Positions 1 through 64,000 of a stretch of DNA of 64,000 bases are shown one piece after another. Source of the stretch: Chloroflexota bacterium (GTDB taxonomy: Bacteria; Chloroflexota; UBA6077; FW602-bin22; JACPRP01); assembly GCA_023480885.1 (NCBI GenBank), contig JAMCWX010000046.1, forward strand, positions 62,001 to 126,000. Reading direction: 5' to 3'. A program made the translations under genes and the position numbers. Numbering within the stretch: position 1 is the first letter of the stretch; the number at the start of each line of letters is the position of its first letter. The notes under the pieces are model-generated. The model worked only from the letters and a program-made list of their open reading frames with translations. It searched no databases and was not told the DNA's origin.

Positions 1-9
1 TGCTATAAT

Positions 10-315
10 GTGACTATGGGTAATCAACTCTCAATGAAATCCAATACCTTATGGATGCGCATCGACCCGCAAAGACAAACGTGCAAAGTCTGCGGACATG
101 CGGACAAGTTCAACTTCCACGTGCCCGATCACATCTGGCGAGCCGTTGTCCCTTATCCGTATCGGCAGCTCGTTGTCTGTCTGAGTTGCTTTGACGAGTT
201 CGCGCGCCAGAGACAGGTAGACTATGCGCCGTTCATAAACGAGCTGCTATTCGTTGGCGACCGCGCTCATTTTGCATTCAAACCAATCAGGACACTTACC
301 ATCGACGATGATTAG
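10..315 (+). CDS. hypothetical protein with CxxC pairs (zinc-binding-like)
   Basis: ORF; CKVC...CLSC motif pair; TATAAT just upstream. Confidence 0.6.
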   Translation: MTMGNQLSMKSNTLWMRIDPQRQTCKVCGHADKFNFHVPDHIWRAVVPYPYRQLVVCLSCFDEFARQRQVDYAPFINELLFVGDRAHFAFKPIRTLTIDDD

Positions 316-476
316 TGGCAATTCCCTAGTTTCTCTTTGTCCTTGCACTGGTTACAAAGTTCGCCGCTGTTTGGTTTGATGTACCGCTCATCGTAGTTGC
401 TCGTAGGCCAATTTGAGCAGTTGCGACAAAAGTGCCAGGTGTCAGATCCTTTTTGCTTGCGATACACGTTAGCCAT
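312..476 (-). CDS. small CxxC...CxxC protein (54 aa)
   Basis: MANVYRKQKGSDTWHFCRNCSNW...LCNQCKDKEKLGNCH; internal ATG at 474-476 of the 312-611 ORF. Confidence 0.55.
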   Translation of the reverse strand: MANVYRKQKGSDTWHFCRNCSNWPTSNYDERYIKPNSGELCNQCKDKEKLGNCH

Positions 477-756
477 TTGATTGCCCTCCTTCTCTAAACT
501 TATACTTACAGTATCGACAAACACGCGCCTCTGATTGCACCAATTCAGCACATCTAGGACACTTCTTTTTTCTTCCCGAATAGATAGCTTCCCATTCAAG
601 GGCTTCCTCATTCGGCGCTCGGGAAATCATAAAAAGAAGCCCAAAGATGCCAAAGAAGAAACCAAAGAGAAAGCCATTAATGTACCCATGCCCTTTCTTG
701 CCAGATACATAGGCTGCGAGGAACGGGAATATCATCCAGATAAGAATTAGTTCCAC
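469..756 (-). CDS. membrane protein with C-terminal zinc ribbon
   Basis: hydrophobic N-terminal half then CPRCAELVQSEARVCRYCKYKF. Confidence 0.65.
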   Translation of the reverse strand: MELILIWMIFPFLAAYVSGKKGHGYINGFLFGFFFGIFGLLFMISRAPNEEALEWEAIYSGRKKKCPRCAELVQSEARVCRYCKYKFREGGQSNG

Positions 757-761
757 TAAGG

Positions 762-896
762 TTACTCAGACGCATCTTCAGCCACAACAGGCGGTTCTCC
801 CAGTGCTTCCAATTCATCTGCGGCAATCTTGATTTCGTCAGCTAATTTCCTGAATGCGTTTCCAATTTCAGTGATTTCGCCTTCCTCGTTTGTCAT
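762..896 (-). CDS. hypothetical 44-aa protein
   Basis: MTNEEGEITEIGNAFRKLADEIKIAADELEALGEPPVVAEDASE read from the sequence. Confidence 0.4.
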   Translation of the reverse strand: MTNEEGEITEIGNAFRKLADEIKIAADELEALGEPPVVAEDASE

Positions 897-1030
897 GTTC
901 CTACTCCATCCATTCTCAGCCTCAACTCAATCAACTCCCCTGGCACCTCGAAAAACTCCTCCATCTCTCTGATTTCGTAGCCTTTCCTGACAAGGCCAAG
1001 TAGTGGCTTCAACGGCACTAAGATCAACGC

Positions 1031-1765
1031 TTAAAACCTGGGCCTTGGAGACAACCTATTACTACGCATACGTGCAACCATGACGACCCCATCAGTTTGT
1101 ATCCTCTGCGATTTTGGTCTATATTGTACCGTCTTAACGACACCAAGAATCCTTGTATTCTCATTCACCTTTAACGGCGGACGCTTTTGTAGTGCAACCA
1201 AGTAGAAATCTCCGTTCCTTTGTTCCAATTGCTTTACCAAGCTTTCACCATCGTGAATAGCTAAGACAATATCACCTGATGTTGGACTAGCATCCAGGTC
1301 TACAATAACCCTATGCCCCTCCATTATCTCTGGCTCCATGCAATCACCTGAGACTGGCACGGCTACAAATCTATGACCACGTGCTCCTGCCTCAGGCAAA
1401 TATGGCCAAAGTTCAGCCTCTACCAAAGTACCTGCTCCAGCAGAAGCAGGCTGAGTGGTTTCTGGAACCAAGATAGGGGTTGCTGCTTCAAGTTCTCGAA
1501 GTATCTCTTGTGGTGTACGAGTTCGAGTAGGAATCTGTGTCGATGGCGCAGGATATCCTGCTGCTGCCAAAAGAACAGATGACGGTACATGAAGTACAGG
1601 TGCGAGTTTCCCCAGTCGATTAGCCTCTGGCTTTTCTGTCGCTCCACGTTCCACCTTGGAGACCCAGGGTCTCGTGACTCCGGCATACTCAGCAAGCTGT
1701 CCCTGCGTCAATCCCCGTTCATCCCTAAGTCTCTTAATTAACTGCCCCACAGTCTCCTCGTTCAC
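1031..1765 (-). CDS. CI/LexA-like phage repressor (XRE HTH + S24-type peptidase)
   Basis: N-terminal HTH LTQGQLAEYAGVTRPWVSKVERG; C-terminal VSGDCMEPEIMEGHRVIVDLDASPTSGDIVLAIHDGESLVKQL. Confidence 0.9.
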   Translation of the reverse strand: MNEETVGQLIKRLRDERGLTQGQLAEYAGVTRPWVSKVERGATEKPEANRLGKLAPVLHVPSSVLLAAAGYPAPSTQIPTRTRTPQEILRELEAATPILVPETTQPASAGAGTLVEAELWPYLPEAGARGHRFVAVPVSGDCMEPEIMEGHRVIVDLDASPTSGDIVLAIHDGESLVKQLEQRNGDFYLVALQKRPPLKVNENTRILGVVKTVQYRPKSQRIQTDGVVMVARMRSNRLSPRPRF

Positions 1766-1781
1766 TGTCTACCTCCCATTG

Positions 1782-1795
1782 GATACGATTGTATC
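1782..1795. promoter_or_regulatory. putative repressor operator O1, GATAC-GATT-GTATC
   Basis: perfect inverted repeat overlapping the putative -10 of the minus-strand repressor promoter. Confidence 0.65.
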
Positions 1796-1816
1796 ACGAC
1801 TTTGCACAAGTGATAA
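1788..1816 (-). promoter_or_regulatory. putative repressor promoter
   Basis: minus strand TTATCA - 17 nt - TACAAT. Confidence 0.5.
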
Positions 1817-1846
1817 AAAATATTTAGAAATTGCCTGATTTAGGTA

Positions 1847-1875
1847 TTGACAAGCGTTTCTACTTGTGATACTCT
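1847..1875 (+). promoter_or_regulatory. putative rightward early promoter
   Basis: TTGACA (1847-1852) - 17 nt - TACTCT (1870-1875) upstream of the Cro-like gene. Confidence 0.5.
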
Positions 1876-1881
1876 CGTATC
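1868..1881. promoter_or_regulatory. putative repressor operator O2, GATAC-TCTC-GTATC
   Basis: second copy of the same 5-4-5 inverted repeat, overlapping the rightward -10. Confidence 0.65.
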
Positions 1882-1898
1882 GCAGGAACGGAGGGGCA

Positions 1899-2138
1899 AT
1901 GTTAACAGACAAATTGAAGATCAAACAGCAAGAATTAGGGTTGAACGATACTGATTTTGCAAGGAAGCTCAGTGTTCCTCGTTCAACTTGGAGAAATGCA
2001 AAAGTGGGCATTAGGAAACCTAGTCGCAGACTTGCCCTGAAGGCGATGGGGATGTTTCCTGACCTAACTGCTGATTGCGTTTCTTTTTTGCTTTCTGATG
2101 ATACGACCATCACCAATGACAAGACGCACGTAGCATAG
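1899..2138 (+). CDS. Cro-like HTH regulator
   Basis: MLTDKLKIKQQELGLNDTDFARKLSVPRSTWRNAKVGIRKPSRR; divergent from repressor. Confidence 0.7.
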   Translation: MLTDKLKIKQQELGLNDTDFARKLSVPRSTWRNAKVGIRKPSRRLALKAMGMFPDLTADCVSFLLSDDTTITNDKTHVA

Positions 2139-2204
2139 CCCAAGGGCGCAATCGCTGTGTTACACGAATCCGTTGAGTTGGACACAAAATAGAAGGAGGA
2201 ACCA

Positions 2205-2381
2205 ATGCAAACCCCACGCGCAACCATCAATCCCGGCACCCTTCGCAGCCGCCAAGAGAAACTGGACTACTGCAAACAGGGCAAGGCGTACAAGGAGCAG
2301 GTAAAGGCGCGAATGGCGATGCGAACCCCAGAGCAGGTCAAGAGAGACTATGAAAGTCTCGTGGACATCTTCGAGGGATGA
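2205..2381 (+). CDS. hypothetical 58-aa protein
   Basis: MQTPRATINPGTLRSRQEKLDYCKQGKAYKEQVKARMAMRTPEQVKRDYESLVDIFEG; AGGAGG RBS; below the ORF-track length cut. Confidence 0.6.
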   Translation: MQTPRATINPGTLRSRQEKLDYCKQGKAYKEQVKARMAMRTPEQVKRDYESLVDIFEG

Positions 2382-2674
2382 GTGAGATGAGCAATGATCA
2401 GATCATCGTCGATCGCAACCGACTGTCCGAAGCCGTGGACGAACTGATGAGCGAGCGCTACGGCGACATGGACAGGGCAGAGGTGGAACGGGCCTTGTGG
2501 CACTGGCTGCAATCGTCAATTGATAAACTCATTAAGCAGGCGGCAACGCTCACTCACTCCGACTACAGGTCGGAGTTCCACAAGCGAGACTTCCAGCAGG
2601 GCTTAACCGATCTTTGGCTTCGCAAGTTTCTTAAAGAACAGGACACCAAGGCCGTGGGAAGCGTGAGCAGATGA
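2378..2674 (+). CDS. hypothetical protein
   Basis: ORF with overlapping start/stop in operon. Confidence 0.65.
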   Translation: MSEMSNDQIIVDRNRLSEAVDELMSERYGDMDRAEVERALWHWLQSSIDKLIKQAATLTHSDYRSEFHKRDFQQGLTDLWLRKFLKEQDTKAVGSVSR

Positions 2675-3066
2675 GCAGACATGCTTACGTTTACCCCGAG
2701 GCGGTCATTGAGGAAACCGAAGATCTTAAAGCTGTGCGCGGTGAGATCGAGGACATCGAAGCCGTTGTCGCGGCACTCACGGCCACACGCGATAAGCGCG
2801 AAATCCGCCTAGCAGGCCTTATTCGCAACGGTGCGGATCGTCAACACCTCCTCGCGGAACTGGACGCCATCGAGGAGATCAACGAACGAATCGAGCAGCT
2901 AACAGGGGAGCGGGACAAAGCCGAGGAGATGCAGGACATCGAAATTGAGCTAATGTCAGTGCAGGCCGTGAGCCATTGCGAGAGTTGCCTGCAGCTTAAC
3001 GCCTGCAAGTCATTCGAGAAACCAGATCTTTCACGACGTGCGCTTTCACAGCGCGTAGCTGTTTAG
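2671..3066 (+). CDS. hypothetical protein, coiled-coil plus CxxC
   Basis: ORF; HCESCLQLNACKSF near C-terminus. Confidence 0.65.
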   Translation: MSRHAYVYPEAVIEETEDLKAVRGEIEDIEAVVAALTATRDKREIRLAGLIRNGADRQHLLAELDAIEEINERIEQLTGERDKAEEMQDIEIELMSVQAVSHCESCLQLNACKSFEKPDLSRRALSQRVAV

Positions 3067-3161
3067 CGAATTAAGAAAGAGGAAAGGGGGATAACCTCCG
3101 AGTGAAATGGTAAGGCTGCAAACTGAATAGCCCATTCCGCATACAGATGAGAAAAAGAAAA

Positions 3162-3216
3162 GAGTGCGGCTAGTTTGGAGGGCTGACCGCACTCAAGAAG
3201 CCCACAACAACGGGCT
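3162..3216 (+). promoter_or_regulatory. two tandem stem-loops in an intergenic region
   Basis: GAGTGCGG(3162-3169)/CCGCACTC(3187-3194) and AGCCC(3199-3203)/GGGCT(3212-3216). Confidence 0.4.
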
Positions 3217-3307
3217 CATCGTGCCAAGTATACGTTACATAACATTTATTGTCAAGCGTTGAGGGCCAGGAAAGCATTACGGTTTATTCAGGAAAGGGGG
3301 TTAGGCA

Positions 3308-3625
3308 ATGTCAGACGGTAGCATTTCTGTAAGGGAGGCTGGGCGACTAGGTGGCGAGAAGGTCAAGAAGCTCTATGGCCCGGAATTCTATTCCAAGATC
3401 GGCAAGAAGGGCGGCGAGACGGTTCTCGAAGAGCGTGGCCACATCTTCTACGAGGAGATCGGACGCAAAGGCGGGGAAGCCCTAAAAGCCAAGAGTAGCC
3501 CAGGGTTCTACTCCGAGATCGGCAAGCGTGGCGGGGATGCCGTTAAGGCAAAGCACGGAGAGGACTACTACTCCAAGATCGGCAAACTTGGCGGTCGGAG
3601 ACGCGCTAAGGCTGCGAAAGTCTAG
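3308..3625 (+). CDS. KGG-repeat protein (GsiB/con-10-like general stress family)
   Basis: internal repeats FYSKIGKKGGE / FYEEIGRKGGE / FYSEIGKRGGD / YYSKIGKLGG. Confidence 0.75.
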   Translation: MSDGSISVREAGRLGGEKVKKLYGPEFYSKIGKKGGETVLEERGHIFYEEIGRKGGEALKAKSSPGFYSEIGKRGGDAVKAKHGEDYYSKIGKLGGRRRAKAAKV

Positions 3626-3642
3626 GGGAGGGAAACGCATCG

Positions 3643-3777
3643 ATGGGTGTCTGCGCAGTATGCGGGAAAATCACGGAGAAACGCTACTACTCCATAAATC
3701 CCAAGACTAACAAGGGCGAATGGGTATGCCCTGGCTGCGAGGGCCAATGGTCACGTTTACCGACCGCAAAGCGTTGA
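3643..3777 (+). CDS. small zinc-ribbon-like protein (44 aa)
   Basis: MGVCAVCGKITEKRYYSINPKTNKGEWVCPGCEGQWSRLPTAKR. Confidence 0.55.
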   Translation: MGVCAVCGKITEKRYYSINPKTNKGEWVCPGCEGQWSRLPTAKR

Positions 3778-3842
3778 CCACGTGGGAATACCAAACGCTG
3801 CACTGTGAATCAAATCTGTAACGAACGGAGGTAATCAAGGCG

Positions 3843-4385
3843 ATGGGAACGAACGGACTAGCAACGGCGCTAATGGAACAGGTCAACGCGCTCACTCTGG
3901 CTGAGAAACAGACCAGGGAGCTTATCAGCCAGGCACAAGCGGAATCGAACAGATTAGCCGAGAGACGCAACTACATCACTGGCCTGATTGGTCGCGCCGA
4001 CGAACTGAGCACTCGCTACCTGGAGATGATCGACACGGTAAACAAATGCTGCGCGACGGTGCGCGAGAAGCGTGACGTGCTCCAGGATGCCAGAGACCGG
4101 CTGGACAGGGCCAAGATCGAAGCGGTATTGCGCGAGACGCCAATCGAGAAAGGTGCACCTGGACGCATCAACGGCGCCAACGCAGAGATCCGCGCAATGC
4201 AGTCTGCACAAGTCGTTGATGAGGATATCAGCTATCAGAACTGCAAGGCAGAAGCGGAATTCTGCCAGCGCGACCTTGACCAGGCTGAGTTAGAGCAGCA
4301 AGCAGCATTGATGAAGGTATCGGCGCTCAAGGCCGTGACGAAGCTCTACACAGCAGAACTGGCCGTCATTGCGGAGTTGGAGTAG
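3843..4385 (+). CDS. hypothetical coiled-coil protein
   Basis: ORF with RBS. Confidence 0.65.
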   Translation: MGTNGLATALMEQVNALTLAEKQTRELISQAQAESNRLAERRNYITGLIGRADELSTRYLEMIDTVNKCCATVREKRDVLQDARDRLDRAKIEAVLRETPIEKGAPGRINGANAEIRAMQSAQVVDEDISYQNCKAEAEFCQRDLDQAELEQQAALMKVSALKAVTKLYTAELAVIAELE

Positions 4386-4387
4386 CG

Positions 4388-4585
4388 GTGAAAGCAATTC
4401 ATATCACGTTGTTGCTACGTCAAACGCTCCTCTCCCAAAGCGTCAACGATGTACGGGGAAGGTGTCCCAAGTGCGGAGCCATAGCGGTCGTGGAAACCAG
4501 GACTTACGAACCGATGCCGGTCACCTGGGAGCTTTGCTCCGAGTGTGATTACACGGCGGTAGAGGCTGATTCTTTACTTGTTTGA
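4388..4585 (+). CDS. small zinc-ribbon-like protein
   Basis: CPKCGAIAV...ELCSECDYTA. Confidence 0.55.
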   Translation: MKAIHITLLLRQTLLSQSVNDVRGRCPKCGAIAVVETRTYEPMPVTWELCSECDYTAVEADSLLV

Positions 4586-4620
4586 TTTGCGCTGAGAGCG
4601 CAATAGGAGGGAATTACACA

Positions 4621-5427
4621 ATGGCAGTCGACAGATCACTTATCACCAGGCCCGAACAGGCTTTGACCGAAGCCGATGAGATACAGCAGATGCTTGCCGA
4701 TGAGATGAACAGGGACGGGGAGCGTCAGGCGTTTGAGTTGAAGCCGCCTCGATTTGGTATCAGTTCTCAGCTTCAGTTGTTCGTCAACAAGCTGACCAAC
4801 GATACCTACAAGACGCTCGAAGGCGTCGTTATCTTCAGTCGCGAGGTAAGCGGTTACTGGATAGAGGGCGAAAAGGCCCCTGTTTGCAGCAGCACCGATG
4901 GCATCAATGGCATCCCCCGTGGCAGCGACCACAGTCAGCGCTGTGCAGCGTGCAAGTTCAACCAGTGGGGAAGCGATCAAAAAGGTGGGCGGGGGAAAGC
5001 TTGCAAACAAATGCGGCGCCTCATCGTCCAGTTGGAGCAGTCACCGATTCCCGTGATTCTCAGTATTCCGCCCACGTCGATCAACGCATTCGATGAGTAC
5101 TGCTCTGGGCTTGTGACCAGCAAACCCCAAAGGACTTACTTTGCTGTCATAACCAAGATGGCGCTGGACAAGGTGTCCAATCCCGACGGCCAGGACTACT
5201 CCAAGGTCAGGTTCGAGAAGGTGCGTAACCTGATCATCGAAGAGATGTACCAGGTCAGGAAATGGCGTGATGAGTTCCAGAAATACGTCACCGTCGAGAT
5301 TGAGGCCGATGACTATAGCACCACTCCGAGCAACGGCAACGGCGCCACTCCCAACAGCGATTACGCCAATGAGCCGCCGCCCTGGGAGGATGATGCGCCG
5401 CCACCTGAAACGCCGCCAGAGTTATAG
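4621..5427 (+). CDS. putative phage ssDNA-binding-like protein with Zn-binding loop and acidic Pro-rich tail
   Basis: HSQRCAACKFNQWGS...GKACK; C-terminal PPPWEDDAPPPETPPEL; precedes replication genes. Confidence 0.5.
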   Translation: MAVDRSLITRPEQALTEADEIQQMLADEMNRDGERQAFELKPPRFGISSQLQLFVNKLTNDTYKTLEGVVIFSREVSGYWIEGEKAPVCSSTDGINGIPRGSDHSQRCAACKFNQWGSDQKGGRGKACKQMRRLIVQLEQSPIPVILSIPPTSINAFDEYCSGLVTSKPQRTYFAVITKMALDKVSNPDGQDYSKVRFEKVRNLIIEEMYQVRKWRDEFQKYVTVEIEADDYSTTPSNGNGATPNSDYANEPPPWEDDAPPPETPPEL

Positions 5428-5654
5428 GCGGGAGGATGCTGTAGGGGTTAAGTCTGAGGAATAGCATGCCGCTTAGATGCCGATAGGGCGGGGTGCCTAC
5501 GGGCCAAGGGCTTCTGTCGGAGAAACAGGAACGACGCCTACCGACTGTACGTCGTGGCAACCCGTAGGTTGTAGCAACTTTGCCCATGATGATATTTTGC
5601 GTGGCCGCGAAAGCCGGCGGGAATGCAAGGCTTGACGGCTCGGAGAGACGAGCA

Positions 5655-5721
5655 GGGAGCGTAGGCTAATGGTAGACCAGGGCCAAAAGCTCAGGAGTAA
5701 GTCCGATTCTTGCCGCTCCCA
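5655..5721 (+). ncRNA. tRNA-like element, degenerate anticodon arm
   Basis: acceptor GGGAGCG(5655-5661)/CGCTCCC(5714-5720); D-arm-like TAGGCTAATGGTAGACC; T-arm GTAAG-TCCGATT-CTTGC; anticodon arm lacks a canonical 5-bp/7-nt form. Confidence 0.5.
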
Positions 5722-5889
5722 CCGAAACAGTCCGCAGGGGATGATGGGGCAGGAAGAGGGGACTGTTTTGAATTGAGGCGGCGGCGTGGTGGGAACACGC
5801 TAGGCAACATAGGCACGGAACGGGATGTTGCAATCCTGCGCAGGGGCAAGCCGTGCGTGTCCTGTTTCGGGACTGGTTTCTCCGGCCAA

Positions 5890-5914
5890 GCAGGTTCGAA
5901 TCCTGCTCGTCTCA
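5890..5914 (+). ncRNA. canonical T-arm plus acceptor-like 3' strand inside the candidate ncRNA
   Basis: GCAGG-TTCGAAT-CCTGC then TCGTCTC-A; TCGTCTC is exactly complementary to GAGACGA at 5645-5651. Confidence 0.55.
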
Positions 5915-5981
5915 GGGAACAGTACAGGGCTTCACCTGTCCAGGGCCTTTACCCTGATAGAAAAACAGGGAGGTATCGTTG

Positions 5982-6563
5982 GTGTTTACCAGCCAAACAG
6001 CAAAAGTTGCAGCAAATCGAAGATCCGAAATCCTCACGCCAGAACAACGGAGCGATATTGCTCGCCTTGGTGCAGTAGCCAAGAATGCCAAGCATCCTAT
6101 TGGCTTGATGTCGCGCAAAGGCGGCTTGGCTACCCTCTCTAAACTCGGCAGAGACGGACTAGCAAATCGTATAGCTAAGTGGCGACGACGCAACCCGTCT
6201 AATCTGGAAAGGATCGTTGCGGCCTGGCTGGATGAAATCGGAGCCAAATACGAACGCGAGGCGCAAATAAGGGATTGGTACGCTGACTTTGCTGTTTCCT
6301 GTCACGGTAAACGACGTCGACTTATCGAAGCGAATGGGCACGCCTGGCATAACGATAACTGGCACGGAGAGGCCGATAAGAGGGCTGAACGCGACCGAGC
6401 CAAGATAGAAGCGTGGACTGCAGCAGGTTGGGCTGTCCTTGTCTTGCAGGAAAAGGAAATCAAAGACGGGACAGCAAAAGGAAAGCTCATTCAGTTTGTG
6501 AGGGAAACAGATGAAAGGCACACTGAGCCCAAGGATGGACGAAATACAGAAACTCGATTTTGA
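5982..6563 (+). CDS. Vsr/DUF559-like (EDxHD homing-type) endonuclease
   Basis: SNLERIVAAWLDEIGAKYEREAQIRDWYADFAV...RRLIEANGHAWHNDNWHG...RDRAKIEAWTAAGWAVLVLQEKEI; GGGAGGT upstream of GTG. Confidence 0.65.
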   Translation: MFTSQTAKVAANRRSEILTPEQRSDIARLGAVAKNAKHPIGLMSRKGGLATLSKLGRDGLANRIAKWRRRNPSNLERIVAAWLDEIGAKYEREAQIRDWYADFAVSCHGKRRRLIEANGHAWHNDNWHGEADKRAERDRAKIEAWTAAGWAVLVLQEKEIKDGTAKGKLIQFVRETDERHTEPKDGRNTETRF

Positions 6564-7140
6564 ATCATGTGTCTCCGAGTTCCTGAGCGCTGAGCAAGAC
6601 AAGCAATCTTGCCTTTGGCGCCAAGGCGATGTAGCTGTTTCCTTTGCTGAATCGTTTGGGGCTGACAAGAAAAGTGCCGCTGCGTTGGCTGGTCAAGTCG
6701 GCTGCTCAGCACGCTGGATTCGAGAGTTGCGCAAAGTGTCAGTCACGTTTCCTGAATCGCAACGCATCCCTGAGTTGACGTGGGCCCACCACAGGATCGC
6801 GAGCAAGACAGATGATCCGCAAGCGTGGCTCGAAAAGGCGTTGCACGGGAAGGTCAATTCAAAGGGCCAGTGGTCAGTGCTGTCAACGCGAGAGTTGCAG
6901 AACCTCATCAATACAGCGAGGGGCAAGGGGACTGAGGCAGAGGCGTCTGTTGATGTGGATGAGGTCGAGTTTCTTGTCACAATTACCTATGAGGAAGATT
7001 CAGGCAAGGATCACATTATCTATTTCAACGTGATTACCAATGCGGAAAATGGAGGCGATTGGCCTTTTCACGGCTGCTTGCCAGACGTAATCTACCAGAC
7101 TTTCGTGAGCCGGCTCAAAGCGAAGGAAACACGGAGATGA
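6511..7140 (+). CDS. hypothetical DNA-binding-like protein
   Basis: LAGQVGCSARWIRELRKVSVTFPES HTH-like segment. Confidence 0.5.
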   Translation: MKGTLSPRMDEIQKLDFESCVSEFLSAEQDKQSCLWRQGDVAVSFAESFGADKKSAAALAGQVGCSARWIRELRKVSVTFPESQRIPELTWAHHRIASKTDDPQAWLEKALHGKVNSKGQWSVLSTRELQNLINTARGKGTEAEASVDVDEVEFLVTITYEEDSGKDHIIYFNVITNAENGGDWPFHGCLPDVIYQTFVSRLKAKETRR

Positions 7141-7325
7141 AACTCGCTCAATCCCTTTGCCCTTATTGCAAACAACTGTACTGGCATCTGGAAAGCCGCA
7201 AGACACCGACTTGCAACGGGTTTGAATGTTTGTTTAGGCATACGTTTCGAAGGGCTCCGAGTGCTTTTGAGAGAGGTTCAGTGGTTCACCCGAAAGAGAC
7301 TGGACAGGGGAAACTTGCGAGATGA
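7137..7325 (+). CDS. small CxxC protein
   Basis: MKLAQSLCPYCKQLYWHLESRKTPTCNGFECLF; ATGA overlap. Confidence 0.5.
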   Translation: MKLAQSLCPYCKQLYWHLESRKTPTCNGFECLFRHTFRRAPSAFERGSVVHPKETGQGKLAR

Positions 7326-7468
7326 TCGACTTCAACCGTTCCCTGCACACGAACAAACAGATGGAGCACCTGTTCTTTATGTCGTATCTCCTCTTCAAGG
7401 GAAAGTTGACTGAGTGGCCTGGAGAGAATCACTTCGTGAAGATCAGATCACTGAGGGGCGTTCAATGA
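7322..7468 (+). CDS. hypothetical 48-aa protein
   Basis: MIDFNRSLHTNKQMEHLFFMSYLLFKGKLTEWPGENHFVKIRSLRGVQ. Confidence 0.45.
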   Translation: MIDFNRSLHTNKQMEHLFFMSYLLFKGKLTEWPGENHFVKIRSLRGVQ

Positions 7469-7992
7469 TAGCGCAACAGGCTAACCGCGGACTCGCCGCA
7501 GAGTTACGAGTTGAGATGGCAAATCGGTACTATCTCAACAAAGGCTTGGCACTTATCACGAAGGTGCCAACGAAGTTTGTCCCTCACTGGCGAAGCGGTG
7601 AAGGCATTGTCGGGGCGCACGTTGAGCGGAAGTCGATAGTCGACTTTGTTGGAATAACGCACGGCGGAACTGGCATAGCTTTCGACGTAAAAGAATGCTC
7701 CGTTGAACGCTGGCCACTGAGCAAACTCGAAGAGCATCAGCGCGACTTTCTGAATAAGTGGCACTCGGTTTTTGGCGGGATTGCCTTTGTGCTGCTCTTC
7801 TACAAGCCTACTGATTCAGTTCATGTTCTGACGATTGACCTGTACGAAGCTCATCAATCCGTGGCTGAGATGACCAGGCAGAGAGGATACAAGAGCCTCA
7901 CAATGGGGAAGATCACGGCGCTACCGAAGTGTGAGAGTACAGAGGGGTGCGTTGTGGATTATTTGGGGATGTTGGAGAGGATAGGTCTATGA
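7465..7992 (+). CDS. recU: RecU-like Holliday junction resolvase
   Basis: ANRG..E...N..Y...LALITKVPTKF...GEGIVGAHVERKSIVDFVGITHGGTGIAFDVKE...PLSKLEEHQ..FL....GGIAFVLLF. Confidence 0.8.
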   Translation: MIAQQANRGLAAELRVEMANRYYLNKGLALITKVPTKFVPHWRSGEGIVGAHVERKSIVDFVGITHGGTGIAFDVKECSVERWPLSKLEEHQRDFLNKWHSVFGGIAFVLLFYKPTDSVHVLTIDLYEAHQSVAEMTRQRGYKSLTMGKITALPKCESTEGCVVDYLGMLERIGL

Positions 7993-8963
7993 GGCTTCAC
8001 AATCGACAGATCAAAGCTAGTTTCTTTAATGATCCGGATGTGGCGGAGTGGGGCCGTGATAAACGCCTCTACTACCTGGGACTGATTCAATTGGCCGATG
8101 ATAGCGGTTGCTTAGAGAATCGAGCCAGCGCTTTCAAGGCAAACATCTTCCCCTACGAGAGTGATGCAGACATTACATCAAGCACCCTGTCCGTTTGGGT
8201 GGAAGAGTTCATTGCTGAGGGAAAGGCTATTTCGTATGAGGCTAGAGGCAAACAATGCCTATTTCTTGTCAACTTTCACAAGCATCAGAAACTTGATAAT
8301 CCTGCTCCCCCTGATGTGCCTCTACCAGGGTGGCTAACGTGGGAGACATATCCATCAAATAAGAGTGCAGGCAAGTATGTCCTGAATACTGACCTTCTTA
8401 GTGTGTCTTTAGTTTTACCTTATAAATCTCCTAGTAATCCCTTAGAAGTTCTTAGAAACCCCTTCCAACCAGAACCAGAACCAGAACCAGAATTTAACCA
8501 TGAACCAGAACCAGAAGAAAATAATACCATTTGCGCTGACGCGCTTTCATTGGTTTGTAATTCCTCAGAAGACCCCAAGCCTTCTAGCAACGCGCATTCA
8601 TTGACCCTGCTTTCAGACAGCCAAAAACTATTTCTTTCTAAGTTCGGTCGTAAAAGGTTTGCGACTGCAGACCAGGCGAAAGCCATTGCCGAAATCGAAG
8701 CGGATGTGGGCTTTGAAATTTTGGCGCGAGCTTTGACCTGGGCTGCCGAGAACAATATTCGGTCAGTCTCGTCGATTCGTACAGCAGCCAAGAAGATCGC
8801 CAAGGGAAACAATGCGCGATCCGGGCCATCTCCCCCAAATGGCAATTCTAGCCATGTCACAGTTTTAGCGAGAGAGGTGACCAGTGGAGTCGCTCAAAGA
8901 GATTCTAGTGAATCTGATGACTATTACGGAACCAGCACAAAAATCGTACTCAATCCGGGCTGA
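7989..8963 (+). CDS. DnaD-like / phage replisome organiser protein
   Basis: N-terminal LHNRQIKASFFNDPDVAEWGRDKRLYYLGLIQLADDSGCLE; EPEPEPE linker; precedes helicase loader. Confidence 0.6.
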   Translation: MRLHNRQIKASFFNDPDVAEWGRDKRLYYLGLIQLADDSGCLENRASAFKANIFPYESDADITSSTLSVWVEEFIAEGKAISYEARGKQCLFLVNFHKHQKLDNPAPPDVPLPGWLTWETYPSNKSAGKYVLNTDLLSVSLVLPYKSPSNPLEVLRNPFQPEPEPEPEFNHEPEPEENNTICADALSLVCNSSEDPKPSSNAHSLTLLSDSQKLFLSKFGRKRFATADQAKAIAEIEADVGFEILARALTWAAENNIRSVSSIRTAAKKIAKGNNARSGPSPPNGNSSHVTVLAREVTSGVAQRDSSESDDYYGTSTKIVLNPG

Positions 8964-9675
8964 CGACCAAACCACCTGTCTTGATTGTCACGGTTACGGC
9001 GGGGCATGGACGGATGTTGACGATTTCGGACTGGTGCACTTCAAGCAATATTGCTCTTGTCCTTTGGGTCAAAGCCTCAAATTGATGTACGAGGCCGAAA
9101 AGTCCAAGCGAGAGGAGCAATCAAAGCAAGCCGAGATAGATAGGCTTTTCGGCGTGGCGAAAATCCCGCAGCTGTTCGAGAAAGCTACTCTCGCGGACTT
9201 CGCCAAGCAGCCCCAACTATTGGCGCAAGTTGAAAGAGCCGAAAAGTGTCGTCAAGGGCTCTTTCTATGGGGTGTGCCTGGCACAGGCAAGACTCATCTA
9301 GCCGTGGCCGTACTCTCCGAAAAACTTGACGTAGGCACGCCTGGCCTGTTTATCGAAGTGCCTGACATGTTGGCTCGAATCAGGGAGACTTTCAATGGGA
9401 ATGGGGCCAGCGCCGAACAGATGATTCGTGCTGTCTGCGAGGTTGATGTCTTGGTTCTCGATGACCTAGGGGCCGAAAAGCCAAGCGAATGGGTCAAGGA
9501 GCAACTTTTCAGGATCGTCAATACTCGCTATAGCAACTGTCGTTTCACTGTGGTGACGACGAACCTGACGCAGAAAGAGTTGGCTCTTCGCATTGGTGAG
9601 CGTACTGTTTCACGTCTCATCGGGATGTGTGATGTGATTCAACTTGACGGAGTAGATCGGAGGAAAACACGATGA
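8884..9675 (+). CDS. dnaC: DnaC/IstB-like AAA+ helicase loader
   Basis: Walker A GVPGTGKTHLA, Walker B VLVLDDLGAE, VVTTNLTQKEL, N-terminal Cys cluster. Confidence 0.85.
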   Translation: MESLKEILVNLMTITEPAQKSYSIRADDQTTCLDCHGYGGAWTDVDDFGLVHFKQYCSCPLGQSLKLMYEAEKSKREEQSKQAEIDRLFGVAKIPQLFEKATLADFAKQPQLLAQVERAEKCRQGLFLWGVPGTGKTHLAVAVLSEKLDVGTPGLFIEVPDMLARIRETFNGNGASAEQMIRAVCEVDVLVLDDLGAEKPSEWVKEQLFRIVNTRYSNCRFTVVTTNLTQKELALRIGERTVSRLIGMCDVIQLDGVDRRKTR

Positions 9676-9986
9676 CCACCGCCTTATCTCTCGACGACCA
9701 AATCATCAGAATCGAGAACTACACAGCAGGCATGATGGGCAGCATACTGACGGCTCGCAGTCCCGAGGATCGTCAGAGATGCGAGCGGATGGCCACGGAG
9801 GGCGTGATTCGTCTCTCGGCTCTCTATCGCCAAACTGGGCGCAAAGGCGTCTGTCACGGTCGCGACTATCCGAGGTGCTGCGATCCGAAAACCGTGCGCC
9901 CGTGCATCGTGTGCCAGGGCAAGCAAACGATGGGGGAATATGAGGCGAAGCTGGAAGGGGAGAGACGTGCCAAGCATCTTCTTTGA
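9672..9986 (+). CDS. hypothetical Cys-rich protein
   Basis: ORF; GVCHGRDYPRCCDPKTVRPCIVCQGK. Confidence 0.6.
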   Translation: MTTALSLDDQIIRIENYTAGMMGSILTARSPEDRQRCERMATEGVIRLSALYRQTGRKGVCHGRDYPRCCDPKTVRPCIVCQGKQTMGEYEAKLEGERRAKHLL

Positions 9987-10470
9987 CGGTGGCTGTTCGC
10001 CGAATCCTGGGCCCGGCTACGGCGCAATCGTCGCGCTGGACGATGAGGACAGGATGCTCGTCGAAAAGGCGTTTCGCATCGGGGACTGGGTCTCTAACAA
10101 TGTCTGCGAGTACGGCGCTTTGCTCATGGGCATCAAGACAGCCATCGAGATGAAGCTCCGACCCGTGACCTTCTACGGCGATTCCAAGCTCATTGTCTCG
10201 CAGGTGAACGGCTCGTGGCGCTGCAAGGATAGTGTCTTGGAATGCTGGCTGGCACGTGTCTGGAAAGCCCTGACCGAGTTGGAGGAGTACTGCATCGTCT
10301 GGATTCCGAGAGAGCAGAACGAGCGAGCGAATAGCATCGTGCAGGCAGCCAGGGCGCGAGATGAAAGGGGGAAGTCTATCGAGGAAAGTCAGGGCAACAT
10401 TGATTATCGAATGCGGGGTGTTGACTACGCGAGGGATGCGGTGAGTGGCGTCAGTTACAGACGCAGATAA
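9967..10470 (+). CDS. rnhA: RNase H-like protein
   Basis: FFDGGCSPNPGPGYGAIV...NNVCEYGALLMGIKTAIE...FYGDSKLIVSQVNG...WIPREQNERANSIV. Confidence 0.8.
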   Translation: MPSIFFDGGCSPNPGPGYGAIVALDDEDRMLVEKAFRIGDWVSNNVCEYGALLMGIKTAIEMKLRPVTFYGDSKLIVSQVNGSWRCKDSVLECWLARVWKALTELEEYCIVWIPREQNERANSIVQAARARDERGKSIEESQGNIDYRMRGVDYARDAVSGVSYRRR

Positions 10471-10493
10471 CAGGGGAAGTTTCGGGAGGATTT

Positions 10494-10925
10494 ATGGTCA
10501 CAACATCAGAGATGATTTCACAACAAGCGGCGCGAGTTACGCCTTATCCCGTGGCACTGGAGTTGATTGGCCCGAGCGGGAAGCGCATGACCGTGGGCAA
10601 AATCTTCACGACGCCGAAGCACGGCTGGCTGTTTTATTTTGAGACGAAGGATGGCGGGGCATTGCGGAAACTGGATTCCATCGCCGTTGCTCCCGAAGTC
10701 CTCGACTGGCTCGAAGCGCGAGGAATCACAGCGATTCACGCCTACGACAAGCCAGCAAAGAAACTCTATGTCGCGGATGTGAACACATTTCGCAAGCACG
10801 GCGTCAAGACTGCGTATTTCGAGGGAGTACGGTTGCAACTCCCACGGCATTACTGCAAAGCGGCGCATCGTGACTATAAGCCGCTATGGATTGACCTGGT
10901 CGTGTCGATTAAGGCGGGAAGATAG
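10494..10925 (+). CDS. hypothetical protein
   Basis: ORF with upstream GGGAGGA. Confidence 0.6.
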   Translation: MVTTSEMISQQAARVTPYPVALELIGPSGKRMTVGKIFTTPKHGWLFYFETKDGGALRKLDSIAVAPEVLDWLEARGITAIHAYDKPAKKLYVADVNTFRKHGVKTAYFEGVRLQLPRHYCKAAHRDYKPLWIDLVVSIKAGR

Positions 10926-10946
10926 ACGGGAAGGAAGGGAGTTTCG

Positions 10947-11606
10947 ATGTCAATTCGGCTCAGCAAGGGGAACTTAACCGCACATGTCACAACAAAAGAC
11001 GATTATCGCCCAGCTCTCACGGCTATCTGTTTTACGCAGGAGGGCACTGTCTCGACTGACGGTTTCAGGCTCTTGTTTGTCCCGTATCCTAAGGAACAAA
11101 AAGACGGGGCCATAGAGACATTACCGCTCAGTGCCGATTACCACCCGCAAGTAATGATTCCAGCGCGGACGTTGACCAATATAGCCAAGGCGCTAGTCGG
11201 CAAAAACGGCGAAGCGGAACTGAGTGTAGATGCAGAGGGTAAGCCGAGTATTGTCACGGAGAGTTGCAGCGTCGCGGTTAAGCCTATCGAAGGTGCTTAT
11301 CCGAGGTATGAACAAATCATACCAGAAGGGGAGCCTGTTGCTAGTGTCGCGGTGAACGTTGACTTCCTAATCGATGTCCTGAGAAAGTTGAAGCGGACGG
11401 GGACTAAATGCGTCATTTTGGATGTTTACGATAAACCCTGTAAGCCGCTCGTGATTCGCTCTTATCAAGACGATGCTTACGCAATAGTGATGTCGATAGA
11501 CATGGATTTCAAGAAGCAGAGGCAATATCTCAAAGCGTCTGAGAAGCAGCGCGAGCTGGGCGACATTATCGGCGGTAATTCGAAGTTAGAAGCGATGGCT
11601 GGATAG
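10947..11606 (+). CDS. short DNA polymerase III beta (sliding-clamp)-like protein
   Basis: TVSTDGFRLLFV, GAYPRYEQIIPEGE, NVDFLIDVLRKLK...PLVIRSYQDDAYAIVMSI resemble DnaN motifs, in only 219 aa. Confidence 0.6.
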   Translation: MSIRLSKGNLTAHVTTKDDYRPALTAICFTQEGTVSTDGFRLLFVPYPKEQKDGAIETLPLSADYHPQVMIPARTLTNIAKALVGKNGEAELSVDAEGKPSIVTESCSVAVKPIEGAYPRYEQIIPEGEPVASVAVNVDFLIDVLRKLKRTGTKCVILDVYDKPCKPLVIRSYQDDAYAIVMSIDMDFKKQRQYLKASEKQRELGDIIGGNSKLEAMAG

Positions 11607-11629
11607 CAGGTTTTTGGGAGGAATCTTCC

Positions 11630-11830
11630 GTGATAGTTGAGTTTGACGCAACGATCCGCATTCGTGAAGAAGATGCCGATACCTTGGAGACAAAGATCAC
11701 GGTCAGGCATTACGCACCAAGAGGAGTAGAGCCAGTTGCCGAGATGATCGGCCAGCAGATCAAGAGCGCCTTTGAGGCATTGAGGACAGCGATTCCGAGC
11801 GAGTCGGAGCGGGATGGCTGCCTGTTTTAA
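11630..11830 (+). CDS. hypothetical protein
   Basis: short ORF in operon. Confidence 0.5.
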   Translation: MIVEFDATIRIREEDADTLETKITVRHYAPRGVEPVAEMIGQQIKSAFEALRTAIPSESERDGCLF

Positions 11831-11856
11831 GTAAATGAAGTAAGGGGAATTTGGGG

Positions 11857-12459
11857 ATGATAGCCGAAGCGAAGCCAACCACGATGCGTTACCCGTCTCA
11901 CAAGAAACTCAACATGGAGCCAGGTGAGTTGTACGGAGCTCCGAGCGAGAAGCTTTTCGATATCGACGGTGAGGGGGACTTTCTGCCAGCTCCGGATTTG
12001 CAGGACATCGCGCAAGTGCTCATTGATAGGTGCACTGAGTTTGAGCACCTGCTAGGCCAGAAGATCATCTATCTCTGGAGGCGCGAAGGCGGCGAGCAGC
12101 AAGGCCTTGCGACGATGGGCAAGTGCCAGAAAACCAGCGGCCTCATCAAGCACTTCGCGGAATCGGAATGGGTTATCTGGCTGGCAGCGGATCATGTCAA
12201 TAGCTACTCGTTGATGAGGGGACAAGTCGAGGCTTTACTCCATCACGAGCTCTGCCACGCCGGGGAGATGATCGACAAAGAAGGGAACAAGAAAGCCAAG
12301 GTCATTGGGCACGACTTCGATGGGTTTATCGCCAATGTGCGGCGCTACGGTGCTTGGAATGAGAATCTGAAGTTGTGTCGCAACGCCTGGGAGCAATTAT
12401 CGCTGTTCGATTACCGAGACGGGGATGTGGACAAAGAGACTGGGGAGATAAGAGGGTAG
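11857..12459 (+). CDS. putative phage metallopeptidase
   Basis: HHELCHAGEM zinc motif; GHDFDGFIANVRRYGAW. Confidence 0.65.
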   Translation: MIAEAKPTTMRYPSHKKLNMEPGELYGAPSEKLFDIDGEGDFLPAPDLQDIAQVLIDRCTEFEHLLGQKIIYLWRREGGEQQGLATMGKCQKTSGLIKHFAESEWVIWLAADHVNSYSLMRGQVEALLHHELCHAGEMIDKEGNKKAKVIGHDFDGFIANVRRYGAWNENLKLCRNAWEQLSLFDYRDGDVDKETGEIRG

Positions 12460-12463
12460 GGCT

Positions 12464-14680
12464 GTGGACGACTATAAGGCGTTTCTTGAATCGAAGAGGC
12501 TGGTTGTCAGGTCAACGGGGATTGATGTCTCCCTGGATGAGTTGAATGTTTCCGCAAAACCCCATCAAGTCGACTTGACGATGTGGGCACTTCGGAAGGG
12601 ACGCGCCGCGATTCTGGCCACAACGGGCATGGGTAAGACCCTGATGGAGTTGATGTTTGGTCAGCAGGCTGCGGAAAGGTCATTGATTCTTGCGCCCTTG
12701 GCCGTAGCGTACCAGACCGTCAGAGAGGGTGAGAAGTTTGGAATTGACGTGACCTATGCCCGAAATGAAAGCCAGGCTCCCCGTCAAGGAATAACGGTCA
12801 CGAACTACGAATTACTGGAACATTTCGACCCCGACAATTTCGGAGCCGTAATACTCGACGAATCCGGAATCCTGAAATCTTTTGAGGGGAAAACTAGAAC
12901 CGCACTGATTGAGAGATTCAGGTATACGCCTATGCGCCTTTGCTGTTCCGCAACGCCAGCTCCGAATGATATAGCCGAGATTGCTAACCACGCAGAGTTC
13001 TTAGGGATTATGACGCGAGTTGAGATGTTGGCGGCGTTCTTTGTCCATGATGACAAGGGTTGGAGATTGAAGGGCCATGCTCGTGAGCCGTTCTATCGGT
13101 GGTTGGCTTCTTGGGCGATGTCATTACAGAAACCAAGTGACTTGGGGTATTCGGATGATGGGTATATCCTGCCAGAGTTGACCATTGACCCCATCATCAT
13201 TCCCAGCGATTACGTGCCTGAGGGTCAGTTGTTCGCTATCTCACTCAAAGGCGTGTCGGACAGGGCTCGAGTCCGAAAAGCCACAATGATGCAACGAGTG
13301 CTGGTAGCGGCAGACCATATAAAAGCAGAGCCGAATGAGCAGTGGCTAGTCTGGGTTGGCTTGAATGATGAAGGGCGAGAGTTGGCGAAGATGATTCCAA
13401 GCTCAGTACTCGTGGAAGGTAGCCAGTCGCCTGACGAAAAAGCCGATGCGTTAACCAGATTCGCTAACGGCGAAATTAAGGTTCTTATCAGTAAGGTGTC
13501 TATCGCGGGGTTCGGAATGAATTTTCAGAGTTGCGCCAGAATGGTCTTCGTTGGGCTCGGTGACAGCTATGAACAGTATTTTCAAGCAATCCGGCGTTGC
13601 TGGCGTTTCGGTCAGAAGCGACCAGTCAAGGTTCACATTGTCCTAACCGACTTGGAGGAAACGATTTACGAGAATGTTTTACGGAAAGAGAAGGAAGCTG
13701 AAGCCACGGCGGCAGAGCTTGTCAAGCACGTGGCTGAGTTCGAGAAAGCCGAGATAAGCACGGTGGATAGGGGTAGTTTTATGTACGAAACGAAAGATGA
13801 GAGCGGGCAAGGCTGGCGCTTCATGCTGGGGGATAGTTCCGAGAGATTGCGAGAGTTGGAATCGCATAGCGTTGACCTATCTATTTTCAGTCCACCTTTC
13901 CTGAACCTATATACATATTCCAACACGGAGCGTGACTTAGGCAACAGTTCCACGACTAGACAGTTTTGGTCTCATTTTCGATTCATCATCAGGGAATTGG
14001 CTCAGCTGACAAAGCCAGGGCGTAATGTCTGCGTTCATGTCGCTCAAATCGCTAAGCAAAAGTCTAAGGATGGAGTGATTGGCTTGCGCGATTTCAGGGG
14101 TGAGACTGTCAGGCATTTTGAGCGAGCAGGGTTCGTGTTTCACGGAGAGGTGTGTATCGACAAAGACCCCCAAGCCGTTGCTATCCGCACTCACTCAAAG
14201 GGCTTGGCTTTCATTCAGCTTAGCAAGGATGCAAGTTGGATGCGTCCGACGATTGCAGACTATATCCTGGTCTTTCGTGCTCCCGGCGAAAATCAAGTGC
14301 CGATTCATCCAGATATCACCAACGATGAATGGATAGAGTGGGCCCGGCCAATCTGGTACGGAATCAAAGAGGGTGAAACATTGAATGCTTCTGAGGCTCG
14401 CAGTGATGACGATGAGCGTCACATTTGCCCACTTCAACTGGGCACCATTGAGCGCTGCATCAGGCTTTGGAGTAATCCGGGGGAGTTGATTCTTTCTCCC
14501 TTTGGCGGAATTGCGAGCGAAGGATACCAAGCCATTAAGTTGGGTCGTCGATTCATTGGCGTTGAGTTAAAACCTGAGTATTTCCAGGCGGGTCTCAAAA
14601 ATCTCCGTGAAGCCGAACGCCTAGCCAAGCAAGTTGATTTGTTTCAGTGGGCCGAGGGGGAATCGGAGGCGGTATCGTGA
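12464..14680 (+). CDS. SNF2/DEAD-type helicase fused to a DNA methyltransferase
   Basis: helicase: ATTGMGKTL, VILDESGILKSF, SATPAPND, FVGLGDSYEQYFQAIRRCWRFGQKRPV; MTase: DLSIFSPPF and GELILSPFGGIASEGYQAIKLGRRFIGVELKPEYF. Confidence 0.85.
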   Translation: MDDYKAFLESKRLVVRSTGIDVSLDELNVSAKPHQVDLTMWALRKGRAAILATTGMGKTLMELMFGQQAAERSLILAPLAVAYQTVREGEKFGIDVTYARNESQAPRQGITVTNYELLEHFDPDNFGAVILDESGILKSFEGKTRTALIERFRYTPMRLCCSATPAPNDIAEIANHAEFLGIMTRVEMLAAFFVHDDKGWRLKGHAREPFYRWLASWAMSLQKPSDLGYSDDGYILPELTIDPIIIPSDYVPEGQLFAISLKGVSDRARVRKATMMQRVLVAADHIKAEPNEQWLVWVGLNDEGRELAKMIPSSVLVEGSQSPDEKADALTRFANGEIKVLISKVSIAGFGMNFQSCARMVFVGLGDSYEQYFQAIRRCWRFGQKRPVKVHIVLTDLEETIYENVLRKEKEAEATAAELVKHVAEFEKAEISTVDRGSFMYETKDESGQGWRFMLGDSSERLRELESHSVDLSIFSPPFLNLYTYSNTERDLGNSSTTRQFWSHFRFIIRELAQLTKPGRNVCVHVAQIAKQKSKDGVIGLRDFRGETVRHFERAGFVFHGEVCIDKDPQAVAIRTHSKGLAFIQLSKDASWMRPTIADYILVFRAPGENQVPIHPDITNDEWIEWARPIWYGIKEGETLNASEARSDDDERHICPLQLGTIERCIRLWSNPGELILSPFGGIASEGYQAIKLGRRFIGVELKPEYFQAGLKNLREAERLAKQVDLFQWAEGESEAVS

Positions 14681-14696
14681 TCCGTAGGAGGTGTGT

Positions 14697-15806
14697 GTGA
14701 ATGTGGATACATGTTCCTTCGCAATTTTGTCCCTCAGTTCCGGAGCCGCCGGACTCGAAATCAGCCTTAGATTGGCGCTCCCAACTTCTCGCGTCGTCTG
14801 CTACGTTGAGCGCGATGCCTATGCCTGTGAAGTCTTGGCTTCGCGCATCGAAGACGAAAGCCTGGATGAAGCACCTATTTGGTCGGATTTACGAACCTTC
14901 GATGGCCGACCGTGGTGTGGAATCGTGGATATCCTCTCTGCAGGCTTCCCTTGCCAGCCTTGGAGTGCAGCGGGAAAGCGTCTCGGCACGATCGACGATC
15001 GATGGATTTGGGACGACATCGCTCGCATCGTTCGCGAGGTTGAGCCCGAATGGATCTTCCTGGAAAACGTACCCGGCCTTGTTCGGGGAGGGCTGGAACA
15101 CGTTCTCAGAGACCTGGCCCTATGCGGGTTCGATGCGGAATGGGATGTGTTTTCGGCGGCGCAAGTCGGCGCACCGCAGATTAGAGAACGGGTGTTCATC
15201 CTGGCCCACGCCAAAAGCAGGGGATTCGGGGTCGAACAAGAGCCTATCTCCCAACGCAACGGTACGTCCATCGTTACGCCGAATCAATTCGCTCTGGCCC
15301 ACACCAACGGGCATGGACAGCCACGGCAGTGGGGCATCCAAGAACTACCCCAGCAGGGGCAGGTCGCACGCAGGGATGACGCTGACCGATGCGACGGCGA
15401 GGGGCGCGATGTGGCCGACACCGAAATCATCGGACGCCGATCACGGAGGGCCGAACCAACGGGACAGCAAGGGCAAGATGGCGTTACCGGGGATGGCGAA
15501 CCACTGGCCCAGCCTGATGAGTGCGGATGCTTCGCGGGGGAGCGAGACGTTCAAACGAGGCAACCCGACACTCTTGGGCTGTTCCCGCCAGGCCCTTCCG
15601 AACTCGACGAGTGGCGGCGCGTCCTCGAGGTCGAGCCGAGTCTTGAACCCGCGATTTGTCGAATGGCTGATGGGCTGGCCCCTGGGTTGGTCAAATCCAG
15701 CCTTGCCTATCAAATCGATCAGCTTCGCGTCTTGGGAAATGGAGTCGTCCCATTGGTTGCGGCAGTTGCTTTTGCGGTTTTGTGGCAGCGACTTGTTACC
15801 GGTTGA
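14697..15806 (+). CDS. dcm: DNA (cytosine-5) methyltransferase
   Basis: LSLSSGAAGLEISL, AGFPCQPWSAAGKR, ENVPGLV, QIRERVFILAHA, LRVLGNGVVPLVAA; GTG start 5 nt after AGGAGG. Confidence 0.85.
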   Translation: MNVDTCSFAILSLSSGAAGLEISLRLALPTSRVVCYVERDAYACEVLASRIEDESLDEAPIWSDLRTFDGRPWCGIVDILSAGFPCQPWSAAGKRLGTIDDRWIWDDIARIVREVEPEWIFLENVPGLVRGGLEHVLRDLALCGFDAEWDVFSAAQVGAPQIRERVFILAHAKSRGFGVEQEPISQRNGTSIVTPNQFALAHTNGHGQPRQWGIQELPQQGQVARRDDADRCDGEGRDVADTEIIGRRSRRAEPTGQQGQDGVTGDGEPLAQPDECGCFAGERDVQTRQPDTLGLFPPGPSELDEWRRVLEVEPSLEPAICRMADGLAPGLVKSSLAYQIDQLRVLGNGVVPLVAAVAFAVLWQRLVTG

Positions 15807-15846
15807 TAGCGTGATTCAACCATTACTATCGGAGGCAATACCTTGA
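14701..15846 (+). CDS. overlapping full-length ORF (SSWKT / WPTP / LNPxFVEWLMGWPxGW family)
   Basis: 381 codons overlapping dcm in another frame; ATG 9 nt after the same AGGAGG; SSWKTYPALFGEGWNTFSETWPYAGSMRNGMCF, repeated WPTP, LNPRFVEWLMGWPLGWSN. Confidence 0.6.
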   Translation: MWIHVPSQFCPSVPEPPDSKSALDWRSQLLASSATLSAMPMPVKSWLRASKTKAWMKHLFGRIYEPSMADRGVESWISSLQASLASLGVQRESVSARSTIDGFGTTSLASFARLSPNGSSWKTYPALFGEGWNTFSETWPYAGSMRNGMCFRRRKSAHRRLENGCSSWPTPKAGDSGSNKSLSPNATVRPSLRRINSLWPTPTGMDSHGSGASKNYPSRGRSHAGMTLTDATARGAMWPTPKSSDADHGGPNQRDSKGKMALPGMANHWPSLMSADASRGSETFKRGNPTLLGCSRQALPNSTSGGASSRSSRVLNPRFVEWLMGWPLGWSNPALPIKSISFASWEMESSHWLRQLLLRFCGSDLLPVDSVIQPLLSEAIP

Positions 15847-16898
15847 CGCTCACAATCCCTTCAGAAATCCAACAAGCAATGTCACAAGGTGCTGCACTCG
15901 CTATCAGCATTTCAGGTGGCAAGGATTCGCAAGCAATGTTGAACGTTCTCGCAGCAGAGTACAAGCGTCAAAACTGGTCAGGGCCAATCTACGCCATTCA
16001 CGCGCACCTTGGCAGGGCGGAATGGCCGCAGACACTGGGGCACTGTGAGAAGATCACGAGGGATCTGGGCATTGAGCTGGTCGTCGTCTCCAGGCCCCAA
16101 GGCGACCTGGTGCAGGAAATTCACGATCGAATGGAGAAGGTCGCGGGCACCTACAAGCCGCATTGGCCCAGCGCCACGAACCGCTATTGTACTTCAGATC
16201 AAAAACGAGGGCAGATCGACAAAGTTATCCGAGTGCCGCACTGGCCTAGCTCGACCAGTCGCTATTGCACATCGCACCACAAGAGCAATCAGATCGACAA
16301 GGCGATTCGTTCACACTGGCCAAGTTCGACGCAGCGGTATTGCACAGCGGATCAGAAACGAGATCAGATAGTCAAGCAGCACCGTCAGCATCGCTTGGTC
16401 GTTGCGGCAATGGGGCTAAGGGCAGAGGAGAGCCCAGCTCGAGCGAAAAAGCAGGCCGCCTCTGTCTGTTCTAGAACGACGTCGACCGTATTGAAGGGAT
16501 TGCTCCCTGGCGAAGCTCTTGCCAAGCAGCAATCCAATCAACATCTAACCATCGACTGGCTGGCGATTCACGATTGGAAAGTTGATGATGTTTGGGATGC
16601 ATGCGGAACCGATAGAGATGCATTGGAGATACGCCGAGGGCTGTACAGGGAAGGGCTGAAACTCCGGTCGCTTGATGGCTGGCCTGCCCATCCCGCTTAC
16701 GTCTTCGGCAATGAGCGGCTGAGTTGCGCAATCTGCATACTCGCTTCGAAAAACGACATCATCAACGGCGCCAAGCACAATCCCGAACTGTATCGCGAGT
16801 ATGTTGCGATGGAGCGGGAGAGTGGGTTTACCTTTCGACATGGCTTCGCGCTGGAAAGTCTGGGGAGTGAATTAGAGTTAGCGGAGGTGCTATCTTGA
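15843..16898 (+). CDS. PAPS reductase/ATP-PPase-superfamily protein with triplicated Cys motif
   Basis: PP-loop ISGGKDSQAML; three tandem HWPS(A/S)TxRYCTxxxKxxQI(D/V)K units; LSCAICILASKNDI. Confidence 0.8.
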   Translation: MTLTIPSEIQQAMSQGAALAISISGGKDSQAMLNVLAAEYKRQNWSGPIYAIHAHLGRAEWPQTLGHCEKITRDLGIELVVVSRPQGDLVQEIHDRMEKVAGTYKPHWPSATNRYCTSDQKRGQIDKVIRVPHWPSSTSRYCTSHHKSNQIDKAIRSHWPSSTQRYCTADQKRDQIVKQHRQHRLVVAAMGLRAEESPARAKKQAASVCSRTTSTVLKGLLPGEALAKQQSNQHLTIDWLAIHDWKVDDVWDACGTDRDALEIRRGLYREGLKLRSLDGWPAHPAYVFGNERLSCAICILASKNDIINGAKHNPELYREYVAMERESGFTFRHGFALESLGSELELAEVLS

Positions 16899-17314
16899 AT
16901 GACTTAACATTCCGCCAGTTACAGCAAGAACAACGTGCCTGGATACAGTACAACTTTCCAGGACGTCATGACTTTCAGCCACTATTAGGCGTAGTCGAAG
17001 AACTGGGCGAATTGGCCGAAGCGACCGATGATCCTCGCTTGCTGGAACTAACAAAGAAGCTAGGAAAGCTAGCGCACAGCCACCTAAAGCGAGTGCAAGG
17101 GATTCGAGGCACAGCTGAGGAACACCATGCCAAAGCCAAGGATGCAATCGGTGACATCGTGGTGTTTCTGTCGGATTACTGCTCGGCTTGTGGCTACGAC
17201 TTCCAGGAGATCATTGAGACGACTTGGGCAGAAGTGAAACAGCGAGATTGGCAGAAAGACAAACTGCGAGGCGGCAGTGAGAGCGTACCGTGTTGGAGTG
17301 AGGCGAAATGCTAA
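16895..17314 (+). CDS. mazG: MazG-like NTP pyrophosphohydrolase
   Basis: VVEELGELAEA...AKDAIGDIVVFLSDYC. Confidence 0.8.
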   Translation: MNDLTFRQLQQEQRAWIQYNFPGRHDFQPLLGVVEELGELAEATDDPRLLELTKKLGKLAHSHLKRVQGIRGTAEEHHAKAKDAIGDIVVFLSDYCSACGYDFQEIIETTWAEVKQRDWQKDKLRGGSESVPCWSEAKC

Positions 17315-17514
17315 CCGTAATTCCTGACACTAACCATTCGGGCTTCTATCTCGTGAAACCGCCCAACGATGGCGGCACTGCGGCTGTCGTAATAAACACT
17401 AGCGACGGGTTGGTTTGTTTGTCCCATTGGTGCAATAGCGGGAATATGCGATGCGAACACTGCGAAGCTGTTGACATATACCGTCAGGAGAGACGGGGAA
17501 GAGGTGAGAAGTGA
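17308..17514 (+). CDS. hypothetical small Cys protein
   Basis: SHWCNSGNMRCEHCEAVDIYRQ. Confidence 0.55.
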   Translation: MLTVIPDTNHSGFYLVKPPNDGGTAAVVINTSDGLVCLSHWCNSGNMRCEHCEAVDIYRQERRGRGEK

Positions 17515-18278
17515 GTGGCAATGTGATCTACGAGCCAAGAGGCAGAGCCAGGGAATACGCAGAGCTGGCGGCTAATTTGTATCGAGGTTGCGAGCACGGT
17601 TGTCTTTACTGCTTTGCTCCTGGCGCCACCCATCGAGAACGGGCGGCATTCCATAGCCAGGTTGCACCGCGAGAAGGCGTCATGGAGAAGTTCAAGCGGG
17701 ACTGCGAAGTGCTGAAAGGCTCTGGCAAGTCAGTGCTGCTCTCTTTCACGTGTGATCCGTATACACCTGTGGATGTTGAGTATCAACTGACCCGCCAAGC
17801 CATTGAGACGCTACACGAGCACGGTTTGTTCGTCCAGATACTCACCAAGGGCGGCAACCGAGCTCGAAGGGACTTCGATTTATTGGGCAAGGGCGATGCG
17901 TTCGCAACTACGATGACCTTTCATACAGGGATTGATTCGCGCCATTGGGAACCCAACGCAGCCGAGCCGATTGATCGAATGGACACTATGAAGGTTGCCC
18001 ACATACTCGGCATTCCGACCTGGGTGTCACTAGAGCCCGTAATCGATCCTGAGCAAACGCTCTCCATCATTCGCGCCACTCACGAATATGTTGACCTCTT
18101 CAAGGTTGGCACGCTAAATCATCACCCGCTAGCGAAGCAGATAGACTGGCGGGATTTTGGTATGAGGGCAGTTGAGTTGCTGGGGAGGCTAGGATGCAAG
18201 TATTACCTCAAAGAGGATTTAAGGAAGCACTTGGGGCCTGAGCCCATTCAGGAATACCCGCAGGAGGTCAAAGCGTAA
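17511..18278 (+). CDS. radical SAM protein, SPL/photolyase-related family
   Basis: LYRGCEHGCLYCFAPGATHR, LSFTCDPYTPVD, ILTKGG, WVSLEPVIDPEQTL. Confidence 0.8.
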   Translation: MSGNVIYEPRGRAREYAELAANLYRGCEHGCLYCFAPGATHRERAAFHSQVAPREGVMEKFKRDCEVLKGSGKSVLLSFTCDPYTPVDVEYQLTRQAIETLHEHGLFVQILTKGGNRARRDFDLLGKGDAFATTMTFHTGIDSRHWEPNAAEPIDRMDTMKVAHILGIPTWVSLEPVIDPEQTLSIIRATHEYVDLFKVGTLNHHPLAKQIDWRDFGMRAVELLGRLGCKYYLKEDLRKHLGPEPIQEYPQEVKA

Positions 18279-18793
18279 TGCAATCCGACCCAACCGCACC
18301 GTGGCGCATCTCAGCCTTGTACTCTGACGGCGGCGTCATACTTCACAATCCTTCAAACATCGGCGGGACTTACGCTTGGTGTCATGTCGAAGATGATCAG
18401 ATCGTCGATCACGGCAGCAGCATCATCCTCGCAACATTGGACATGCAGATAACCAATAACGTTGCGGAGTATGTCGCCGCTGTGTCGGCACTGGAATCGG
18501 TTCCTAACAATTGGTCAGGCTATCTATGCTCAGATAGTCAAGTCACTCTCGGTCGTTTGTTTCAAGGCTGGAAGCTCGACGGCATTCCTTCTGAGTGGGC
18601 GCGACGCGCAACAGATGCGCTGTTTCGGCTCGGAGACGTTCGAGGGATTCTCTTGCAGGGGCATCCGAACAAAGCAGACTTGTTGCGAGGCGTTGGAGCA
18701 AAGCGGAACCTGCCAGTGTCGAAATGGAATGTGCACTGCGATAGGGAATGTCAGAGGCAGGCGGGGTTGTGTTTGGAGAGGGTGAGGGCGTGA
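18278..18793 (+). CDS. second RNase H-like protein
   Basis: LYSDGGVILHNPSNIGGTYAW...ITNNVAEYVAAVSALES...LCSDSQVTLGRLFQGW...GHPNKADLL. Confidence 0.7.
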   Translation: MQSDPTAPWRISALYSDGGVILHNPSNIGGTYAWCHVEDDQIVDHGSSIILATLDMQITNNVAEYVAAVSALESVPNNWSGYLCSDSQVTLGRLFQGWKLDGIPSEWARRATDALFRLGDVRGILLQGHPNKADLLRGVGAKRNLPVSKWNVHCDRECQRQAGLCLERVRA

Positions 18794-19377
18794 ACGAGAA
18801 GTATACCGCTATTAGTGAACTTGTGGAACACGCCGAAAACCTAGAACGGGAACTCGGTCAATCGTGGCGAACGGACAGGGCATGGGCAGGCGCAGAACTG
18901 CTTGACGAGATGCAAAAGCTAAAGGCTGAGGCTGCAGTTTTGCGTGATTTCCTCGCAGAGTTTGTGGATGACTATAAGTTGCGGCAAAGGCTGTCGCATC
19001 CAGAATATCGTGCCAAGCAATTCAATAGATTGCTACGGGGCGACATGTTGTATCAGCAGGCTTGTGAAGTGCTCAAGTCCACCACCGCAGGCCGTGACCT
19101 TCTGGCTGAGTTACTGAAGCTGCGCAAGGATATGACTGACATAATCATGGTGAGTGGGCAATCGGATAATCTGGAATCTAGTGCCCAAAGCGTTATTGAT
19201 GGCATCAACACCATGCGTCGCGTGGTTGAGGAACTACAAGCTGACAAGGCAGACCTACTCGCGAGGTTGGAGCGATTGGAGGATGTGGCCAACGCAGCAC
19301 GAGAATATTTGTCTGCGTGTCCTCCCGGCCACGCTAATGAGTTGAGAAGGTTTGTGGAAGCGCTGGAGGTGGAGTGA
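18790..19377 (+). CDS. hypothetical coiled-coil protein
   Basis: ORF with GTG start overlapping previous stop. Confidence 0.55.
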   Translation: MNEKYTAISELVEHAENLERELGQSWRTDRAWAGAELLDEMQKLKAEAAVLRDFLAEFVDDYKLRQRLSHPEYRAKQFNRLLRGDMLYQQACEVLKSTTAGRDLLAELLKLRKDMTDIIMVSGQSDNLESSAQSVIDGINTMRRVVEELQADKADLLARLERLEDVANAAREYLSACPPGHANELRRFVEALEVE

Positions 19378-19553
19378 TGGCGGATTTCAAGATGAGTTAT
19401 TTCAACGAAGATCAGCAAGAATATATGCGGTACTTGGCTACCTTGAAGCCAGAGGAAAAGTGCGCTTGTGGCTGGGGCAAGAAAGGCCAGTGCTATTGCC
19501 CGAAGGATTTGGAGTACCAGAAAGCACAACGCTTGGAAAGCGAGGGGGAGTGA
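19377..19553 (+). CDS. hypothetical 58-aa Cys protein
   Basis: MADFKMSYFNEDQQEYMRYLATLKPEEKCACGWGKKGQCYCPKDLEYQKAQRLESEGE. Confidence 0.5.
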   Translation: MADFKMSYFNEDQQEYMRYLATLKPEEKCACGWGKKGQCYCPKDLEYQKAQRLESEGE

Positions 19554-19709
19554 TCTATCTATCTGGCCGTGTCGCACAAACTATGCTCGCTAATCCTCGT
19601 CCCGACCTGGGCGTGATGTTACAACCAGGGATGGGTAACGCAATACCTTTTCTGTTTATCAGCAGAGGCCTCTGAAGTTGTTTACCGTTGCCTAGCCTGT
19701 GAGGGGTTA

Positions 19710-19904
19710 ATGATTGACGCCGATTCCATACCCGTCAAAATAGTGAAGTGCCACTCTTGCACTCGCTGGCGATCATACGAATCGATCTATATCGACATAA
19801 AAGCTCACAAAGTGCGCAAGGAACTGAACGAAGGTTGCGAATTGTGTACGACGTCGACGATTTGCGGGGAGAATTATGAAGCGAAAGAAAGTCCTGTTGC
19901 TTGA
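19710..19904 (+). CDS. small zinc-ribbon-like protein
   Basis: KCHSCTRWRSYESIY...GCELCTTSTICG. Confidence 0.5.
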   Translation: MIDADSIPVKIVKCHSCTRWRSYESIYIDIKAHKVRKELNEGCELCTTSTICGENYEAKESPVA

Positions 19905-20313
19905 TGTAGACAGCCGAATACCCAATTTGGCTCTGATGCGGATCTCCGCATATCATCGAGCACGAGGCGATGTTGTATCTCTCCATCCGAGTGGCAAGCC
20001 TGATGAGGTTTACGTTTCCTGTGTCTTCTCGAAGCACAGACGAAAAGCGGAGGCGCTGCGTCAAATCTATCCCGATGCTGTGATTGGTGGAAGTGGCTGG
20101 GATTTGTCGGTCGCTTTGCCCAGCGAGATCGAAGCGATAAGGCCCGATTATGACCTTTACGGCATAGATTACGGCATCGGGTACACCTCGCGTGGTTGCA
20201 TCAGGCGTTGCAATTTCTGCGTCGTACCCCATTATCATGGTGCATCAAAATGCGGGGAGGGAACAGCGCTGCTTTTCTCGATGGGTGAATCGGCGAATCT
20301 ACAAATCGTGTAA
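19876..20313 (+). pseudogene. truncated radical SAM protein
   Basis: MKRKKVLLLDVDSRIPNLALMRISAYHRARGD...YGIDYGIGYTSRGCIRRCNFCVVP; ends shortly after CxxxCxxC. Confidence 0.55.
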
Positions 20314-20371
20314 ATGGGCGGACTATTTGTACTGGAATCGGAAGAAGTTGCAATGGGAGATGGCGATATGA
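20237..20371 (+). CDS. hypothetical 44-aa basic protein overlapping the truncated radical SAM 3' end
   Basis: MVHQNAGREQRCFSRWVNRRIYKSCKWADYLYWNRKKLQWEMAI. Confidence 0.35.
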   Translation: MVHQNAGREQRCFSRWVNRRIYKSCKWADYLYWNRKKLQWEMAI

Positions 20372-20383
20372 TGGAGGTGAACC

Positions 20384-20563
20384 GTGAAGCTAATCAAGTA
20401 TTGCCCTGTGTGTGGGGCTCCGCTAGTCATTAGGACGAACCGAGAGACAGAAGAGCAGTTTCTTGGATGCAGCCAATATCCAAATTGTAAGCATTCAGAG
20501 CCTCTTCCTGAGAGTATGAAGCTTATGGCGATGGGCGCTCAGATGCTGCCGGGATTTGAATGA
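20384..20563 (+). CDS. topoisomerase-type C4 zinc finger protein (59 aa)
   Basis: MKLIKYCPVCGAPLVIRTNRETEEQFLGCSQYPNCKHSEPLPESMKLMAMGAQMLPGFE. Confidence 0.65.
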   Translation: MKLIKYCPVCGAPLVIRTNRETEEQFLGCSQYPNCKHSEPLPESMKLMAMGAQMLPGFE

Positions 20564-20742
20564 GAGACCTGAATCAGCTCTACCGCTACTCTTGGCGCAA
20601 GTGGCCACATCAACAGAGAAACCACGGGCGACTTTGTAAGCTCCTGGCTTGTGGAAAGCTGAACAATGCGCTGGTAGAGTTTATCGACGACGGCGAGCAA
20701 GTCGTGATCGATCGAAGGGCTTTGAGGAAGGTGAGGAAATGA
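20560..20742 (+). CDS. hypothetical protein
   Basis: short ORF overlapping neighbours. Confidence 0.45.
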   Translation: MRDLNQLYRYSWRKWPHQQRNHGRLCKLLACGKLNNALVEFIDDGEQVVIDRRALRKVRK

Positions 20743-20909
20743 GACATCTACGCATCGGCTTATCCTGGTCTTTGGTGCCTTTCTTGGTGGGTTTTTTGAT
20801 TCTCTCGGCAATCAGTTGTTTTGGTGTCCTGATGCTCGCAGCCGCGATCGACGATTTATTGAGCAACGGGCGGCGGGATGTTGAGATTAAGGGCTACGAG
20901 GAGATGTGA
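20739..20909 (+). CDS. small membrane protein
   Basis: MRHLRIGLSWSLVPFLVGFLILSAISCFGVLMLAAAIDD. Confidence 0.5.
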   Translation: MRHLRIGLSWSLVPFLVGFLILSAISCFGVLMLAAAIDDLLSNGRRDVEIKGYEEM

Positions 20910-21349
20910 TGGCGCTACTTAACTATTCCACGACGATCAGCGTGGACAAGACACTAGGCGAGATTCAGGGCTTGCTCGCTAGGCACGGAGCGAGGTCAAT
21001 CTATACTGATTACGACGGGCAAGGAAACCCAACGGCGATATCGTTTCTCATTGCCACGGCGTTCGGGCAGCGAGAGTTCAGGCTACCCGCCAACATCAAA
21101 GCAGTCTACAAGGTGATGATGGAGCAGCGTCGACAGGGTAAGATTCAGCCGCGATTCGTCAACAAGGAACAGCCGGCTAGGGTCGGCTGGCGCATCATCA
21201 AGGACTGGCTGGAAGCCCAGCTCGCCATCATCGAAACGGAGATGGTCTCTTTCGACGAGGTTATGCTGCCTTATTTGATCGCCGACAGCGGCCACACGCT
21301 GTATCAGTTGATGGTGGAAAAGAGATTGGTTTTGCCAGAGCCGAGGTGA
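20906..21349 (+). CDS. hypothetical phage protein
   Basis: ORF in operon. Confidence 0.6.
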   Translation: MMALLNYSTTISVDKTLGEIQGLLARHGARSIYTDYDGQGNPTAISFLIATAFGQREFRLPANIKAVYKVMMEQRRQGKIQPRFVNKEQPARVGWRIIKDWLEAQLAIIETEMVSFDEVMLPYLIADSGHTLYQLMVEKRLVLPEPR

Positions 21350-21352
21350 GGA

Positions 21353-21532
21353 ATGATGCTAACAACGCGAACCTTTGAGCAGATCGATGTCGAATACCAG
21401 TCTATCCGCACCCAGCTCCTGGAAAGCATTAAGCGTGGTGAGCTGCCCAAGAAGCGGATAGCGCTGAGAGAGAGGTACAGGAAGTTGGGAGAGGAACGGG
21501 AAAAGGCGAGCAAATCTAAGCAGGAGGGTTGA
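21353..21532 (+). CDS. hypothetical 59-aa protein
   Basis: MMLTTRTFEQIDVEYQSIRTQLLESIKRGELPKKRIALRERYRKLGEEREKASKSKQEG. Confidence 0.5.
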   Translation: MMLTTRTFEQIDVEYQSIRTQLLESIKRGELPKKRIALRERYRKLGEEREKASKSKQEG

Positions 21533-21533
21533 T

Positions 21534-21782
21534 GTGATCGAATTGTCCGACATAACTAACAACATTCCTGACGCAGATCCACAAGTTGATCCTGAGAAGG
21601 CGAACGCCTTTGAGACGCTGCTGGAACTTCTCAACCCTGCTGAGCGGGAAGTCGTTGACTTGCGTTTCCGTGCAGGAATGAAGGTGGTGGAGATTGCTAC
21701 AGAGCTTTCTGTCTCTGAGCGCACCGTGATTAGACGCCTCAAAAGAGCATATGGGAGAGTGCGAGAGTGGGTGAGGGAGTGA
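21534..21782 (+). CDS. sigma-70 region 4-like HTH protein
   Basis: LLNPAEREVVDLRFRAGMKVVEIATELSVSERTVIRRLKRAYGRVREW. Confidence 0.7.
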   Translation: MIELSDITNNIPDADPQVDPEKANAFETLLELLNPAEREVVDLRFRAGMKVVEIATELSVSERTVIRRLKRAYGRVREWVRE

Positions 21783-22168
21783 CTGACAAATTCTCTTCCG
21801 ACTGGGCCGACACAAAAGAAGGCCCTTGTCCACACAAACAGGGGGAGAACTGGACTTGCGATTGGCACAGAGCCTTCGGGCCAATCATCTGCAATCTTGT
21901 CGATATGGAGCTTGGCGCTAAGACCTGTCGACGTTTCTACCGGATGTGCGAGTTGCGTGAGTTGATGCCTGAGTTGTGGGGCAAACCTTGTTGCATCGAG
22001 TGGGCAGTCTTGATGTTGAATTGTGCTGAGGAGGATGGCCACATGGCCGGCGTGGTGGATGTGCGTATCTACCCGAACGACGGGAAAAATGTATGGCGCA
22101 ACTACAAGCGGGTGAGGCTGAGGCATTGTCCGTTTTGTGGGGCGGAAAAGCCACAGAGAGGAAAGTGA
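21767..22168 (+). CDS. hypothetical Cys-rich protein
   Basis: ORF; LRHCPFCGAEKPQ at C-terminus. Confidence 0.55.
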   Translation: MGEGVTDKFSSDWADTKEGPCPHKQGENWTCDWHRAFGPIICNLVDMELGAKTCRRFYRMCELRELMPELWGKPCCIEWAVLMLNCAEEDGHMAGVVDVRIYPNDGKNVWRNYKRVRLRHCPFCGAEKPQRGK

Positions 22169-22202
22169 TATAATAGGCAGAATTGGACACCAGGAGGTTA
22201 CA

Positions 22203-22394
22203 TTGGAATCGCAGGAAATGGGTACTTGTGAAGTGTGCGGCAAGCCTGCTACTTCGATTGTTGTTGATCTGAAAGAAGTGTACGATCCTCATTTCCGTCA
22301 GTGGGAGCCCCATTCTCAACACAAGTTTTGCGATGAGCATAAGCGGCCAAGTCTACGTTATTCAGTACTTGGGAGAATTCAAGAGTCCATTTGA
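22203..22394 (+). CDS. hypothetical small CxxC protein
   Basis: AGGAGG RBS before TTG; CEVCGKPATSIVVDLKEVYDPHFRQWEPHSQHKFCDEH. Confidence 0.5.
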   Translation: MESQEMGTCEVCGKPATSIVVDLKEVYDPHFRQWEPHSQHKFCDEHKRPSLRYSVLGRIQESI

Positions 22395-22632
22395 GGTGCG
22401 CAAATGTTCAACTACAGTGAAGGGATGGGCCAAGGAAACAGGCATTGCGTTTGGCTGGTTTTCAAGGCAGATCGGAGAGGCGGACGTGCTCGTATTTCGC
22501 ATCGGTTGCGAGATGTGCGGATTTTTTGTTGAGAAGTCTATCAGTCCGATTGAGATTCGTTTCTATCGTGGCGGCGTAGTCGACTTTCAATCCCAGGTCA
22601 GAAAAGTTCAGGCGAGAGGTTGGGCGGCATAG
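22333..22632 (+). CDS. hypothetical protein
   Basis: ORF track only. Confidence 0.35.
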   Translation: MSISGQVYVIQYLGEFKSPFEVRKCSTTVKGWAKETGIAFGWFSRQIGEADVLVFRIGCEMCGFFVEKSISPIEIRFYRGGVVDFQSQVRKVQARGWAA

Positions 22633-22845
22633 CTGTCCGCATTGGCTGGACTTCCGCACTAAACGAGGCGAATACGTGCCAGGCGATGAGGGCGTTTTCC
22701 CCTTTGAAGATTTATCTGATGAGACCCGTAAATGGTTGGTAGAACTGCGTATTCGCAAGATGAAAGGCGAACTAAACCTCGATTGCCCCGACTGACTTTG
22801 CAAACTTTCCCCCTAAAACCTGTCACTTTTTGCCTGTCAAGTCTG

Positions 22846-22851
22846 TATACT
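22846..22851 (+). promoter_or_regulatory. putative -10 (GTATACTTAGT context) upstream of the morphogenesis block
   Basis: GTATACTTAGT resembles GTATACTGAGT at 56333; no strong -35 recognised. Confidence 0.3.
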
Positions 22852-22882
22852 TAGTGTAGAGACAACAAACAGAGGTGCTCAG

Positions 22883-23479
22883 ATGACAGAGCTGAAAACC
22901 ATCCAGGCGAGAAATCCACGACGAATGAGTGCGCCGCCAATCGCACGACGTGAAATAAATGCGAAACTCGACGAAAGCGCTTTAGAACAACTTGACCGAA
23001 TTGAGCGAGAAGCCGACCTGGAAGAGAGTGGGAAACCAGTTTCCAAGAGAGCTGATCCCATCCCCTTTCAACCCGTGCCGATAGCGCCAAGCGCTCCAGG
23101 TTCAACGCTGACTGATACGACGGTTCCCTGGACGCCCTCACTACAGCCGACACAGCAGCCGGCCGGCGATTGTGTTGGCCAGCTAATCGCACAGGGTTTC
23201 TCCGAGGAGCAGGCGCAGATGGTCTGTCAGCAATTCGACGTGGGGAATATAGCTGCATCCCTCTTGCAAGAAGAGGACGACGACTCATCTGGTCTTATGC
23301 TCAGTCCGATCATAAACACGAAGCGAGTGCGTCCCTCTGTGCTATCTGCAAAAGAGGAAAAGAGCCCAGAGCGATTTGCTATACTCTTCGCCTGGGTGAG
23401 AAAAGAGTATCCTAGCTTCACTCGCGAAGCGCAGATAGAGATAACACGGAAAGCACTTTCCGTGAATACTGAGGAGTAG
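22883..23479 (+). CDS. hypothetical protein with UBA-like segment
   Basis: ORF; VGQLIAQGFSEEQAQMVCQQFDVGNIAASLLQEEDDDS. Confidence 0.6.
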   Translation: MTELKTIQARNPRRMSAPPIARREINAKLDESALEQLDRIEREADLEESGKPVSKRADPIPFQPVPIAPSAPGSTLTDTTVPWTPSLQPTQQPAGDCVGQLIAQGFSEEQAQMVCQQFDVGNIAASLLQEEDDDSSGLMLSPIINTKRVRPSVLSAKEEKSPERFAILFAWVRKEYPSFTREAQIEITRKALSVNTEE

Positions 23480-23505
23480 ATAAGTTCAACCTACGAGGTG
23501 TTATA

Positions 23506-24030
23506 ATGCCAGCACGCATTTCACAGAATAGACACGACGGGCCTGGCGCTCAGGCATTCGAGCGTTTTATGGAAGCGATGATAAAAGGCGAGGGGGACGA
23601 CGATCCTGACGAGTTGACCTTGAAGCGAATGGCCCAGAAGATAGAGGACATCAAGCAGGTTTTCCGCGAACGGGCATTGGGCCAGCAGGACGCGCAGGCC
23701 GATGCAGTGTATTCCGTGAGTGAGCACATTTCCTGTGAGAGCTGCTCTCTCTGGAATGACGAGAAGCGTCGCTGCAAGGTCGAAGCAAATCTTGCCGGCG
23801 ATGCCCTCATGGCACGCGTTCTTGCCAAGGGTTGCAATGTTTATTCGAAGCGTTCAAGCGCGATGACACTGCGACCTGTTGGTGCAATTCGCCAAGCATC
23901 GGTGGCTGGCGACATCAAGCGAGAGGCGCAGAAGCAGCCTGAGAAGCAGCCTGAGAAGCCGAATGTAGAGGGCGGCTTCGCAGTGCTGAATGCTTCCCAT
24001 CGCAATGCGCCGATCCGTAGGAGGGAATAA
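23506..24030 (+). CDS. hypothetical Cys-motif phage protein
   Basis: ORF; HISCESCSLWNDEKRRCKVEA. Confidence 0.6.
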   Translation: MPARISQNRHDGPGAQAFERFMEAMIKGEGDDDPDELTLKRMAQKIEDIKQVFRERALGQQDAQADAVYSVSEHISCESCSLWNDEKRRCKVEANLAGDALMARVLAKGCNVYSKRSSAMTLRPVGAIRQASVAGDIKREAQKQPEKQPEKPNVEGGFAVLNASHRNAPIRRRE

Positions 24031-25512
24031 ATGGCTCGAAGATTCTCAATGGTCAATCTCTGGCCAGTGGTTAATTACGATGAGAAGATGGAGCGAACCG
24101 CCGAGAGGAATCGCGTTAGCTATGTGCTTGGCGAGAACGACACGCCAGTCGACGAGAAAATCGCTAGTTGCGAGGATGCGGGGTGCCGCTTCTGTGACGA
24201 TTCTGAACTTGCCTGCCACGAGAACGTAGAGCAGCCTGTCTCGCTTGCTCAGGTTGCGAGTTGTGTCAGGTGGGAGAACGGCACGGCCCAAAGAAAGAGC
24301 GTCGCTCTTTCCGAAGAGTTTCAAGCCGTTGTTGACAGCCTGTCGGGTGCCGTTAGGGATGCAGCCAAGCGACTTGAAAAAGTAGCTTCTGATTTGTATT
24401 ATTCCGAGGATAAGCTGACAGGCGTTGATAACTTGTCTGTTGATAACTTGTCTAGCGTCGTGCGTGAGGTTTCTGATATCGGTCAGGGTTTGATGGATTC
24501 TGCGGACAATGTATGGCCGTCGTTGAAATTGCCTAAGGCTAGCGGGAAAGAGACTGCCGTGTCAGACAAGCAAAACGAATCTTCTATGAGACTTGCCCAT
24601 CCTCACATTGCCACTGTCGCGGCTCAGTTGCGCTTGTCTGGTTACGGCCAATCCTTAATCAATCGCATCGTCGCCTCTTCGTCGCCAGCTTTTCTCTTCC
24701 GTATTGCCGAGTGCGCCAAGACCGGTCGCAGGATACCTGAAGCCATTATTATGGCTCAGCTAGCAAGGCAATCAGCCGACCAGTTAAAAAACACCTGGGA
24801 GGATTTCAAGGCTGGCCGAAGGGTTGCTAGTAAACTCCAGCGTGTCAGTTACGACACTTACGAGCAGAAGTTTGATGCTGAGCGGGGCATATTGGCATCG
24901 AACTTGGCCTACCTGGGCAGGAGAGCTGACGATTTGCGTCGCGCCGATATCGCCTCTGCCTCTCAATTCTTCGACGACATCCAGAAGGCATTGCAGGATG
25001 CAAACTCCTCTCTGGTTGGTATGCTGGAAGCCTGGCAGCAATGGGATAATTACGAGCGCAGCGTGCCAGGCGATGAAAAGCAGACGGCAAGCAAGAAGCC
25101 TTCCAAGGATGTCAGGGCTAACAGGTACGTCGACGACATCATCGGGGACATGATGAGCGAGCCGGGCATGAAGTTGTCGCTGGACAGGTACGACTTTGAC
25201 GATATGGCCGACGAAGCCCTCAAGGCTACTCTGGGGAAAGCTGGGATGCAGGGGGCCTACGAGCTTGGCGACAACGGCGTTGAGCGAGGTGAAGCAACTG
25301 ATGAGGACATCATCGCCGATGCCAAGAAGCTAGGGGTAGATACCGAGGGCAGAAGCATCGCGGACATTGAAGCCGATGTATTGGCCCTGCTGACCTTCGA
25401 TGGAAGGGTCAACTTCCACGACGAGTTTACGGAGCGGGTGCATGATGTGATGCCCGACATTGCGTATGACTTGCGAGGCGAACGCAAGGCGCAGAAACCT
25501 GCGGGGGAATGA
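24031..25512 (+). CDS. hypothetical phage protein (493 aa)
   Basis: long ORF; contains tandem 15-mer GTTGATAACTTGTCT x2. Confidence 0.7.
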   Translation: MARRFSMVNLWPVVNYDEKMERTAERNRVSYVLGENDTPVDEKIASCEDAGCRFCDDSELACHENVEQPVSLAQVASCVRWENGTAQRKSVALSEEFQAVVDSLSGAVRDAAKRLEKVASDLYYSEDKLTGVDNLSVDNLSSVVREVSDIGQGLMDSADNVWPSLKLPKASGKETAVSDKQNESSMRLAHPHIATVAAQLRLSGYGQSLINRIVASSSPAFLFRIAECAKTGRRIPEAIIMAQLARQSADQLKNTWEDFKAGRRVASKLQRVSYDTYEQKFDAERGILASNLAYLGRRADDLRRADIASASQFFDDIQKALQDANSSLVGMLEAWQQWDNYERSVPGDEKQTASKKPSKDVRANRYVDDIIGDMMSEPGMKLSLDRYDFDDMADEALKATLGKAGMQGAYELGDNGVERGEATDEDIIADAKKLGVDTEGRSIADIEADVLALLTFDGRVNFHDEFTERVHDVMPDIAYDLRGERKAQKPAGE

Positions 25513-25522
25513 GGAGATTGAA

Positions 25523-26260
25523 ATGCCAAATCAGGTTGACGATAAAAAGGCTCAGGGCGCTGAGAGAACTGCAGAGGCGGTTGTCGAGTTGAGAACACCT
25601 GACATCGTTTCCGATTTGCAGGAGTTCTTGCAGAACAAGCGCAAGATTGAGGAGTTACAATCGCAGGTCGAAGCGATAGAAGTCAGACAAGAGGCGATTA
25701 AAGGTCGCTTGCTGCCAACTCTCAAAGATATCGATGGTCATATGATTCGTTTTGGAGATGTGGCGTTCAAGTATCTCAAGACATCGCGTACAACTGTTTC
25801 TTGGAAAGAGGCATTCAAACTGGTGTTATCCAAGGTGAACGCTCAGACCAAGGCTGTCATGGAACAGACTGTCAAGGATATGTCCAAGACGACCGAATAT
25901 GAGAACATCAAACTTGATGTGGCTCGGAAGAACCTTTCTGCTGGCCCACTTGATTTCCTGAGGGATATCTGGGATAAACTCACTGGAATGTGGCAGAAGT
26001 TCAGTGACTTCCTGAGCAACGCGACGGATGAGTTGGAGAGCTTGGGTGAACCGCCTGTGCCAGAGGAGGCGCAAGCCTCTCGCAATCCCCTTGTGAGGAT
26101 GGATGCTGAATCGGAGTCGGCGGCTAACGAGTTCCTTGCTGATTACAGGGAGCATCGGGAGAGGTGCGCGGAGAGGTGCAAGCAGAATCGTTGGAGTGCA
26201 TCTAATTGTCAGCGTGTTGGATTGACGCCGATAAAGCGGACTAGGTACGGGGACGCTTAG
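25523..26260 (+). CDS. hypothetical phage protein
   Basis: ORF upstream of terminase genes. Confidence 0.65.
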   Translation: MPNQVDDKKAQGAERTAEAVVELRTPDIVSDLQEFLQNKRKIEELQSQVEAIEVRQEAIKGRLLPTLKDIDGHMIRFGDVAFKYLKTSRTTVSWKEAFKLVLSKVNAQTKAVMEQTVKDMSKTTEYENIKLDVARKNLSAGPLDFLRDIWDKLTGMWQKFSDFLSNATDELESLGEPPVPEEAQASRNPLVRMDAESESAANEFLADYREHRERCAERCKQNRWSASNCQRVGLTPIKRTRYGDA

Positions 26261-26297
26261 CCTTATTGCTGAGGGAAGTTGCCGAGGGAAGTTGCCA

Positions 26298-26837
26298 ATG
26301 CCAGGGAAAGTGCCTTCAGAGGTAGCAAGGGAACGGGAAATGCGCGCCTGGGAGATGCGCCAGAAGTACTTCACGCATCGGGAGATAGCTGCGGTTCTTG
26401 GCGTTACCCATCAGGCCGTTACGGCGATGCTTCATCGAATGGCCAAGCGTTACCTTGCCAAGAGTGACCAACTCATTGAGACCGAAAAGTTCACTCAACT
26501 TGAGCGCTTAGAACGTATCGCCCAAGAGGCAGAGTTGGCCTGGGAACGCAGCAAGCTAGACGCTGAGAAGATCGTTACTATCATGGGTCGGCAGATTGTC
26601 AAGAAGGATGGCACCATGATCAATTTGCCTGATGAGGTGAGAACAGAACGAGTAGCCCAGGCCGGCGATCCGCGTTTCATGGAGCAACTTCGAGGAGCCT
26701 TGGCCGACGTCCGTAAGATTTGGGGTATCGATGCTCCGAGCAAGACCGAGTTGACAGGTAACAAAGAAAAGCCCGTGGTCATTAAGACGGTCGTGGCTGA
26801 GATTCCTGCAGGATTGGCTGAGGTCAACAATGTATGA
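26298..26837 (+). CDS. terS: putative terminase small subunit
   Basis: HTH FTHREIAAVLGVTHQAVTAMLHRMAKRY; directly upstream of TerL. Confidence 0.6.
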   Translation: MPGKVPSEVAREREMRAWEMRQKYFTHREIAAVLGVTHQAVTAMLHRMAKRYLAKSDQLIETEKFTQLERLERIAQEAELAWERSKLDAEKIVTIMGRQIVKKDGTMINLPDEVRTERVAQAGDPRFMEQLRGALADVRKIWGIDAPSKTELTGNKEKPVVIKTVVAEIPAGLAEVNNV

Positions 26838-28117
26838 GTGGCTTTTGGGATGTAACGCCGAAGGGCGAGATGCGTTTACACTTGCACGAGGGACAGGCGA
26901 GGGCATGGCTTTCCAAAAGGCGCTTCGTTTTTATGTTGGCAGGCACCCAGTCCGGAAAAACTGTATTTGGCCCGCATTTCCTGTACAGGGAGATAAGAGA
27001 GACTGGCCCGGGCGATTATCTGGCTGTCACGCCGACCTTTCCGCTTTTGAAGTTGAAGATGCTGCCCGAATTCCTGGCGCTTTTCAGGGACACGCTGCGC
27101 CTAGGCGAATGGAAAGCGGGAGACAGGGTATTCCAGTTTCACAGGGAGCCGACGCGGGTAATCTTCGGCAGCGCCACGCATCCAGAGAGCCTGGAAAGCG
27201 CCACAGCCAAAGGAGCCTGGCTCGACGAAGTGGGGCAGGACGATTTCAAGCTAGATTCGTGGGAAGCAATCCTCCGGCGACTGTCGCTGCATAGGGGGCG
27301 AGTGTTGGGGACAACGACCTTGTATAACGTGGGTTGGCTGAAGCAACAAATCTACGATCCCTGGTTGAGGGGTGATTCAGACATCGACGTGATTCAGTTT
27401 GATAGTCTGGCTAATCCCGCCTTTCCCCGTGACGAATACGAACGCGCCCAACGCACGCTTCCCAACTGGAAGTTTCGCCTTTTCTACCAGGCACTCTTTA
27501 CGCGCCCAGCGGGAATGATTTACAGTGATTTCGTCGACGAGTACCGTGAGCAGGGCGGACACAAGGTTACACCGTTTCCGATTCCATGGCAGTGGCCGTG
27601 CTATGTCGGCGTGGACTTTGGCCCAGTGCACACAGCGCTTGTCTGGGTAGCCGAGGACAACACCCGTTACCCAAGCGCGTTTTACGTTTACAGGGAGAGC
27701 TTGGAAGGGGGCAAGACCAATCGCCAACACGCAATGCAAGCTCTGGGCCTTGCCAGGCAAGAGAACGTCGTTAAGTGGTTTGGCGGCGCCAAGTCAGAAG
27801 GTGCACTTCGCGAGGAGTGGGAGTTGGCAGGTGTGCCAGTCCAGGCTCCCTTTGTCAGTGAAATCGAGTTACAGTTGGATAAGGTCATCGAGTTGTTGAA
27901 GCAGCATCGGCTATTCGTCTTCGACACATGTAAGGGCCTCCTGGACGACATTGCAACGTACAGTCGAAAGGTGGACGCAAGCGGACAACCGACAGACGAG
28001 ATTCGTGATGACAACAAGTATCACTATGGCGCTGCTCTGCGTTACGTCATAAGTGGGCAGCTGGAGGCGACGCAGAACCAGGGTATCGTGCTTGGTGTTA
28101 GAATGAGGAGGCGATAA
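26834..28117 (+). CDS. terL: terminase large subunit
   Basis: Walker A-like GTQSGKTVFG; GAWLDEVGQDDF; nuclease-like VGVDFGPVHTALVWV. Confidence 0.85.
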   Translation: MSGFWDVTPKGEMRLHLHEGQARAWLSKRRFVFMLAGTQSGKTVFGPHFLYREIRETGPGDYLAVTPTFPLLKLKMLPEFLALFRDTLRLGEWKAGDRVFQFHREPTRVIFGSATHPESLESATAKGAWLDEVGQDDFKLDSWEAILRRLSLHRGRVLGTTTLYNVGWLKQQIYDPWLRGDSDIDVIQFDSLANPAFPRDEYERAQRTLPNWKFRLFYQALFTRPAGMIYSDFVDEYREQGGHKVTPFPIPWQWPCYVGVDFGPVHTALVWVAEDNTRYPSAFYVYRESLEGGKTNRQHAMQALGLARQENVVKWFGGAKSEGALREEWELAGVPVQAPFVSEIELQLDKVIELLKQHRLFVFDTCKGLLDDIATYSRKVDASGQPTDEIRDDNKYHYGAALRYVISGQLEATQNQGIVLGVRMRRR

Positions 28118-28408
28118 TTGTTGGCTAAATCTGGGCCAATGGTGAATGAGACGGCGCCTTCGGAGACTGTATCTGTGCCTTCTTTGTCGGCATTGACTGT
28201 CGGCCTGAGCCAAGAAGAGCAGGAAATAGTCCATCACTTGCGTTCTCTTATTGGCCATCTCCCTACAGGTTGGGGGGATATCACGTGTACGATTCAAGTG
28301 CGCGATAATCGAATTGCCCACTTCCGAGCAAATTTGATGATGGATGTAGCTGTTGGCAAAGTGCGACGTGAGAGTGCCGACATGGCGCTGAAGGGGGCAA
28401 GAAGATGA
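28118..28408 (+). CDS. hypothetical protein
   Basis: ORF in operon. Confidence 0.5.
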   Translation: MLAKSGPMVNETAPSETVSVPSLSALTVGLSQEEQEIVHHLRSLIGHLPTGWGDITCTIQVRDNRIAHFRANLMMDVAVGKVRRESADMALKGARR

Positions 28409-28581
28409 TTTGCTGTCGTTTCTGCAAGTTCTTCGATGTGCAGGTCGGTAAAATCGGATACTGCACTCATCCGAGGCGCTACGATAAGTTCACGAATGCC
28501 AACTTTACCTGTGCCAGATTCGAAGGGGCGGGGATGCGCCCCGCAGATGCAGTAGAGCAACAAGTAGCGGTTGGCGCATAA
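28405..28581 (+). CDS. small Cys-rich protein (58 aa)
   Basis: MICCRFCKFFDVQVGKIGYCTHPRRYDKFTNANFTCARFEGAG. Confidence 0.55.
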   Translation: MICCRFCKFFDVQVGKIGYCTHPRRYDKFTNANFTCARFEGAGMRPADAVEQQVAVGA

Positions 28582-28604
28582 TCCGGTCAACTAAATAACT
28601 AATC

Positions 28605-28672
28605 GGTTGTCGAAGAACGAAGCCGACTTGTCCAGTCCTTTTCAAGAAGGGGTAGTAGGTCGGCTATTTGTT
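28605..28672 (+). terminator. leader/terminator element copy A
   Basis: GGTTGTCGAAGAACGAA then GCCGAC(28622-28627)/GTCGGC(28659-28664) then TATTTGTTT. Confidence 0.55.
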
Positions 28673-28683
28673 TGAGGTGAGAA

Positions 28684-29007
28684 ATGTCAGGTTTCAGAAG
28701 TGAATTAGAGGCGTTGGAGTTTGAGTTACCGCAAACTCGCTATCCGTTGGAATTGACTGTCGCGGTGGCTGGCACGAAGGTCGATGGCGTGTTTGGAACA
28801 ATTGTCAACCACATCTCGATTATCAGTGATAAGGCTATCTGGGTGCACGAAACCGATCCAACGGTGGCGGCGACTGGTGTGGCAGGCGGTCGAATCTACG
28901 TTGCAGCGAACGAGAGGCGGGTTGTGGCGTGGAACAGCAATGCGGTTTCCGTGGTCAATGCGGTCGCGGCGGAGAATCCGAAAGTTTACGTTGAGGGCTG
29001 GGTGTAG
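28684..29007 (+). CDS. hypothetical virion-associated protein
   Basis: ORF between terminase and portal. Confidence 0.5.
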   Translation: MSGFRSELEALEFELPQTRYPLELTVAVAGTKVDGVFGTIVNHISIISDKAIWVHETDPTVAATGVAGGRIYVAANERRVVAWNSNAVSVVNAVAAENPKVYVEGWV

Positions 29008-29043
29008 TGGTTGAAATGTGGCAGTGTGAGGTGATGCGACGGG

Positions 29044-30696
29044 ATGGACGAAGAAGCGAATGGCGTACGCAAGGTTAGGAGACAAGTCGGAGTGGGCAAG
29101 AAGCAAGGCGTGGTGAAGACCAAGGTTATAAGTGATAAGGTCACCAAGTACGGCTCCATTGGCTACACCGTGCGTATGCGCGAGAAGATGTATGAGCCGG
29201 GGCTGACTAGCTCTAATATCAACATTCCGCATGACCCGACAGAGCAGCGCAAGTGGTTGCGTTACTTCTACATCTCAGATGCGTATTTCGGGCACCTTAT
29301 CGACTTCTTCTCGGAGTTCCCGCAGACGGGGACACATAACACGCACCCTGACCCTGCTATCAAAAAAGCCTACGACGAACTCTGTGCGCGCATTGATATT
29401 GATACATATCTCCGTGACATCTTTTTTGACTATTACCTGTTCGGCGATGTTTTCCCCTTTGTCTATATTAATCCATCTTCGGGCGAGGTGACCGAGACGA
29501 CGCTACTCAATCCCGATGATGTGGTCGTCAAACGAATTATTACGTCCGACAAGGAGCAACTATATATAATTCCACCACAGGAATTAAAGGATGTGGTGTC
29601 TAGTCGCAAGCCAAAGGAACTCTACGACAGGCTTAGCGCTGACCAGCGCTATTACATCAGAAATAATCAGCCGATTCCATTGAACCCGATGCAGGCCGAC
29701 CACTTGAAGCGGGGCAACTCGCGCTATTCTCTGACGGGCGCGGCGCCTGGCTTCCGTGTGTTCCGCGCACTCATTCAACGCGACAAACTCCGAGATGCGC
29801 AGTGGGTCATGGCCGACAGGTTCACGACGCCCATCAGGATTTTCGCTTTGACAGGAATCGACGGGCAACGTCCTCCGACGAATAACGACGTGCTCGCTTT
29901 CATGAATATGTTGGAGATGGCTGACGATGATCCGAGCCAGGCCGTCGTAACGAACTTCAACGTCAACGCGCAATTGCTCGGAACGTCGAGTCAATGGGGG
30001 CACATTTACCAGGATATCAATTCCCTGGTAGACGAGTTTCTGGTCAGCTTCGGCGTCAACCGTTCCTTGATTACGGGCGGTGAAGTGACTTACGCCAATG
30101 CCGCCGTTGGGCTGGAAGCGCTCATTCGTCAGTTCGCCACGGCGCAGCGCCTCGTGGCGCGGGTGATTGAGCGACTGATTTACGAGCCTTTCGCCAAGCT
30201 GCAGGGTTTCGTCGATAAAGACGGCAATCCCTGGCCGGCGGATCTCGAGTGGAATAAGCTCGTTGACGACGAAGCCAAGAAGCAGGAGTTACTGAAAGGC
30301 TTGCGCAGTATGGCGCCTCCGCACATCTCTGCCAAGACGATGCTTAACGCTTACGGCCTAGACAGTGCCACTGAGGCTAAGGAAATCGAGAAGGAACGTA
30401 GTAGCGTGTTTGATGCGAATGCGCCGAGGGATGCGCTGCCGAGTCCCGATGAATCGTTTGACGAGGACTTGGGTACTGGCGGAATACCTACTGGCGAGCC
30501 TGTCGATGAGGAAGCACCAAGCGAAGTTCCTGTGGGTGGAATTCCAGGGGAGGAGAATGCAGAGCCTGTGCCTTTTGTACAGAAGCAGCAATCCAAGCGA
30601 GCGGCAAAGCAAATCGCTAAACTCGCGGGAATGCTTGGTGTTGACGAGTTGAACGAAGTTTTGGAGAAACACGGTTATGGGTTGGTAGCACTGTGA
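29044..30696 (+). CDS. portal protein
   Basis: 550 aa; YISDAYFGHLIDFFSEFP, FFDYYLFGDVFPFVYINPSSGEV, FGVNRSLITGGEVTYANAAVGLEALIRQ. Confidence 0.75.
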   Translation: MDEEANGVRKVRRQVGVGKKQGVVKTKVISDKVTKYGSIGYTVRMREKMYEPGLTSSNINIPHDPTEQRKWLRYFYISDAYFGHLIDFFSEFPQTGTHNTHPDPAIKKAYDELCARIDIDTYLRDIFFDYYLFGDVFPFVYINPSSGEVTETTLLNPDDVVVKRIITSDKEQLYIIPPQELKDVVSSRKPKELYDRLSADQRYYIRNNQPIPLNPMQADHLKRGNSRYSLTGAAPGFRVFRALIQRDKLRDAQWVMADRFTTPIRIFALTGIDGQRPPTNNDVLAFMNMLEMADDDPSQAVVTNFNVNAQLLGTSSQWGHIYQDINSLVDEFLVSFGVNRSLITGGEVTYANAAVGLEALIRQFATAQRLVARVIERLIYEPFAKLQGFVDKDGNPWPADLEWNKLVDDEAKKQELLKGLRSMAPPHISAKTMLNAYGLDSATEAKEIEKERSSVFDANAPRDALPSPDESFDEDLGTGGIPTGEPVDEEAPSEVPVGGIPGEENAEPVPFVQKQQSKRAAKQIAKLAGMLGVDELNEVLEKHGYGLVAL

Positions 30697-30731
30697 GCGA
30701 GACGAAGCTAAAACGTAGCAAGGGAGGCATT

Positions 30732-31067
30732 ATGGTGGCCAGTGACATAGAAGTACTAGCAGAACGTATCAAGACACTGGAAGCGAGCAACAATATATTG
30801 GCGGCCAAAGTAGACAAGCTAACTGATGCGATGAACGCAGTTAATTTGTCACTTGCGACAGGTAGCCTCACGTTTGCGGCGAAGGCCGACCTGGAAACAT
30901 TGCGCAATTCCCTCACGGGCTATGTTCGAGTTGAGGGGTGTCAGGAAAAGATGACAGCTAAGCAGGATTCCGCACCACTGCGTTACACGTGGCAAACGAT
31001 CACGATGCTCGGTAGTGTAATCATGGCTGCTAGTGCCATAGGTGCCATGATTGCCAGATTTATTTGA
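30732..31067 (+). CDS. coiled-coil protein with C-terminal TM segment
   Basis: MVASDIEVLAERIKTLEASNN...TMLGSVIMAASAIGAMIARFI. Confidence 0.5.
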   Translation: MVASDIEVLAERIKTLEASNNILAAKVDKLTDAMNAVNLSLATGSLTFAAKADLETLRNSLTGYVRVEGCQEKMTAKQDSAPLRYTWQTITMLGSVIMAASAIGAMIARFI

Positions 31068-31091
31068 GACTGTGCGCTGTGAGGTGTGACC

Positions 31092-31283
31092 GTGAACGCT
31101 CCGCAACTACGGCATGGCTTCGAGCCTTGCCCAAGGTGCATCGGCGGTCAGATACTCAATTCGTACGGGCGCCGTTCATGTTTGCAGTGTGGGCATGAGC
31201 TACATAACGATTCAGTTTGCATAAAGGCTTTGCGGGAAAAGACGATAGGCGAAAAACGATTTAGGGGTAAGTGGCGAAGATGA
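31092..31283 (+). CDS. small zinc-ribbon-like protein
   Basis: CPRCIGGQILNSYGRRSCLQCGHE. Confidence 0.55.
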   Translation: MNAPQLRHGFEPCPRCIGGQILNSYGRRSCLQCGHELHNDSVCIKALREKTIGEKRFRGKWRR

Positions 31284-32014
31284 GTTACTTTTTAGGGAAG
31301 CTTCCTAAGAAGCAGGATAGTCGCAATCTCTTAGCACTCAGCTACCTTCTGCCGGGCGTCAAGGTGCCCAAGTCCTTCGACTACGAGAAACAGGTCAAGG
31401 GGCCATATCCGACGCTCGATCAGTGTGACGTGCCAGCATGTACAGTGTTCAGCTCAGCTTCGTCGCAGATGCGTTTCGAGAAGAAAGAGCAGGGCAAGAT
31501 CATCGTTCCTCAGTTTGTGGACTTGGTGACTTTCTACAATCAGTTCGCCCAACCGGGTGGTGGTGCCTTTATCCTCGACGTGCTGAAGGCATGGCGCAAG
31601 GACGGCTTGCCTTTTGAGCAGAGCAAGTACTGCATTGATGCTTTTGCCGAGGTTGCGATTGAACCTGACATAATCAAACAGGCACTCTACACGTTCGGGC
31701 TTTGTGAGATCGGTGTACAGGTCACACAGCACATGATGGACGTGCCTGACGGTGGCAAGATTGACCTGAAAGGCGACCAGGCTATCTTGGGCGGACACGC
31801 CATGTGCGTTGATGCATATAGCTCCGTTGGTTTGCGCGTCGTTGACACGTGGGCAGGTTTCACAAAGAGGCGGACAATGACTTGGGCCTATGTGCGGAAA
31901 TATATGGACGAGTGTTACTCGCTAGTCGATGCCAAGGACGCCAAGGTCAGGGAGTTGGTTGACGTGGAGCGGTTGCTGGCTGATTTGAGGCAGTTGGTTG
32001 GGGAGGTGATTTGA
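31271..32014 (+). CDS. papain-like (C1-type) cysteine protease-like protein
   Basis: PTLDQCDVPACTVFSSAS; GGHAMCVDAYSSVGLRVVDTWAG; MTWAYVRKYMDECYSLVDA. Confidence 0.6.
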   Translation: MAKMSYFLGKLPKKQDSRNLLALSYLLPGVKVPKSFDYEKQVKGPYPTLDQCDVPACTVFSSASSQMRFEKKEQGKIIVPQFVDLVTFYNQFAQPGGGAFILDVLKAWRKDGLPFEQSKYCIDAFAEVAIEPDIIKQALYTFGLCEIGVQVTQHMMDVPDGGKIDLKGDQAILGGHAMCVDAYSSVGLRVVDTWAGFTKRRTMTWAYVRKYMDECYSLVDAKDAKVRELVDVERLLADLRQLVGEVI

Positions 32015-32697
32015 TGCAGGAACCGCAAGTCATCGAGCTTACCGCTTCCGATGTTCATTGGCCGATGGACAATAATCCGCCCTATCTGATGATTGGCGGC
32101 GGCAGATACCCAAGGCGCACCAACATCGATCCATTCCCTTGCTATCCGCACGACCTTGGCCTTGTCAAAGACCTGGTTACTGAGATTACGGAGCTTTGGC
32201 CTATTCCTTTTGAGACCAAGTTCTATGTGCTGCACTTCGAGACGCCCGATAGGACTAACGGCTGGGCACAGATGGATGCTATCGAGTATGACGGCAAGGG
32301 CGGCGTAAAGGAATGGGCCGCATCAATCGCCCTTCAGGGAAAGCGGATTCCTGTTCACCCAGCGATGACCCGATACCTCGTACCGCATGAATGTGGGCAT
32401 CTGGTAGAGGACGCCATCAACGCCAGCCGTGGCGAGCACGCCGATAATCGGAAGATTCTCCAAGAGTATGCGGCGCTGCGGGGGATGGAGTGTAAGGACT
32501 TAGCTGAGGGTGGCACCTGGCATCAGCACGTCGGAGAGATATTCGCCAATGACTTCCGCATCCTGGTTGCTAAGAGGGAGGTAGAGTTCTGGCCGCATTC
32601 AGGGATACCGAGGCCAGAGAACCTTGCAGCGGTGATCGAGTGGTGGGAGGCTCGCAAAGCTGAGTTGATGGAGGTGCAAAGTGCCGTGGCCGTGTAG
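32011..32697 (+). CDS. putative zinc metallopeptidase
   Basis: LVPHECGHLVEDAI HExxH-type motif. Confidence 0.6.
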   Translation: MMQEPQVIELTASDVHWPMDNNPPYLMIGGGRYPRRTNIDPFPCYPHDLGLVKDLVTEITELWPIPFETKFYVLHFETPDRTNGWAQMDAIEYDGKGGVKEWAASIALQGKRIPVHPAMTRYLVPHECGHLVEDAINASRGEHADNRKILQEYAALRGMECKDLAEGGTWHQHVGEIFANDFRILVAKREVEFWPHSGIPRPENLAAVIEWWEARKAELMEVQSAVAV

Positions 32698-33085
32698 GTT
32701 GATTGAAAACCCATTCCGCGAAGGCGGGCCCGGTTCAAAGGACATTCGGATAGGCGATATGTGGTTTGACCCTTGGAAGCTATCCGAAGATTGCCCACCA
32801 GCCATACAAGCGGATTTGTCTGAAGAATACCGCCGCGACTGGCAGGGGAAACGGCCTCCGATAATCGTCGTTGTGCCTGGCAAGAACAAGGCGGGGTACC
32901 GGTTGATTCCCATTGATGAGCATTACACAAGGCCAGGCGAGACCCACGGCTGGACAGTCACAGGCGAAGCACCGAATATCACGTGCTCACCGTCGATCAA
33001 TGCCGTAGGAGCCTATCACGGCTTCCTACAAAACGGCGTGCTCAGCGATGACGTTGAAGGACGAACGTATAGCGAGGTGAGTTGA
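32681..33085 (+). CDS. hypothetical protein, paralogue of 39462-39821
   Basis: shared WTVTGEAPNITCSPSINAVGAYHGFLQNGVL. Confidence 0.6.
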   Translation: MPWPCRLIENPFREGGPGSKDIRIGDMWFDPWKLSEDCPPAIQADLSEEYRRDWQGKRPPIIVVVPGKNKAGYRLIPIDEHYTRPGETHGWTVTGEAPNITCSPSINAVGAYHGFLQNGVLSDDVEGRTYSEVS

Positions 33086-33417
33086 TGCCATCTCAGCGAT
33101 CAATCCACCTTCAGGCAGTCAACGCCAGGTTGCGCAGAAAACGAGAGGAAGTAGCGATGAGCAATACCGTTCAAGGCAAGAGGGTTAACGCAGACGCAAA
33201 TAAGTATGACTATGGTATGGAGCCGGGCGACTACGGTCAAGACGCCGATGGCATTTGGCATTGTATAACGCCTAATGGATTGGTGGGCACCTTAAGCAAC
33301 CATAGCGTTCAAGAGCACGAGGACGGCACTATCACCGTCAGTCCTTCAATACTGGTCTGGAATAAGGAGGAGCGTTATCACGGCTTTCTTGAAAGAGGAA
33401 TCTGGCGAGAGTGCTAA
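33082..33417 (+). CDS. hypothetical protein, likely same paralogous family
   Basis: GTITVSPSILVWNKEERYHGFLERGIW. Confidence 0.55.
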   Translation: MMPSQRSIHLQAVNARLRRKREEVAMSNTVQGKRVNADANKYDYGMEPGDYGQDADGIWHCITPNGLVGTLSNHSVQEHEDGTITVSPSILVWNKEERYHGFLERGIWREC

Positions 33418-33438
33418 CCCTTGTTAGGAGGTAACACC

Positions 33439-33777
33439 TTGGGCATTATCAAATACATCGACATCAAAGAGTTCGTTGACTTCGGCTTCCTGCAAGAAGT
33501 CAATCGTCAGTTCCTGCATCCTTTGGGTTTGGCCTTGGAGGTTGCCGTAAACGACGATGGTTCAATGGCTCTCGGTGGCATATGGGATTATCAAGACGAC
33601 CCGGAAGGAATGGCGTTTGCTGATGAGGCACTAGCCAATCCTGCCTTCAAGGAAAAGGCCGAGCGTGTCCGGCAATTCCGAATGCAGAAAGCAGAGACAC
33701 GGCTACCGGCTTTGGGGTATGTCGTGCAGCCGGTGGATATCGGGTCATTTGTGGTTGAGGATAGCATGCCTGATTAA
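33439..33777 (+). CDS. hypothetical phage protein
   Basis: LGIIKYIDIKEFVDFGFLQEVNRQFLHPLGLALEV. Confidence 0.6.
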   Translation: MGIIKYIDIKEFVDFGFLQEVNRQFLHPLGLALEVAVNDDGSMALGGIWDYQDDPEGMAFADEALANPAFKEKAERVRQFRMQKAETRLPALGYVVQPVDIGSFVVEDSMPD

Positions 33778-33792
33778 GGGCAACAAAAATAA

Positions 33793-33999
33793 ATGGAGGT
33801 AACATCAATGGACATTCGCTACGAGTTCAACAAGAGGCGAGACAACTTCTGGCTTTGGCTGGCAAAGAGGATGCCTAAGCGCTTCGTGATGTGGTGCGCT
33901 ATTCGCTTAATTGGCTACGCAACATCGGGCAAGTATGGCAATACCGAAGTGCCGAAGCTCACAGCGATGGATGCGGTGCAGCGGTGGGAGATGGCGTGA
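33793..33999 (+). CDS. hypothetical phage protein
   Basis: ORF with GGAGGT RBS. Confidence 0.55.
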   Translation: MEVTSMDIRYEFNKRRDNFWLWLAKRMPKRFVMWCAIRLIGYATSGKYGNTEVPKLTAMDAVQRWEMA

Positions 34000-34313
34000 T
34001 GGGTAAGTTTCGCAAGAGGCCGGTAGTTGTTGAGGCGGTTCAACTGAACTGGAAGAACTGGAACGAGGTGTGCGAGTTCTTGGGCGACATCATTTCACCA
34101 TCCAATCCAGGCAGGAACGTTGAAACATTTTCTGACACTTGCGGCGAGGTTGGCCCGCAGTACATCGAGTTAACAATCCCTACCCTGGAAGGCGATCACA
34201 TCGCCAAGCACGGCGACTACATCATCAAAGGCGTGAAGGGTGAGTTTTATCCTTGTAAGCCTGATATCTTCGAGCAAACATATGAGGCGGTCGAAGAAGG
34301 GGTGGCCCCGTGA
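33999..34313 (+). CDS. hypothetical phage protein (KFRKRPVVVEAVQ / GDYIIKGVKGEFYPCKPDIFEQTYE type)
   Basis: characteristic phage-protein motifs; ATGA overlap. Confidence 0.65.
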   Translation: MGKFRKRPVVVEAVQLNWKNWNEVCEFLGDIISPSNPGRNVETFSDTCGEVGPQYIELTIPTLEGDHIAKHGDYIIKGVKGEFYPCKPDIFEQTYEAVEEGVAP

Positions 34314-34343
34314 AGGCAAGCGAACTAACCGCCATAATAGGAC

Positions 34344-34706
34344 ATGTTTAAGCTAACTAAAGGAGAAAGCGTGAAACACTCCTTAGATATTGTACTTGTA
34401 ACGATAGACCGTACCATCCTAGACGCAGCGTTGGGGAAACTGCCAAGCGTCAACGACGCTGCTGTGTGGACGGCCCAATACGAAGTGAGTAATGTCGTGC
34501 TGGATGAGAAGGGCCAATATCGCTGCCACGCGATGGTGCGCTTCCACACATCTGCCGACCGGGACGCCTACTTCGCTACCATTGGGGCGCTGGCTGGCGT
34601 GCTGGATGGCTGTCTGCCGGGCTCGATGGTGCGCAAGCACACCTGCGGGCACGATGACGCCAGCGCCTGCCAAGAGGATGTAGTCTACGAGGTGGTCGGA
34701 CAATGA
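34344..34706 (+). CDS. hypothetical protein
   Basis: ORF in operon. Confidence 0.5.
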   Translation: MFKLTKGESVKHSLDIVLVTIDRTILDAALGKLPSVNDAAVWTAQYEVSNVVLDEKGQYRCHAMVRFHTSADRDAYFATIGALAGVLDGCLPGSMVRKHTCGHDDASACQEDVVYEVVGQ

Positions 34707-34864
34707 TACGAGTGCAGTACATCTACAGTGAGGCGCTAAAAAAGACGATTGGATGCCGACATGTCGATAACTTAGGTAGAGTAACAACACTGCCCTTGAC
34801 AGGCAAGACTAACATCAAGGCTATAGAAAACCTGCTCCAGGCTCGGGCGCTGGAGGTGAAGTGA
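34703..34864 (+). CDS. hypothetical 53-aa protein
   Basis: MIRVQYIYSEALKKTIGCRHVDNLGRVTTLPLTGKTNIKAIENLLQARALEVK. Confidence 0.45.
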   Translation: MIRVQYIYSEALKKTIGCRHVDNLGRVTTLPLTGKTNIKAIENLLQARALEVK

Positions 34865-35991
34865 TGGCTTGGACGCTCACGGACGGCTCGCAATGGAACT
34901 ACCGCCAGAAGATCAGTGTCAACACCAACGGCATCGGCTTGGGCGGCAATGTGACTGCGCCGCAAAATATCCACATCGGTAACATTGCGACGTTCATTGG
35001 CGGGAACAATTTTTGGGCCAAGGTGAGCAGCACCAGCGGCTACATCGCCGTCACGAGTAGCGATGGCTCAACGGTGCTGGACTACGCCATCAAGGACTGG
35101 AATTACGCCGCGCAGGATATGTGTGTTGATGTGGAGCACACCTGGCAGAGCGGGGCCGACACCATCATCTACCTGTACTACGGCTATGTGTCGGGCGGGA
35201 CGTACCCGAAGGGGGCGAGCGATTTCGCCAATACATACGACGCCAATGCCAGGGCCGTCTACTGCATGAAGGACGACCCGGACAACGGCACGGTGCAGGA
35301 TTTGACGGCCAACAACTATGACGGCGCCAAAGCGGCGGCAGGTCATCCTGCCGAGGCCGTGGGGGCGGCGGGTAGGGGCCAACTCGGAGATGGCATCGAC
35401 GACAGCATTAGCGTCAGTTCGCTGATGTTCCCCTACTCCAACAACTTCACCGTGGAGTTCTGGTTCCAGAACAATGGGGACACGTCCTGGGCTTTCGCCG
35501 GGGCGCAGGCCGGCGGTAATGCAGGCATCATCTTCGACTTCAACCTACACCTTGCAAACAACATTGGCTTCGTAAAAATAAACGTGTACAATTTATTTTA
35601 CCCATGGGGCGCAGATAACAACAAGCATCACCTTGCATTTAAACAAACACCTACAGGAATGCATATCTGGATGGATGGGGCAGGCGTGATTAACAACACC
35701 AACGGCGCATCGTCCTTAGACCCGAACACAGGTTTCTGTCTCCACGCTCGCAACATATCCGGCAGCGTGGGCGATTGGTTCAAGGGGTTGCTGGACGAGT
35801 TCACGGTATCCAATGTCGCCCGGAGCGACGATTGGCTAATGATCCGCTACCAAGGCGTTAATAGACAGGACGACTGGGGTACGGTGGGCGTGAACTATTT
35901 GCAGGCAGACACAGCTGAATGTAGTTATATTCCTGAATCGCGTGGGGCTGGTCGCGGCGTTCTAGTTGCCGTCGGAAGGGGGATAGCGTAG
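34864..35991 (+). CDS. DUF2341-like + LamG/concanavalin-like protein (putative adhesion/receptor-binding)
   Basis: WNYRQKISVNTNG...ENLHIGN-type N-terminus; FTVEFWFQ...HHLAFKQTPTGMHIWMDG...LLDEFTVSNVARSDDWLMIRYQG. Confidence 0.65.
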   Translation: MAWTLTDGSQWNYRQKISVNTNGIGLGGNVTAPQNIHIGNIATFIGGNNFWAKVSSTSGYIAVTSSDGSTVLDYAIKDWNYAAQDMCVDVEHTWQSGADTIIYLYYGYVSGGTYPKGASDFANTYDANARAVYCMKDDPDNGTVQDLTANNYDGAKAAAGHPAEAVGAAGRGQLGDGIDDSISVSSLMFPYSNNFTVEFWFQNNGDTSWAFAGAQAGGNAGIIFDFNLHLANNIGFVKINVYNLFYPWGADNNKHHLAFKQTPTGMHIWMDGAGVINNTNGASSLDPNTGFCLHARNISGSVGDWFKGLLDEFTVSNVARSDDWLMIRYQGVNRQDDWGTVGVNYLQADTAECSYIPESRGAGRGVLVAVGRGIA

Positions 35992-37002
35992 ATGGAAATT
36001 TTCCGCAAACGCAACGAAGCGACTGGGGTTGTTTTCCCCTTGATCGACAGTGCCAACCGTCCAGCATTCAAAACTGTGGCGACACTGGCGGCAGGCGACG
36101 TTAAGATCATCTCGCATTCAGCAGGTGCTTGGCAAGCGGCAGCGAACACGGCAACCACAACACCTACTGAACTAGGGCTGGGGTACTACTATTTACCACT
36201 GACGGCGGCGGAGCTTAACCCTGATAATTCGCAGTATCCAGTCATTATTGTCTGTCATGACGCGGTGGGGGCACAATGGGATGACCAGTCTATTGTAATT
36301 TGGACGCGGGATGTCGATATGGATGACGTGATGTTGGCAGGGAGCTATGTAGCTCCGCCAACCGTAGCGGCAATCCGTACCGAGATGGATATGAATTCTG
36401 CAGACTTGAATGCGATCATTGCGTATGTCGATGAACTCGAATCTCGCTTGACCGCAGCCAGGGCACCCCTGCTCGATAACCTGAGTAATCTCGATGCAAT
36501 GATCAGTAGCCGCCTTGCTTCAGCTGCGTATATAACGCCTCCGACAGTGTCAGCGATTGCTGACCAAGTCTGGGATGAGGCAGCAGCAGATCATAATATT
36601 GCTGGTACTGCCGGAGCCGCGATCGCGAAAATCCTCGCCGGAGGCTCAACGATAATGGTTACTTCGCCCGTCGCCTCAAACGGCGATATTGAGATTTATC
36701 AAGGCGCCGATTACGCAACCCAAGAGAACCGGGCCCTCGAATGGACTGATCCGACAGGCGCTGCTTGGCCCGATCTCACGAACGCGACAGTCACAGTCCA
36801 CATCGGAGAGAGCTTCTCAAAGGCGGCAACAGTGATCACTCCGACAGGTGCGAACAAGAAGGTCAGGCTTGATCTAGCAGCAGCCGACACGGCGGCTCTA
36901 CGCGCCAGAACGTACGGGCTCTATATCGAAGCCTTGCTCGCTAATAATCATCAGATTCCTTTGCTCGTCGGGAGTGCGACAGTATTACAATCTAGTGCAT
37001 AA
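35992..37002 (+). CDS. putative baseplate/fibre protein (BppU-like C-terminal domain)
   Basis: GADYATQENRALEWTDPTGAAWPDLTNATVTVHIG...TYGLYIEALLANNHQIPLLVGSATV. Confidence 0.45.
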   Translation: MEIFRKRNEATGVVFPLIDSANRPAFKTVATLAAGDVKIISHSAGAWQAAANTATTTPTELGLGYYYLPLTAAELNPDNSQYPVIIVCHDAVGAQWDDQSIVIWTRDVDMDDVMLAGSYVAPPTVAAIRTEMDMNSADLNAIIAYVDELESRLTAARAPLLDNLSNLDAMISSRLASAAYITPPTVSAIADQVWDEAAADHNIAGTAGAAIAKILAGGSTIMVTSPVASNGDIEIYQGADYATQENRALEWTDPTGAAWPDLTNATVTVHIGESFSKAATVITPTGANKKVRLDLAAADTAALRARTYGLYIEALLANNHQIPLLVGSATVLQSSA

Positions 37003-37057
37003 ACGCGCTAATCAGAAGTATGAGGGTGAAGTGGTAATGAGGGTGAGGGAATTGTAG

Positions 37058-38065
37058 ATGCTTGCTCTGCATCTCGCCAATCAAACCGATACCGACGCTG
37101 CTCGTGTTGCGCCACTCTGTGACGACTTCATTGTGCTGAGCATTTTCCCCCAGCAGATGCCAGCAATCCGAGCCAGCAATCCAAATGCTCGGTTCCACGT
37201 GCGATGGTGGCTTGACAAAGGGGCATTGCCTGATTCACTTCAAGAGGCACGCAAGGCAGCAGCTTGGTGGGCAACTTGGGGTGCCTATGTTGCCTCTTCC
37301 CGTTGTGGAAATGAGGGCAATTTAGAGACGCCACACACAGCGCAGCAATACATGGCCTGGCAAATGAACTTTGCGTTTGAGTTGCACAGGTTGATACCAG
37401 GCATCTCGCTTTGGTTACCTGCCCCTTCGCCTGGAATGGCAGATTCCCCCGATTGGGTGCAGGGCATGGCTGATTGCGCGAGAGAAAACCCTGACCTGTT
37501 TATCGGCCTTGACGCGCACGCCTATGGTACACCTCAAGAGGTCGACGGGGTTCTATCGGTTTTTAGGCACCACTGGCAAGGGCCGTTGAACGTCACGGAA
37601 TGCAATTTTGGCGCTGGGCGGCAATGGGACTTGAACGCTTATGCTGCTGCTTTGCCTGAATATTTGGCCGTTGCACGAAAGCACAAGGTCAACTTTCTTG
37701 GGTTCTTCATCTGGGTTTGGAACAATCCTGATATGAAGTTGCCGACTACGGCAAGCATCAAAGACACGCCGATGGAAACGGCGATGAGAAACTATGTTGA
37801 TGGAGGTGAAACTGTGGCTTGGGATAGGCACGCAGTCTACGACGAGTGGCAGAAGCTCTTCGGCGGCCAGGGATACAATCCTGGGGATGCTTTCGGTCAG
37901 ATCATCAAGAGTAATCCCGATCGAGAATACGGCGTCTTCGTGGGCGGCTACCACGTCGAAGAGCCTTTCATCTACGCGTATACGACAGTCGGCATCTTCT
38001 GCTACGACAAGCGGAGCAGCAAAGCGGTGTTTGCGACTAGTGAGGAAGAGCTCCCTTTCTCTTAG
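37058..38065 (+). CDS. glycoside-hydrolase-like TIM-barrel protein (putative lysin N-terminal part)
   Basis: ARFHVRWWLDKG, ISLWLPAPSPGM, LNVTECNFGAG, VNFLGFFIWVWNNP; ends at TAG 38063-38065 just after a slippery heptamer. Confidence 0.55.
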   Translation: MLALHLANQTDTDAARVAPLCDDFIVLSIFPQQMPAIRASNPNARFHVRWWLDKGALPDSLQEARKAAAWWATWGAYVASSRCGNEGNLETPHTAQQYMAWQMNFAFELHRLIPGISLWLPAPSPGMADSPDWVQGMADCARENPDLFIGLDAHAYGTPQEVDGVLSVFRHHWQGPLNVTECNFGAGRQWDLNAYAAALPEYLAVARKHKVNFLGFFIWVWNNPDMKLPTTASIKDTPMETAMRNYVDGGETVAWDRHAVYDEWQKLFGGQGYNPGDAFGQIIKSNPDREYGVFVGGYHVEEPFIYAYTTVGIFCYDKRSSKAVFATSEEELPFS

Positions 38066-38103
38066 ATCCGTCAGTCAGTCAGGTAATACTACTGGACTGG
38101 CGG
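38053..38103 (+). promoter_or_regulatory. predicted -1 programmed frameshift signal (lysin)
   Basis: C_CCT_TTC 38053-38059; 8-nt spacer with the 0-frame TAG; 9-bp stem CCGTCAGTC(38068-38076)/GACTGGCGG(38095-38103). Confidence 0.65.
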
Positions 38104-38187
38104 GAAAGTGACTTCATTGCAAGAAGCATTGGCACGGATGGCAACGGGCGTTATTTCCGAAAGCGCAACCAACCGATTACAGGTGCA

Positions 38188-38673
38188 TTGATTCACAATA
38201 CTGGAGGAATGGAGAGCATTGAGGCTGATAACAATTATCATAGACAAAAGGACTGGGGAGAGGGTAGCCGGGCGCCGCACATCGCTTATACATTGTGGCT
38301 TCCCTATGAGCCAATGGCCTTTCTGGTTGCGTACGGTATCGCCTGCGATGAGCAGAATCCGCCGAAAGGCGTGGCTGTGCTCTGTAACTATCTTTGGGAG
38401 CGCACCTGGCACGGCACGAATGCCAACGATAGCTGCCTCGGCGTTACCTGCCAGGTTGACGGCGAGAGCCAGGAGTTGAGCGAAAGTCAGAAGCTCGCTG
38501 TTACCTGGTTGCTCAATGAGTGGCTGCCAGGCCAGGGGGTGAACATTCCGAAAGGCAATGTCTGGGGGCACGGGGAAACGCCGAATGTCTACGGCGGCGG
38601 GCCTGATTTTGGCAACAATACTGTGTGCCCGGGGAAGTATGTGCTTCCCTGGGTCAAGAGTTTAAGAAGTTAG
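38188..38673 (+). CDS. N-acetylmuramoyl-L-alanine amidase-like domain, probably expressed from 37058 by -1 frameshift
   Basis: -1 frame open from 38053: PFLLDPSVSQVILLDWRESDFIARSIGTDGNGRYFRKRNQPITGALIHNTGG...GHGETPNVYGGGPDF..TVCPGKYV. Confidence 0.7.
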   Translation: MIHNTGGMESIEADNNYHRQKDWGEGSRAPHIAYTLWLPYEPMAFLVAYGIACDEQNPPKGVAVLCNYLWERTWHGTNANDSCLGVTCQVDGESQELSESQKLAVTWLLNEWLPGQGVNIPKGNVWGHGETPNVYGGGPDFGNNTVCPGKYVLPWVKSLRS

Positions 38674-38685
38674 AAAGGATGCTTT

Positions 38686-39159
38686 ATGTTCAATCAGTTT
38701 CTACAGACAATTCTGGAAAACAATCAACTTCGCGTCCTCTTCTGGTTGCTTATCGGCGACCTTATATCCCTGCTCGCCTTTAGCATCTTCAGCAAGAAAC
38801 TAGATTTGGAAGAGGCGTTAGGTTTCTACCAGACGCGATTGGTGCCTGCCCTGCTCGGCTACGTTGCGATGCTCGCCCTGGCTCAGGCCGATGTGAATAA
38901 TACCTGGCATCTGGCGGACGCAGCTAATGCGGCCTGGCTGGTGCTTATTGGCTTGTTACTCGTCGATGCGTATTCGCACTTAGAGAAAGTCGGTATACCT
39001 GTTCCCAAGTCCATCTCTAAGCAGAACGTTATGCGCATCGACGATGCGGTGAGGCTGCTGAAAGCGTCGAGCCCACTCAGGCCAGGCAAAGACATAGTGT
39101 TGCCAAGCGTCTCGACCGACGCCAAGGAAAAGCCCGACTCGCGCCGGGCTCCCGTATAG
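38686..39159 (+). CDS. putative holin
   Basis: multi-TM protein next to lysin. Confidence 0.5.
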   Translation: MFNQFLQTILENNQLRVLFWLLIGDLISLLAFSIFSKKLDLEEALGFYQTRLVPALLGYVAMLALAQADVNNTWHLADAANAAWLVLIGLLLVDAYSHLEKVGIPVPKSISKQNVMRIDDAVRLLKASSPLRPGKDIVLPSVSTDAKEKPDSRRAPV

Positions 39160-39164
39160 CTTGT

Positions 39165-39243
39165 CGCAAGGCCGCACCTCCAACCTTGCGGCAGGCATCC
39201 TCCAACGGAGAGGTTAGCGGCTTCGTCCACCACTAGCCTCTCC
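39165..39243 (+). promoter_or_regulatory. two strong intercistronic stem-loops
   Basis: CGCAAGG(39165-39171)/CCTTGCG(39184-39190); GGAGAGGTTAG(39207-39217)/CTAGCCTCTCC(39233-39243). Confidence 0.5.
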
Positions 39244-39262
39244 CCCTGAATAGGAGAGTGAT

Positions 39263-39469
39263 ATGTTCTGCAAGCGACCACGTGTGTGGAAGTGCGATAA
39301 GGCTTGCGTCACGAGAGGGGAGAAGGTTCACTGTGCGGCCGGGCGCTGGGGAGAAAAGCGGTACTCGCTCAGCACGGTGATGTTCGCTCCCAGCGTGGTT
39401 GTGCCTTGTAAGCCCGAAAGCTGCGAGGATTATGTTGACTATGAGGCTGAGGGAAACATCGATGATTAA
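39263..39469 (+). CDS. hypothetical small Cys protein
   Basis: MFCKRPRVWKCDKACVTRGEKVHCAAGRW. Confidence 0.45.
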   Translation: MFCKRPRVWKCDKACVTRGEKVHCAAGRWGEKRYSLSTVMFAPSVVVPCKPESCEDYVDYEAEGNIDD

Positions 39470-39821
39470 GTGTCGAATGGTTGACTTCGAGAAGATTCGA
39501 ACAGGTGAATATCGCCCTGTGCCTGGGGATATGTGGTATGCACCTGGTGAGATCATCAAGAATGGCAAGGATGGCGGCTCGTACATCTATGGTTACCGTC
39601 TTTCAGACCAGTACGTCGCCAATGTCAAAGACAAGCGGCAGCCCATCTTCGTCTGCCTTCCGAGGAATATTCACTTCTGTGTCGATTCAGCAACGAGCGA
39701 TGGCAACGGTAAAGGATGGGAAGTATCGGGAGAGGCGCCCAATATCAACGTGTCGCCGTCAGTTCATATCGTCAACCGGTGGCACGGCTGGTTAAAAAAC
39801 GGGGAAATTACGGATGCTTAG
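39462..39821 (+). CDS. hypothetical protein, paralogue of 32681-33085
   Basis: VPGDMWYAPGE...WEVSGEAPNINVSPSVHIVNRWHGWLKNGEI. Confidence 0.6.
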   Translation: MIKCRMVDFEKIRTGEYRPVPGDMWYAPGEIIKNGKDGGSYIYGYRLSDQYVANVKDKRQPIFVCLPRNIHFCVDSATSDGNGKGWEVSGEAPNINVSPSVHIVNRWHGWLKNGEITDA

Positions 39822-39840
39822 CGAAGTTTGCAAACTATGC

Positions 39841-39869
39841 TTGCTTCTTTGATTTAGAACTGTTATTAT
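39841..39869 (+). promoter_or_regulatory. putative promoter
   Basis: TTGCTT - 17 nt - TATTAT. Confidence 0.5.
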
Positions 39870-39890
39870 ATCATCAACTTAACATTGCGG

Positions 39891-39947
39891 CTTGTCGTAG
39901 ACCGAAGGCCACGTTTTTGGATAGTTCCAAGCGTGGCCTTTTTGTTT
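39891..39947 (+). terminator. leader/terminator element copy B
   Basis: CTTGTCGTAGACCGAA then GGCCACG(39907-39913)/CGTGGCC(39932-39938) then TTTTTGTTT. Confidence 0.7.
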
Positions 39948-39957
39948 GGGAGCAGAG

Positions 39958-42264
39958 ATGCCAGTCAAGATTCGACCCAACGCTATACGGGTTAAATTCG
40001 GTACTCTCCTCAAAGAGGCGCATCCCTACGATTCGATTCAGTTGACGGGTGAGGCGCCGAGCGATTGGAGCTATTACCGTGTCATTGCACTCAGGGCCGA
40101 TATCCCCAATTCTAACGGAGATTGCTTTCCCCTTGCAGAACTTACCGAGGCCCACAAGACATTCCTCGGTCAGCATTTTAGGCTGAACCACGATCAGATT
40201 TCCGATCAGGCTGTGAGAGGCAAGGTGTTCGATGCCGTGCTTGTTGAGCATCCGCAAGGCGCGTATCCCCAGGTTTGTGGGGCAGAGTGCAAGGCGCACG
40301 TTGAATGCCTAGTCGGCATCGACACTTCGAGCTTTCCTGACTTGATTGCAAGCATTGACCAGGGCAACCTGGACGTGTCGATGGGTTGCGTCTGCGAATC
40401 AGCTTCCTGTTCGATTTGCGGGAATGTCGTCACGGACGATTACCAGGAGCCGTGTTACCACATCCAGTATTACAAGGGTTCTACGTGGAATGGCAAGCCA
40501 GTTTATGAGATCATTCATAAGCCTGAGTTTGTGGAGTTGTCCAAGGTTGAGGATGGAGCCGATGAAGCGGCGGTGATTTTGGAGCGGGTGGCAAGCAAGA
40601 ATGGTGAAGGATTCACTGATAAGCTGAGCAACTTGTTCAAGGTCATTGCGCGACGACTTGGAGTGAGTGTGGAGGACTTGGAGCGCGAGGCGAGACTGGA
40701 ACGGAAACCGAGTGCAACGCTACTGGCGTTGAGGGAGAACAGGCAGGCGGAGAGATATCGGGAGTTGATTGCCGAGGACTACAAGTACGGTTCAACGCAA
40801 TTCGATTTGCCAAAAGAGATTGCCGATGTTGTTCTAGCTTTCGGAAAAAGCATTCCGCCCGAGGATTTGGCCCCTGATGGCGTTGAGGATAACCCACACA
40901 TCACGGTCAAGTACGGGATTAAGGATCAAGCAGAAGATGCGCTGGAAATACTACAAGATTTGCTCATCGACCAGCCGCCAGTCAAGGCGTCCTTTGGGCC
41001 TGCTTCGCTGTTTGAGAACGATGATTTTGACGTGCTGAAGTACGACGTGAAAAGCCCAGCACTTCACAATCTGAATGCCAAAATCGCTGGGGTGCTGGAC
41101 ACCGTTAACACGCAAGATGAGTACGTGCCACACGTGACTGTCGCTTACCTCAAGCCAGGACGGGGTAGGGATTACGTCGGCAACGATGATCTGATAGGCA
41201 AGTCAGTCACATTGGATAAACTCATGTTCTCTGGCAAAGACGGTGAGACAGAGGCGATCAAGCTGACGGGAAAAGCGACTGAAGCCAGCCGTAAGTGTAA
41301 GGCCGGTAGCGCCGTCTACCAATGGAAGATGGAATCCGACAAAAGGGTCTGTGGGGAGAATCGACAGACAGCCAAATACCGACAATTGAAGGCGAAAGCA
41401 CCCACGTTTGATTACGGGGTAGCCAAGTCAATAATTGAGGAAGGTATGACTATCACCGATTGGTGGACTGATCCTAATTATAACAAGGATGAACTCGTTG
41501 AGTGGTTTGGTGAAAATGCTTTGAAGAGAGGCGTTGAGCTTGCGTTACAAGATGGGGGGCGAATTCCTGCTGATGTGCTGGCTGATTATCCTGATCTTGT
41601 GGCTAAGTATGGCAAGCAAGCAGAGTATTCGAAGCATGCGGCGCCTGCTAGAAAAGTGAAGGCCGCAACCACCTACGAATGGGTCACCCAACAAGACGAA
41701 AAAGTCTGTGAATCTTGCGCTGCAATGGACGGCGAAACCCGCGAAGCGGACGACACTTACAAGAATGGGGTTGATAGGCCACCGCTACATGATCACTGTA
41801 GGTGCTCAGAGCGTCGCGTGAGTGGCGCAAGCCGACAGATTGACTACAAGCAGAGGCGAGAGGCCCAAGCTACCTGCAAACCCACTTCTGCGTTATTAGT
41901 CAAGGGAGACGATTCGCTCTTTACGCAAGAGTTACGGAGTTATTGGAATAGCTGTACCCTTCTAATAGAATCATATAAGGGGCTAGTGGAAGATGCCAGT
42001 GAGATTGTTCAGGAGCTTGAAGAGTTTCGGAATGAGGCTAACGAAAGTGACCTCAACGAATATATCTCAGCAATAGTGGAAGACTACAGTCCGAATGTTG
42101 GTGGCAAAAGAGATGTCGTTGCTCTTGCCCTCAGAGACATTGACACTGAGGTAGCTAAACTCCAACAGTTGCAGCTATCCCTTAATCGCAAACCCACTTC
42201 GGCATTACTTGCTCTGCGCACTCTAAGGCGCCGAGAACTTCGAAAGGAGATTACAACGAAATGA
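39958..42264 (+). CDS. multidomain head protein: prohead-protease-like + 2H phosphoesterase + MuF-type C-terminal domain
   Basis: NSNGDCFPLAELTEAHKTF..LNHDQ...LDVSMGCVCESASCSICGN; HITVKYG...HVTVAYL; VCESCAAMDGETR...PPLHDHCRC. Confidence 0.65.
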   Translation: MPVKIRPNAIRVKFGTLLKEAHPYDSIQLTGEAPSDWSYYRVIALRADIPNSNGDCFPLAELTEAHKTFLGQHFRLNHDQISDQAVRGKVFDAVLVEHPQGAYPQVCGAECKAHVECLVGIDTSSFPDLIASIDQGNLDVSMGCVCESASCSICGNVVTDDYQEPCYHIQYYKGSTWNGKPVYEIIHKPEFVELSKVEDGADEAAVILERVASKNGEGFTDKLSNLFKVIARRLGVSVEDLEREARLERKPSATLLALRENRQAERYRELIAEDYKYGSTQFDLPKEIADVVLAFGKSIPPEDLAPDGVEDNPHITVKYGIKDQAEDALEILQDLLIDQPPVKASFGPASLFENDDFDVLKYDVKSPALHNLNAKIAGVLDTVNTQDEYVPHVTVAYLKPGRGRDYVGNDDLIGKSVTLDKLMFSGKDGETEAIKLTGKATEASRKCKAGSAVYQWKMESDKRVCGENRQTAKYRQLKAKAPTFDYGVAKSIIEEGMTITDWWTDPNYNKDELVEWFGENALKRGVELALQDGGRIPADVLADYPDLVAKYGKQAEYSKHAAPARKVKAATTYEWVTQQDEKVCESCAAMDGETREADDTYKNGVDRPPLHDHCRCSERRVSGASRQIDYKQRREAQATCKPTSALLVKGDDSLFTQELRSYWNSCTLLIESYKGLVEDASEIVQELEEFRNEANESDLNEYISAIVEDYSPNVGGKRDVVALALRDIDTEVAKLQQLQLSLNRKPTSALLALRTLRRRELRKEITTK

Positions 42265-44708
42265 AACCTACCTTCGAGAAAACAGGCGTTCGTCTTGGCA
42301 GGGCTCATCTGGACATTGCCGATATGAGCGACAGGGATTTGGTCGCTTACGAGGATAAGAACGAGAGGTATTTTGTGGCGAGGTTGGGACAGCTAGTCAA
42401 AAGAATGGCTGAGCGTTATACCCTTTATGACCTGATGGAGATTGCTGGAGTTGAGGGTCAGCCAAGGGATGCCATGCGTCTTGACGAGAGGGGGCGACCG
42501 ATCCTCAACGAAATGCCCTATGGGGAGAACGATGTCATTGATGCTGAGGATGGTGACAGCTTTATTCTTACTTATGATGACGGCAGAAGTGAGCAGCAGA
42601 TACAAGTTACCATTCCCGCTGCATATAGTGCCTCTGCTCGCAAGGCTAGGCAGCAACGAAAAGCAGCCCTCCAATCCATCGATTTCACTACTTCCGATGC
42701 CATTGTTCAGACACTCGCCGATGCTGCGAAACGTTCCGATGAGGGCAAGGTTCAGGCCCTGTTGACCGCTTTGAAGAATGGCAAGGCTGACACCGAAGCC
42801 GTGTTTAAAGCATTTGGTGAATGGCAACTTGACTTTCTCTCCGAGTTCGGCAGCAAGTCCGTGGCCGATGATTACAACTTCGATGAGGCCGAGAACGCAT
42901 TGCAACTCTCCGAGGATGCAGCGAACAAGGCGCTTGACTTTGTCCTCGATCAGGTCTCTGTGGGCAAGGATACCGAGGATGACGATACTGGTGAGGCTCC
43001 CGACGACGAAGCCAGTGGAGATATGTCGGATATGTCCGATGAGATGATGGCCGCTGCTAGGAAAGCTAAGCGGGCCATCGGCTTCAGGTTGATTCGCGGG
43101 GAGGATTACCCCTGGGATCAGTGCATGTCTGACCAGAAAGAGGCGGGCTACTCCGATGAGGACGCCCAGAAGATATGCGGTGCGATTTACTGGAAGAATC
43201 ACGGCAAGGGGAGCAAATCGGGCCAGAAGCGGAAAGCTGCTGTCATTGATTGGAACGAGGATACCGTTGCCCAATATGCGGGGCAATGGCTCTGGCGCAA
43301 CAGCGAAGGCTCGCAGACCAAGACCTTCCATATTAAGTACGAAGCTGTGGGCGACAAATGGCGTTTGTCTCTTGAGGATGGGTTCCTCATTACGAAAGGC
43401 TATCTGTATACCACGCCAGAACTGATCGAATACTTGAAAGATGGTGATGCGCGGCCAGAAGGGGCAACGGTAAGCAAGGCCAATAGATGCAAAGCCGATG
43501 GCTTGATGAAAGGAAGCAGGATGGCGAAGCAGAGACGGAATGCAGAGGGGGCTGGGTTAAGTTACTCTACTGCTGAAGATGTTGCCCGAATACTTCAAGA
43601 GAATCATCCCGATCCGCAACGCCGCTACGCACCGATTGATGCTGCCGCTGTGCTTTCTCATGTGCATTTGATTTGGGGGCCAAAAGAGCAGCAATGGCTT
43701 GATAGCGCATCGGCTCAAGAAATCGCTGACCGAATTGAGGGGGCCTGGCAGAAATGGAACACGGGTAGCAAGCGCAAAGCCGATGATGACCTTGCTGCTC
43801 CTGCCAATGCACCTGATAAATCCTATTCTCCCTCTGATGCCTTGGAAACCCTGACTATTCCAGAGTTCAATCAGAAAGCCTCTGAGTACGCTTTCCAAGT
43901 ACAGCCGTTCGGAGCCTTCAAAGACAAATGGAACCGTTACTGGGATTACGTCCCAGATGGTAGCGGCAATCGAATCTACTATACGCGAGATGAGAAAAAA
44001 GAGGCGACGGCCAGTAGGAAGCGCAAGGCCGATCCTAATGCGGTAGCCATTGTCTTCGCGGTTGGCCAGAAAGTTGAACTTGCACAGGGTGCTGCTGGCT
44101 TGGTTGACATTCCTGTGGGCTCTGCGGGCACGGTGGAAGATTCCGATGGAACCAATTACCTCATCAGCTTTGAGAACGGGCCGCGTTGGGTCTCTGGTTT
44201 CTGGTTAGTAGAGCCTGGCGAAAAAGAGGAAGAGGAGCCACAGGAACTAACGCCGCAAGATGCGATGCAAGAAGGCGTCAGTGACCTGTTCGACGATGCT
44301 GATGAGCAGATCGAATCTGACAAGCCCGATCAAGAAGGCGTGGTCGCGCAACGTCTGAAGCAAAGCGTCAAGGCCGAAGTTGCCAGACGACGAGCAAGAG
44401 CGCAAAAAGACCTCCAGCCATTCGTCGATATAGGGATGATTCAGGGCCGCGAACGCTACGCTTCGCTGCTGTCCACGCTCTCGGCTCTTTCGGAAGAGCA
44501 GTATACAACGGTCATTGAGATGTTCAGAGCCAAGTCTGCGCAGGCGGCTAAGGTGGAAGCGAAATCCATTGCCAAGGTTGCCTCAACTGAGCATCCAGAG
44601 GATAACGGTTATCAGGCCCCACTCATCACGGCTGCCCGCAACGATTCCGAGGAGGAGGGTCTTGGTCTACGGTTCACGGTCATCGGCAGTGGCCACCATT
44701 TAAGATAG
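42261..44708 (+). CDS. large multidomain virion protein with K/R-K-A linkers
   Basis: 815 aa; RQQRKAALQ, GQKRKAAVI, GSKRKADDD, SRKRKADPN separating distinct segments. Confidence 0.6.
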   Translation: MKPTFEKTGVRLGRAHLDIADMSDRDLVAYEDKNERYFVARLGQLVKRMAERYTLYDLMEIAGVEGQPRDAMRLDERGRPILNEMPYGENDVIDAEDGDSFILTYDDGRSEQQIQVTIPAAYSASARKARQQRKAALQSIDFTTSDAIVQTLADAAKRSDEGKVQALLTALKNGKADTEAVFKAFGEWQLDFLSEFGSKSVADDYNFDEAENALQLSEDAANKALDFVLDQVSVGKDTEDDDTGEAPDDEASGDMSDMSDEMMAAARKAKRAIGFRLIRGEDYPWDQCMSDQKEAGYSDEDAQKICGAIYWKNHGKGSKSGQKRKAAVIDWNEDTVAQYAGQWLWRNSEGSQTKTFHIKYEAVGDKWRLSLEDGFLITKGYLYTTPELIEYLKDGDARPEGATVSKANRCKADGLMKGSRMAKQRRNAEGAGLSYSTAEDVARILQENHPDPQRRYAPIDAAAVLSHVHLIWGPKEQQWLDSASAQEIADRIEGAWQKWNTGSKRKADDDLAAPANAPDKSYSPSDALETLTIPEFNQKASEYAFQVQPFGAFKDKWNRYWDYVPDGSGNRIYYTRDEKKEATASRKRKADPNAVAIVFAVGQKVELAQGAAGLVDIPVGSAGTVEDSDGTNYLISFENGPRWVSGFWLVEPGEKEEEEPQELTPQDAMQEGVSDLFDDADEQIESDKPDQEGVVAQRLKQSVKAEVARRRARAQKDLQPFVDIGMIQGRERYASLLSTLSALSEEQYTTVIEMFRAKSAQAAKVEAKSIAKVASTEHPEDNGYQAPLITAARNDSEEEGLGLRFTVIGSGHHLR

Positions 44709-44749
44709 GCTGATTCAGCCTTTCAAGTAACGAAAGGGGGACATAAACA

Positions 44750-45148
44750 ATGTCGATTCTCAGAGTTAAGTGTGACACCATAGCGAGAGTGTCTTTGCCA
44801 GCCAAGTCCGACGCAGCGTTCGAGCCTGGCGACCTGGTGAAGTACGATGCGAACGGCGTCGCCCTGGCCGGCGCCGGCGTGGTCGCTGGTATGGTAATGG
44901 AATCCAAGGTTGCCACCAGCATCAACCCGGCTGAGTACGGCGCGACGGCTGTGACCGTCGTCCGTGGCCCTGGGCTCATCAGCACCGACGAGTACGAGGG
45001 CGCTGTTGTGGCTGGCAATCAAATGGTCATTAATCCCGCAACTAGCAAGCTGAAGGTCAAGGCCGCTGAGACTACACCCGTTATTGCCATCGCCCTTGGC
45101 CCTGGCACAGCGACCGAAGTCGATTTTCTGTTGACGGGTGATATGTAA
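44750..45148 (+). CDS. putative capsid decoration protein
   Basis: small Ala/Gly/Val-rich beta protein directly before MCP. Confidence 0.55.
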   Translation: MSILRVKCDTIARVSLPAKSDAAFEPGDLVKYDANGVALAGAGVVAGMVMESKVATSINPAEYGATAVTVVRGPGLISTDEYEGAVVAGNQMVINPATSKLKVKAAETTPVIAIALGPGTATEVDFLLTGDM

Positions 45149-45186
45149 TCCCGTCAGCTCACATTTTCGAAAGGGGGAAATCTACG

Positions 45187-46119
45187 ATGCCATTGGAATT
45201 CACCTCCGCAGAAAAGGCTCTGCTTCATTCTAAGGGCGCAGATGCCGATGCGCAGTCATATGTAGCCCGTGAGCGATTGATTCGCACCGCAATGAAAACC
45301 GAGAAGGGCCGAATGCTGCTTGGTGCCGAAACTGTGCCCTTCATTCGCCAGACCGTCGACTACCAATCAATTGCACGCAAAATCTTCGTCGTCGACACCT
45401 ACGAGCAGGGTAGCCGCGAAGACTACGATAAGCAGCCGATAGTTGAGGCGTATGTGCTCGGCCCCAATGGCGATATCATTCGCTACGACGTTGGCCGCGA
45501 CACATTCTCGCTGTACCCGTTCAAAGTCGCCGTCAATCCTCGCGAGGACAAACTGCGCTATGTCAGGCGCCGCTATGCGATGCTCGATCAGATTCAACAG
45601 AAGGCGTCTCAGGCGATATGGATCACCGAGGATACGAAGTGCTTTGCACTTCTCAGCGCTGCACTGCCTGCGTCACACGCAATCACAGTTTCTGGCGGCA
45701 AACTTCTCAAGACCCATCTCTCTGATGCATTCGCTCACGTTGAGCATCACGGCAATATGCTGAGAGTAGCAACCGTACTTGTTGACCCAAAGGCACTCGG
45801 TGACATTCGTAACTGGGACTACTCCGGGTGGAGCGATTCCACCCGCGAGGAGATGGAGACGACTGGCAAGGTTGGCCGGATGTGGGGAGCGGACTTCTAC
45901 GCCGTGCCTCTGCCTGGCTACGATACCGCGACCTATGGCACAGTATTCTGCCTCGCGGCCCCGGAGTATCTCGGCATCCTGTTGGAGTACCTGCCGCTGG
46001 ATGTTGAAGACGATCCGATGGCCCGCTACGAGCAAGCTTTCGGCTTCGTCTACTCTGAGGCTATCGGCCTTGGCGTCGGCAATCCAAATGGGGCTGTCAA
46101 GGTTTCCGTGGCTGCATAG
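45187..46119 (+). CDS. major capsid protein
   Basis: 310 aa, position after protease/decoration; YQSIARKIFVVDTYEQG...VDPKALGDIRNWDYSGW. Confidence 0.7.
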   Translation: MPLEFTSAEKALLHSKGADADAQSYVARERLIRTAMKTEKGRMLLGAETVPFIRQTVDYQSIARKIFVVDTYEQGSREDYDKQPIVEAYVLGPNGDIIRYDVGRDTFSLYPFKVAVNPREDKLRYVRRRYAMLDQIQQKASQAIWITEDTKCFALLSAALPASHAITVSGGKLLKTHLSDAFAHVEHHGNMLRVATVLVDPKALGDIRNWDYSGWSDSTREEMETTGKVGRMWGADFYAVPLPGYDTATYGTVFCLAAPEYLGILLEYLPLDVEDDPMARYEQAFGFVYSEAIGLGVGNPNGAVKVSVAA

Positions 46120-46187
46120 TCGGCTATCTATTGACCTGTTAGGGGGATATGGGCTCAGGTTAACCACAGCCTGAGCCCTCAGAAAAG

Positions 46188-46598
46188 TTGGAGGTGTTTA
46201 TGTTTCGTTTCAAGGTGGTCGAGGGCTCGGTGTATATTACGGACATGGAAGCGAGGCACGGGCCAGATGAGGAGTTTACGCTTGCCGATAGTCTGGCAAG
46301 AGGCAGTATGGGCATTGCCTCACTTATTGGAGCAGGGAAGATTCGTGTCGTGCACAGCGATGCTGATGATCCACTGGTGATCGAAGATCGGTACGTTACC
46401 ACAGGTTTTGAGGCGCACAGGCACGTTGCAGTTCAATCCGTATACGAACTGGCTAAGGAAAAGAGGCTCAAAGAATTGGGTCGAGCCGAGGGGATAGCGC
46501 CCTACGATGGCTCATTCGATGATGTTCCTGATTCCAGCGTGACTTCCAACTCTGAGCAAGACAACTCTGCTGAGCCCAGGCGCAAATCTCGGAAATAG
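46188..46598 (+). CDS. hypothetical head protein
   Basis: ORF after MCP. Confidence 0.5.
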   Translation: MEVFMFRFKVVEGSVYITDMEARHGPDEEFTLADSLARGSMGIASLIGAGKIRVVHSDADDPLVIEDRYVTTGFEAHRHVAVQSVYELAKEKRLKELGRAEGIAPYDGSFDDVPDSSVTSNSEQDNSAEPRRKSRK

Positions 46599-46610
46599 TG
46601 AGGCATCGCC

Positions 46611-47066
46611 ATGGCCCTGGCCGACTTAATCGCTCGTCTGCGCGTTCAGCTTCAAGATGTCGTTCCTGCAAGCTATGACTTCGACGATTCCGCCTATACC
46701 GAGTTTTTCAATGTAGGAATGGATGAACTGAACATCAGACTGAATACAGCCTATACGGTTGACGATTTTCCTGTCCAGTGGACGGCGGCGGTGCTCTGCG
46801 CTGCCAAGATAGCCACGGTCAGGGCGCTCGTGCACGACACGGCGAAGATGATTAGCAACTCCGTGCAGGGTCAGGCGGTCAACGTCAACGAACTTAATCG
46901 CAACTTTACGGCAGAACTCGCACTCGCTCAGCAGCAGTTGGAGACATATCTCCTGGCCATTGAGAAGTGGCAGCAGGGCACACAAAGCCCGTACAGCGCA
47001 GCCTTGCTGTACCAGCGTTCCTGGGCGAGACGTAATCCGCGCATTAGCCGTGTCGAGAATTACTGA
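46611..47066 (+). CDS. putative head-tail connector protein
   Basis: helical 151-aa ORF by position. Confidence 0.45.
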   Translation: MALADLIARLRVQLQDVVPASYDFDDSAYTEFFNVGMDELNIRLNTAYTVDDFPVQWTAAVLCAAKIATVRALVHDTAKMISNSVQGQAVNVNELNRNFTAELALAQQQLETYLLAIEKWQQGTQSPYSAALLYQRSWARRNPRISRVENY

Positions 47067-47569
47067 TGGTAACGGGAATCAAGTATGCCAAGACGCCGCC
47101 GCAGAAGTACATCGACCAGGCGCCACGGCAGACGGAGTGGCTGGCAGAGGCGCAGCCGAGCGTGAAGTTGCGACGCATCCTGACGAGCGGGACGAGGTGC
47201 CCTGATTGCTGGGATAATGTCACACAGTCCTGTAACAATCCGAACTGCCTCACTTGTTACGGAACTGGCTGGAGTGGTGGCTATGCTGCACAGGAAAGCG
47301 TCAAGGTCGGCATCAGCCAACCGAACATGGTAGATCAGAAAGCCTGGACGGCCATAGGGTTTATCCAGGTTGAGATGGGAATCGTCGGATGGTGCGCACC
47401 GAGCGTGAACATCAAGCCACGGGATATGATCGTCGATGGCGGCGGGAAGCGTTATGTGGTTGCCGAGCAGGTCAACAACGTTGGGCTTTTGGGGACTGCA
47501 GTCAGGCAGTACTTCGAGCTAGAAGAGCGTGAGATAGACGACATCACCTACAGCGTGCCAATAACCTAG
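47066..47569 (+). CDS. hypothetical phage structural protein with Cys motif
   Basis: CPDCWDNVTQSCNNPNCLTCYGTG. Confidence 0.5.
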   Translation: MVTGIKYAKTPPQKYIDQAPRQTEWLAEAQPSVKLRRILTSGTRCPDCWDNVTQSCNNPNCLTCYGTGWSGGYAAQESVKVGISQPNMVDQKAWTAIGFIQVEMGIVGWCAPSVNIKPRDMIVDGGGKRYVVAEQVNNVGLLGTAVRQYFELEEREIDDITYSVPIT

Positions 47570-47590
47570 AACTGAAAGGGGGATACCCAA

Positions 47591-47815
47591 ATGTCGAATA
47601 GATCAACCAGATTAGCTCAGCTTATCGAGGAGCATAATAAACTTGTAACTGATGTGGCTAATCTTGTTACACTGGTCACCGAGCTAAAGGCCGATATGAG
47701 CGCTCACGTTCACGGTGGCGTGACAGCAGGGGCAGCCAATACGGCAGCAGCGCCAATCATAGCGGCTGCCGACGTGGTACAGTCCAGCGCAACCGTGATT
47801 GCCGACATACTCTAA
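47591..47815 (+). CDS. hypothetical coiled-coil protein
   Basis: ORF with GAAAGGGGG RBS. Confidence 0.5.
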   Translation: MSNRSTRLAQLIEEHNKLVTDVANLVTLVTELKADMSAHVHGGVTAGAANTAAAPIIAAADVVQSSATVIADIL

Positions 47816-47816
47816 A

Positions 47817-48251
47817 ATGCAATTCGACATCAAGGGTGACGGCCTGGATTTGTTGATGGGAATGTTCTCTGCGGAGGAGATGCAGCGGCGTGCGCAGCAA
47901 TACTTGCGCGACGTGATACCCTCCGCCACAGAAGAGGCGAATAACCTCCTTCAGGCTCAGCCCTTGATTGATGGACAAGCTTCCTGGCAGATGAATGATG
48001 CGAATAGCGTTTCGATTATCGCAAAAGTCAAGTCGGCACTCGGAAGTATCAGGCTACCTTTCGGCGTGAAGCGGATCAAACTCATTCCGAAACGTGGCGG
48101 AGCATCGATAGTCCTGGTGAGCAAAGAGCGAGCTGATCGATCAACAGAACAGGAACAGCCAAGTGTCCTGGAGCAGGCTTGGGATGCACCGCAAGTAACA
48201 CAGACACGAGAAGAGGCGAAGCGCCGTCTCTTCCAGTTGAGGCAAGAATGA
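47817..48251 (+). CDS. hypothetical neck/tail protein
   Basis: ORF by position. Confidence 0.5.
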   Translation: MQFDIKGDGLDLLMGMFSAEEMQRRAQQYLRDVIPSATEEANNLLQAQPLIDGQASWQMNDANSVSIIAKVKSALGSIRLPFGVKRIKLIPKRGGASIVLVSKERADRSTEQEQPSVLEQAWDAPQVTQTREEAKRRLFQLRQE

Positions 48252-48808
48252 TTTATGGGCTTCGAGAATATGTAGTCAATCAAACCATAACGCGCCTGGG
48301 GCAAATGCTGACGGGCTTCGTGCCGGCCGTGCAACTCGCGGGGCAACACTCGCTGGTAAAGCTCACCTATCCGAATGTATACGTCGTGGCAAAACTGCCG
48401 AGTTTTTCCAGTAGCGTGCTGGGCGACTTCTGGGGAGATGAGCAGCAGCCCGACGGCACCTGGCAGGAAAGTTACTCGGTCAAGGTGCCCAATCTCAGCG
48501 TGCTACTCAACGTGTCTGCCAAGAATGAAATCGAACGCAACAAGGTGACGGATAAGATCGTCAACACGATCCTACTCGGCAAGAACGCGACTGATGTGCT
48601 CTGGCGCGACGTGCTCTACGCTGATGGCCTGCAACTCAAAACTGTCTCCCTGGCTGCTGAGAGCGAGGAGAACACGCCGCAAGAGGGGAAGATCTTTCAC
48701 GCGCAACTCGCATTGAGCGTAGACACGGAGTTCAAGGCGACGATCACAGATCAGGCAGTCAGTCTGGTTACACTGACGGGCAATGTCGTCGTGACAACGA
48801 CTATCTAA
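48248..48808 (+). CDS. putative tail completion/terminator protein
   Basis: precedes sheath. Confidence 0.4.
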   Translation: MIYGLREYVVNQTITRLGQMLTGFVPAVQLAGQHSLVKLTYPNVYVVAKLPSFSSSVLGDFWGDEQQPDGTWQESYSVKVPNLSVLLNVSAKNEIERNKVTDKIVNTILLGKNATDVLWRDVLYADGLQLKTVSLAAESEENTPQEGKIFHAQLALSVDTEFKATITDQAVSLVTLTGNVVVTTTI

Positions 48809-48830
48809 CTCCGAGAGAGGGGTGATTGTT

Positions 48831-50213
48831 ATGGCATACAAGGTTCCAGGCGTTTACACTACCCAGAGAACCGCACCCAACATCGTGAGCCTAGGGCTCG
48901 AAACCAAGGTGCTTGCCCTCGTGGGTACGGCTCCAAAGGGCAGTGATAATCCGCTTTATTTCTATAGCGCTGCTGATGCGTTCGCAGAGCACGGCAGCCC
49001 GGCCGATGCTGCCAGTGCCGGCTACACCCTGCCTTTGGCGATTCAACTCGCCTTCGAGAACAACGCGCAAGTGGTCTGCGTGGCCCGAGCGGGGGCGGTC
49101 AAGTCATCTCATACCTTCCTGAGTGGTGTGACCCCCGTGATTACCTTCACGGCGGCGCCTCATTATGCGGGCACTAGCGGCAACAGCATCACGGTGGCCA
49201 TCGCGGCGGGCACCCTGAGCGGGGTCAAAGTAACCGTCACGGCCCCTGATGGCGTGACGACCGAAACGTTTGATAACCTGGCCGACAATACGGCCATCGT
49301 CAACGCCGTGAATCAATCTAGCGCCATCGTCACGGCTGCGGTCGTGGCCGCTACTCCCCTCGCGGATATCATCGTCGCCACGGCACTTTCTGGCGGCAAT
49401 GACGGCAAGGCGGCTGATAGCACGGCGCTTCAGGCGGCAATCACGAACCTAGAAACCAAGGAAGTCGATATCGTGGCCATAATGGCAGGTGACACAACCA
49501 CGCTCACGGCTGCCAAGACGCACGTGGACACTATGTCCAGCAGCACGAACCGCAAGGAACGCATCCTGATCGCTGGTCTGGCGCGCGGGTCGACGAGTAC
49601 GCAGGTTCAGACGCAGGGGACAAATTTCGCGGATGGTAGGTGTGTTGTGGTTGCCCCTGCGACCCTGAAGAAGTACAACCCTTCGACGCAACTCGTTGAA
49701 CTCGTCGACGGCTTCTACCTCGCGGCGGCGATCGGCGGCCTGGCAGCGGGGCTCAGTCCCGAGATGCCCCTAACGCGTCGCGCTGTGAACGGCTTCGATT
49801 CGCTGGCCGACATTTACACCGTGTCCACAATGAACACCCTCGCGGAGAACGGCGTAATGGTCATCCATAACTCACGGGGCATCAGGGTTAGACACGGGCT
49901 TACAACTGCAGCGGTCGGTGACACGTTCTCTGAGCTTAGCGTGAGACGTGCTGATGATCACGTGCGCAAGTACATCAGGGAGGCTCTCGATAGCTTCGTG
50001 GGCCAGCCGTCGCGCGTCGATACAGCGGTAGTGATCCGTGAAGCAGCTAAGTCGGCTCTAACTGAGTTAGTCAATAAGGAGAAGATAGCGGCCTGGGCTT
50101 CTGTGACCTGCACGCAGAACGCAGTCACGCCAACACAGTACGACGTGATCTACTCATACAAGCCGGCCTGGCCCGTGAACTTCATTGAGGTTAGCTATTC
50201 GATTGAACTTTAG
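48831..50213 (+). CDS. tail sheath protein
   Basis: MAYKVPGVYTTQRTAPNIVSLGLETKVLALVGTAPKGS...; sheath-like start, length and synteny. Confidence 0.85.
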   Translation: MAYKVPGVYTTQRTAPNIVSLGLETKVLALVGTAPKGSDNPLYFYSAADAFAEHGSPADAASAGYTLPLAIQLAFENNAQVVCVARAGAVKSSHTFLSGVTPVITFTAAPHYAGTSGNSITVAIAAGTLSGVKVTVTAPDGVTTETFDNLADNTAIVNAVNQSSAIVTAAVVAATPLADIIVATALSGGNDGKAADSTALQAAITNLETKEVDIVAIMAGDTTTLTAAKTHVDTMSSSTNRKERILIAGLARGSTSTQVQTQGTNFADGRCVVVAPATLKKYNPSTQLVELVDGFYLAAAIGGLAAGLSPEMPLTRRAVNGFDSLADIYTVSTMNTLAENGVMVIHNSRGIRVRHGLTTAAVGDTFSELSVRRADDHVRKYIREALDSFVGQPSRVDTAVVIREAAKSALTELVNKEKIAAWASVTCTQNAVTPTQYDVIYSYKPAWPVNFIEVSYSIEL

Positions 50214-50230
50214 AGTGAGGAGGTGCTGCT

Positions 50231-50659
50231 ATGCCTGACGCTCAAGTTTCAGGTCGGCACTATAACATACTGATCGGCGGCAAGCGTGTCGGCGGCTTGC
50301 AATCCGTCCAGGCGACGGAGAACTTCGACACGGCGCGCTCCTGGGAGATCGGGAGCGACTTGCAGTACAAGACGCCTGGCCATCGCAGTGGCAAGGGTAC
50401 ACTGAACCGCATCTATCTCAAGAAGTCCGATATCAAAAGCATCCTCAAGCCAGATGGTGTCACCGACTGGGACGGCGACCTACGCGGCGTGCTCTTTGAC
50501 ATCGTGGAGACGATCAAAGACCCGCTGACCAGCGCAGTGGTGGAAGTCGCGACCTACGTCAACTGCACGGTCGACAGCATCACATGGAACCAGAGCGATC
50601 CCGTGGCGCTACGGAGCGAAAATGCGCCGTTTACCTTCGAGTACAAAAGAACGAGCTAA
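50231..50659 (+). CDS. tail tube protein (XkdM-like)
   Basis: follows sheath; 142 aa. Confidence 0.75.
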   Translation: MPDAQVSGRHYNILIGGKRVGGLQSVQATENFDTARSWEIGSDLQYKTPGHRSGKGTLNRIYLKKSDIKSILKPDGVTDWDGDLRGVLFDIVETIKDPLTSAVVEVATYVNCTVDSITWNQSDPVALRSENAPFTFEYKRTS

Positions 50660-50707
50660 TTCGAAGGTTGTTGGGGCAAATAATGTGGTGCTTTCCCGAA
50701 AGGGTGC

Positions 50708-50713
50708 TATAAT
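50708..50713 (+). promoter_or_regulatory. putative -10 TATAAT of moron gene
   Basis: TATAAT after CTTTCCCGAAAGGG; -35 weak. Confidence 0.4.
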
Positions 50714-50744
50714 GCTGGCAAAAAGCATAGGAGGTAGGCGAACA

Positions 50745-51290
50745 ATGGTAGGCAAATCAGGGGGCTTTTTGCGGGCAGCGACGATGCGGCGGGCGTTGGC
50801 GCAGGGGATGTGGGCGATGGTCGGAGTAATCGTCATTGGTTTACTTCTGTCAGGTTGCGGATCATCTCTATTTGCGTCTGCTACACCAACTCCAGATCAG
50901 GCAACAGTTTGGCGAACGGTTCAAGCCAATGTGCCCGAAGTCAGAGATGTTTCACTTTTTGAGGCAAGAAAGGTAATGAGCTTACTGGGGCCAGATGTTG
51001 AGTGGCTTGACGTAATGGTTCAGATAAGCGGCAAGCGGGGTACCGATGCGATTAAGATGCAGCAAATGCTGCATATCACAGAAGATGAAATGCGAACACG
51101 GCCAAGTATCGTGTTGGAGAAGATGTTTGCATATCTCCGCAACGTTAGCACTAACAGCAATCCCAGCATAGCAAAGGCTATTGCATTTGAGATTATGACA
51201 AAATATCTTCTGATCAACATTGATTTGAAAACCGCAGATAGACTCATAGAATTAGCTTTCTCTTCATCTGCACCCTCTCCATCAAGATAA
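50745..51290 (+). CDS. lipoprotein moron
   Basis: MVGKSGGFLRAATMRRALAQGMWAMVGVIVIGLLLSGCGSSLFASATPTP; lipobox LLSGC; GGAGGT RBS. Confidence 0.7.
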   Translation: MVGKSGGFLRAATMRRALAQGMWAMVGVIVIGLLLSGCGSSLFASATPTPDQATVWRTVQANVPEVRDVSLFEARKVMSLLGPDVEWLDVMVQISGKRGTDAIKMQQMLHITEDEMRTRPSIVLEKMFAYLRNVSTNSNPSIAKAIAFEIMTKYLLINIDLKTADRLIELAFSSSAPSPSR

Positions 51291-51361
51291 TTCGTTAAAA
51301 CGGTGACGGGTGATGTGCTGATAACCCTCTTGTTTATTACGTGATACGGAGGTAACCGAAA

Positions 51362-51718
51362 ATGACAGAAGCTAACACAGATGATCCCCTGATCCAAGTC
51401 TTTGGCGGAGTAATGATTGGCTCAGCGCGGGTGATGGGCATAGATGTCAAAATGCGAACCCTCACGAGTAGCGAAGTCCAGGACATACTGGCGCAGTGTC
51501 AGTCCATCCAGGATACGCCGTTACGACTTCACAAGGAAATGAGCCTAACCCTTGCGTACTCCCTTTTAGAAGTGGCTGGCAACGCACTCCCAGAATTGAT
51601 CGGTGAGCGAGTGACACTGATCGGTAGCTGGCGCCAGACGATCATCGACAAATTAGCTACTGCCTATGGGGAATTAACCCAAAAAGAGCGGCTGTTAATC
51701 GATGAACTAAAAAACTGA
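51362..51718 (+). CDS. tail assembly chaperone (G-like)
   Basis: between tube and tape measure; ends at A_AAA_AAC-TGA. Confidence 0.75.
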   Translation: MTEANTDDPLIQVFGGVMIGSARVMGIDVKMRTLTSSEVQDILAQCQSIQDTPLRLHKEMSLTLAYSLLEVAGNALPELIGERVTLIGSWRQTIIDKLATAYGELTQKERLLIDELKN

Positions 51719-51753
51719 CTTCCGACCCTCGCAGTCGAAACTTGTGGAGGGTC
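51709..51753 (+). promoter_or_regulatory. predicted -1 programmed frameshift signal (tail chaperone)
   Basis: A_AAA_AAC 51709-51715; 8-nt spacer; GACCCTC(51724-51730)/GAGGGTC(51747-51753) stem. Confidence 0.8.
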
Positions 51754-52032
51754 GTGACTGGCTGTAGCTTGTGGCGCGACCGAGATATTACGCCACTTCA
51801 GATGACCTGGGCGATGATGAATGCCCAGCAAGATGAACGTGAAATAGTAGAGCGGGAGAGTAGGCTATACAAGGCTCTATACAACATCGTTCACGGTAAC
51901 CCCGAAAAGACGGGGGCGTTGCTCTTTGGGCAAAGAGAGGTTTCCATAGATCCGGACTTTGAGGCTGAAATGAATAGCGATTTGTGGTGGGGTGAAGCTG
52001 ACGAGTCGAAAGGAATAAACTGGAATGATTGA
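51742..52032 (+). CDS. tail assembly chaperone T-like extension (-1 frame)
   Basis: -1 frame open from 51709; no good RBS for the TTG start. Confidence 0.75.
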   Translation: MWRVVTGCSLWRDRDITPLQMTWAMMNAQQDEREIVERESRLYKALYNIVHGNPEKTGALLFGQREVSIDPDFEAEMNSDLWWGEADESKGINWND

Positions 52033-53656
52033 CCCGAAGGTACAGCAAGAGGTAGTTCAACTCAGAGCCGAAGTCAATGTCCCGTCAGAAGGTATCTATG
52101 ATGGTGCTCAGAAAATGGGCTACCTCAGCACCAGCGTCAAGGACACAGGGAAAAGCATTAACGAAACATCCGACATGTTCAACAAGCTCAGAAGTGAGTT
52201 GTTTCTTGTGACAGGGATGTTGGGATTCAGCTTCCCCCAAGCAATTAGCGCTAGCGCTGTTGCGATGGCGGCATTAAATGTCAGCGAGCGTGCGGCGCAA
52301 CTGCGTCAGTATGAAAAGGTTATGACGGGAAGTACCCTGGCGTCTGATGAGTGGGTGAAGAAGAGCGAAGACAGTGTTTTGAGATTGGCCATAGCTAATG
52401 GAATGCTGACGGGAGAGGTGCAAAAGCGGATACTGTTGCTTGGGCAACACCGAATACCGCAGGAGCAATTACTAGGCGCTTTTGATGCCATGCGGTTGGC
52501 GATGTGGGAGCTTGCAACTGATTCTGACACGGCAACACAGATAGTCTCGTTTGCGTTAGCGAGACAAGGCAAATCCATCAACCAGGCCGAATTGGATGTA
52601 GAGAAGTATAGGTTACTTGCTAAGGATATGGGAGTACCAGCGAAAGAATTCGCGAATGCGTTGGCGCAATTGGAGCAACAACTTCCCACAGAATCTATAA
52701 AGATGAGACCAGAAAGCTTGATTCCATTTCTCAAAGAGTTTCACGAGGCGGGCCTTCCAATGCTCGAAACTATCGTTGGCGCACCGTTCCAGAGGCAGCT
52801 ACTTTGGGAGAACCTTCCAGGCGTCGGCATCACCGAAGAGGACATTCAGCAAAGTCCTGAAAGAGCCATGCTCAAAATGATGCAGTTTGCAGAACAGAGT
52901 ACTCATAGCCTTCAGGGCTACCCAAAGGAACGCCGAATGGCGATAGAGAGTCTTCTAAGGGGCGTCTTTGGTTTCAGCACAGAAGAAGGTAAGTTCCTTG
53001 CGGAGGAGTTCGAGAAGGAAATCGACAGCAACATACCCTGGCAGCAAATGGTAGATGCATTGCCGAGGAAGGTTCAGGAAAAGGCGATAGAGGGAGCGCA
53101 ACGACTGCCACAAGCCAAGGCCAAGTCACAACGAGAGGGGAAGGATATACTCGGAGCTGGGAGTCGGTTGGTTCAGGATTACTTTTGGTATCAGTTGGGC
53201 AAGGAATGGAATCAGCGTAGTTGGCAGGAAAAGTCTCAGTTCCTCGTGGGGAGCTTGATTCCTGGCGTTACGCCTCTCCTTTTATCACGTTATGGCTTCC
53301 CTGGGGTAGCAGATGTAGCTACGAACCTCGTGAAGAATTTCACAGAATCGGATTCGCTGAAAGCCTCAATGGTTCCGTCTCATATCGTACGGGGGGCTCC
53401 CGTCAGTGGTGTTTCTGCCAGTTCCGCAGTTGACAGGCTCACCTCCCAGTCTCAACTTCAAGGCATTCCTGCCCATACACCCATCCAGCAGCAACAATCC
53501 AAAGCAGACATCAATCTGCGTATCGAGATTACAGGCGACGCAGCAAGGCAGGCCAGAGTACAGCGTGTCGCAGTACCACAACTTCCAGGGCTCAACATCG
53601 GCGTGGACATCATCGAGAACGGCGTGAATAATATAGGACATCTGTTTGGAAGGTAA
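52025..53656 (+). CDS. tail tape measure protein
   Basis: 543-aa helical protein directly after chaperones. Confidence 0.7.
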   Translation: MIDPKVQQEVVQLRAEVNVPSEGIYDGAQKMGYLSTSVKDTGKSINETSDMFNKLRSELFLVTGMLGFSFPQAISASAVAMAALNVSERAAQLRQYEKVMTGSTLASDEWVKKSEDSVLRLAIANGMLTGEVQKRILLLGQHRIPQEQLLGAFDAMRLAMWELATDSDTATQIVSFALARQGKSINQAELDVEKYRLLAKDMGVPAKEFANALAQLEQQLPTESIKMRPESLIPFLKEFHEAGLPMLETIVGAPFQRQLLWENLPGVGITEEDIQQSPERAMLKMMQFAEQSTHSLQGYPKERRMAIESLLRGVFGFSTEEGKFLAEEFEKEIDSNIPWQQMVDALPRKVQEKAIEGAQRLPQAKAKSQREGKDILGAGSRLVQDYFWYQLGKEWNQRSWQEKSQFLVGSLIPGVTPLLLSRYGFPGVADVATNLVKNFTESDSLKASMVPSHIVRGAPVSGVSASSAVDRLTSQSQLQGIPAHTPIQQQQSKADINLRIEITGDAARQARVQRVAVPQLPGLNIGVDIIENGVNNIGHLFGR

Positions 53657-53659
53657 AAC

Positions 53660-54256
53660 ATGCAACGACTGAGCATTGGAGAACACGTCTTCTACGTCAA
53701 CCCTGAAGAGGTAGCTGTTTCTGTCAAGTCTAACGCCGTGGCCCAGCGCACCAAGGGTGGCGAGTCTATTCAAGTCTTTCAGGCCGACGACGAGACGATC
53801 ACGATCACGGGAACGACGGCTAACGCAGGACTGAAAGAATTGGAGGCGATACAGCAAGCCATATATCCCAGCGTGCACATTCTCTTCATATATCCGTACA
53901 AGAGAATGAGTCGTACTGTTCGAGTGTTGAGCTGCGTCTACACTGATTCCGCGAACAACAGGCCGAATCTTTACCAATACCGTATAGAGTTGATGGTAGA
54001 GAAGCCGCCGGCGGGTACGATCATCTCTGCATTGTCAACCAGTCAGCAGAACGTATATTCTACGGGCTCGGTTATTGAGATAATCGCCGCTGATGGGGAT
54101 GACATCGCTTCGGTCATTCAGGCGGCGAATCAGCAAGTAGGCAATACTCTCTATACGGATTACAACTCATTCGAGCAGCGCATTCGTGCCATCAATCCTG
54201 ACATCAAGAATTGGAGTAGCATTCCCGAAGGCACGAAGGTCTGGATACCAGGATGA
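53660..54256 (+). CDS. LysM-like tail/baseplate protein (XkdP-like)
   Basis: C-terminal YNSFEQRIRAINPDIKNWSSIPEGTKVWIPG. Confidence 0.65.
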   Translation: MQRLSIGEHVFYVNPEEVAVSVKSNAVAQRTKGGESIQVFQADDETITITGTTANAGLKELEAIQQAIYPSVHILFIYPYKRMSRTVRVLSCVYTDSANNRPNLYQYRIELMVEKPPAGTIISALSTSQQNVYSTGSVIEIIAADGDDIASVIQAANQQVGNTLYTDYNSFEQRIRAINPDIKNWSSIPEGTKVWIPG

Positions 54257-56325
54257 CAGGTTTTCGCAATCTCACCGTGTATCCCGATTATAGGGTTATC
54301 ATCACGCCACAAGGACAGCAGCCGATTTCCTTGCGTAAGCTGTCCAGTATCAGCACGCGCGTCTTTATGGGCGCGAGTGTCAGTGATTGCTCTATCGGGA
54401 TCGTGGACGCCGATGCCGAGGCGTACCATCTCTTCGACGCGATGGACGTAATAACCGTCGACTTCAAGGCGATTGACGGGAACTTCTACCGCGCTTTCAC
54501 TGGCTACCTGGACAGCGTGACGGAGAGATTCGACGTCGGCGGCGGTAGAGGCGTGGCGATTCAGGCTTCATCGCCGTATAAACTCTTCACGATCACAGCC
54601 ATGACGCCAGATCAACAAATACAGTTCACGATGTTCTCAGCTACTGAGCCATTATCCACGGATGTGCTGAATATGCTCTGCGACTTCGTGGGGTTACCGA
54701 AAGAGCAACGCGTTTTCAGCATCAGCAACGATGCGCGCTTGAAGCCAAGTTTCGAGATAGACTACTCAGGCTTCATCGGGCCGATGCTGAACATGGCCGA
54801 GCGACAGGCCATCGCGCCACTCGTGCAGATGGTGGCAGAAAACTCCTCACACGAGCTTTACTTCAATGAGTATGGCGCTATGGTCTACAGGGACGTGGAT
54901 TTCAGGCAGGATGCTCGCACGCCTATCGTGATCAATGACCTGTGGGTAATCAACCACGACATCAGTCGTGGCGATAAGTACTTCAAGTCGGAGATACAGG
55001 TGTTTGGCGATGCTGCCGTGGGTGGCAACCAATACGGCAACCAGAATACTGTCATACTTGACCTCCAAAACGTAGTCGGCGCCGAGGTTGCGCAGAGCGC
55101 CCAGCGATACCGTGAACGCTACGCATCATACCATGCCAACTGGCTTTTCCAGAGAGATGACATAAAGCGCTACGCCGATTTCCTGATGCGCTTATCCGTC
55201 AACTCAGCCGTGCAGTGCTCGCTGACGACAATCGGCTTGCCCGAAGCGAGACTGGGCGCAACGCTACAATACCCGAGCGCTGGCAAGGCGTTCAACATCC
55301 AGGCCATCAGCCATCACTACACGGAGAATCAGGGCTTCACGACGACCTTCGGCCTGGCTTACGGTAGAGCCATTGTTGGGCGAAGCATCGAGGTTTTCCC
55401 TGTCGAGGTCGAACGGGTGACCCTCAGCGCACCGAGTGCATCGGGAAAGAAAGCGCAACCTCAGCCGCCTAATCCGCAAGCTGGAGATGTGGTGAGTTAC
55501 GCCAGGTCACAGATTGGCAACTCTTATGTCTGGGGCGGTAGCGATCCGAATGTCGGCTTCGATTGCAGCGGCCTGGTATGGTGGGCTTACAAGCAGGTTG
55601 GCATTTCAATCGAGAGACAAAGCTACTTTCAGTGGGCGGAGTTCATTCCCGTCAACACGCCACCGATCAACTTCGATGATTTGGATCCGGGTGACTTGGT
55701 TTTCTTCAGCACTGATGGCAAGGGTGGTGCGAGCCACGTCGGCATGTACAGCGGCAACGGCAAAATGATCAATGCGCCGAACTTCGGCATTCCTGTCCGA
55801 GAGGAAGCAATAGCAGGTTCCTGGCTCTATCAGTACATCGGGGCAAATAGACCATCAGGCAGGCCAAAGATAAAGCAGCAATCCGCCGCCGAATCTGCTA
55901 CTTCCAGTGGCATTGTGCCCGGCTTTGCGAGCCCTCTCAGCAAGCCATACACAATCCTGAGCCGCTATGGCGACAGAATCGACCGCGACTCCCCGAACAA
56001 CGGCATCGACATTCAAGTTGCTGCCGGCACATCAGTTTACGCCGCAGCCGGTGGACAGGGCTCGACGCCAGGCACTTATGACCCCCTGAATGAGGGCTGG
56101 GTAGTCGAAGTAGCTCATTCAGGCGGCTGGAAAACACGCTATACGTATCTCTTGAGACCAGCGCAGGACATACTTGACCATAACAATATCCCCGTGGACA
56201 ACAAAACCGTCATTGGCTACGTGGGCCATTCTGGAAGGGCGCGGGGAAGCAGCGCTTACCTGCACTTCGAGATAATCACGCCGTCAGGAGATCACGTCGA
56301 CCCGGAGAGTTACATCACATTCTGA
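54253..56325 (+). CDS. baseplate hub with NlpC/P60 and M23-like domains
   Basis: GNSYVWGGSDPNVGFDCSGLVWWAYKQ...ASHVGMYSGN; NNGIDIQVAAGTSVYAAAGG...IGYVGHSGRARGSSAYLHFEI. Confidence 0.75.
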   Translation: MTGFRNLTVYPDYRVIITPQGQQPISLRKLSSISTRVFMGASVSDCSIGIVDADAEAYHLFDAMDVITVDFKAIDGNFYRAFTGYLDSVTERFDVGGGRGVAIQASSPYKLFTITAMTPDQQIQFTMFSATEPLSTDVLNMLCDFVGLPKEQRVFSISNDARLKPSFEIDYSGFIGPMLNMAERQAIAPLVQMVAENSSHELYFNEYGAMVYRDVDFRQDARTPIVINDLWVINHDISRGDKYFKSEIQVFGDAAVGGNQYGNQNTVILDLQNVVGAEVAQSAQRYRERYASYHANWLFQRDDIKRYADFLMRLSVNSAVQCSLTTIGLPEARLGATLQYPSAGKAFNIQAISHHYTENQGFTTTFGLAYGRAIVGRSIEVFPVEVERVTLSAPSASGKKAQPQPPNPQAGDVVSYARSQIGNSYVWGGSDPNVGFDCSGLVWWAYKQVGISIERQSYFQWAEFIPVNTPPINFDDLDPGDLVFFSTDGKGGASHVGMYSGNGKMINAPNFGIPVREEAIAGSWLYQYIGANRPSGRPKIKQQSAAESATSSGIVPGFASPLSKPYTILSRYGDRIDRDSPNNGIDIQVAAGTSVYAAAGGQGSTPGTYDPLNEGWVVEVAHSGGWKTRYTYLLRPAQDILDHNNIPVDNKTVIGYVGHSGRARGSSAYLHFEIITPSGDHVDPESYITF

Positions 56326-56339
56326 CAATATGGTATACT
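56310..56339 (+). promoter_or_regulatory. putative promoter
   Basis: TTACAT - 18 nt - TATACT. Confidence 0.45.
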
Positions 56340-56360
56340 GAGTTTAGCTGAATACTGAAC

Positions 56361-56425
56361 CGTTGTCGAAGACCGAAGCGGATTGATTTAGCCCTTGAAG
56401 GGCCGAACAATCCGCCTTTCTTTTT
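56361..56425 (+). terminator. leader/terminator element copy C
   Basis: CGTTGTCGAAGACCGAA then GCGGATTG(56378-56385)/CAATCCGC(56408-56415) then CTTTCTTTTT. Confidence 0.7.
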
Positions 56426-56435
56426 GAGGTTTCAA

Positions 56436-57404
56436 GTGTACCTGAGAATCGCCAAGGTTATCGACGTACAAAAGAACAAGATATTCCTGGAATGGCTCGA
56501 CGGGAATGGTTACGCTGTAGCGAACCCGACCCTTGCGGCCGGTGGGCCTCAGTGGGGTATCATCGCCATGCCGAACATTGGTGATGTGGCTGTTTGCGGA
56601 TACCGCGAAGGACACGTGCCAGTGATTCTGGGATATGTTGTCGACCCGTCGCAGTTGCCCTCTGTTGAAGCTGGCCAGGTTGTGATTCTCGATAAGAATG
56701 GCAACGCCTTGAAGCTGCTCGGCGACAACGCTCTCAGAGCGGTAGGCGTTGACATCATGGTTGACGCGAGCAAAAAGGTCGATAGCATTGACGTTAGCGC
56801 TCATAGCCATACAGATTCCTTGGGTGGTGCTACGTCAGGCCCAGCGGGGGGAGATGGCCCGGCGCATGGGGGCGTGCCGGCTGGGGCTCCCGTTATGGTC
56901 AAACTCGACGAGAAAATAGCTAGCGTGGGTGGCTCCGTGAGCTTCGACTTCACGAACATCCCACAGACATTCAGACACTTACAGGTGGTTTATGCCGTCA
57001 GAGGAGACGCTGCAGGTACCCTCGTCTCGTTGGGGCTTCGTTTCAATGGCGATGCAGGTAACAACTATGATTTTGAATACCTGATTGCCGCAGCTGCTAC
57101 GACTACACCTGCCGAAGGTCTGGCTCTGTCTTTTATCAATGCTGGTGGCGTAGTCGCTGCAGGTGCCCCAGCAAACCTTTTTGGTATGGGTCAAATACTC
57201 ATCCCAAATTACGCTAGCACATTGATGGAGAAGGCCGCCGACTGTTCCGAGATACGCAAGATCGGCACGGCATCAGGGAACATCTCTTGGACTGGGCGAG
57301 GCGGCTACTGGCGCAACATTGCTGCTATTTCGCAATTAACACTATTCGCAACGGCGGGCAGCTTCGCCGAGAGTTCAATCGCAACCTTGTATGGGTTGCC
57401 ATAA
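56436..57404 (+). CDS. gpV-like baseplate spike protein with C-terminal fibre-like domain
   Basis: VYLRIAKVIDVQKNKIFLEWLDG...PNIGDVAVCGYREGHVPVILGYV. Confidence 0.6.
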   Translation: MYLRIAKVIDVQKNKIFLEWLDGNGYAVANPTLAAGGPQWGIIAMPNIGDVAVCGYREGHVPVILGYVVDPSQLPSVEAGQVVILDKNGNALKLLGDNALRAVGVDIMVDASKKVDSIDVSAHSHTDSLGGATSGPAGGDGPAHGGVPAGAPVMVKLDEKIASVGGSVSFDFTNIPQTFRHLQVVYAVRGDAAGTLVSLGLRFNGDAGNNYDFEYLIAAAATTTPAEGLALSFINAGGVVAAGAPANLFGMGQILIPNYASTLMEKAADCSEIRKIGTASGNISWTGRGGYWRNIAAISQLTLFATAGSFAESSIATLYGLP

Positions 57405-57419
57405 GGAGACATAATAACC

Positions 57420-57899
57420 ATGACCGACACATCAACGACCCCTGAGAGCTTAATAATATCAGCAGACCGCCCCTACAGGGCCCTTTCTCTCGACATCGCC
57501 TTGACGAGCGATGGGGACATTGACCTTGCAGCCAATGGCGATATTCGCATCGTCTCAGGCAGCGATAAACTGACACAAGACATCTGGAAGTATCTCCAAA
57601 CACCACCGGGCGACGATATGTTCAATCCGAACTACGGGAACGCCCTGTGGGGCTTTCTCTCACAAGCCAGGCCCAGCGATGCGGAGGTGGCTGCTGCACT
57701 GGACGAAATGACCCGTTCACTGGCAGCCTTAAAAGAGAATGAATCCATAGAGCGAGTGATTCCACTCAGTGAGCAGATAAACCGCATTGAGGACGCGAGG
57801 ATTGAGCCTTCATCTTCACCTGACACGATCCAGGTGAGCTTCACGGTGGTGAACAAGGCAGGCACGAAGCAGCATTCAAAAGCTCAGATCACGAGGTGA
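57420..57899 (+). CDS. gp25/W-like baseplate wedge protein
   Basis: LDIALTSDGDIDLAANGDIRIVSGSDKLTQDIWKYLQTPPGDDMFNPNYGN. Confidence 0.8.
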   Translation: MTDTSTTPESLIISADRPYRALSLDIALTSDGDIDLAANGDIRIVSGSDKLTQDIWKYLQTPPGDDMFNPNYGNALWGFLSQARPSDAEVAAALDEMTRSLAALKENESIERVIPLSEQINRIEDARIEPSSSPDTIQVSFTVVNKAGTKQHSKAQITR

Positions 57900-57902
57900 C
57901 GC

Positions 57903-58973
57903 ATGGCCACAAAGTCATTTAGCGACATCGTTTCGTCGATCAAGAATTATCTAACGGCAGTCGCACCGAATATCGCTACGTACACGGGTACAGTGATAGG
58001 CGACATAATCAATGCGATTGCGGGGGAAATTGGCCAGAACTACGCCACGATCGACAACACTAAAACTGATATGTTCCTGAGCACGGCTACTGGTGCTGCA
58101 TTGGACAGCAAATGTGCCGATTTGGGCATTGTACGATTACAAGGCGCCAGGGCGACGGGCACGGTGACCTTCTTACGCCCTGTGGGGGCTAGCACGACGC
58201 CAGCCTATACCATTCCGACAGGCACGCAGGTCAGCACCCTTGGTGATGCGAGCAATCCATCCATTTACTTCGAGACGACTACTGATGCAATGCTTTCCAG
58301 TGGCAGCAACACGGTTGACGTGGCGATTCAAGCCAAGGAACGGAGCACGGCTGGCAATGTCTCGGCGGCGACGATCACGGTGATTCCGACCGCGATTGCC
58401 GGCGTAGGCTCAGTGACGAACGCGGCGTCAACGAGCGGCGGTGCCGATAAGGAAACAGACGCAGCACTCAGAGCCAGGGCGCTGGGCAGCCTTGCGCCAC
58501 TTTACTCAGCAGCGGCGCTAGTCGCGGCGGCTAAATCCGTAGCTGGCATCTTCGATGCGGTTGTCAGTGATCCTGCTGACGGCACAGGCAGCTTCACGGT
58601 TTACGCTTGCGATTCTAGCGGCATCCTCGGCGCTGGGCTGCAATCATCTGTCTTGACAGCGGTGAATGCCAGGAAGGTGATCGGTACGACGCCAACGGTG
58701 TCAGCGCCCACTAAGACTGTCCAGGCTGTCACAGCGACGGTCACAGTCAAGAGCGGCTACGATGCTGCCATAGTAAAGAGCAATATACAGACAGCGATCA
58801 CGAACTTCATCAACGCTCTGAAGATCGGCGATGACCTCATTCGCTATCAGATGATGGTCAATGTCAGTGATGCCGTGGACGGCGTTGATGATTTGAGCAT
58901 CAGCGTGCCTGCCGGCAACGTGGTAACAACGGCCAGTGAGGTACTGCGGGCCGGAATCATCACTGTAAGCTAG
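57903..58973 (+). CDS. baseplate J-like protein
   Basis: length, domain pattern and position after gp25-like. Confidence 0.8.
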   Translation: MATKSFSDIVSSIKNYLTAVAPNIATYTGTVIGDIINAIAGEIGQNYATIDNTKTDMFLSTATGAALDSKCADLGIVRLQGARATGTVTFLRPVGASTTPAYTIPTGTQVSTLGDASNPSIYFETTTDAMLSSGSNTVDVAIQAKERSTAGNVSAATITVIPTAIAGVGSVTNAASTSGGADKETDAALRARALGSLAPLYSAAALVAAAKSVAGIFDAVVSDPADGTGSFTVYACDSSGILGAGLQSSVLTAVNARKVIGTTPTVSAPTKTVQAVTATVTVKSGYDAAIVKSNIQTAITNFINALKIGDDLIRYQMMVNVSDAVDGVDDLSISVPAGNVVTTASEVLRAGIITVS

Positions 58974-58992
58974 TCGATAATGGTGAGTTAGA

Positions 58993-60588
58993 ATGAAATG
59001 GCAAGGCTTGCATGAGGCTGAGGACTTCGCATTGGGAACATTCGATAAGGTGTTCTTCGACAAGCGTTCACGCACTGATGCGCATCTGCGTTTGGGCGTG
59101 GTCGACACAGAGTACATCCGGCTGCTGAACACCGACGCTGCGTTCGTGTACATCGGCACTTGGCTTGATGTCGGCTATTCAGGCTCATATTCCACCAATG
59201 TAAAGACGACGCGCACGGCAACAGATAAAGTTGAGATCACCTTCACGGGTGTGGCTGTTGAGGCCAGATTTTACGGCTGGCCAGGGGACAGCCAATATGC
59301 GCCGGGCATTATGGGAGCGCAACTTGACGGCATTGAGTTAGACAATATCGACTGCTACGCGGCTGTAGCAGCCTGGAAAACCAGGCGCATTTATACGACT
59401 TACGGCAGCCATAAACTGACCATTAGCAATCTGGCGATGGCAAACAAGCTAGGTATCCCCGTGGGTGCACCAATCGACACCATTGGCACGAGTACGGCGC
59501 GACGGGTAATAGCGAGCAAGACGGCCGGCAGTACGACGCGCCCCGGTACATGGACGATATTCGCCAAGAGTGCGACGACATACACGGTAATAAATCCTGA
59601 GGCTATTGAGAGCGCCATCCAGACTTGCAGTGACACCGACATTAAGACAGCACTCATCGACGGCGTTGACCTTATCGTGCGTAGCGGCTTGACGACCGGG
59701 GACAAGGCCACGATCACCACGAAGGCCGTTGAGATAAACATCGACTGCGCCGACTACTGGACACAGTTCACGGCGACCGGCAAGTATACCACTCCCGTCT
59801 TCCCGACTAACAGCGAAAACACCATCTGGGTGATGGCGACAATGGACAGTGAGTTGGGTGATTACGGCTCGGTGAGCGTCAAGGCCGCATATCCCCCGAC
59901 GACGGATGAGGTAAGCGGTAACCTGGTGAACGGAGAGGCGGCCAGCATCATCAATCAGGCCATCAACTGCCAGTTGGAGATTACACTGAACACATCGGAC
60001 AGGCAAAAATCTCCAGGTATCTCGAATCTGGAGCTTCATTACTTCGAGATTGGTAAAGACACACTCCTGAACAAGTTGCCGTCCGTCTATAAGCGCTGGG
60101 TTGTAAGCACCTTCATCAAGATATTCGGAAGCGTGGCAGTGGCGCTCTGCCAACTTCGCAGCGAGATGGAGAGGCTGATTAGTTCCTATGCTCTGAGTGG
60201 GGCTTCGCGGGATTACTTGGAGAGCTGGGGTGCTGACTTGAACCTACTGCGCAAGGTAGGCGAATCCGATGCCAATTACAGGGCCCGACTTATAACGACG
60301 TTGCGAGGCAACGTCGATGGCGGCACAATCGACTTCATTCGCCAGGTCGTGAGCCAGTACATCGGGACTGACGTGACAGTGCGTCAACTCCCTGGGAGCA
60401 CGAAAGCCTGGGTGCTAGGCATATCGAAGTTAGGTGTTGATACTTTTCTTGGCGCTACCCCGCAAGGTTTTTGGTGGTATGAGGTAGTTTGCCCTGCGAA
60501 CTATCAAGGCGTGATCAAAACGCAGATCAATGACTTGATAGCCTATTTGAAACCTTGCGGAACGCGCGTTCGTATCCGTTACGAATAG
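58993..60588 (+). CDS. baseplate/tail protein (I-like)
   Basis: YLESWGADLNLLRKVGESDANYRARLITTLRGNVDGGTIDFIRQVVSQYIG. Confidence 0.6.
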   Translation: MKWQGLHEAEDFALGTFDKVFFDKRSRTDAHLRLGVVDTEYIRLLNTDAAFVYIGTWLDVGYSGSYSTNVKTTRTATDKVEITFTGVAVEARFYGWPGDSQYAPGIMGAQLDGIELDNIDCYAAVAAWKTRRIYTTYGSHKLTISNLAMANKLGIPVGAPIDTIGTSTARRVIASKTAGSTTRPGTWTIFAKSATTYTVINPEAIESAIQTCSDTDIKTALIDGVDLIVRSGLTTGDKATITTKAVEINIDCADYWTQFTATGKYTTPVFPTNSENTIWVMATMDSELGDYGSVSVKAAYPPTTDEVSGNLVNGEAASIINQAINCQLEITLNTSDRQKSPGISNLELHYFEIGKDTLLNKLPSVYKRWVVSTFIKIFGSVAVALCQLRSEMERLISSYALSGASRDYLESWGADLNLLRKVGESDANYRARLITTLRGNVDGGTIDFIRQVVSQYIGTDVTVRQLPGSTKAWVLGISKLGVDTFLGATPQGFWWYEVVCPANYQGVIKTQINDLIAYLKPCGTRVRIRYE

Positions 60589-60599
60589 AGGTGATATAG

Positions 60600-61772
60600 A
60601 TGAGGCGACGGGATTACATTGCGCAGCAATTAGTTGATGATGGCGACCTTGATGGCGACTCCAATGAGTTCTATCAGGGTTTCATTAACCTTTTTACAGA
60701 TATAGTTTCAAGTGATTGCGTCATCAGTGGCTTAGCTGCCTCTGCTGGCGGGGGAATGAACATCAGCGTTGCCATCGGCACGGCTTACTTTCAGGGCAAA
60801 CGCATGAACATCAGTGCGCCTGCCACTGTAACGCTGGCCGCCGCTGACCCCACAAATCCACGAATCGACTGCATCTACGTCAAGACAACGCTTACCAGTT
60901 CTTCTTCTGGTGGTGATTCTTTCCTTGAAGACGTAGCGTCGGTTGATAAGGTAACTGGCACACCCACCGTATCGCCAGTTGCGCCAGCCGTGACAGGTGG
61001 CACGAAACTGGCTGAGGTTTACGTTACGGCTGGAGCGGTATCTATAACTTCAGGGAACATCACTGATAGTCGCTTCACGCTCCGAGGCTTGTACGAGTTG
61101 GCGAATCACCTCAAAGCATCGGCGGCGAACGTTCATGCGCATTCGCAACTCAGCGGCGTGACGGCAGACCAGCATCACCCACAAGCACACACACTTACTT
61201 CACATACGACACGGGCACACTCTGAGTTGACGGGCATCGGGACAGATGACCACCACGCACAGACGCACACTCACGCCTCACACACTGGGATTGGAGCAGA
61301 TGACCACCACGCACAGACGCACACTCACGCCTCGCACATTGGGATTGGAGCAAATGACCACCACGCGCAATTGCATGCGGCGAGCCATGTCTCGGGCGGT
61401 GGAGACGCTTTATCGGGCACGCTGGCTGTGAACATCACAGGGAACGCCAACACGGTTGATGGCCAGCATGGGCCAGCGAGTGGCTACATCATGGGTGCGA
61501 CGGGTGGCAACCAACACATCGAGAAGTTTTGCGCTAACATCGGCCCACTAGACAATGGCATCACCAAGACGGTCGCTTTCACCTTCATTAATCCTTTTTT
61601 TGCTAATGTGGTGGCCGTGGAGAGTGTTGGCGTCGTGGGCGGTGGCTCACGGCTCGATCACTATTTGACCGCCAAATCGGTAACTGGTGCCACAGTCGCT
61701 ATGTTGAATTTCTCAGGAGGAGTAATAATAGATCCACTCTGGGTGGAGCTTATCGCCGTAGGAGATGACTGA
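60600..61772 (+). CDS. tail fibre/collar protein with His-rich repeats
   Basis: DDHHAQTHTHASHTGIGADDHHAQTHTHASHIGIGANDHHAQLHAASH. Confidence 0.7.
   Translation: MRRRDYIAQQLVDDGDLDGDSNEFYQGFINLFTDIVSSDCVISGLAASAGGGMNISVAIGTAYFQGKRMNISAPATVTLAAADPTNPRIDCIYVKTTLTSSSSGGDSFLEDVASVDKVTGTPTVSPVAPAVTGGTKLAEVYVTAGAVSITSGNITDSRFTLRGLYELANHLKASAANVHAHSQLSGVTADQHHPQAHTLTSHTTRAHSELTGIGTDDHHAQTHTHASHTGIGADDHHAQTHTHASHIGIGANDHHAQLHAASHVSGGGDALSGTLAVNITGNANTVDGQHGPASGYIMGATGGNQHIEKFCANIGPLDNGITKTVAFTFINPFFANVVAVESVGVVGGGSRLDHYLTAKSVTGATVAMLNFSGGVIIDPLWVELIAVGDD
61245..61375 (+). repeat. 54-bp tandem repeat (about 2.4 units) in fibre gene
   Basis: GATGACCACCACGCACAGACGCACACTCACGCCTC starts at 61245 and 61299, third diverged copy at 61353. 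Confidence 0.85.
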
Positions 61773-62077
61773 TGCAAGAGATAGTAGTTACCAGGGAACG
61801 TCGCTCAACGGCCAGTGACAATTTATCTGGCCTGGTGCTCAGCGTAACAATCAATGGAAGACCATTGGACGTGGTTATTCCACTCGATGCTATCGAAAAC
61901 CGAAAGCGGCTTTACGGCCTGGCAACCGACCAGGAAGCCATCAACGCCATTCTCAAAGAGCACGCTACCCGTGAATTGGAACTAGGGCCAGACGACAACG
62001 CTGATCCTCGATTGGCAACGATGGGTGGATTGCGTCAGGATGTAAAAGTGAGCAGAAAAGCCCAACGAACCACTTGA
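61772..62077 (+). CDS. hypothetical protein
   Basis: ORF overlapping previous stop. Confidence 0.6.
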   Translation: MQEIVVTRERRSTASDNLSGLVLSVTINGRPLDVVIPLDAIENRKRLYGLATDQEAINAILKEHATRELELGPDDNADPRLATMGGLRQDVKVSRKAQRTT

Positions 62078-62139
62078 CAGGTTACAGAAATGCATGAGAG
62101 AGTTCACGGCGTGGGGTGGGTAAGGCACTAAACCACCAG

Positions 62140-63264
62140 TCACTGTTGAGTTGAGCATTCTCTCAGTATCCTACTCATCATCCTCGCTATTTCCTCATCC
62201 TGCTTCTTGATTGCGTGAGCATAGATTGACATCGTGATGTTGGCATCGGCATGGCCAAGCCGAGCGGAGACAGCGGTTATCGGAAGATTGTTCCCCAGTA
62301 GCAGGGTGGCGTGTAAGTGCCGTAGTTGATGGGGACTAATCTCCCTTATCCCCAGCTTCTTGCATTGCCTGGTCAAGGCATGCTCAATCATTGATCGGCC
62401 TAGAGGTTCACCTTGAATAGTCGTGAAGATCAACTCGTTATCTTGCCAAGCGTCACCTGCCTTGCCGTGCCACTCTATTTGTTGCTCCTGTTGTCGCTTC
62501 AGAGCGTCGACACCCTCAGGGGGCAGCGCGATTGTTCTGAATCCAGATTCCGTTTTCGGGGCATTTTCTAGCCACTCGCCCTTAACCTTGCGTAAGCTTC
62601 CCCTTATCGTGATTGTGCCGTTAATCAAATCGACATCTGACCAGTGCAAGGCCATTAGCTCTCCGATGCGGCAACCACTGGCCGCAGTCACGAGCCACAA
62701 CGGGCCTAGTCGATGTTCCCGTGATGCTTTGAGGAAGGCGCGCAGTTCTTCGGGACTCCATAGGCTCTTACGCTCTGACTTGCTTCGAGGAACGAGTACC
62801 CTGTCGGCAGGATTGCTGACTAGCCAACCCCAAAGAACAGCCATCTTCAAGGCTCTATGTAGAAGGGAATGAACGAAACTGGGTATACGCTTTCGTCCTT
62901 TGGCGCTCAGGTCATTGTAAAGCATCTGTAGATGTGCGGGATTAAGATCACGAAGTTTGATGCGTCCCAGCCGTGGCCTGATGTGGCGGTCGCAGATATC
63001 CTGATAGTCGGCAATCGTGCCAGCTCGTAGGGAATGACTCGCCGTCTCAAGCCACAGGCCTAGCAAATCATTGACGGTCTTACGGCCAGGATCGGGAAGC
63101 GTGTTGTCGCTACCGATGGCGCGTTGCAGTTCTGCGAGTTTACGTTTTGCCTCTCGCTCGGTCTTGGCGTAAACCGTTTTGCGCTTGCCGTTTATCTGTA
63201 GACTGGCACACCATTTACCGTCAGAACTTCTTCGGTAGACGGTGCCAGCGTTGCCCGAGGGCAT
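62140..63264 (-). CDS. int: tyrosine recombinase / phage integrase
   Basis: TAASGCRIGELMALHWSDVD; HQLRHLHATLLL; VSARLGHADANITMSIYAHA. Confidence 0.9.
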   Translation of the reverse strand: MPSGNAGTVYRRSSDGKWCASLQINGKRKTVYAKTEREAKRKLAELQRAIGSDNTLPDPGRKTVNDLLGLWLETASHSLRAGTIADYQDICDRHIRPRLGRIKLRDLNPAHLQMLYNDLSAKGRKRIPSFVHSLLHRALKMAVLWGWLVSNPADRVLVPRSKSERKSLWSPEELRAFLKASREHRLGPLWLVTAASGCRIGELMALHWSDVDLINGTITIRGSLRKVKGEWLENAPKTESGFRTIALPPEGVDALKRQQEQQIEWHGKAGDAWQDNELIFTTIQGEPLGRSMIEHALTRQCKKLGIREISPHQLRHLHATLLLGNNLPITAVSARLGHADANITMSIYAHAIKKQDEEIARMMSRILRECSTQQ

Positions 63265-63420
63265 CTGATTGTCCTCTCCGATGCCCTGGCGCTTGTTCGT
63301 GTAGCAGAAATGTAGCAGCGAGTTGGTGAATTGACGCTACATCGTCTGCGGTGAGGGATAACCTGGAAGGATTAGCTACAACATATTGTGGTTGATCCGC
63401 CTAAACGCTGCAAGACCGGG

Positions 63421-63502
63421 TGGGGAAGCGGGGACTCGAACCCCGACGCCTTTCGGCACATGATCCTAAGTCATGCTCGTCTACCAGTTCCGACACTCCC
63501 CC
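63421..63502 (-). tRNA. tRNA-Leu (anticodon UAG)
   Basis: minus strand GGGGGAG...GACTTAGGATC...GGGGTTCGAGTCCCC...CTTCCCCA; 7-bp acceptor, class II variable arm. Confidence 0.9.
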
Positions 63503-63804
63503 GTTGGAACCACAAGCTGCGCCCGACGGCATTGCCGATAGCGGCATGGTCGGTGAGCCCGCTCATCTTGAGCGTTGTCCTGTGGTTAATTAGATAGTAT
63601 ATCTAATGCGTGCTGGCCTGTCAAATTGGCTGGCTGCCTGGTCCCCATAGCGCAAGACATACAAGCAGTGCCTGCATCGTGGGCTGTTACCGCGCAATGG
63701 TCTGAGTCGGAAAGGCGACTGCACCTGGCCTCAGCGTTGCAGAGGCGAACCTTGAGCGGTGCTTGGATCGCCATGAAATCTGCCTGAGCTTCGATTGCAC
63801 CTGT

Positions 63805-64000
63805 CTACTTGCTCTCCATCGGATAGCCGATGGCGATCAGGGCGTTGAAGCCGTTTTCGAGTGGTCGAACTTTCGTGAATCCCTTTTGCGTGAGCGTCTG
63901 CGCCACACGGGCGCTGCTCCCCTCGTGGTGTCAGGTGCAAACGGTCACGATTTCTTTGTCTTTGGGAAGGCGAGCTATCTCGCCGTTCTGCGAGCCCGGC
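63805..64000 (-). CDS. host rhodanese-like protein, C-terminal part (window-truncated), with in-frame TGA at 63931-63933
   Basis: ...NGEIARLPKDKEIVTVCT*HHEGSSARVAQTLTQKGFTKVRPLENGFNALIAIGYPMESK. Confidence 0.55.

Follow-up and report, generated by a model that had tools for sequence, protein, structure and literature searches.

An orphan tRNA-derived element, moderately interesting for its nested design and of putative function, is recognisable in the sequence of an intergenic gap of a Chloroflexota prophage, where an anticodon-defective tRNA-like at positions 5655-5721 of the plus strand stands between the acceptor strands of a second, partial tRNA-like module. The initial annotation, in which the gap was taken for a non-coding, structured segment with a tRNA flavour, was right in these respects and wrong on the extent and the likely kind of the RNA, so that it is partly supported.

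The intergenic gap and its setting

The window, i.e., the whole 64-kb stretch of DNA analysed, is located in a prophage, the draft genome of the host being 3.1 Mb. The integrase gene (62140-63264, minus strand) adjoins a tRNA-Leu gene (63419-63502), and this junction (window 62140-63502) is likely the prophage attachment site, while the second attachment end was not located. The prophage encodes a tail sheath and a Baseplate J protein, which indicates a contractile tail. Both genes flanking the gap are on the plus strand. The upstream one (4621-5427), initially annotated as SSB-like, belongs to the phrog_23155 family, with conserved Cys residues and a weak match to Gp3-like (PF18897); the downstream one (5979-6563, with the start at 5979 or 5982) encodes a DUF559/Vsr-like endonuclease with a weak match to the mobile-intron endonuclease 3r3p and is preceded by the ribosome-binding site GGGAGG at 5968-5973. 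The phrog_23155 stop (5427) and the endonuclease start are 551 nt apart, and the gap as analysed is 545 nt long. The genes for RecU, a replication initiation protein and a DnaC-like loader follow the endonuclease gene at 7.4-9.7 kb. Farther along, a single ORF of 738 aa (12464-14680) combines helicase and DNA methyltransferase domains, its relatives of 51-65% identity being found in actinobacterial, Bacillota and other genomes.

The initial claim that there is no convincing coding sequence between the flanking genes was borne out, the codon log-odds being negative in all six frames of the gap, with 2-9 stops. The many perfect hairpins noticed there are also real: five perfect inverted repeats with arms of at least 9 nt were counted against 0.38 expected (none of 500 shuffles), together with one perfect inverted repeat of 12 nt (one of 500 shuffles), and a count of five was reached in the window only here and at about 16.5 kb. 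Three of the five long repeats are not independent, because they reuse the same motif, GAAACAG/CTGTTTC. The supposed structure of about 540 nt stands for its 3' part, where the predicted fold of 5640-5914 is more stable than those of dinucleotide shuffles (z = -3.3, 1/200) and 5722-5914 taken alone gives z = -2.5, and fails for the non-coding 5' part (5434-5639, plus strand), whose structure is at chance level (z = +0.06). Since z = -3.3 is reached by about 2% of the 275-nt segments of the prophage, stability alone is weak, supporting evidence and no proof, and the tRNA-like elements are the stronger evidence. Other 275-nt stretches with stable predicted folds on the plus strand are 60501-60775, 1761-2035 and 29921-30195 (z of -4.5, -4.2 and -3.5, respectively, with 25 shuffles each), the first reaching from the end of one coding region into the following one.

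Two tRNA-like modules

The suspected tRNA-like flavour was traced to a match of the Rfam tRNA family (RF00005) at 5655-5721 (67 nt, plus strand) and to a second acceptor/T-arm module around it. The match was obtained in a scan of 5300-6100 with permissive filters, taking matches up to E <= 5, and passes the gathering score (37.2 bits against a cut-off of 29, E = 4e-6); a fast Rfam scan of the whole window misses it, and ARAGORN calls it only at a relaxed threshold. All seven pairs of the inner acceptor stem (5655-5661/5714-5720) and all five of the T stem, including one G-U, are present, the T arm being at 5697-5713; the D loop keeps its GG, the discriminator is A5721, and position 55 of the T loop is C, not T. 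The short anticodon arm at 5680-5692 can be drawn as 4 bp with a 5-nt loop or as 5 bp with an A-A mismatch and a 7-nt loop with C33. Thus, the inner tRNA-like should not decode because of this defective arm, no 7-nt anticodon loop that carries U33 and is closed by a sound stem having been found in 5655-5721.

The outer tRNA-like, on the same strand, consists of the 5' acceptor strand GAGACGA (5645-5651), the consensus T arm GCAGG-TTCGAAT-CCTGC (5890-5906), found by the Rfam and T-arm scans, and the 3' acceptor strand TCGTCTC with the discriminator A5914 (5907-5914), which stands at the exact acceptor spacing after the T arm. The acceptor strands were recognised by sequence complementarity, with seven of seven Watson-Crick pairs between 5645-5651 and 5907-5913, and with the adjoining T-stem strand they make up a perfect 12-nt inverted repeat (arms 5645-5656 and 5902-5913) that ends exactly at the acceptor end; the complement of a given 12-mer is expected within 245 nt only about 1.5e-5 times by chance. 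A scan for T arms with an acceptor complement more than 75 nt away returned this one alone for the window and, with both strands covered, one weak case for 1.0 Mb of phage DNA. As the outer acceptor strands flank the inner element, the inner tRNA-like is nested in the second acceptor/T module. In the two modules together 24 of 24 acceptor and T-stem pairs are intact, and the D and anticodon arms are eroded; internal duplication within the element was not significant.

Several alternative helices are predicted between and across the modules. A possible 9-bp helix, the 5' strand of which (5722-5730) abuts the inner tRNA-like, would pair with 5862-5870 and is mutually exclusive with the hairpin at 5725-5768, whose 9-bp perfect stem AAACAGTCC/GGACTGTTT (5725-5733/5760-5768) is favoured by the energy model. 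The hairpin GTCCTGTTTCGGGAC at 5859-5873 is weakly terminator-like. GCAGG at 5652-5656 can lengthen the outer acceptor to 12 bp, which would break up the outer T stem and two inner acceptor pairs, and the energy models, which leave out D-loop/T-loop contacts, prefer this 12-bp helix with the outer T stem broken.

Known RNA families and the search for relatives

The tRNA family was the sole one supported in Rfam, both by the gathering score and at E <= 5. The Rfam comparison proposed in the initial annotation was, accordingly, positive for tRNA and gave no supporting match for GOLLD, ROOL, OLE, HEARO, tmRNA or the group I/II introns: under permissive filters the covariance models of the first four stayed without a match at E <= 5, as did those of the group I and group II intron catalytic cores. 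The supposition of a large ornate phage RNA of the GOLLD/ROOL type was not upheld, with no match of such a family at that threshold, no excess structure in the 5' 200 nt and no homologue in the collections searched. A similarity of 5478-5503 to a conserved part of RNase P RNA was set aside, as no RNase P model had a match at E <= 5.

In its acceptor, T arm and D loop, 5655-5721 fits the model of phage-encoded tRNAs (RF00005), unlike which it has a defective anticodon arm and is surrounded by a second acceptor/T-arm module. GOLLD members are in many cases longer than 800 nt, and the family is characterised by a conserved 3' region with covariation and by assembly into a 14-mer. GOLLD is conceptually the closest RNA, its linker containing tRNAs in some cases (PMC12286853), and both RNAs are non-coding, with tRNA elements, in a phage context; however, its model does not match and the 5' part of the gap is without excess structure, so that length, structure and sequence support for GOLLD membership is missing. 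ROOL, a prophage RNA often found near tRNA islands (PMC12286853), shares the prophage location and differs in that its model has no match here at E <= 5. The tRNA-like domain of tmRNA is similar in that an acceptor and T arm close a longer RNA, but the T arm alone matches the model (8.4 bits against a cut-off of 84), no tag reading frame was called, and neither the model nor ARAGORN identified a tmRNA. YrlA, the bacterial Y RNA, is likewise a non-coding RNA with a tRNA-like module, whereas the prophage element is not permuted and has no YrlA model match, and the partner TROVE/Ro60 protein is absent from the genome assembly. Y RNA was considered because L157, a prophage-like contig related via its helicase-methyltransferase (65% identity), has a Ro60 gene (TROVE and vWA domains, L157:884-2308) and, immediately upstream of this gene, a YrlA-like Y RNA that includes a tRNA-like module (731-862; 25.3 bits with E 0.0023, under the gathering score).

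By DNA similarity, the element matched only itself in its own genome and had no homologue in 100 relatives; BLAST gave none among 50,697 phages, 72,556 plasmids and 399 genomes of the phylum, the matches in the latter being tRNA T arms and isolated short ones, mostly in coding DNA, with nothing collinear. Pattern searches of viral contigs yielded chance matches only. Single-sequence covariance models of the nested element (R1) and of the 5' domain (R2) detected no relative among window, phage and other loci totalling 608 kb, where a match in L103 was rejected as a single tRNA, nor in the 399 genomes of the phylum, where one strong R1 match (44.6 bits) was rejected as a normal tRNA cluster near EF-Tu. 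The latter demonstrates that the nested model can also be matched by a pair of adjacent tRNAs. The nested element was also absent from 80 viral loci with a phrog_23155 relative and from ten loci at helicase-methyltransferase relatives (51-65% identical), most of which are too short to hold the homologous position. Relatives of the endonuclease gene were not found in viral contigs, and two weak ones in one genome were without the RNA. With no homologue found in the collections searched, there is no covariation support.

Possible role and competing explanations

RNase P, RNase Z and the CCA-adding enzyme all recognise the acceptor/T minihelix. We tentatively read 5640-5914, with a confidence somewhat short of even, as a tRNA-derived structured module of an early-operon transcript that is recognised by the host tRNA-processing enzymes, with the anticodon-defective tRNA-like 5655-5721 presented within the acceptor stem of the second, partial one. 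Since the preserved minihelices are of the kind recognised by these enzymes, the host may cut the polycistronic transcript there, which would yield separate phrog_23155 and endonuclease mRNAs and leave stable tRNA-like ends. The intact acceptor/T pairs, with the D and anticodon arms eroded, suggest a processing or end-protecting role rather than decoding. The Rfam tRNA match, the placement of the 12-nt repeat, the rarity of long-range T-arm/acceptor pairs and both fold scores (5640-5914 and 5722-5914) also count for the processing reading, as do anticodon-defective tRNA-likes between genes in phages sharing phrog_23155. Thus, L096:2834-2899 (33.3 bits), which immediately precedes the phrog_23155 gene in another phage, has an intact acceptor and T arm and an anticodon arm without a proper loop, and L154:346-416 is an anticodon-defective tRNA-like slightly below the cut-off; such intergenic tRNA-likes are scarce, 77 contigs having one or two, and no firm association with phrog_23155 is therefore claimed. 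Against the processing reading are counted the missing homologues and covariation, C55 of the inner T loop, the 12-bp helix of the energy model, and the R1 match to two ordinary adjacent tRNAs. If functional, the element would mean that the phage employs tRNA shapes lacking an anticodon to signal cutting or end protection between early-operon genes, and it would provide a concrete case for the odd tRNA-likes of other phages. It is rather improbable that it represents a new kind of phage RNA, built as one tRNA-like domain within the acceptor stem of a second, where GCAGG (5652-5656) would choose between the 12-bp helix and two free tRNA folds, so that folding and the tRNA-processing enzymes would together set the timing of the operon-transcript cutting.

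A relict phage tRNA cluster of no present function, with a decayed tRNA at 5655-5721 and the 3' half of another at 5890-5914 beside a free-standing homing-type endonuclease, is rated almost equal to the processing element in probability. Both modules are recognisable yet broken as tRNAs, a normal tRNA cluster matches R1 at 44.6 bits, normal and odd tRNAs are present in related phages, the endonuclease gene adjoins, and the 5' half of the gap is without structure, all of which would suit an ordinary remnant of such a cluster; however, chance is unlikely to have put a perfect 12-nt complement exactly at the acceptor end, the acceptor/T pairs are fully kept despite the eroded D and anticodon arms, and 5722-5914 alone is stabler than chance.

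Three other explanations are given much lower probabilities. A large multi-domain phage RNA over the whole gap, of the GOLLD/ROOL type or of a new such family, with the tRNA-like inside, would agree with the phage context, the missing coding sequence and the tRNAs sometimes held in GOLLD linkers (PMC12286853), and is unlikely in view of the absence of an Rfam match at E <= 5, the 5' 200 nt unstructured by z-score, a gap shorter than GOLLD, and no relatives found for either half. The replication genes at 7.4-9.7 kb and the inverted repeats would fit a DNA-level element (a phage replication origin or single-strand initiation site), which we consider very unlikely: no iterons were found in the gap, there is no AT-rich stretch (every 50-mer has at least 46% G+C, and the G+C of the region is above that of the window), and the tRNA-type motifs would be left unexplained. 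Least probable of all is a tRNA split by an intron or insertion (5652 to about 5858), the excision of which would restore a working tRNA, the endonuclease being the mobility gene; complete acceptor strands stand at both ends and an intron-type endonuclease adjoins, but group I/II introns had no match at E <= 5, and virtual splicing gave 101 tRNA calls against 6-331 in shuffled controls, not above the controls.

Odd tRNAs were also observed in other phages. The phage contig L153 contains two tRNA-likes of 98 and 108 nt (608-705 and 1246-1353, minus) with 30-40 extra nt in place of the anticodon arms, and a called tRNA-Pyl with the anticodon CTA (423-501, minus), a possible amber suppressor. The phage tRNA L103:1501-1575, upstream of a ParB-type-like gene, has an anticodon loop of eight nt (AGCC) and is possibly a frameshifting or degenerate tRNA.

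Follow-up and report, generated by a model that had tools for sequence, protein, structure and literature searches.

Two overprinted reading frames of a prophage locus probably encode the catalytic and recognition subunits of one DNA (cytosine-5) methyltransferase

The window analysed here, a stretch of 64,000 nucleotides from a Chloroflexota bacterium (contig JAMCWX010000046.1), contains a locus that we interpret, with a probability of roughly 0.86, as a two-subunit DNA (cytosine-5) methyltransferase (C5-MTase) whose subunits are overprinted in two frames of the same DNA, the alpha chain being catalytic and the beta chain carrying the recognition region and motif IX. Between them, the two predicted chains lack none of the C5-MTase motifs. 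The preliminary description of this DNA had noticed the two frames and was silent on the function of the second: this frame very probably holds the recognition region and the motif IX that are absent from the Dcm frame. That beta is translated on its own, that the two chains form a complex and that they are active is inferred, as are the target sequence and an anti-restriction role; there are no protein, translation or methylation data.

In the mechanism that we propose, alpha would provide the AdoMet-binding and catalytic domain (motifs I–VIII and X) without motif IX or a selected recognition domain, its middle part being a passive linker kept open only so that motif X stays attached. Beta would initiate 4 bases after the alpha start, from the same Shine-Dalgarno sequence and in the +1 frame, and would bring the WPTP repeats of the recognition region, together with motif IX. 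Once assembled, alpha and beta would form a single enzyme with sequence specificity, whose modification of the prophage DNA would probably counter restriction by the host. Phage C5-MTases commonly protect DNA from restriction, and this is the basis of the inferred role in prophage protection.

At the window, the alpha frame is open over 371 codons (GTG 14697 being the preferred start and GTG 14691 a possible one) and beta, in +1 relative to alpha, covers 381 codons, so that the frame lengths of about 370–381 codons given in the preliminary description hold and the two ORFs are nearly co-extensive (Table 1). It had also been proposed that one Shine-Dalgarno sequence serves both frames; the positions of AGGAGG and of the two start codons are correct, and its use by both alpha and beta can only be inferred. 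The SSWKT, WPTP and LNPRFVEWLMGWPLGW segments are all read in the +1 frame, with SSWKT lying over the ENVPGL of alpha, as first described. Positions 4000 to 63502 of the window correspond to an integrated myovirus-like prophage whose integrase adjoins a tRNA-Leu, and prophage genes in the window include those for a replication initiator, a DnaC-like protein, terminase, portal, tail sheath, baseplate J and integrase. The neighbours in the methyltransferase block are the helicase–N6/N4-methylase fusion, the PAPS-reductase-like protein and a radical SAM protein.

Table 1. Features of the overprinted methyltransferase locus and its neighbours (window positions).
Feature	Position	Strand	Evidence or remark
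Upstream neighbour: helicase fused to N6/N4 DNA methylase	12464..14680	+	profile matches
Shine-Dalgarno AGGAGG	14686..14691	+	5 nt to GTG 14697, 9 nt to ATG 14701
Alpha (Dcm/C5-cytosine MTase catalytic chain, putative)	14691..15806	+	PF00145 1.3e-33, phrog_363 4e-55, alignment A3
Beta (WPTP-repeat recognition region and motif IX, putative)	14701..15846, +1 frame	+	phrog_1008 2.2e-39, alignments A1/A2, omega
Alpha motif I ILSLSSGAAGL (AdoMet site)	14724..14756	+	read from sequence; G18 invariant, G21 near-invariant in A3
Alpha motif IV GFPCQP (catalytic Cys)	14943..14960	+	P87 C88 invariant
Alpha motif VI ENV	15063..15071	+	E125 N126 invariant; beta frame there = SSWKT
Alpha motif VIII QIRER	15177..15191	+	R165 R167 invariant
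Beta WPTP repeats (recognition region)	15202..15642	+	800/232/184 substitutions, omega beta 0.20 vs alpha 1.1, in relatives
Beta motif IX LNPRFVEWLMGWPLGW	15643..15690	+	W322 M324 G325 P327 invariant in A2
Alpha motif X VLGNGVVP	15729..15752	+	alignment of 39 alphas
Downstream neighbour: PAPS-reductase-like protein	15843..16898	+	4-nt overlap with beta end

The Dcm frame had been credited with the expected C5-MTase motifs, and this proved correct except for one of them. PF00145 covered residues 10–182 of alpha, i.e., roughly its first 180 residues, and phrog_363 was the match among the PHROGs. Motifs I–VIII and X were present, those tested (I, IV with PCQ, VI with ENV, VIII with QxRxR, and X) being all met, and motif IX was absent in an alignment of 39 alphas in which the other motifs appeared as invariant positions. 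Where beta has its WPTP repeats, alpha reads as a linker of the type "LAHTNG/VADTE.." without constraint. The low-complexity "LAHTNG/VADT" insert that recurs in these alphas can thus be explained as the unselected reading of the beta repeats.

No Pfam or NCBIfam model matched beta, and phrog_1008 aligned with its residues 73–331. The invariant core of beta (LNPxFVEWLMGWPxGW) sits at the place of motif IX in single-chain relatives, directly before motif X. Using hhalign, the LNPRFVEWLMGWPLGW region aligned with the motif IX position of these relatives (2.6e-10), and the beta profile aligned with them across the WPTP repeats and motif IX (5.8e-15), which are in frame there. The comparison of the beta motif IX with other phage Dcms alone was not significant (hhalign probability 1.8); the expected columns were paired in that alignment, LNPRFVEWLMGWPLGW of beta with RKLTPRECWRLQGFPDW of the phage Dcm. 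At the window, motif IX and the recognition region between motifs VIII and IX were found only in beta. The N-terminus of beta (MxWLYVP) is conserved ahead of motif I, with an omega of 0.44 for beta in that upstream region. The AlphaFold models of beta alone (pLDDT 58, without any match in the PDB) and of the single-chain relative L297 (pLDDT 48, repeats unmodelled, matching M.HhaI/HaeIII) were both poor, so that neither offers a structural test of motif IX. There was no C5-MTase structure among the matches of the beta profile, and a match to the MS2 coat protein (A1 positions 64–92, E 8e-4) was weak and judged to be due to chance.

Since no close relative of the window locus was found, omega could be obtained from relatives only, and the window itself was tested by synonymous shuffles. 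Its +1 frame contains a single stop, located upstream of ATG 14701, whereas alpha-synonymous shuffling predicts 4.7 (p about 0.01). When alpha was shuffled synonymously 1000 times and the +1 product evaluated against an HMM built on the remaining betas, the shuffles reached a mean of 121.7 bits (SD 15.6, maximum 175.9) against 324.6 bits for the beta of the window. The part of beta over motifs I–VIII alone scored 204.5 (shuffles 115.9, SD 11.2), and the reciprocal test of alpha gave 385.9 (shuffles mean 101.5, SD 19.7, maximum 166.7). Over 161 loci, we counted 25 beta-frame stops over motifs I–VIII for 343 expected and 76 alpha-frame stops in the middle region for 602 expected, with 768 stops in the third frame for 760 expected.

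Selection was analyzed in 49 independent pairs of related loci, in which substitutions were counted by alpha codon positions 1/2/3. We obtained 732/357/1636 substitutions over motifs I–VIII, 800/232/184 between motifs VIII and IX (the recognition region) and 305/154/343 over motifs IX–X. As alpha position 1 corresponds to beta position 3 (beta being +1), the constrained frame goes from alpha to beta and finally to both. A model including all three frames gave omega values for alpha/beta/third frame of 0.18/0.53/1.1 over motifs I–VIII, 1.1/0.20/1.1 in the middle and 0.37/0.41/1.1 over IX–X, the third frame being near neutral. In the flanking single-coding ORFs, the omega of the +1 frame was 0.80 (0.65–0.96). 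Compared with this control, beta exhibited clear constraint just before the repeats (0.41), within the repeats and over motif IX, and moderate constraint near its N-terminus (0.51); over the middle third of the motif I–VIII region its omega of 0.71 was not clearly under the control. The controls relied on were the third frame and these flanking genes. Streptococcus-phage Dcms, chosen as a negative control, proved to contain a selected +1 ORF of their own. In relatives, both frames are thus shown to stay open, to be conserved and to undergo purifying selection that differs from region to region. The middle part of alpha appears to be translated, yet its sequence is not selected, because the omega of alpha is 1.1 and stops are avoided there. 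Two observations had been named beforehand as refuting overprinting, namely homologues whose second frame is frequently interrupted by stops and constraint limited to the Dcm frame; neither was made.

It had also been asked whether homologues of the +1 protein, searched alone, always overlap dcm. The beta profile alone retrieved 160 loci (80 located on viral contigs and 80 in genomes), and alpha was encoded at 160/160 of them, nearly all overlapping beta in the same relative frame. In a set of 195 loci, all of which contain the N-terminal part of alpha (195/195), motif searches by regular expressions found, in 131 cases, motif X in frame 0 with motif IX in the +1 frame; in another 44, motif IX was likewise in the +1 frame but motif X was missed by the pattern, and the set included 5 AquI-like splits and 3 single chains. 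The hosts are Alphaproteobacteria, Pseudomonas, Acinetobacter, Planctomycetota, Myxococcus, Akkermansia and others. Around the host of the window, the arrangement was present in 3 of the 41 genomes searched (the host itself counted), a sparse occurrence consistent with that expected for a mobile element, and no beta matches were found in plasmids. The exact spacing of 4 nt from the alpha start codon to the beta ATG was recovered at 76 of 162 loci, 65 of these 76 with a Shine-Dalgarno-like motif upstream; this spacing partly follows from the fact that alpha proteins begin with MNV.

Several relatives depart from this architecture. In the single chains (L026, L031, and L284–L301), the repeats, motif IX and motif X share the frame of motifs I–VIII. 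In the AquI-like loci (L018, L030 [Peaches gp77/76], L032, L035, and L191), motifs I–VIII are in one ORF and the recognition region, IX and X in the next. Finally, a clade comprising L011, L012, L015, L146, L148, and L159 (L017 being similar) has 4–14 stops in the alpha middle, and its motif X part is kept as an ORF of ~90 residues whose ATG is conserved and preceded by a GAGGG/GAAGG-like sequence, an arrangement that suggests a putative three-piece enzyme.

The order of the motifs at the DNA level is the same at the window as in the single chains L026 and L284–L301, and one polypeptide could be produced there by two programmed frameshifts, from frame 0 (I–VIII) to +1 (recognition region and IX) and back to frame 0 (X). 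We consider this improbable, an obligatory double frameshift being disfavoured by stop avoidance in the alpha middle: frame 0 has 0 stops there in 147 loci for 506 expected, an openness that would be needless if this part were skipped. Beta also has its own conserved start and N-terminus ahead of motif I, the AquI-like relatives consist of two ORFs, and the known split C5-MTases, for which M.EcoHK31I and M.AquI are precedents, use separate chains (PMC3404938). Two separately initiated chains that assemble are therefore the simplest reading. We give little credence to the idea that beta is translated but does something else (regulating or inhibiting the methyltransferase, or something unrelated): activity data and a confident structure prediction for beta are lacking and a +1 ORF is also present in some apparently complete Dcms, but beta holds recognition repeats and a motif IX that are in frame in single-chain relatives, and alpha has no motif IX. 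The view that alpha is the sole gene, with the open +1 frame and its recurring patterns arising passively from Dcm motif conservation in a GC-rich sequence, can draw on the position of the beta SSWKT and SMRNGMCF over alpha motifs VI–VIII and on the part of the beta score that survives shuffling, but can practically be set aside, as it is rejected by the middle-region substitutions and omega values (alpha unconstrained and beta constrained between VIII and IX), by stop avoidance and by a beta score 13 SD above the shuffles, and as beta stays open in some loci with an interrupted alpha and the pattern also holds in Paenibacillus phage BN12.

Our preferred two-subunit reading can be compared with known systems. 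In M.EcoHK31I, a C5-MTase made of two polypeptides (YGGCCR), the gene of the large chain contains the small ORF in a different frame, and beta is likewise written in another frame of the alpha gene. As at the window, motifs I–VIII and X are in one chain, the large one, and motif IX is in the other (PMC3404938). The main difference concerns the recognition domain, which is assigned to the large chain in M.EcoHK31I and, from the omega values, to beta rather than alpha at the window. Moreover, unlike the small chain of M.EcoHK31I, beta matches alpha in length, begins 4 nt downstream of the alpha start and contains WPTP repeats. The two-polypeptide M.AquI (CYCGRG) is naturally split, as in the AquI-like relatives mentioned above; motif X is together with IX in the second chain in this type, whereas it is in alpha at the window, with a near-complete overlap. 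Among the PHROGs, phrog_1008 and phrog_16143 are +1-frame products and phrog_363 is alpha, the window matching phrog_1008 and phrog_363; the three are labelled "DNA methyltransferase," and the labels shown are silent on the overlap at the DNA level. Similarity to the window locus is also seen in BN12 (gp62/gp63, MG727695), in which both frames are annotated as DNA-cytosine methyltransferase and beta contains WGTP/WPTP units and LNPDWVECLMGFPIGW; unlike at the window, the BN12 beta starts ~200 nt inside alpha, with its own GGGAGG upstream. We found no prior description of such an arrangement in phages in the literature (open-licence papers only).

The preliminary description had hesitated between overprinting and misannotation. 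Overprinting is real, and it has led to misannotation in several records. The record of Synechococcus phage Ssp-JY39 contains beta only and that of Acidovorax phage Alfacinha3 lacks alpha and has the beta frame under the name "cytosine-specific methyltransferase"; both frames are listed for BN12. In the GenBank records PP438429.1 (L028) and OP131587.1 (L029), the beta frame alone is annotated and alpha is left out, with the cytosine-specific methyltransferase label in one case.

Related +1 ORFs were also observed in Dcms that are complete in one frame. The Dcms of Streptococcus and related phages (L204–L283, e.g., L204:452-874), complete in frame 0, contain over motifs III–VIII a conserved and nearly stop-free +1 ORF of ~140 codons (MTSQQYQMSLFEES...SLSDILEExVDEKYFLS), with a conserved ATG in most of them and GGAG upstream in many, whose products match phrog_16143 and, more weakly, phrog_1008. 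Past motif VIII, omega in these Dcms is 0.93 for frame 0 and 0.40 for the +1 frame. In the mycobacterial prophage Dcms (L284–L301), it is in the +1 frame that the first LLPTP repeat past motif VIII is found and selected (27/3/2 substitutions at codon positions 1/2/3), the later repeats being in frame 0. A tentative idea, which we hold at somewhat less than even odds, is that a +1-frame partner is general among phage C5-MTases, both groups having a +1 ORF that belongs to one family, is under selection and covers motifs III–VIII and the beginning of the recognition region. If true, many such enzymes would be two-component and some three-piece, and the overprinted chain would set or enable target specificity.

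Long and near-complete same-strand overlaps with both frames selected have rarely been demonstrated in bacteria or phages. Here, two halves of one enzyme would occupy the same DNA, the selected frame changing along the gene. As annotation often keeps one frame, recognition subunits go unnoticed, and a Dcm assayed as one protein alone could look inactive or mis-specified. The single-chain, AquI-like, fully overlapping and apparently three-piece relatives form a series in which the origin of overlapping genes may be studied.

Follow-up and report, generated by a model that had tools for sequence, protein, structure and literature searches.

Candidate programmed −1 frameshifting between a glycosidase and an amidase in the lysin locus of a Chloroflexota prophage

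A prophage in a Chloroflexota draft genome has a glycosidase frame that ends at a TAG stop codon and, across this stop, an open −1 frame for an amidase whose conserved sequence begins before any ATG, GTG or TTG. How is this amidase frame translated? The first-pass annotation of the locus proposed that a programmed −1 frameshift fuses the two enzymes, and the locus was analysed here by computation.

Two lytic enzymes in overlapping frames

The window, which is the whole stretch of 64,000 nucleotides analysed (G000:C14:62001–126000), lies within a 138-kb contig of a 3.09-Mb draft genome (MAG). It carries genes for terminase, portal, major head protein, tail sheath and baseplate proteins, and the prophage is a myovirus. 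The flanking genes of the contig look cellular, resembling SpoVR, PrkA and RuvC/RuvA by eye. Because such genes lie on both flanks and an integrase with tRNA-Leu closes the window, the element is regarded as an integrated prophage. It has only remote relatives, Bacillus phage G and mycobacteriophages among them, and no related phages were found in IMG/VR by a search based on the major capsid protein. The features of the lysin locus and of the sites compared with it are listed in Table 1. The small hydrophobic protein adjoining the lysin may be the holin of the lysis region, on a weak match. Directly upstream of this region, a Laminin_G_3 (concanavalin-like) domain protein is encoded at 34861–35991.

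Table 1. Features of the lysin locus and of the sites compared with it (window positions unless stated otherwise)
Feature	Position	Strand	Remarks
0-frame ORF, TIM-barrel glycoside hydrolase and C-terminal domain	37058–38065	+	335 aa, 37.6 kDa unshifted
Glycosidase C-terminal domain	37808–38056	+	without Pfam match
−1 frame ORF, N-acetylmuramoyl-L-alanine amidase (Amidase_2)	38044–38673	+	ends at TAG 38671–38673
Slippery heptamer C_CCT_TTC	38053–38059	+	one sense codon, then the 0-frame stop
0-frame stop TAG	38063–38065	+	
Candidate stimulatory hairpin	38068–38103	+	9-bp outer stem and inner pairs; 8-nt spacer 38060–38067
Amidase N-terminal segment before the first possible start	38080–38187	+	homologous to other amidases; without ATG, GTG or TTG
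Predicted fusion junction peptide			ELPFLLDPSVSQ
Small hydrophobic protein adjoining the lysin	38686–39159	+	probable holin; Phage_holin_4_1 E 0.065 (below cut-off) and hydrophobic segments
Predicted tail-assembly-chaperone −1 frameshift	51362–52032	+	A_AAA_AAC 51709–51715, hairpin after 5 nt
Tyrosine integrase and adjoining tRNA-Leu	62140–63502		window's end; likely one prophage end
Second glycosidase lysin	L006 1450–2846 (G000:C66)		SLT lysozyme in −1, then small hydrophobic protein

The glycoside hydrolase domain of the 0-frame ORF covers about residues 1–250 and is followed by the C-terminal domain of about 80 aa. The glycosidase is homologous to viral and MAG glycoside hydrolase (GH) proteins. 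Glu86 (37313) and Glu181 (37598), at NE and (T/S)E, are invariant in all five homologues and are likely the catalytic carboxylates. No Pfam match was obtained for the glycosidase, including PF11790 (Glycosyl hydrolase catalytic core). The paralogue P0003 scores just over the PF11790 cut-off and the 0-frame protein has no match; therefore only a family resemblance, to a clan-A-like TIM barrel, is claimed. The C-terminal domain may be a cell-wall-binding or linker domain, which would sit between both enzymes in a fusion. When it was compared by BLAST with the corresponding domain of the L029 amidase, no match was found. AlphaFold gave poor models from single sequences (pLDDT 38 and 41).

The −1 frame was correctly described as open at 38053 in the first-pass annotation, but its opening lies earlier, at 38044, directly after TGA 38041–38043. 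It matches Amidase_2 (PF01510) with an E-value of 1.7e-6 and 28.9 bits against a cut-off of 26, and the match begins at residue 42, upstream of TTG 38188. The zinc ligands His51 (38194), His176 (38569) and Cys195 (38626) are invariant in the amidase alignments. The first TTG of this frame is at 38188 and the first ATG at 38209, as had been claimed. Profile searches yielded two further amidases, both from a single genome within the same phylum. The segment before TTG 38188 aligns with them at the conserved positions D-x-R and R-x-RN-x-PI, and by itself it reaches E 0.005 against one of the two. Because the segment is homologous to other amidases, translation of the amidase has to enter from upstream of 38188, where no ATG, GTG or TTG is present.

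Relatives of the lysin were sought in viral contigs by scanning for the glycosidase pattern HAYG...E(C)N. In L046, the GH domain is 37% identical to the 0-frame glycosidase over 261 aa (E 1e-37) and an Amidase_2 domain follows in the same ORF; L038 (28% identical) also carries Amidase_2 in the same ORF. L037 has the GH domain plus a GH25 lysozyme, and in L040 the GH domain runs on into a second barrel-like region without Pfam match. A search with alignment A5 returned the contig of L046 again and nothing else. L010, L035, L036, L039, L041–L045, L047 and L048 were rejected as pattern matches that are unrelated or due to chance. L046 and L038, single-ORF lysins of uncultivated viruses, share with the prophage lysin a homologous GH domain followed by Amidase_2. 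In contrast to the prophage lysin, both of their domains are in one frame, and a separate glycosidase product is not implied. Among the relatives found, the usual arrangement is thus a glycosidase coupled to a second lytic domain. Because these viral relatives carry the second lytic domain in one ORF, a glycosidase–amidase fusion is to be expected as the product of the prophage locus.

A slippery heptamer and a hairpin at the overlap

The 0-frame ORF ends with GAG GAA GAG CTC CCT TTC TCT TAG. This end, the heptamer C_CCT_TTC and the 9-bp stem with one G-U pair eight nucleotides after it were all reported before, and each was found again at the same place. The outer stem is formed by CCGTCAGTC (38068–38076) and GACTGGCGG (38095–38103). 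RNAfold added the inner pairs and gave −19.3 kcal/mol (z −4.05), a value as good as which was seen in 0 of 200 shuffles. The spacer of 8 nt agrees with the rule that a stimulatory structure lies about 5–8 nt downstream (PMC4066793). C_CCT_TTC is the only heptamer among the five possible slip positions in the ORF overlap, and no site other than that of heptamer and hairpin would allow a −1 shift to connect both frames.

The rarity of these elements was estimated from the genes of the window. In-frame X_XXY_YYZ heptamers occur at 42 of 17,001 codon positions (0.25%), which corresponds to about 1.2% over five slip positions. At 0.28% of gene positions, a fold of −19.3 or lower has its first pair 5–9 nt downstream. 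The joint chance of heptamer and hairpin is about 3.5e-5 under this strict fold criterion and about 2e-3 when all hairpins with a span of at most 65 nt are counted. In the permissive search, which used mixed phage and cellular contigs, −18 or better was reached at about 13% of positions, and the hairpin is unremarkable by this criterion. Across 337 kb of the genome, there are 24 in-frame heptamers at which a −1 shift adds at least 50 codons to the ORF. Only two of them are followed by a 51-nt fold of −15 or better at a spacer of 5–9 nt, namely the site at 38053 and the tail-chaperone site at 51709.

The second site belongs to the same prophage. A_AAA_AAC closes a small ORF there, the −1 ORF runs to 52032, and the tape-measure gene starts at 52025; the hairpin has −17.5 kcal/mol (z −1.34). 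This layout is predicted to be the classical tail-chaperone arrangement. A gpG/gpGT-type tail assembly chaperone of tailed phages resembles the lysin locus in its overlapping 0 and −1 ORFs, its heptamer just upstream of the stop, its downstream hairpin and its fusion product, which is the minority form and would be so in the lysin as well. The two differ in the heptamer (A_AAA_AAC versus C_CCT_TTC) and in what is joined: parts of a chaperone in the one, two catalytic cell-wall hydrolase domains in the other.

For shifting in E. coli, UUC and UUU rank with the better codons in the A site, and heptamers in which X and Z are both pyrimidines generally outperform mixed ones; given a moderate stimulator, shifting exceeds background for 55 of 64 heptamers (PMC4066793). 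C_CCT_TTC is below the top-efficiency class of bacterial slippery sites.

A second glycosidase lysin is encoded on contig C66, which was assigned to the same genome bin. Its glycosidase is a paralogue (25% identical, E 2e-15). The 3′ end reads CTC CCT TTA GCG TGA in C66 versus CTC CCT TTC TCT TAG in the window, with the same distance from heptamer to stop. C_CCT_TTA thus lies one sense codon upstream of the stop, and a hairpin follows 5–7 nt downstream. The C66 lysozyme has its own GTG, and because this GTG overlaps the stop (GTGA), ordinary coupling may account for its translation. The C66 heptamer could also stem from chance or from peptide-level similarity. Direct homologue searches of IMG/VR, of phages and plasmids and of GTDB contigs, with seeds or tblastn, gave no match, and no close homologue of the lysin gene was found; C66 is one further case, distinct from conservation within the window's gene. 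A tentative extension is that the glycosidase module has a frameshift joint that can be reused, made up of CTC CCT TTN, a single codon, the stop and a hairpin, to which different prophages of the host append different second enzymes. Amidase would then be appended here and SLT lysozyme in C66, and the fraction of joined molecules might, equally tentatively, fix how much single-action lysin is made relative to the double-action form.

How the amidase frame may be read

The homology of the segment before TTG 38188, the fused relatives and the finding of no usable separate start together give good support, at the level of sequence, to glycosidase and amidase being one bifunctional lysin. The way in which they are joined is best explained by programmed −1 frameshifting, which is reasonably probable because heptamer and hairpin are rare in combination, the prophage has an independent tail-chaperone signal of the same design, and the same slippery site ends the C66 GH lysin. 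To this extent the frameshift-made bifunctional lysin of the first-pass annotation stands.

Under programmed frameshifting, two enzymes would be made from one start. Most ribosomes would stop at TAG 38063 and release the glycosidase with its C-terminal domain. A minority would be held by the hairpin while CCU occupies the P site and UUC the A site, and the slippage of CCU/UUC to CCC/UUU, at whatever rate, would let reading continue in the −1 frame. The shifted product would be a glycosidase–linker domain–amidase of 538 aa and 60.1 kDa, and the earlier figure of about 68 kDa is corrected accordingly. Both products may act in lysis.

The same arrangement could arise if a single in-frame glycosidase–linker–amidase ORF had been split by a 1-nt deletion, be it through an assembly error or through genuine mutation as the prophage decays, with heptamer and hairpin being coincidental. 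The single-ORF fusions L046 and L038 are also expected if a recent deletion split the gene, the sequence is from a MAG, and decay is possible because the element is integrated and flanked by cellular genes. However, a deletion demands the coincidence of about 3.5e-5 to 2e-3 calculated above, and the C66 lysin has the same slippery site. The 25-nt zone has no homopolymer longer than 3, and no other convincing broken plus-strand gene was seen in the contig, the prophage being otherwise intact. We regard the deletion as unlikely. Transcriptional slippage was ruled out by the lack of a long homopolymer.

A separate amidase, started at a non-standard or weak codon (CTG 38092, ATT 38116 or TTG 38188) and translationally coupled to the glycosidase stop, was weighed against Shine-Dalgarno energies with a gene median of −7.5 and a random value of −3.1. 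CTG 38092 (−3.9), TTG 38188 (−3.4) and ATG 38209 (−2.4) are near random, and a bare ATT at 38116 is the sole candidate above this level (−7.5). ATG, GTG and TTG are all freely used by the window's genes, an AGGT precedes CTG 38092, and in C66 a GTG does overlap the TGA. In the prophage lysin, however, the −1 codon overlapping the 0-frame stop is TTA, which is no start codon. CTG 38092 is part of the hairpin stem, and starting there would truncate the conserved beginning of the amidase; TTG 38188 loses conserved sequence and leaves a zinc His at position 3. The viral relatives, moreover, are fused. A separate start is quite improbable on these grounds. That the amidase frame is silent and the glycosidase alone is the lysin would fit the codon usage of 38065–38187, which is neutral (1.5 bits; as low in about 15% of coding segments and as high in about 32% of non-coding open segments). 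But Amidase_2 is over the cut-off, the zinc ligands are kept, the N-terminal segment is conserved, and after 38188 the codon score is normal, with the −1 frame intact over 209 codons. A silent frame thus has hardly any likelihood. These comparisons leave programmed −1 frameshifting as the preferred reading.

Precedents and other enzymes of the prophage

Frameshifting is established for phage tail and capsid genes, whereas proposals of it for lysis enzymes are rare to our knowledge. The first-pass annotation considered a frameshift-made lysin unusual, a view weakened by at least one cited precedent. A prediction study counts lysins among the known frameshift genes and cites the lysin of a Lactococcus phage, which is encoded by two overlapping genes (PMC10885494). 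Like the prophage lysin, this Lactococcus lysin (Shearman 1994), as cited there, has two overlapping reading frames and is counted as a frameshift case; homology between the two is not implied. In Lactobacillus phage Sabazios, the lysin is likewise split into two slightly overlapping ORFs and a frameshift was considered, but in contrast to the prophage lysin no slippery sequence was found (PMC7260188). Endolysins with two polypeptides from internal starts, such as CTP1L (PMC4777826) and phi2638A (PMC12203907), are common according to a survey (PMC9430671). They resemble the prophage lysin, as predicted, in having a long and a short isoform per gene. In contrast, their short form is the C-terminal part from an internal start, whereas here it would be the N-terminal enzyme released by normal termination.

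If programmed frameshifting is true, recoding would set the ratio of mono- to bifunctional lysin, a form of control over lysis that has seldom been described beyond structural genes, and annotation pipelines that split or truncate lysins could miss second catalytic domains. The lysin locus is a compact test case, for which the tail-chaperone frameshift of the same prophage offers a comparison.

Other multidomain proteins are encoded in the window. A Mu F-like head protein (39946–42264) has a 2′-5′ RNA ligase/LigT-like domain inside, and a SNF2/DEAD-like helicase is fused with an N6/N4 DNA methylase in a single ORF (12464–14680). A baseplate or tail protein with NlpC/P60 and M23 peptidase domains (54253–56325) represents a second set of cell-wall enzymes, located in the virion.
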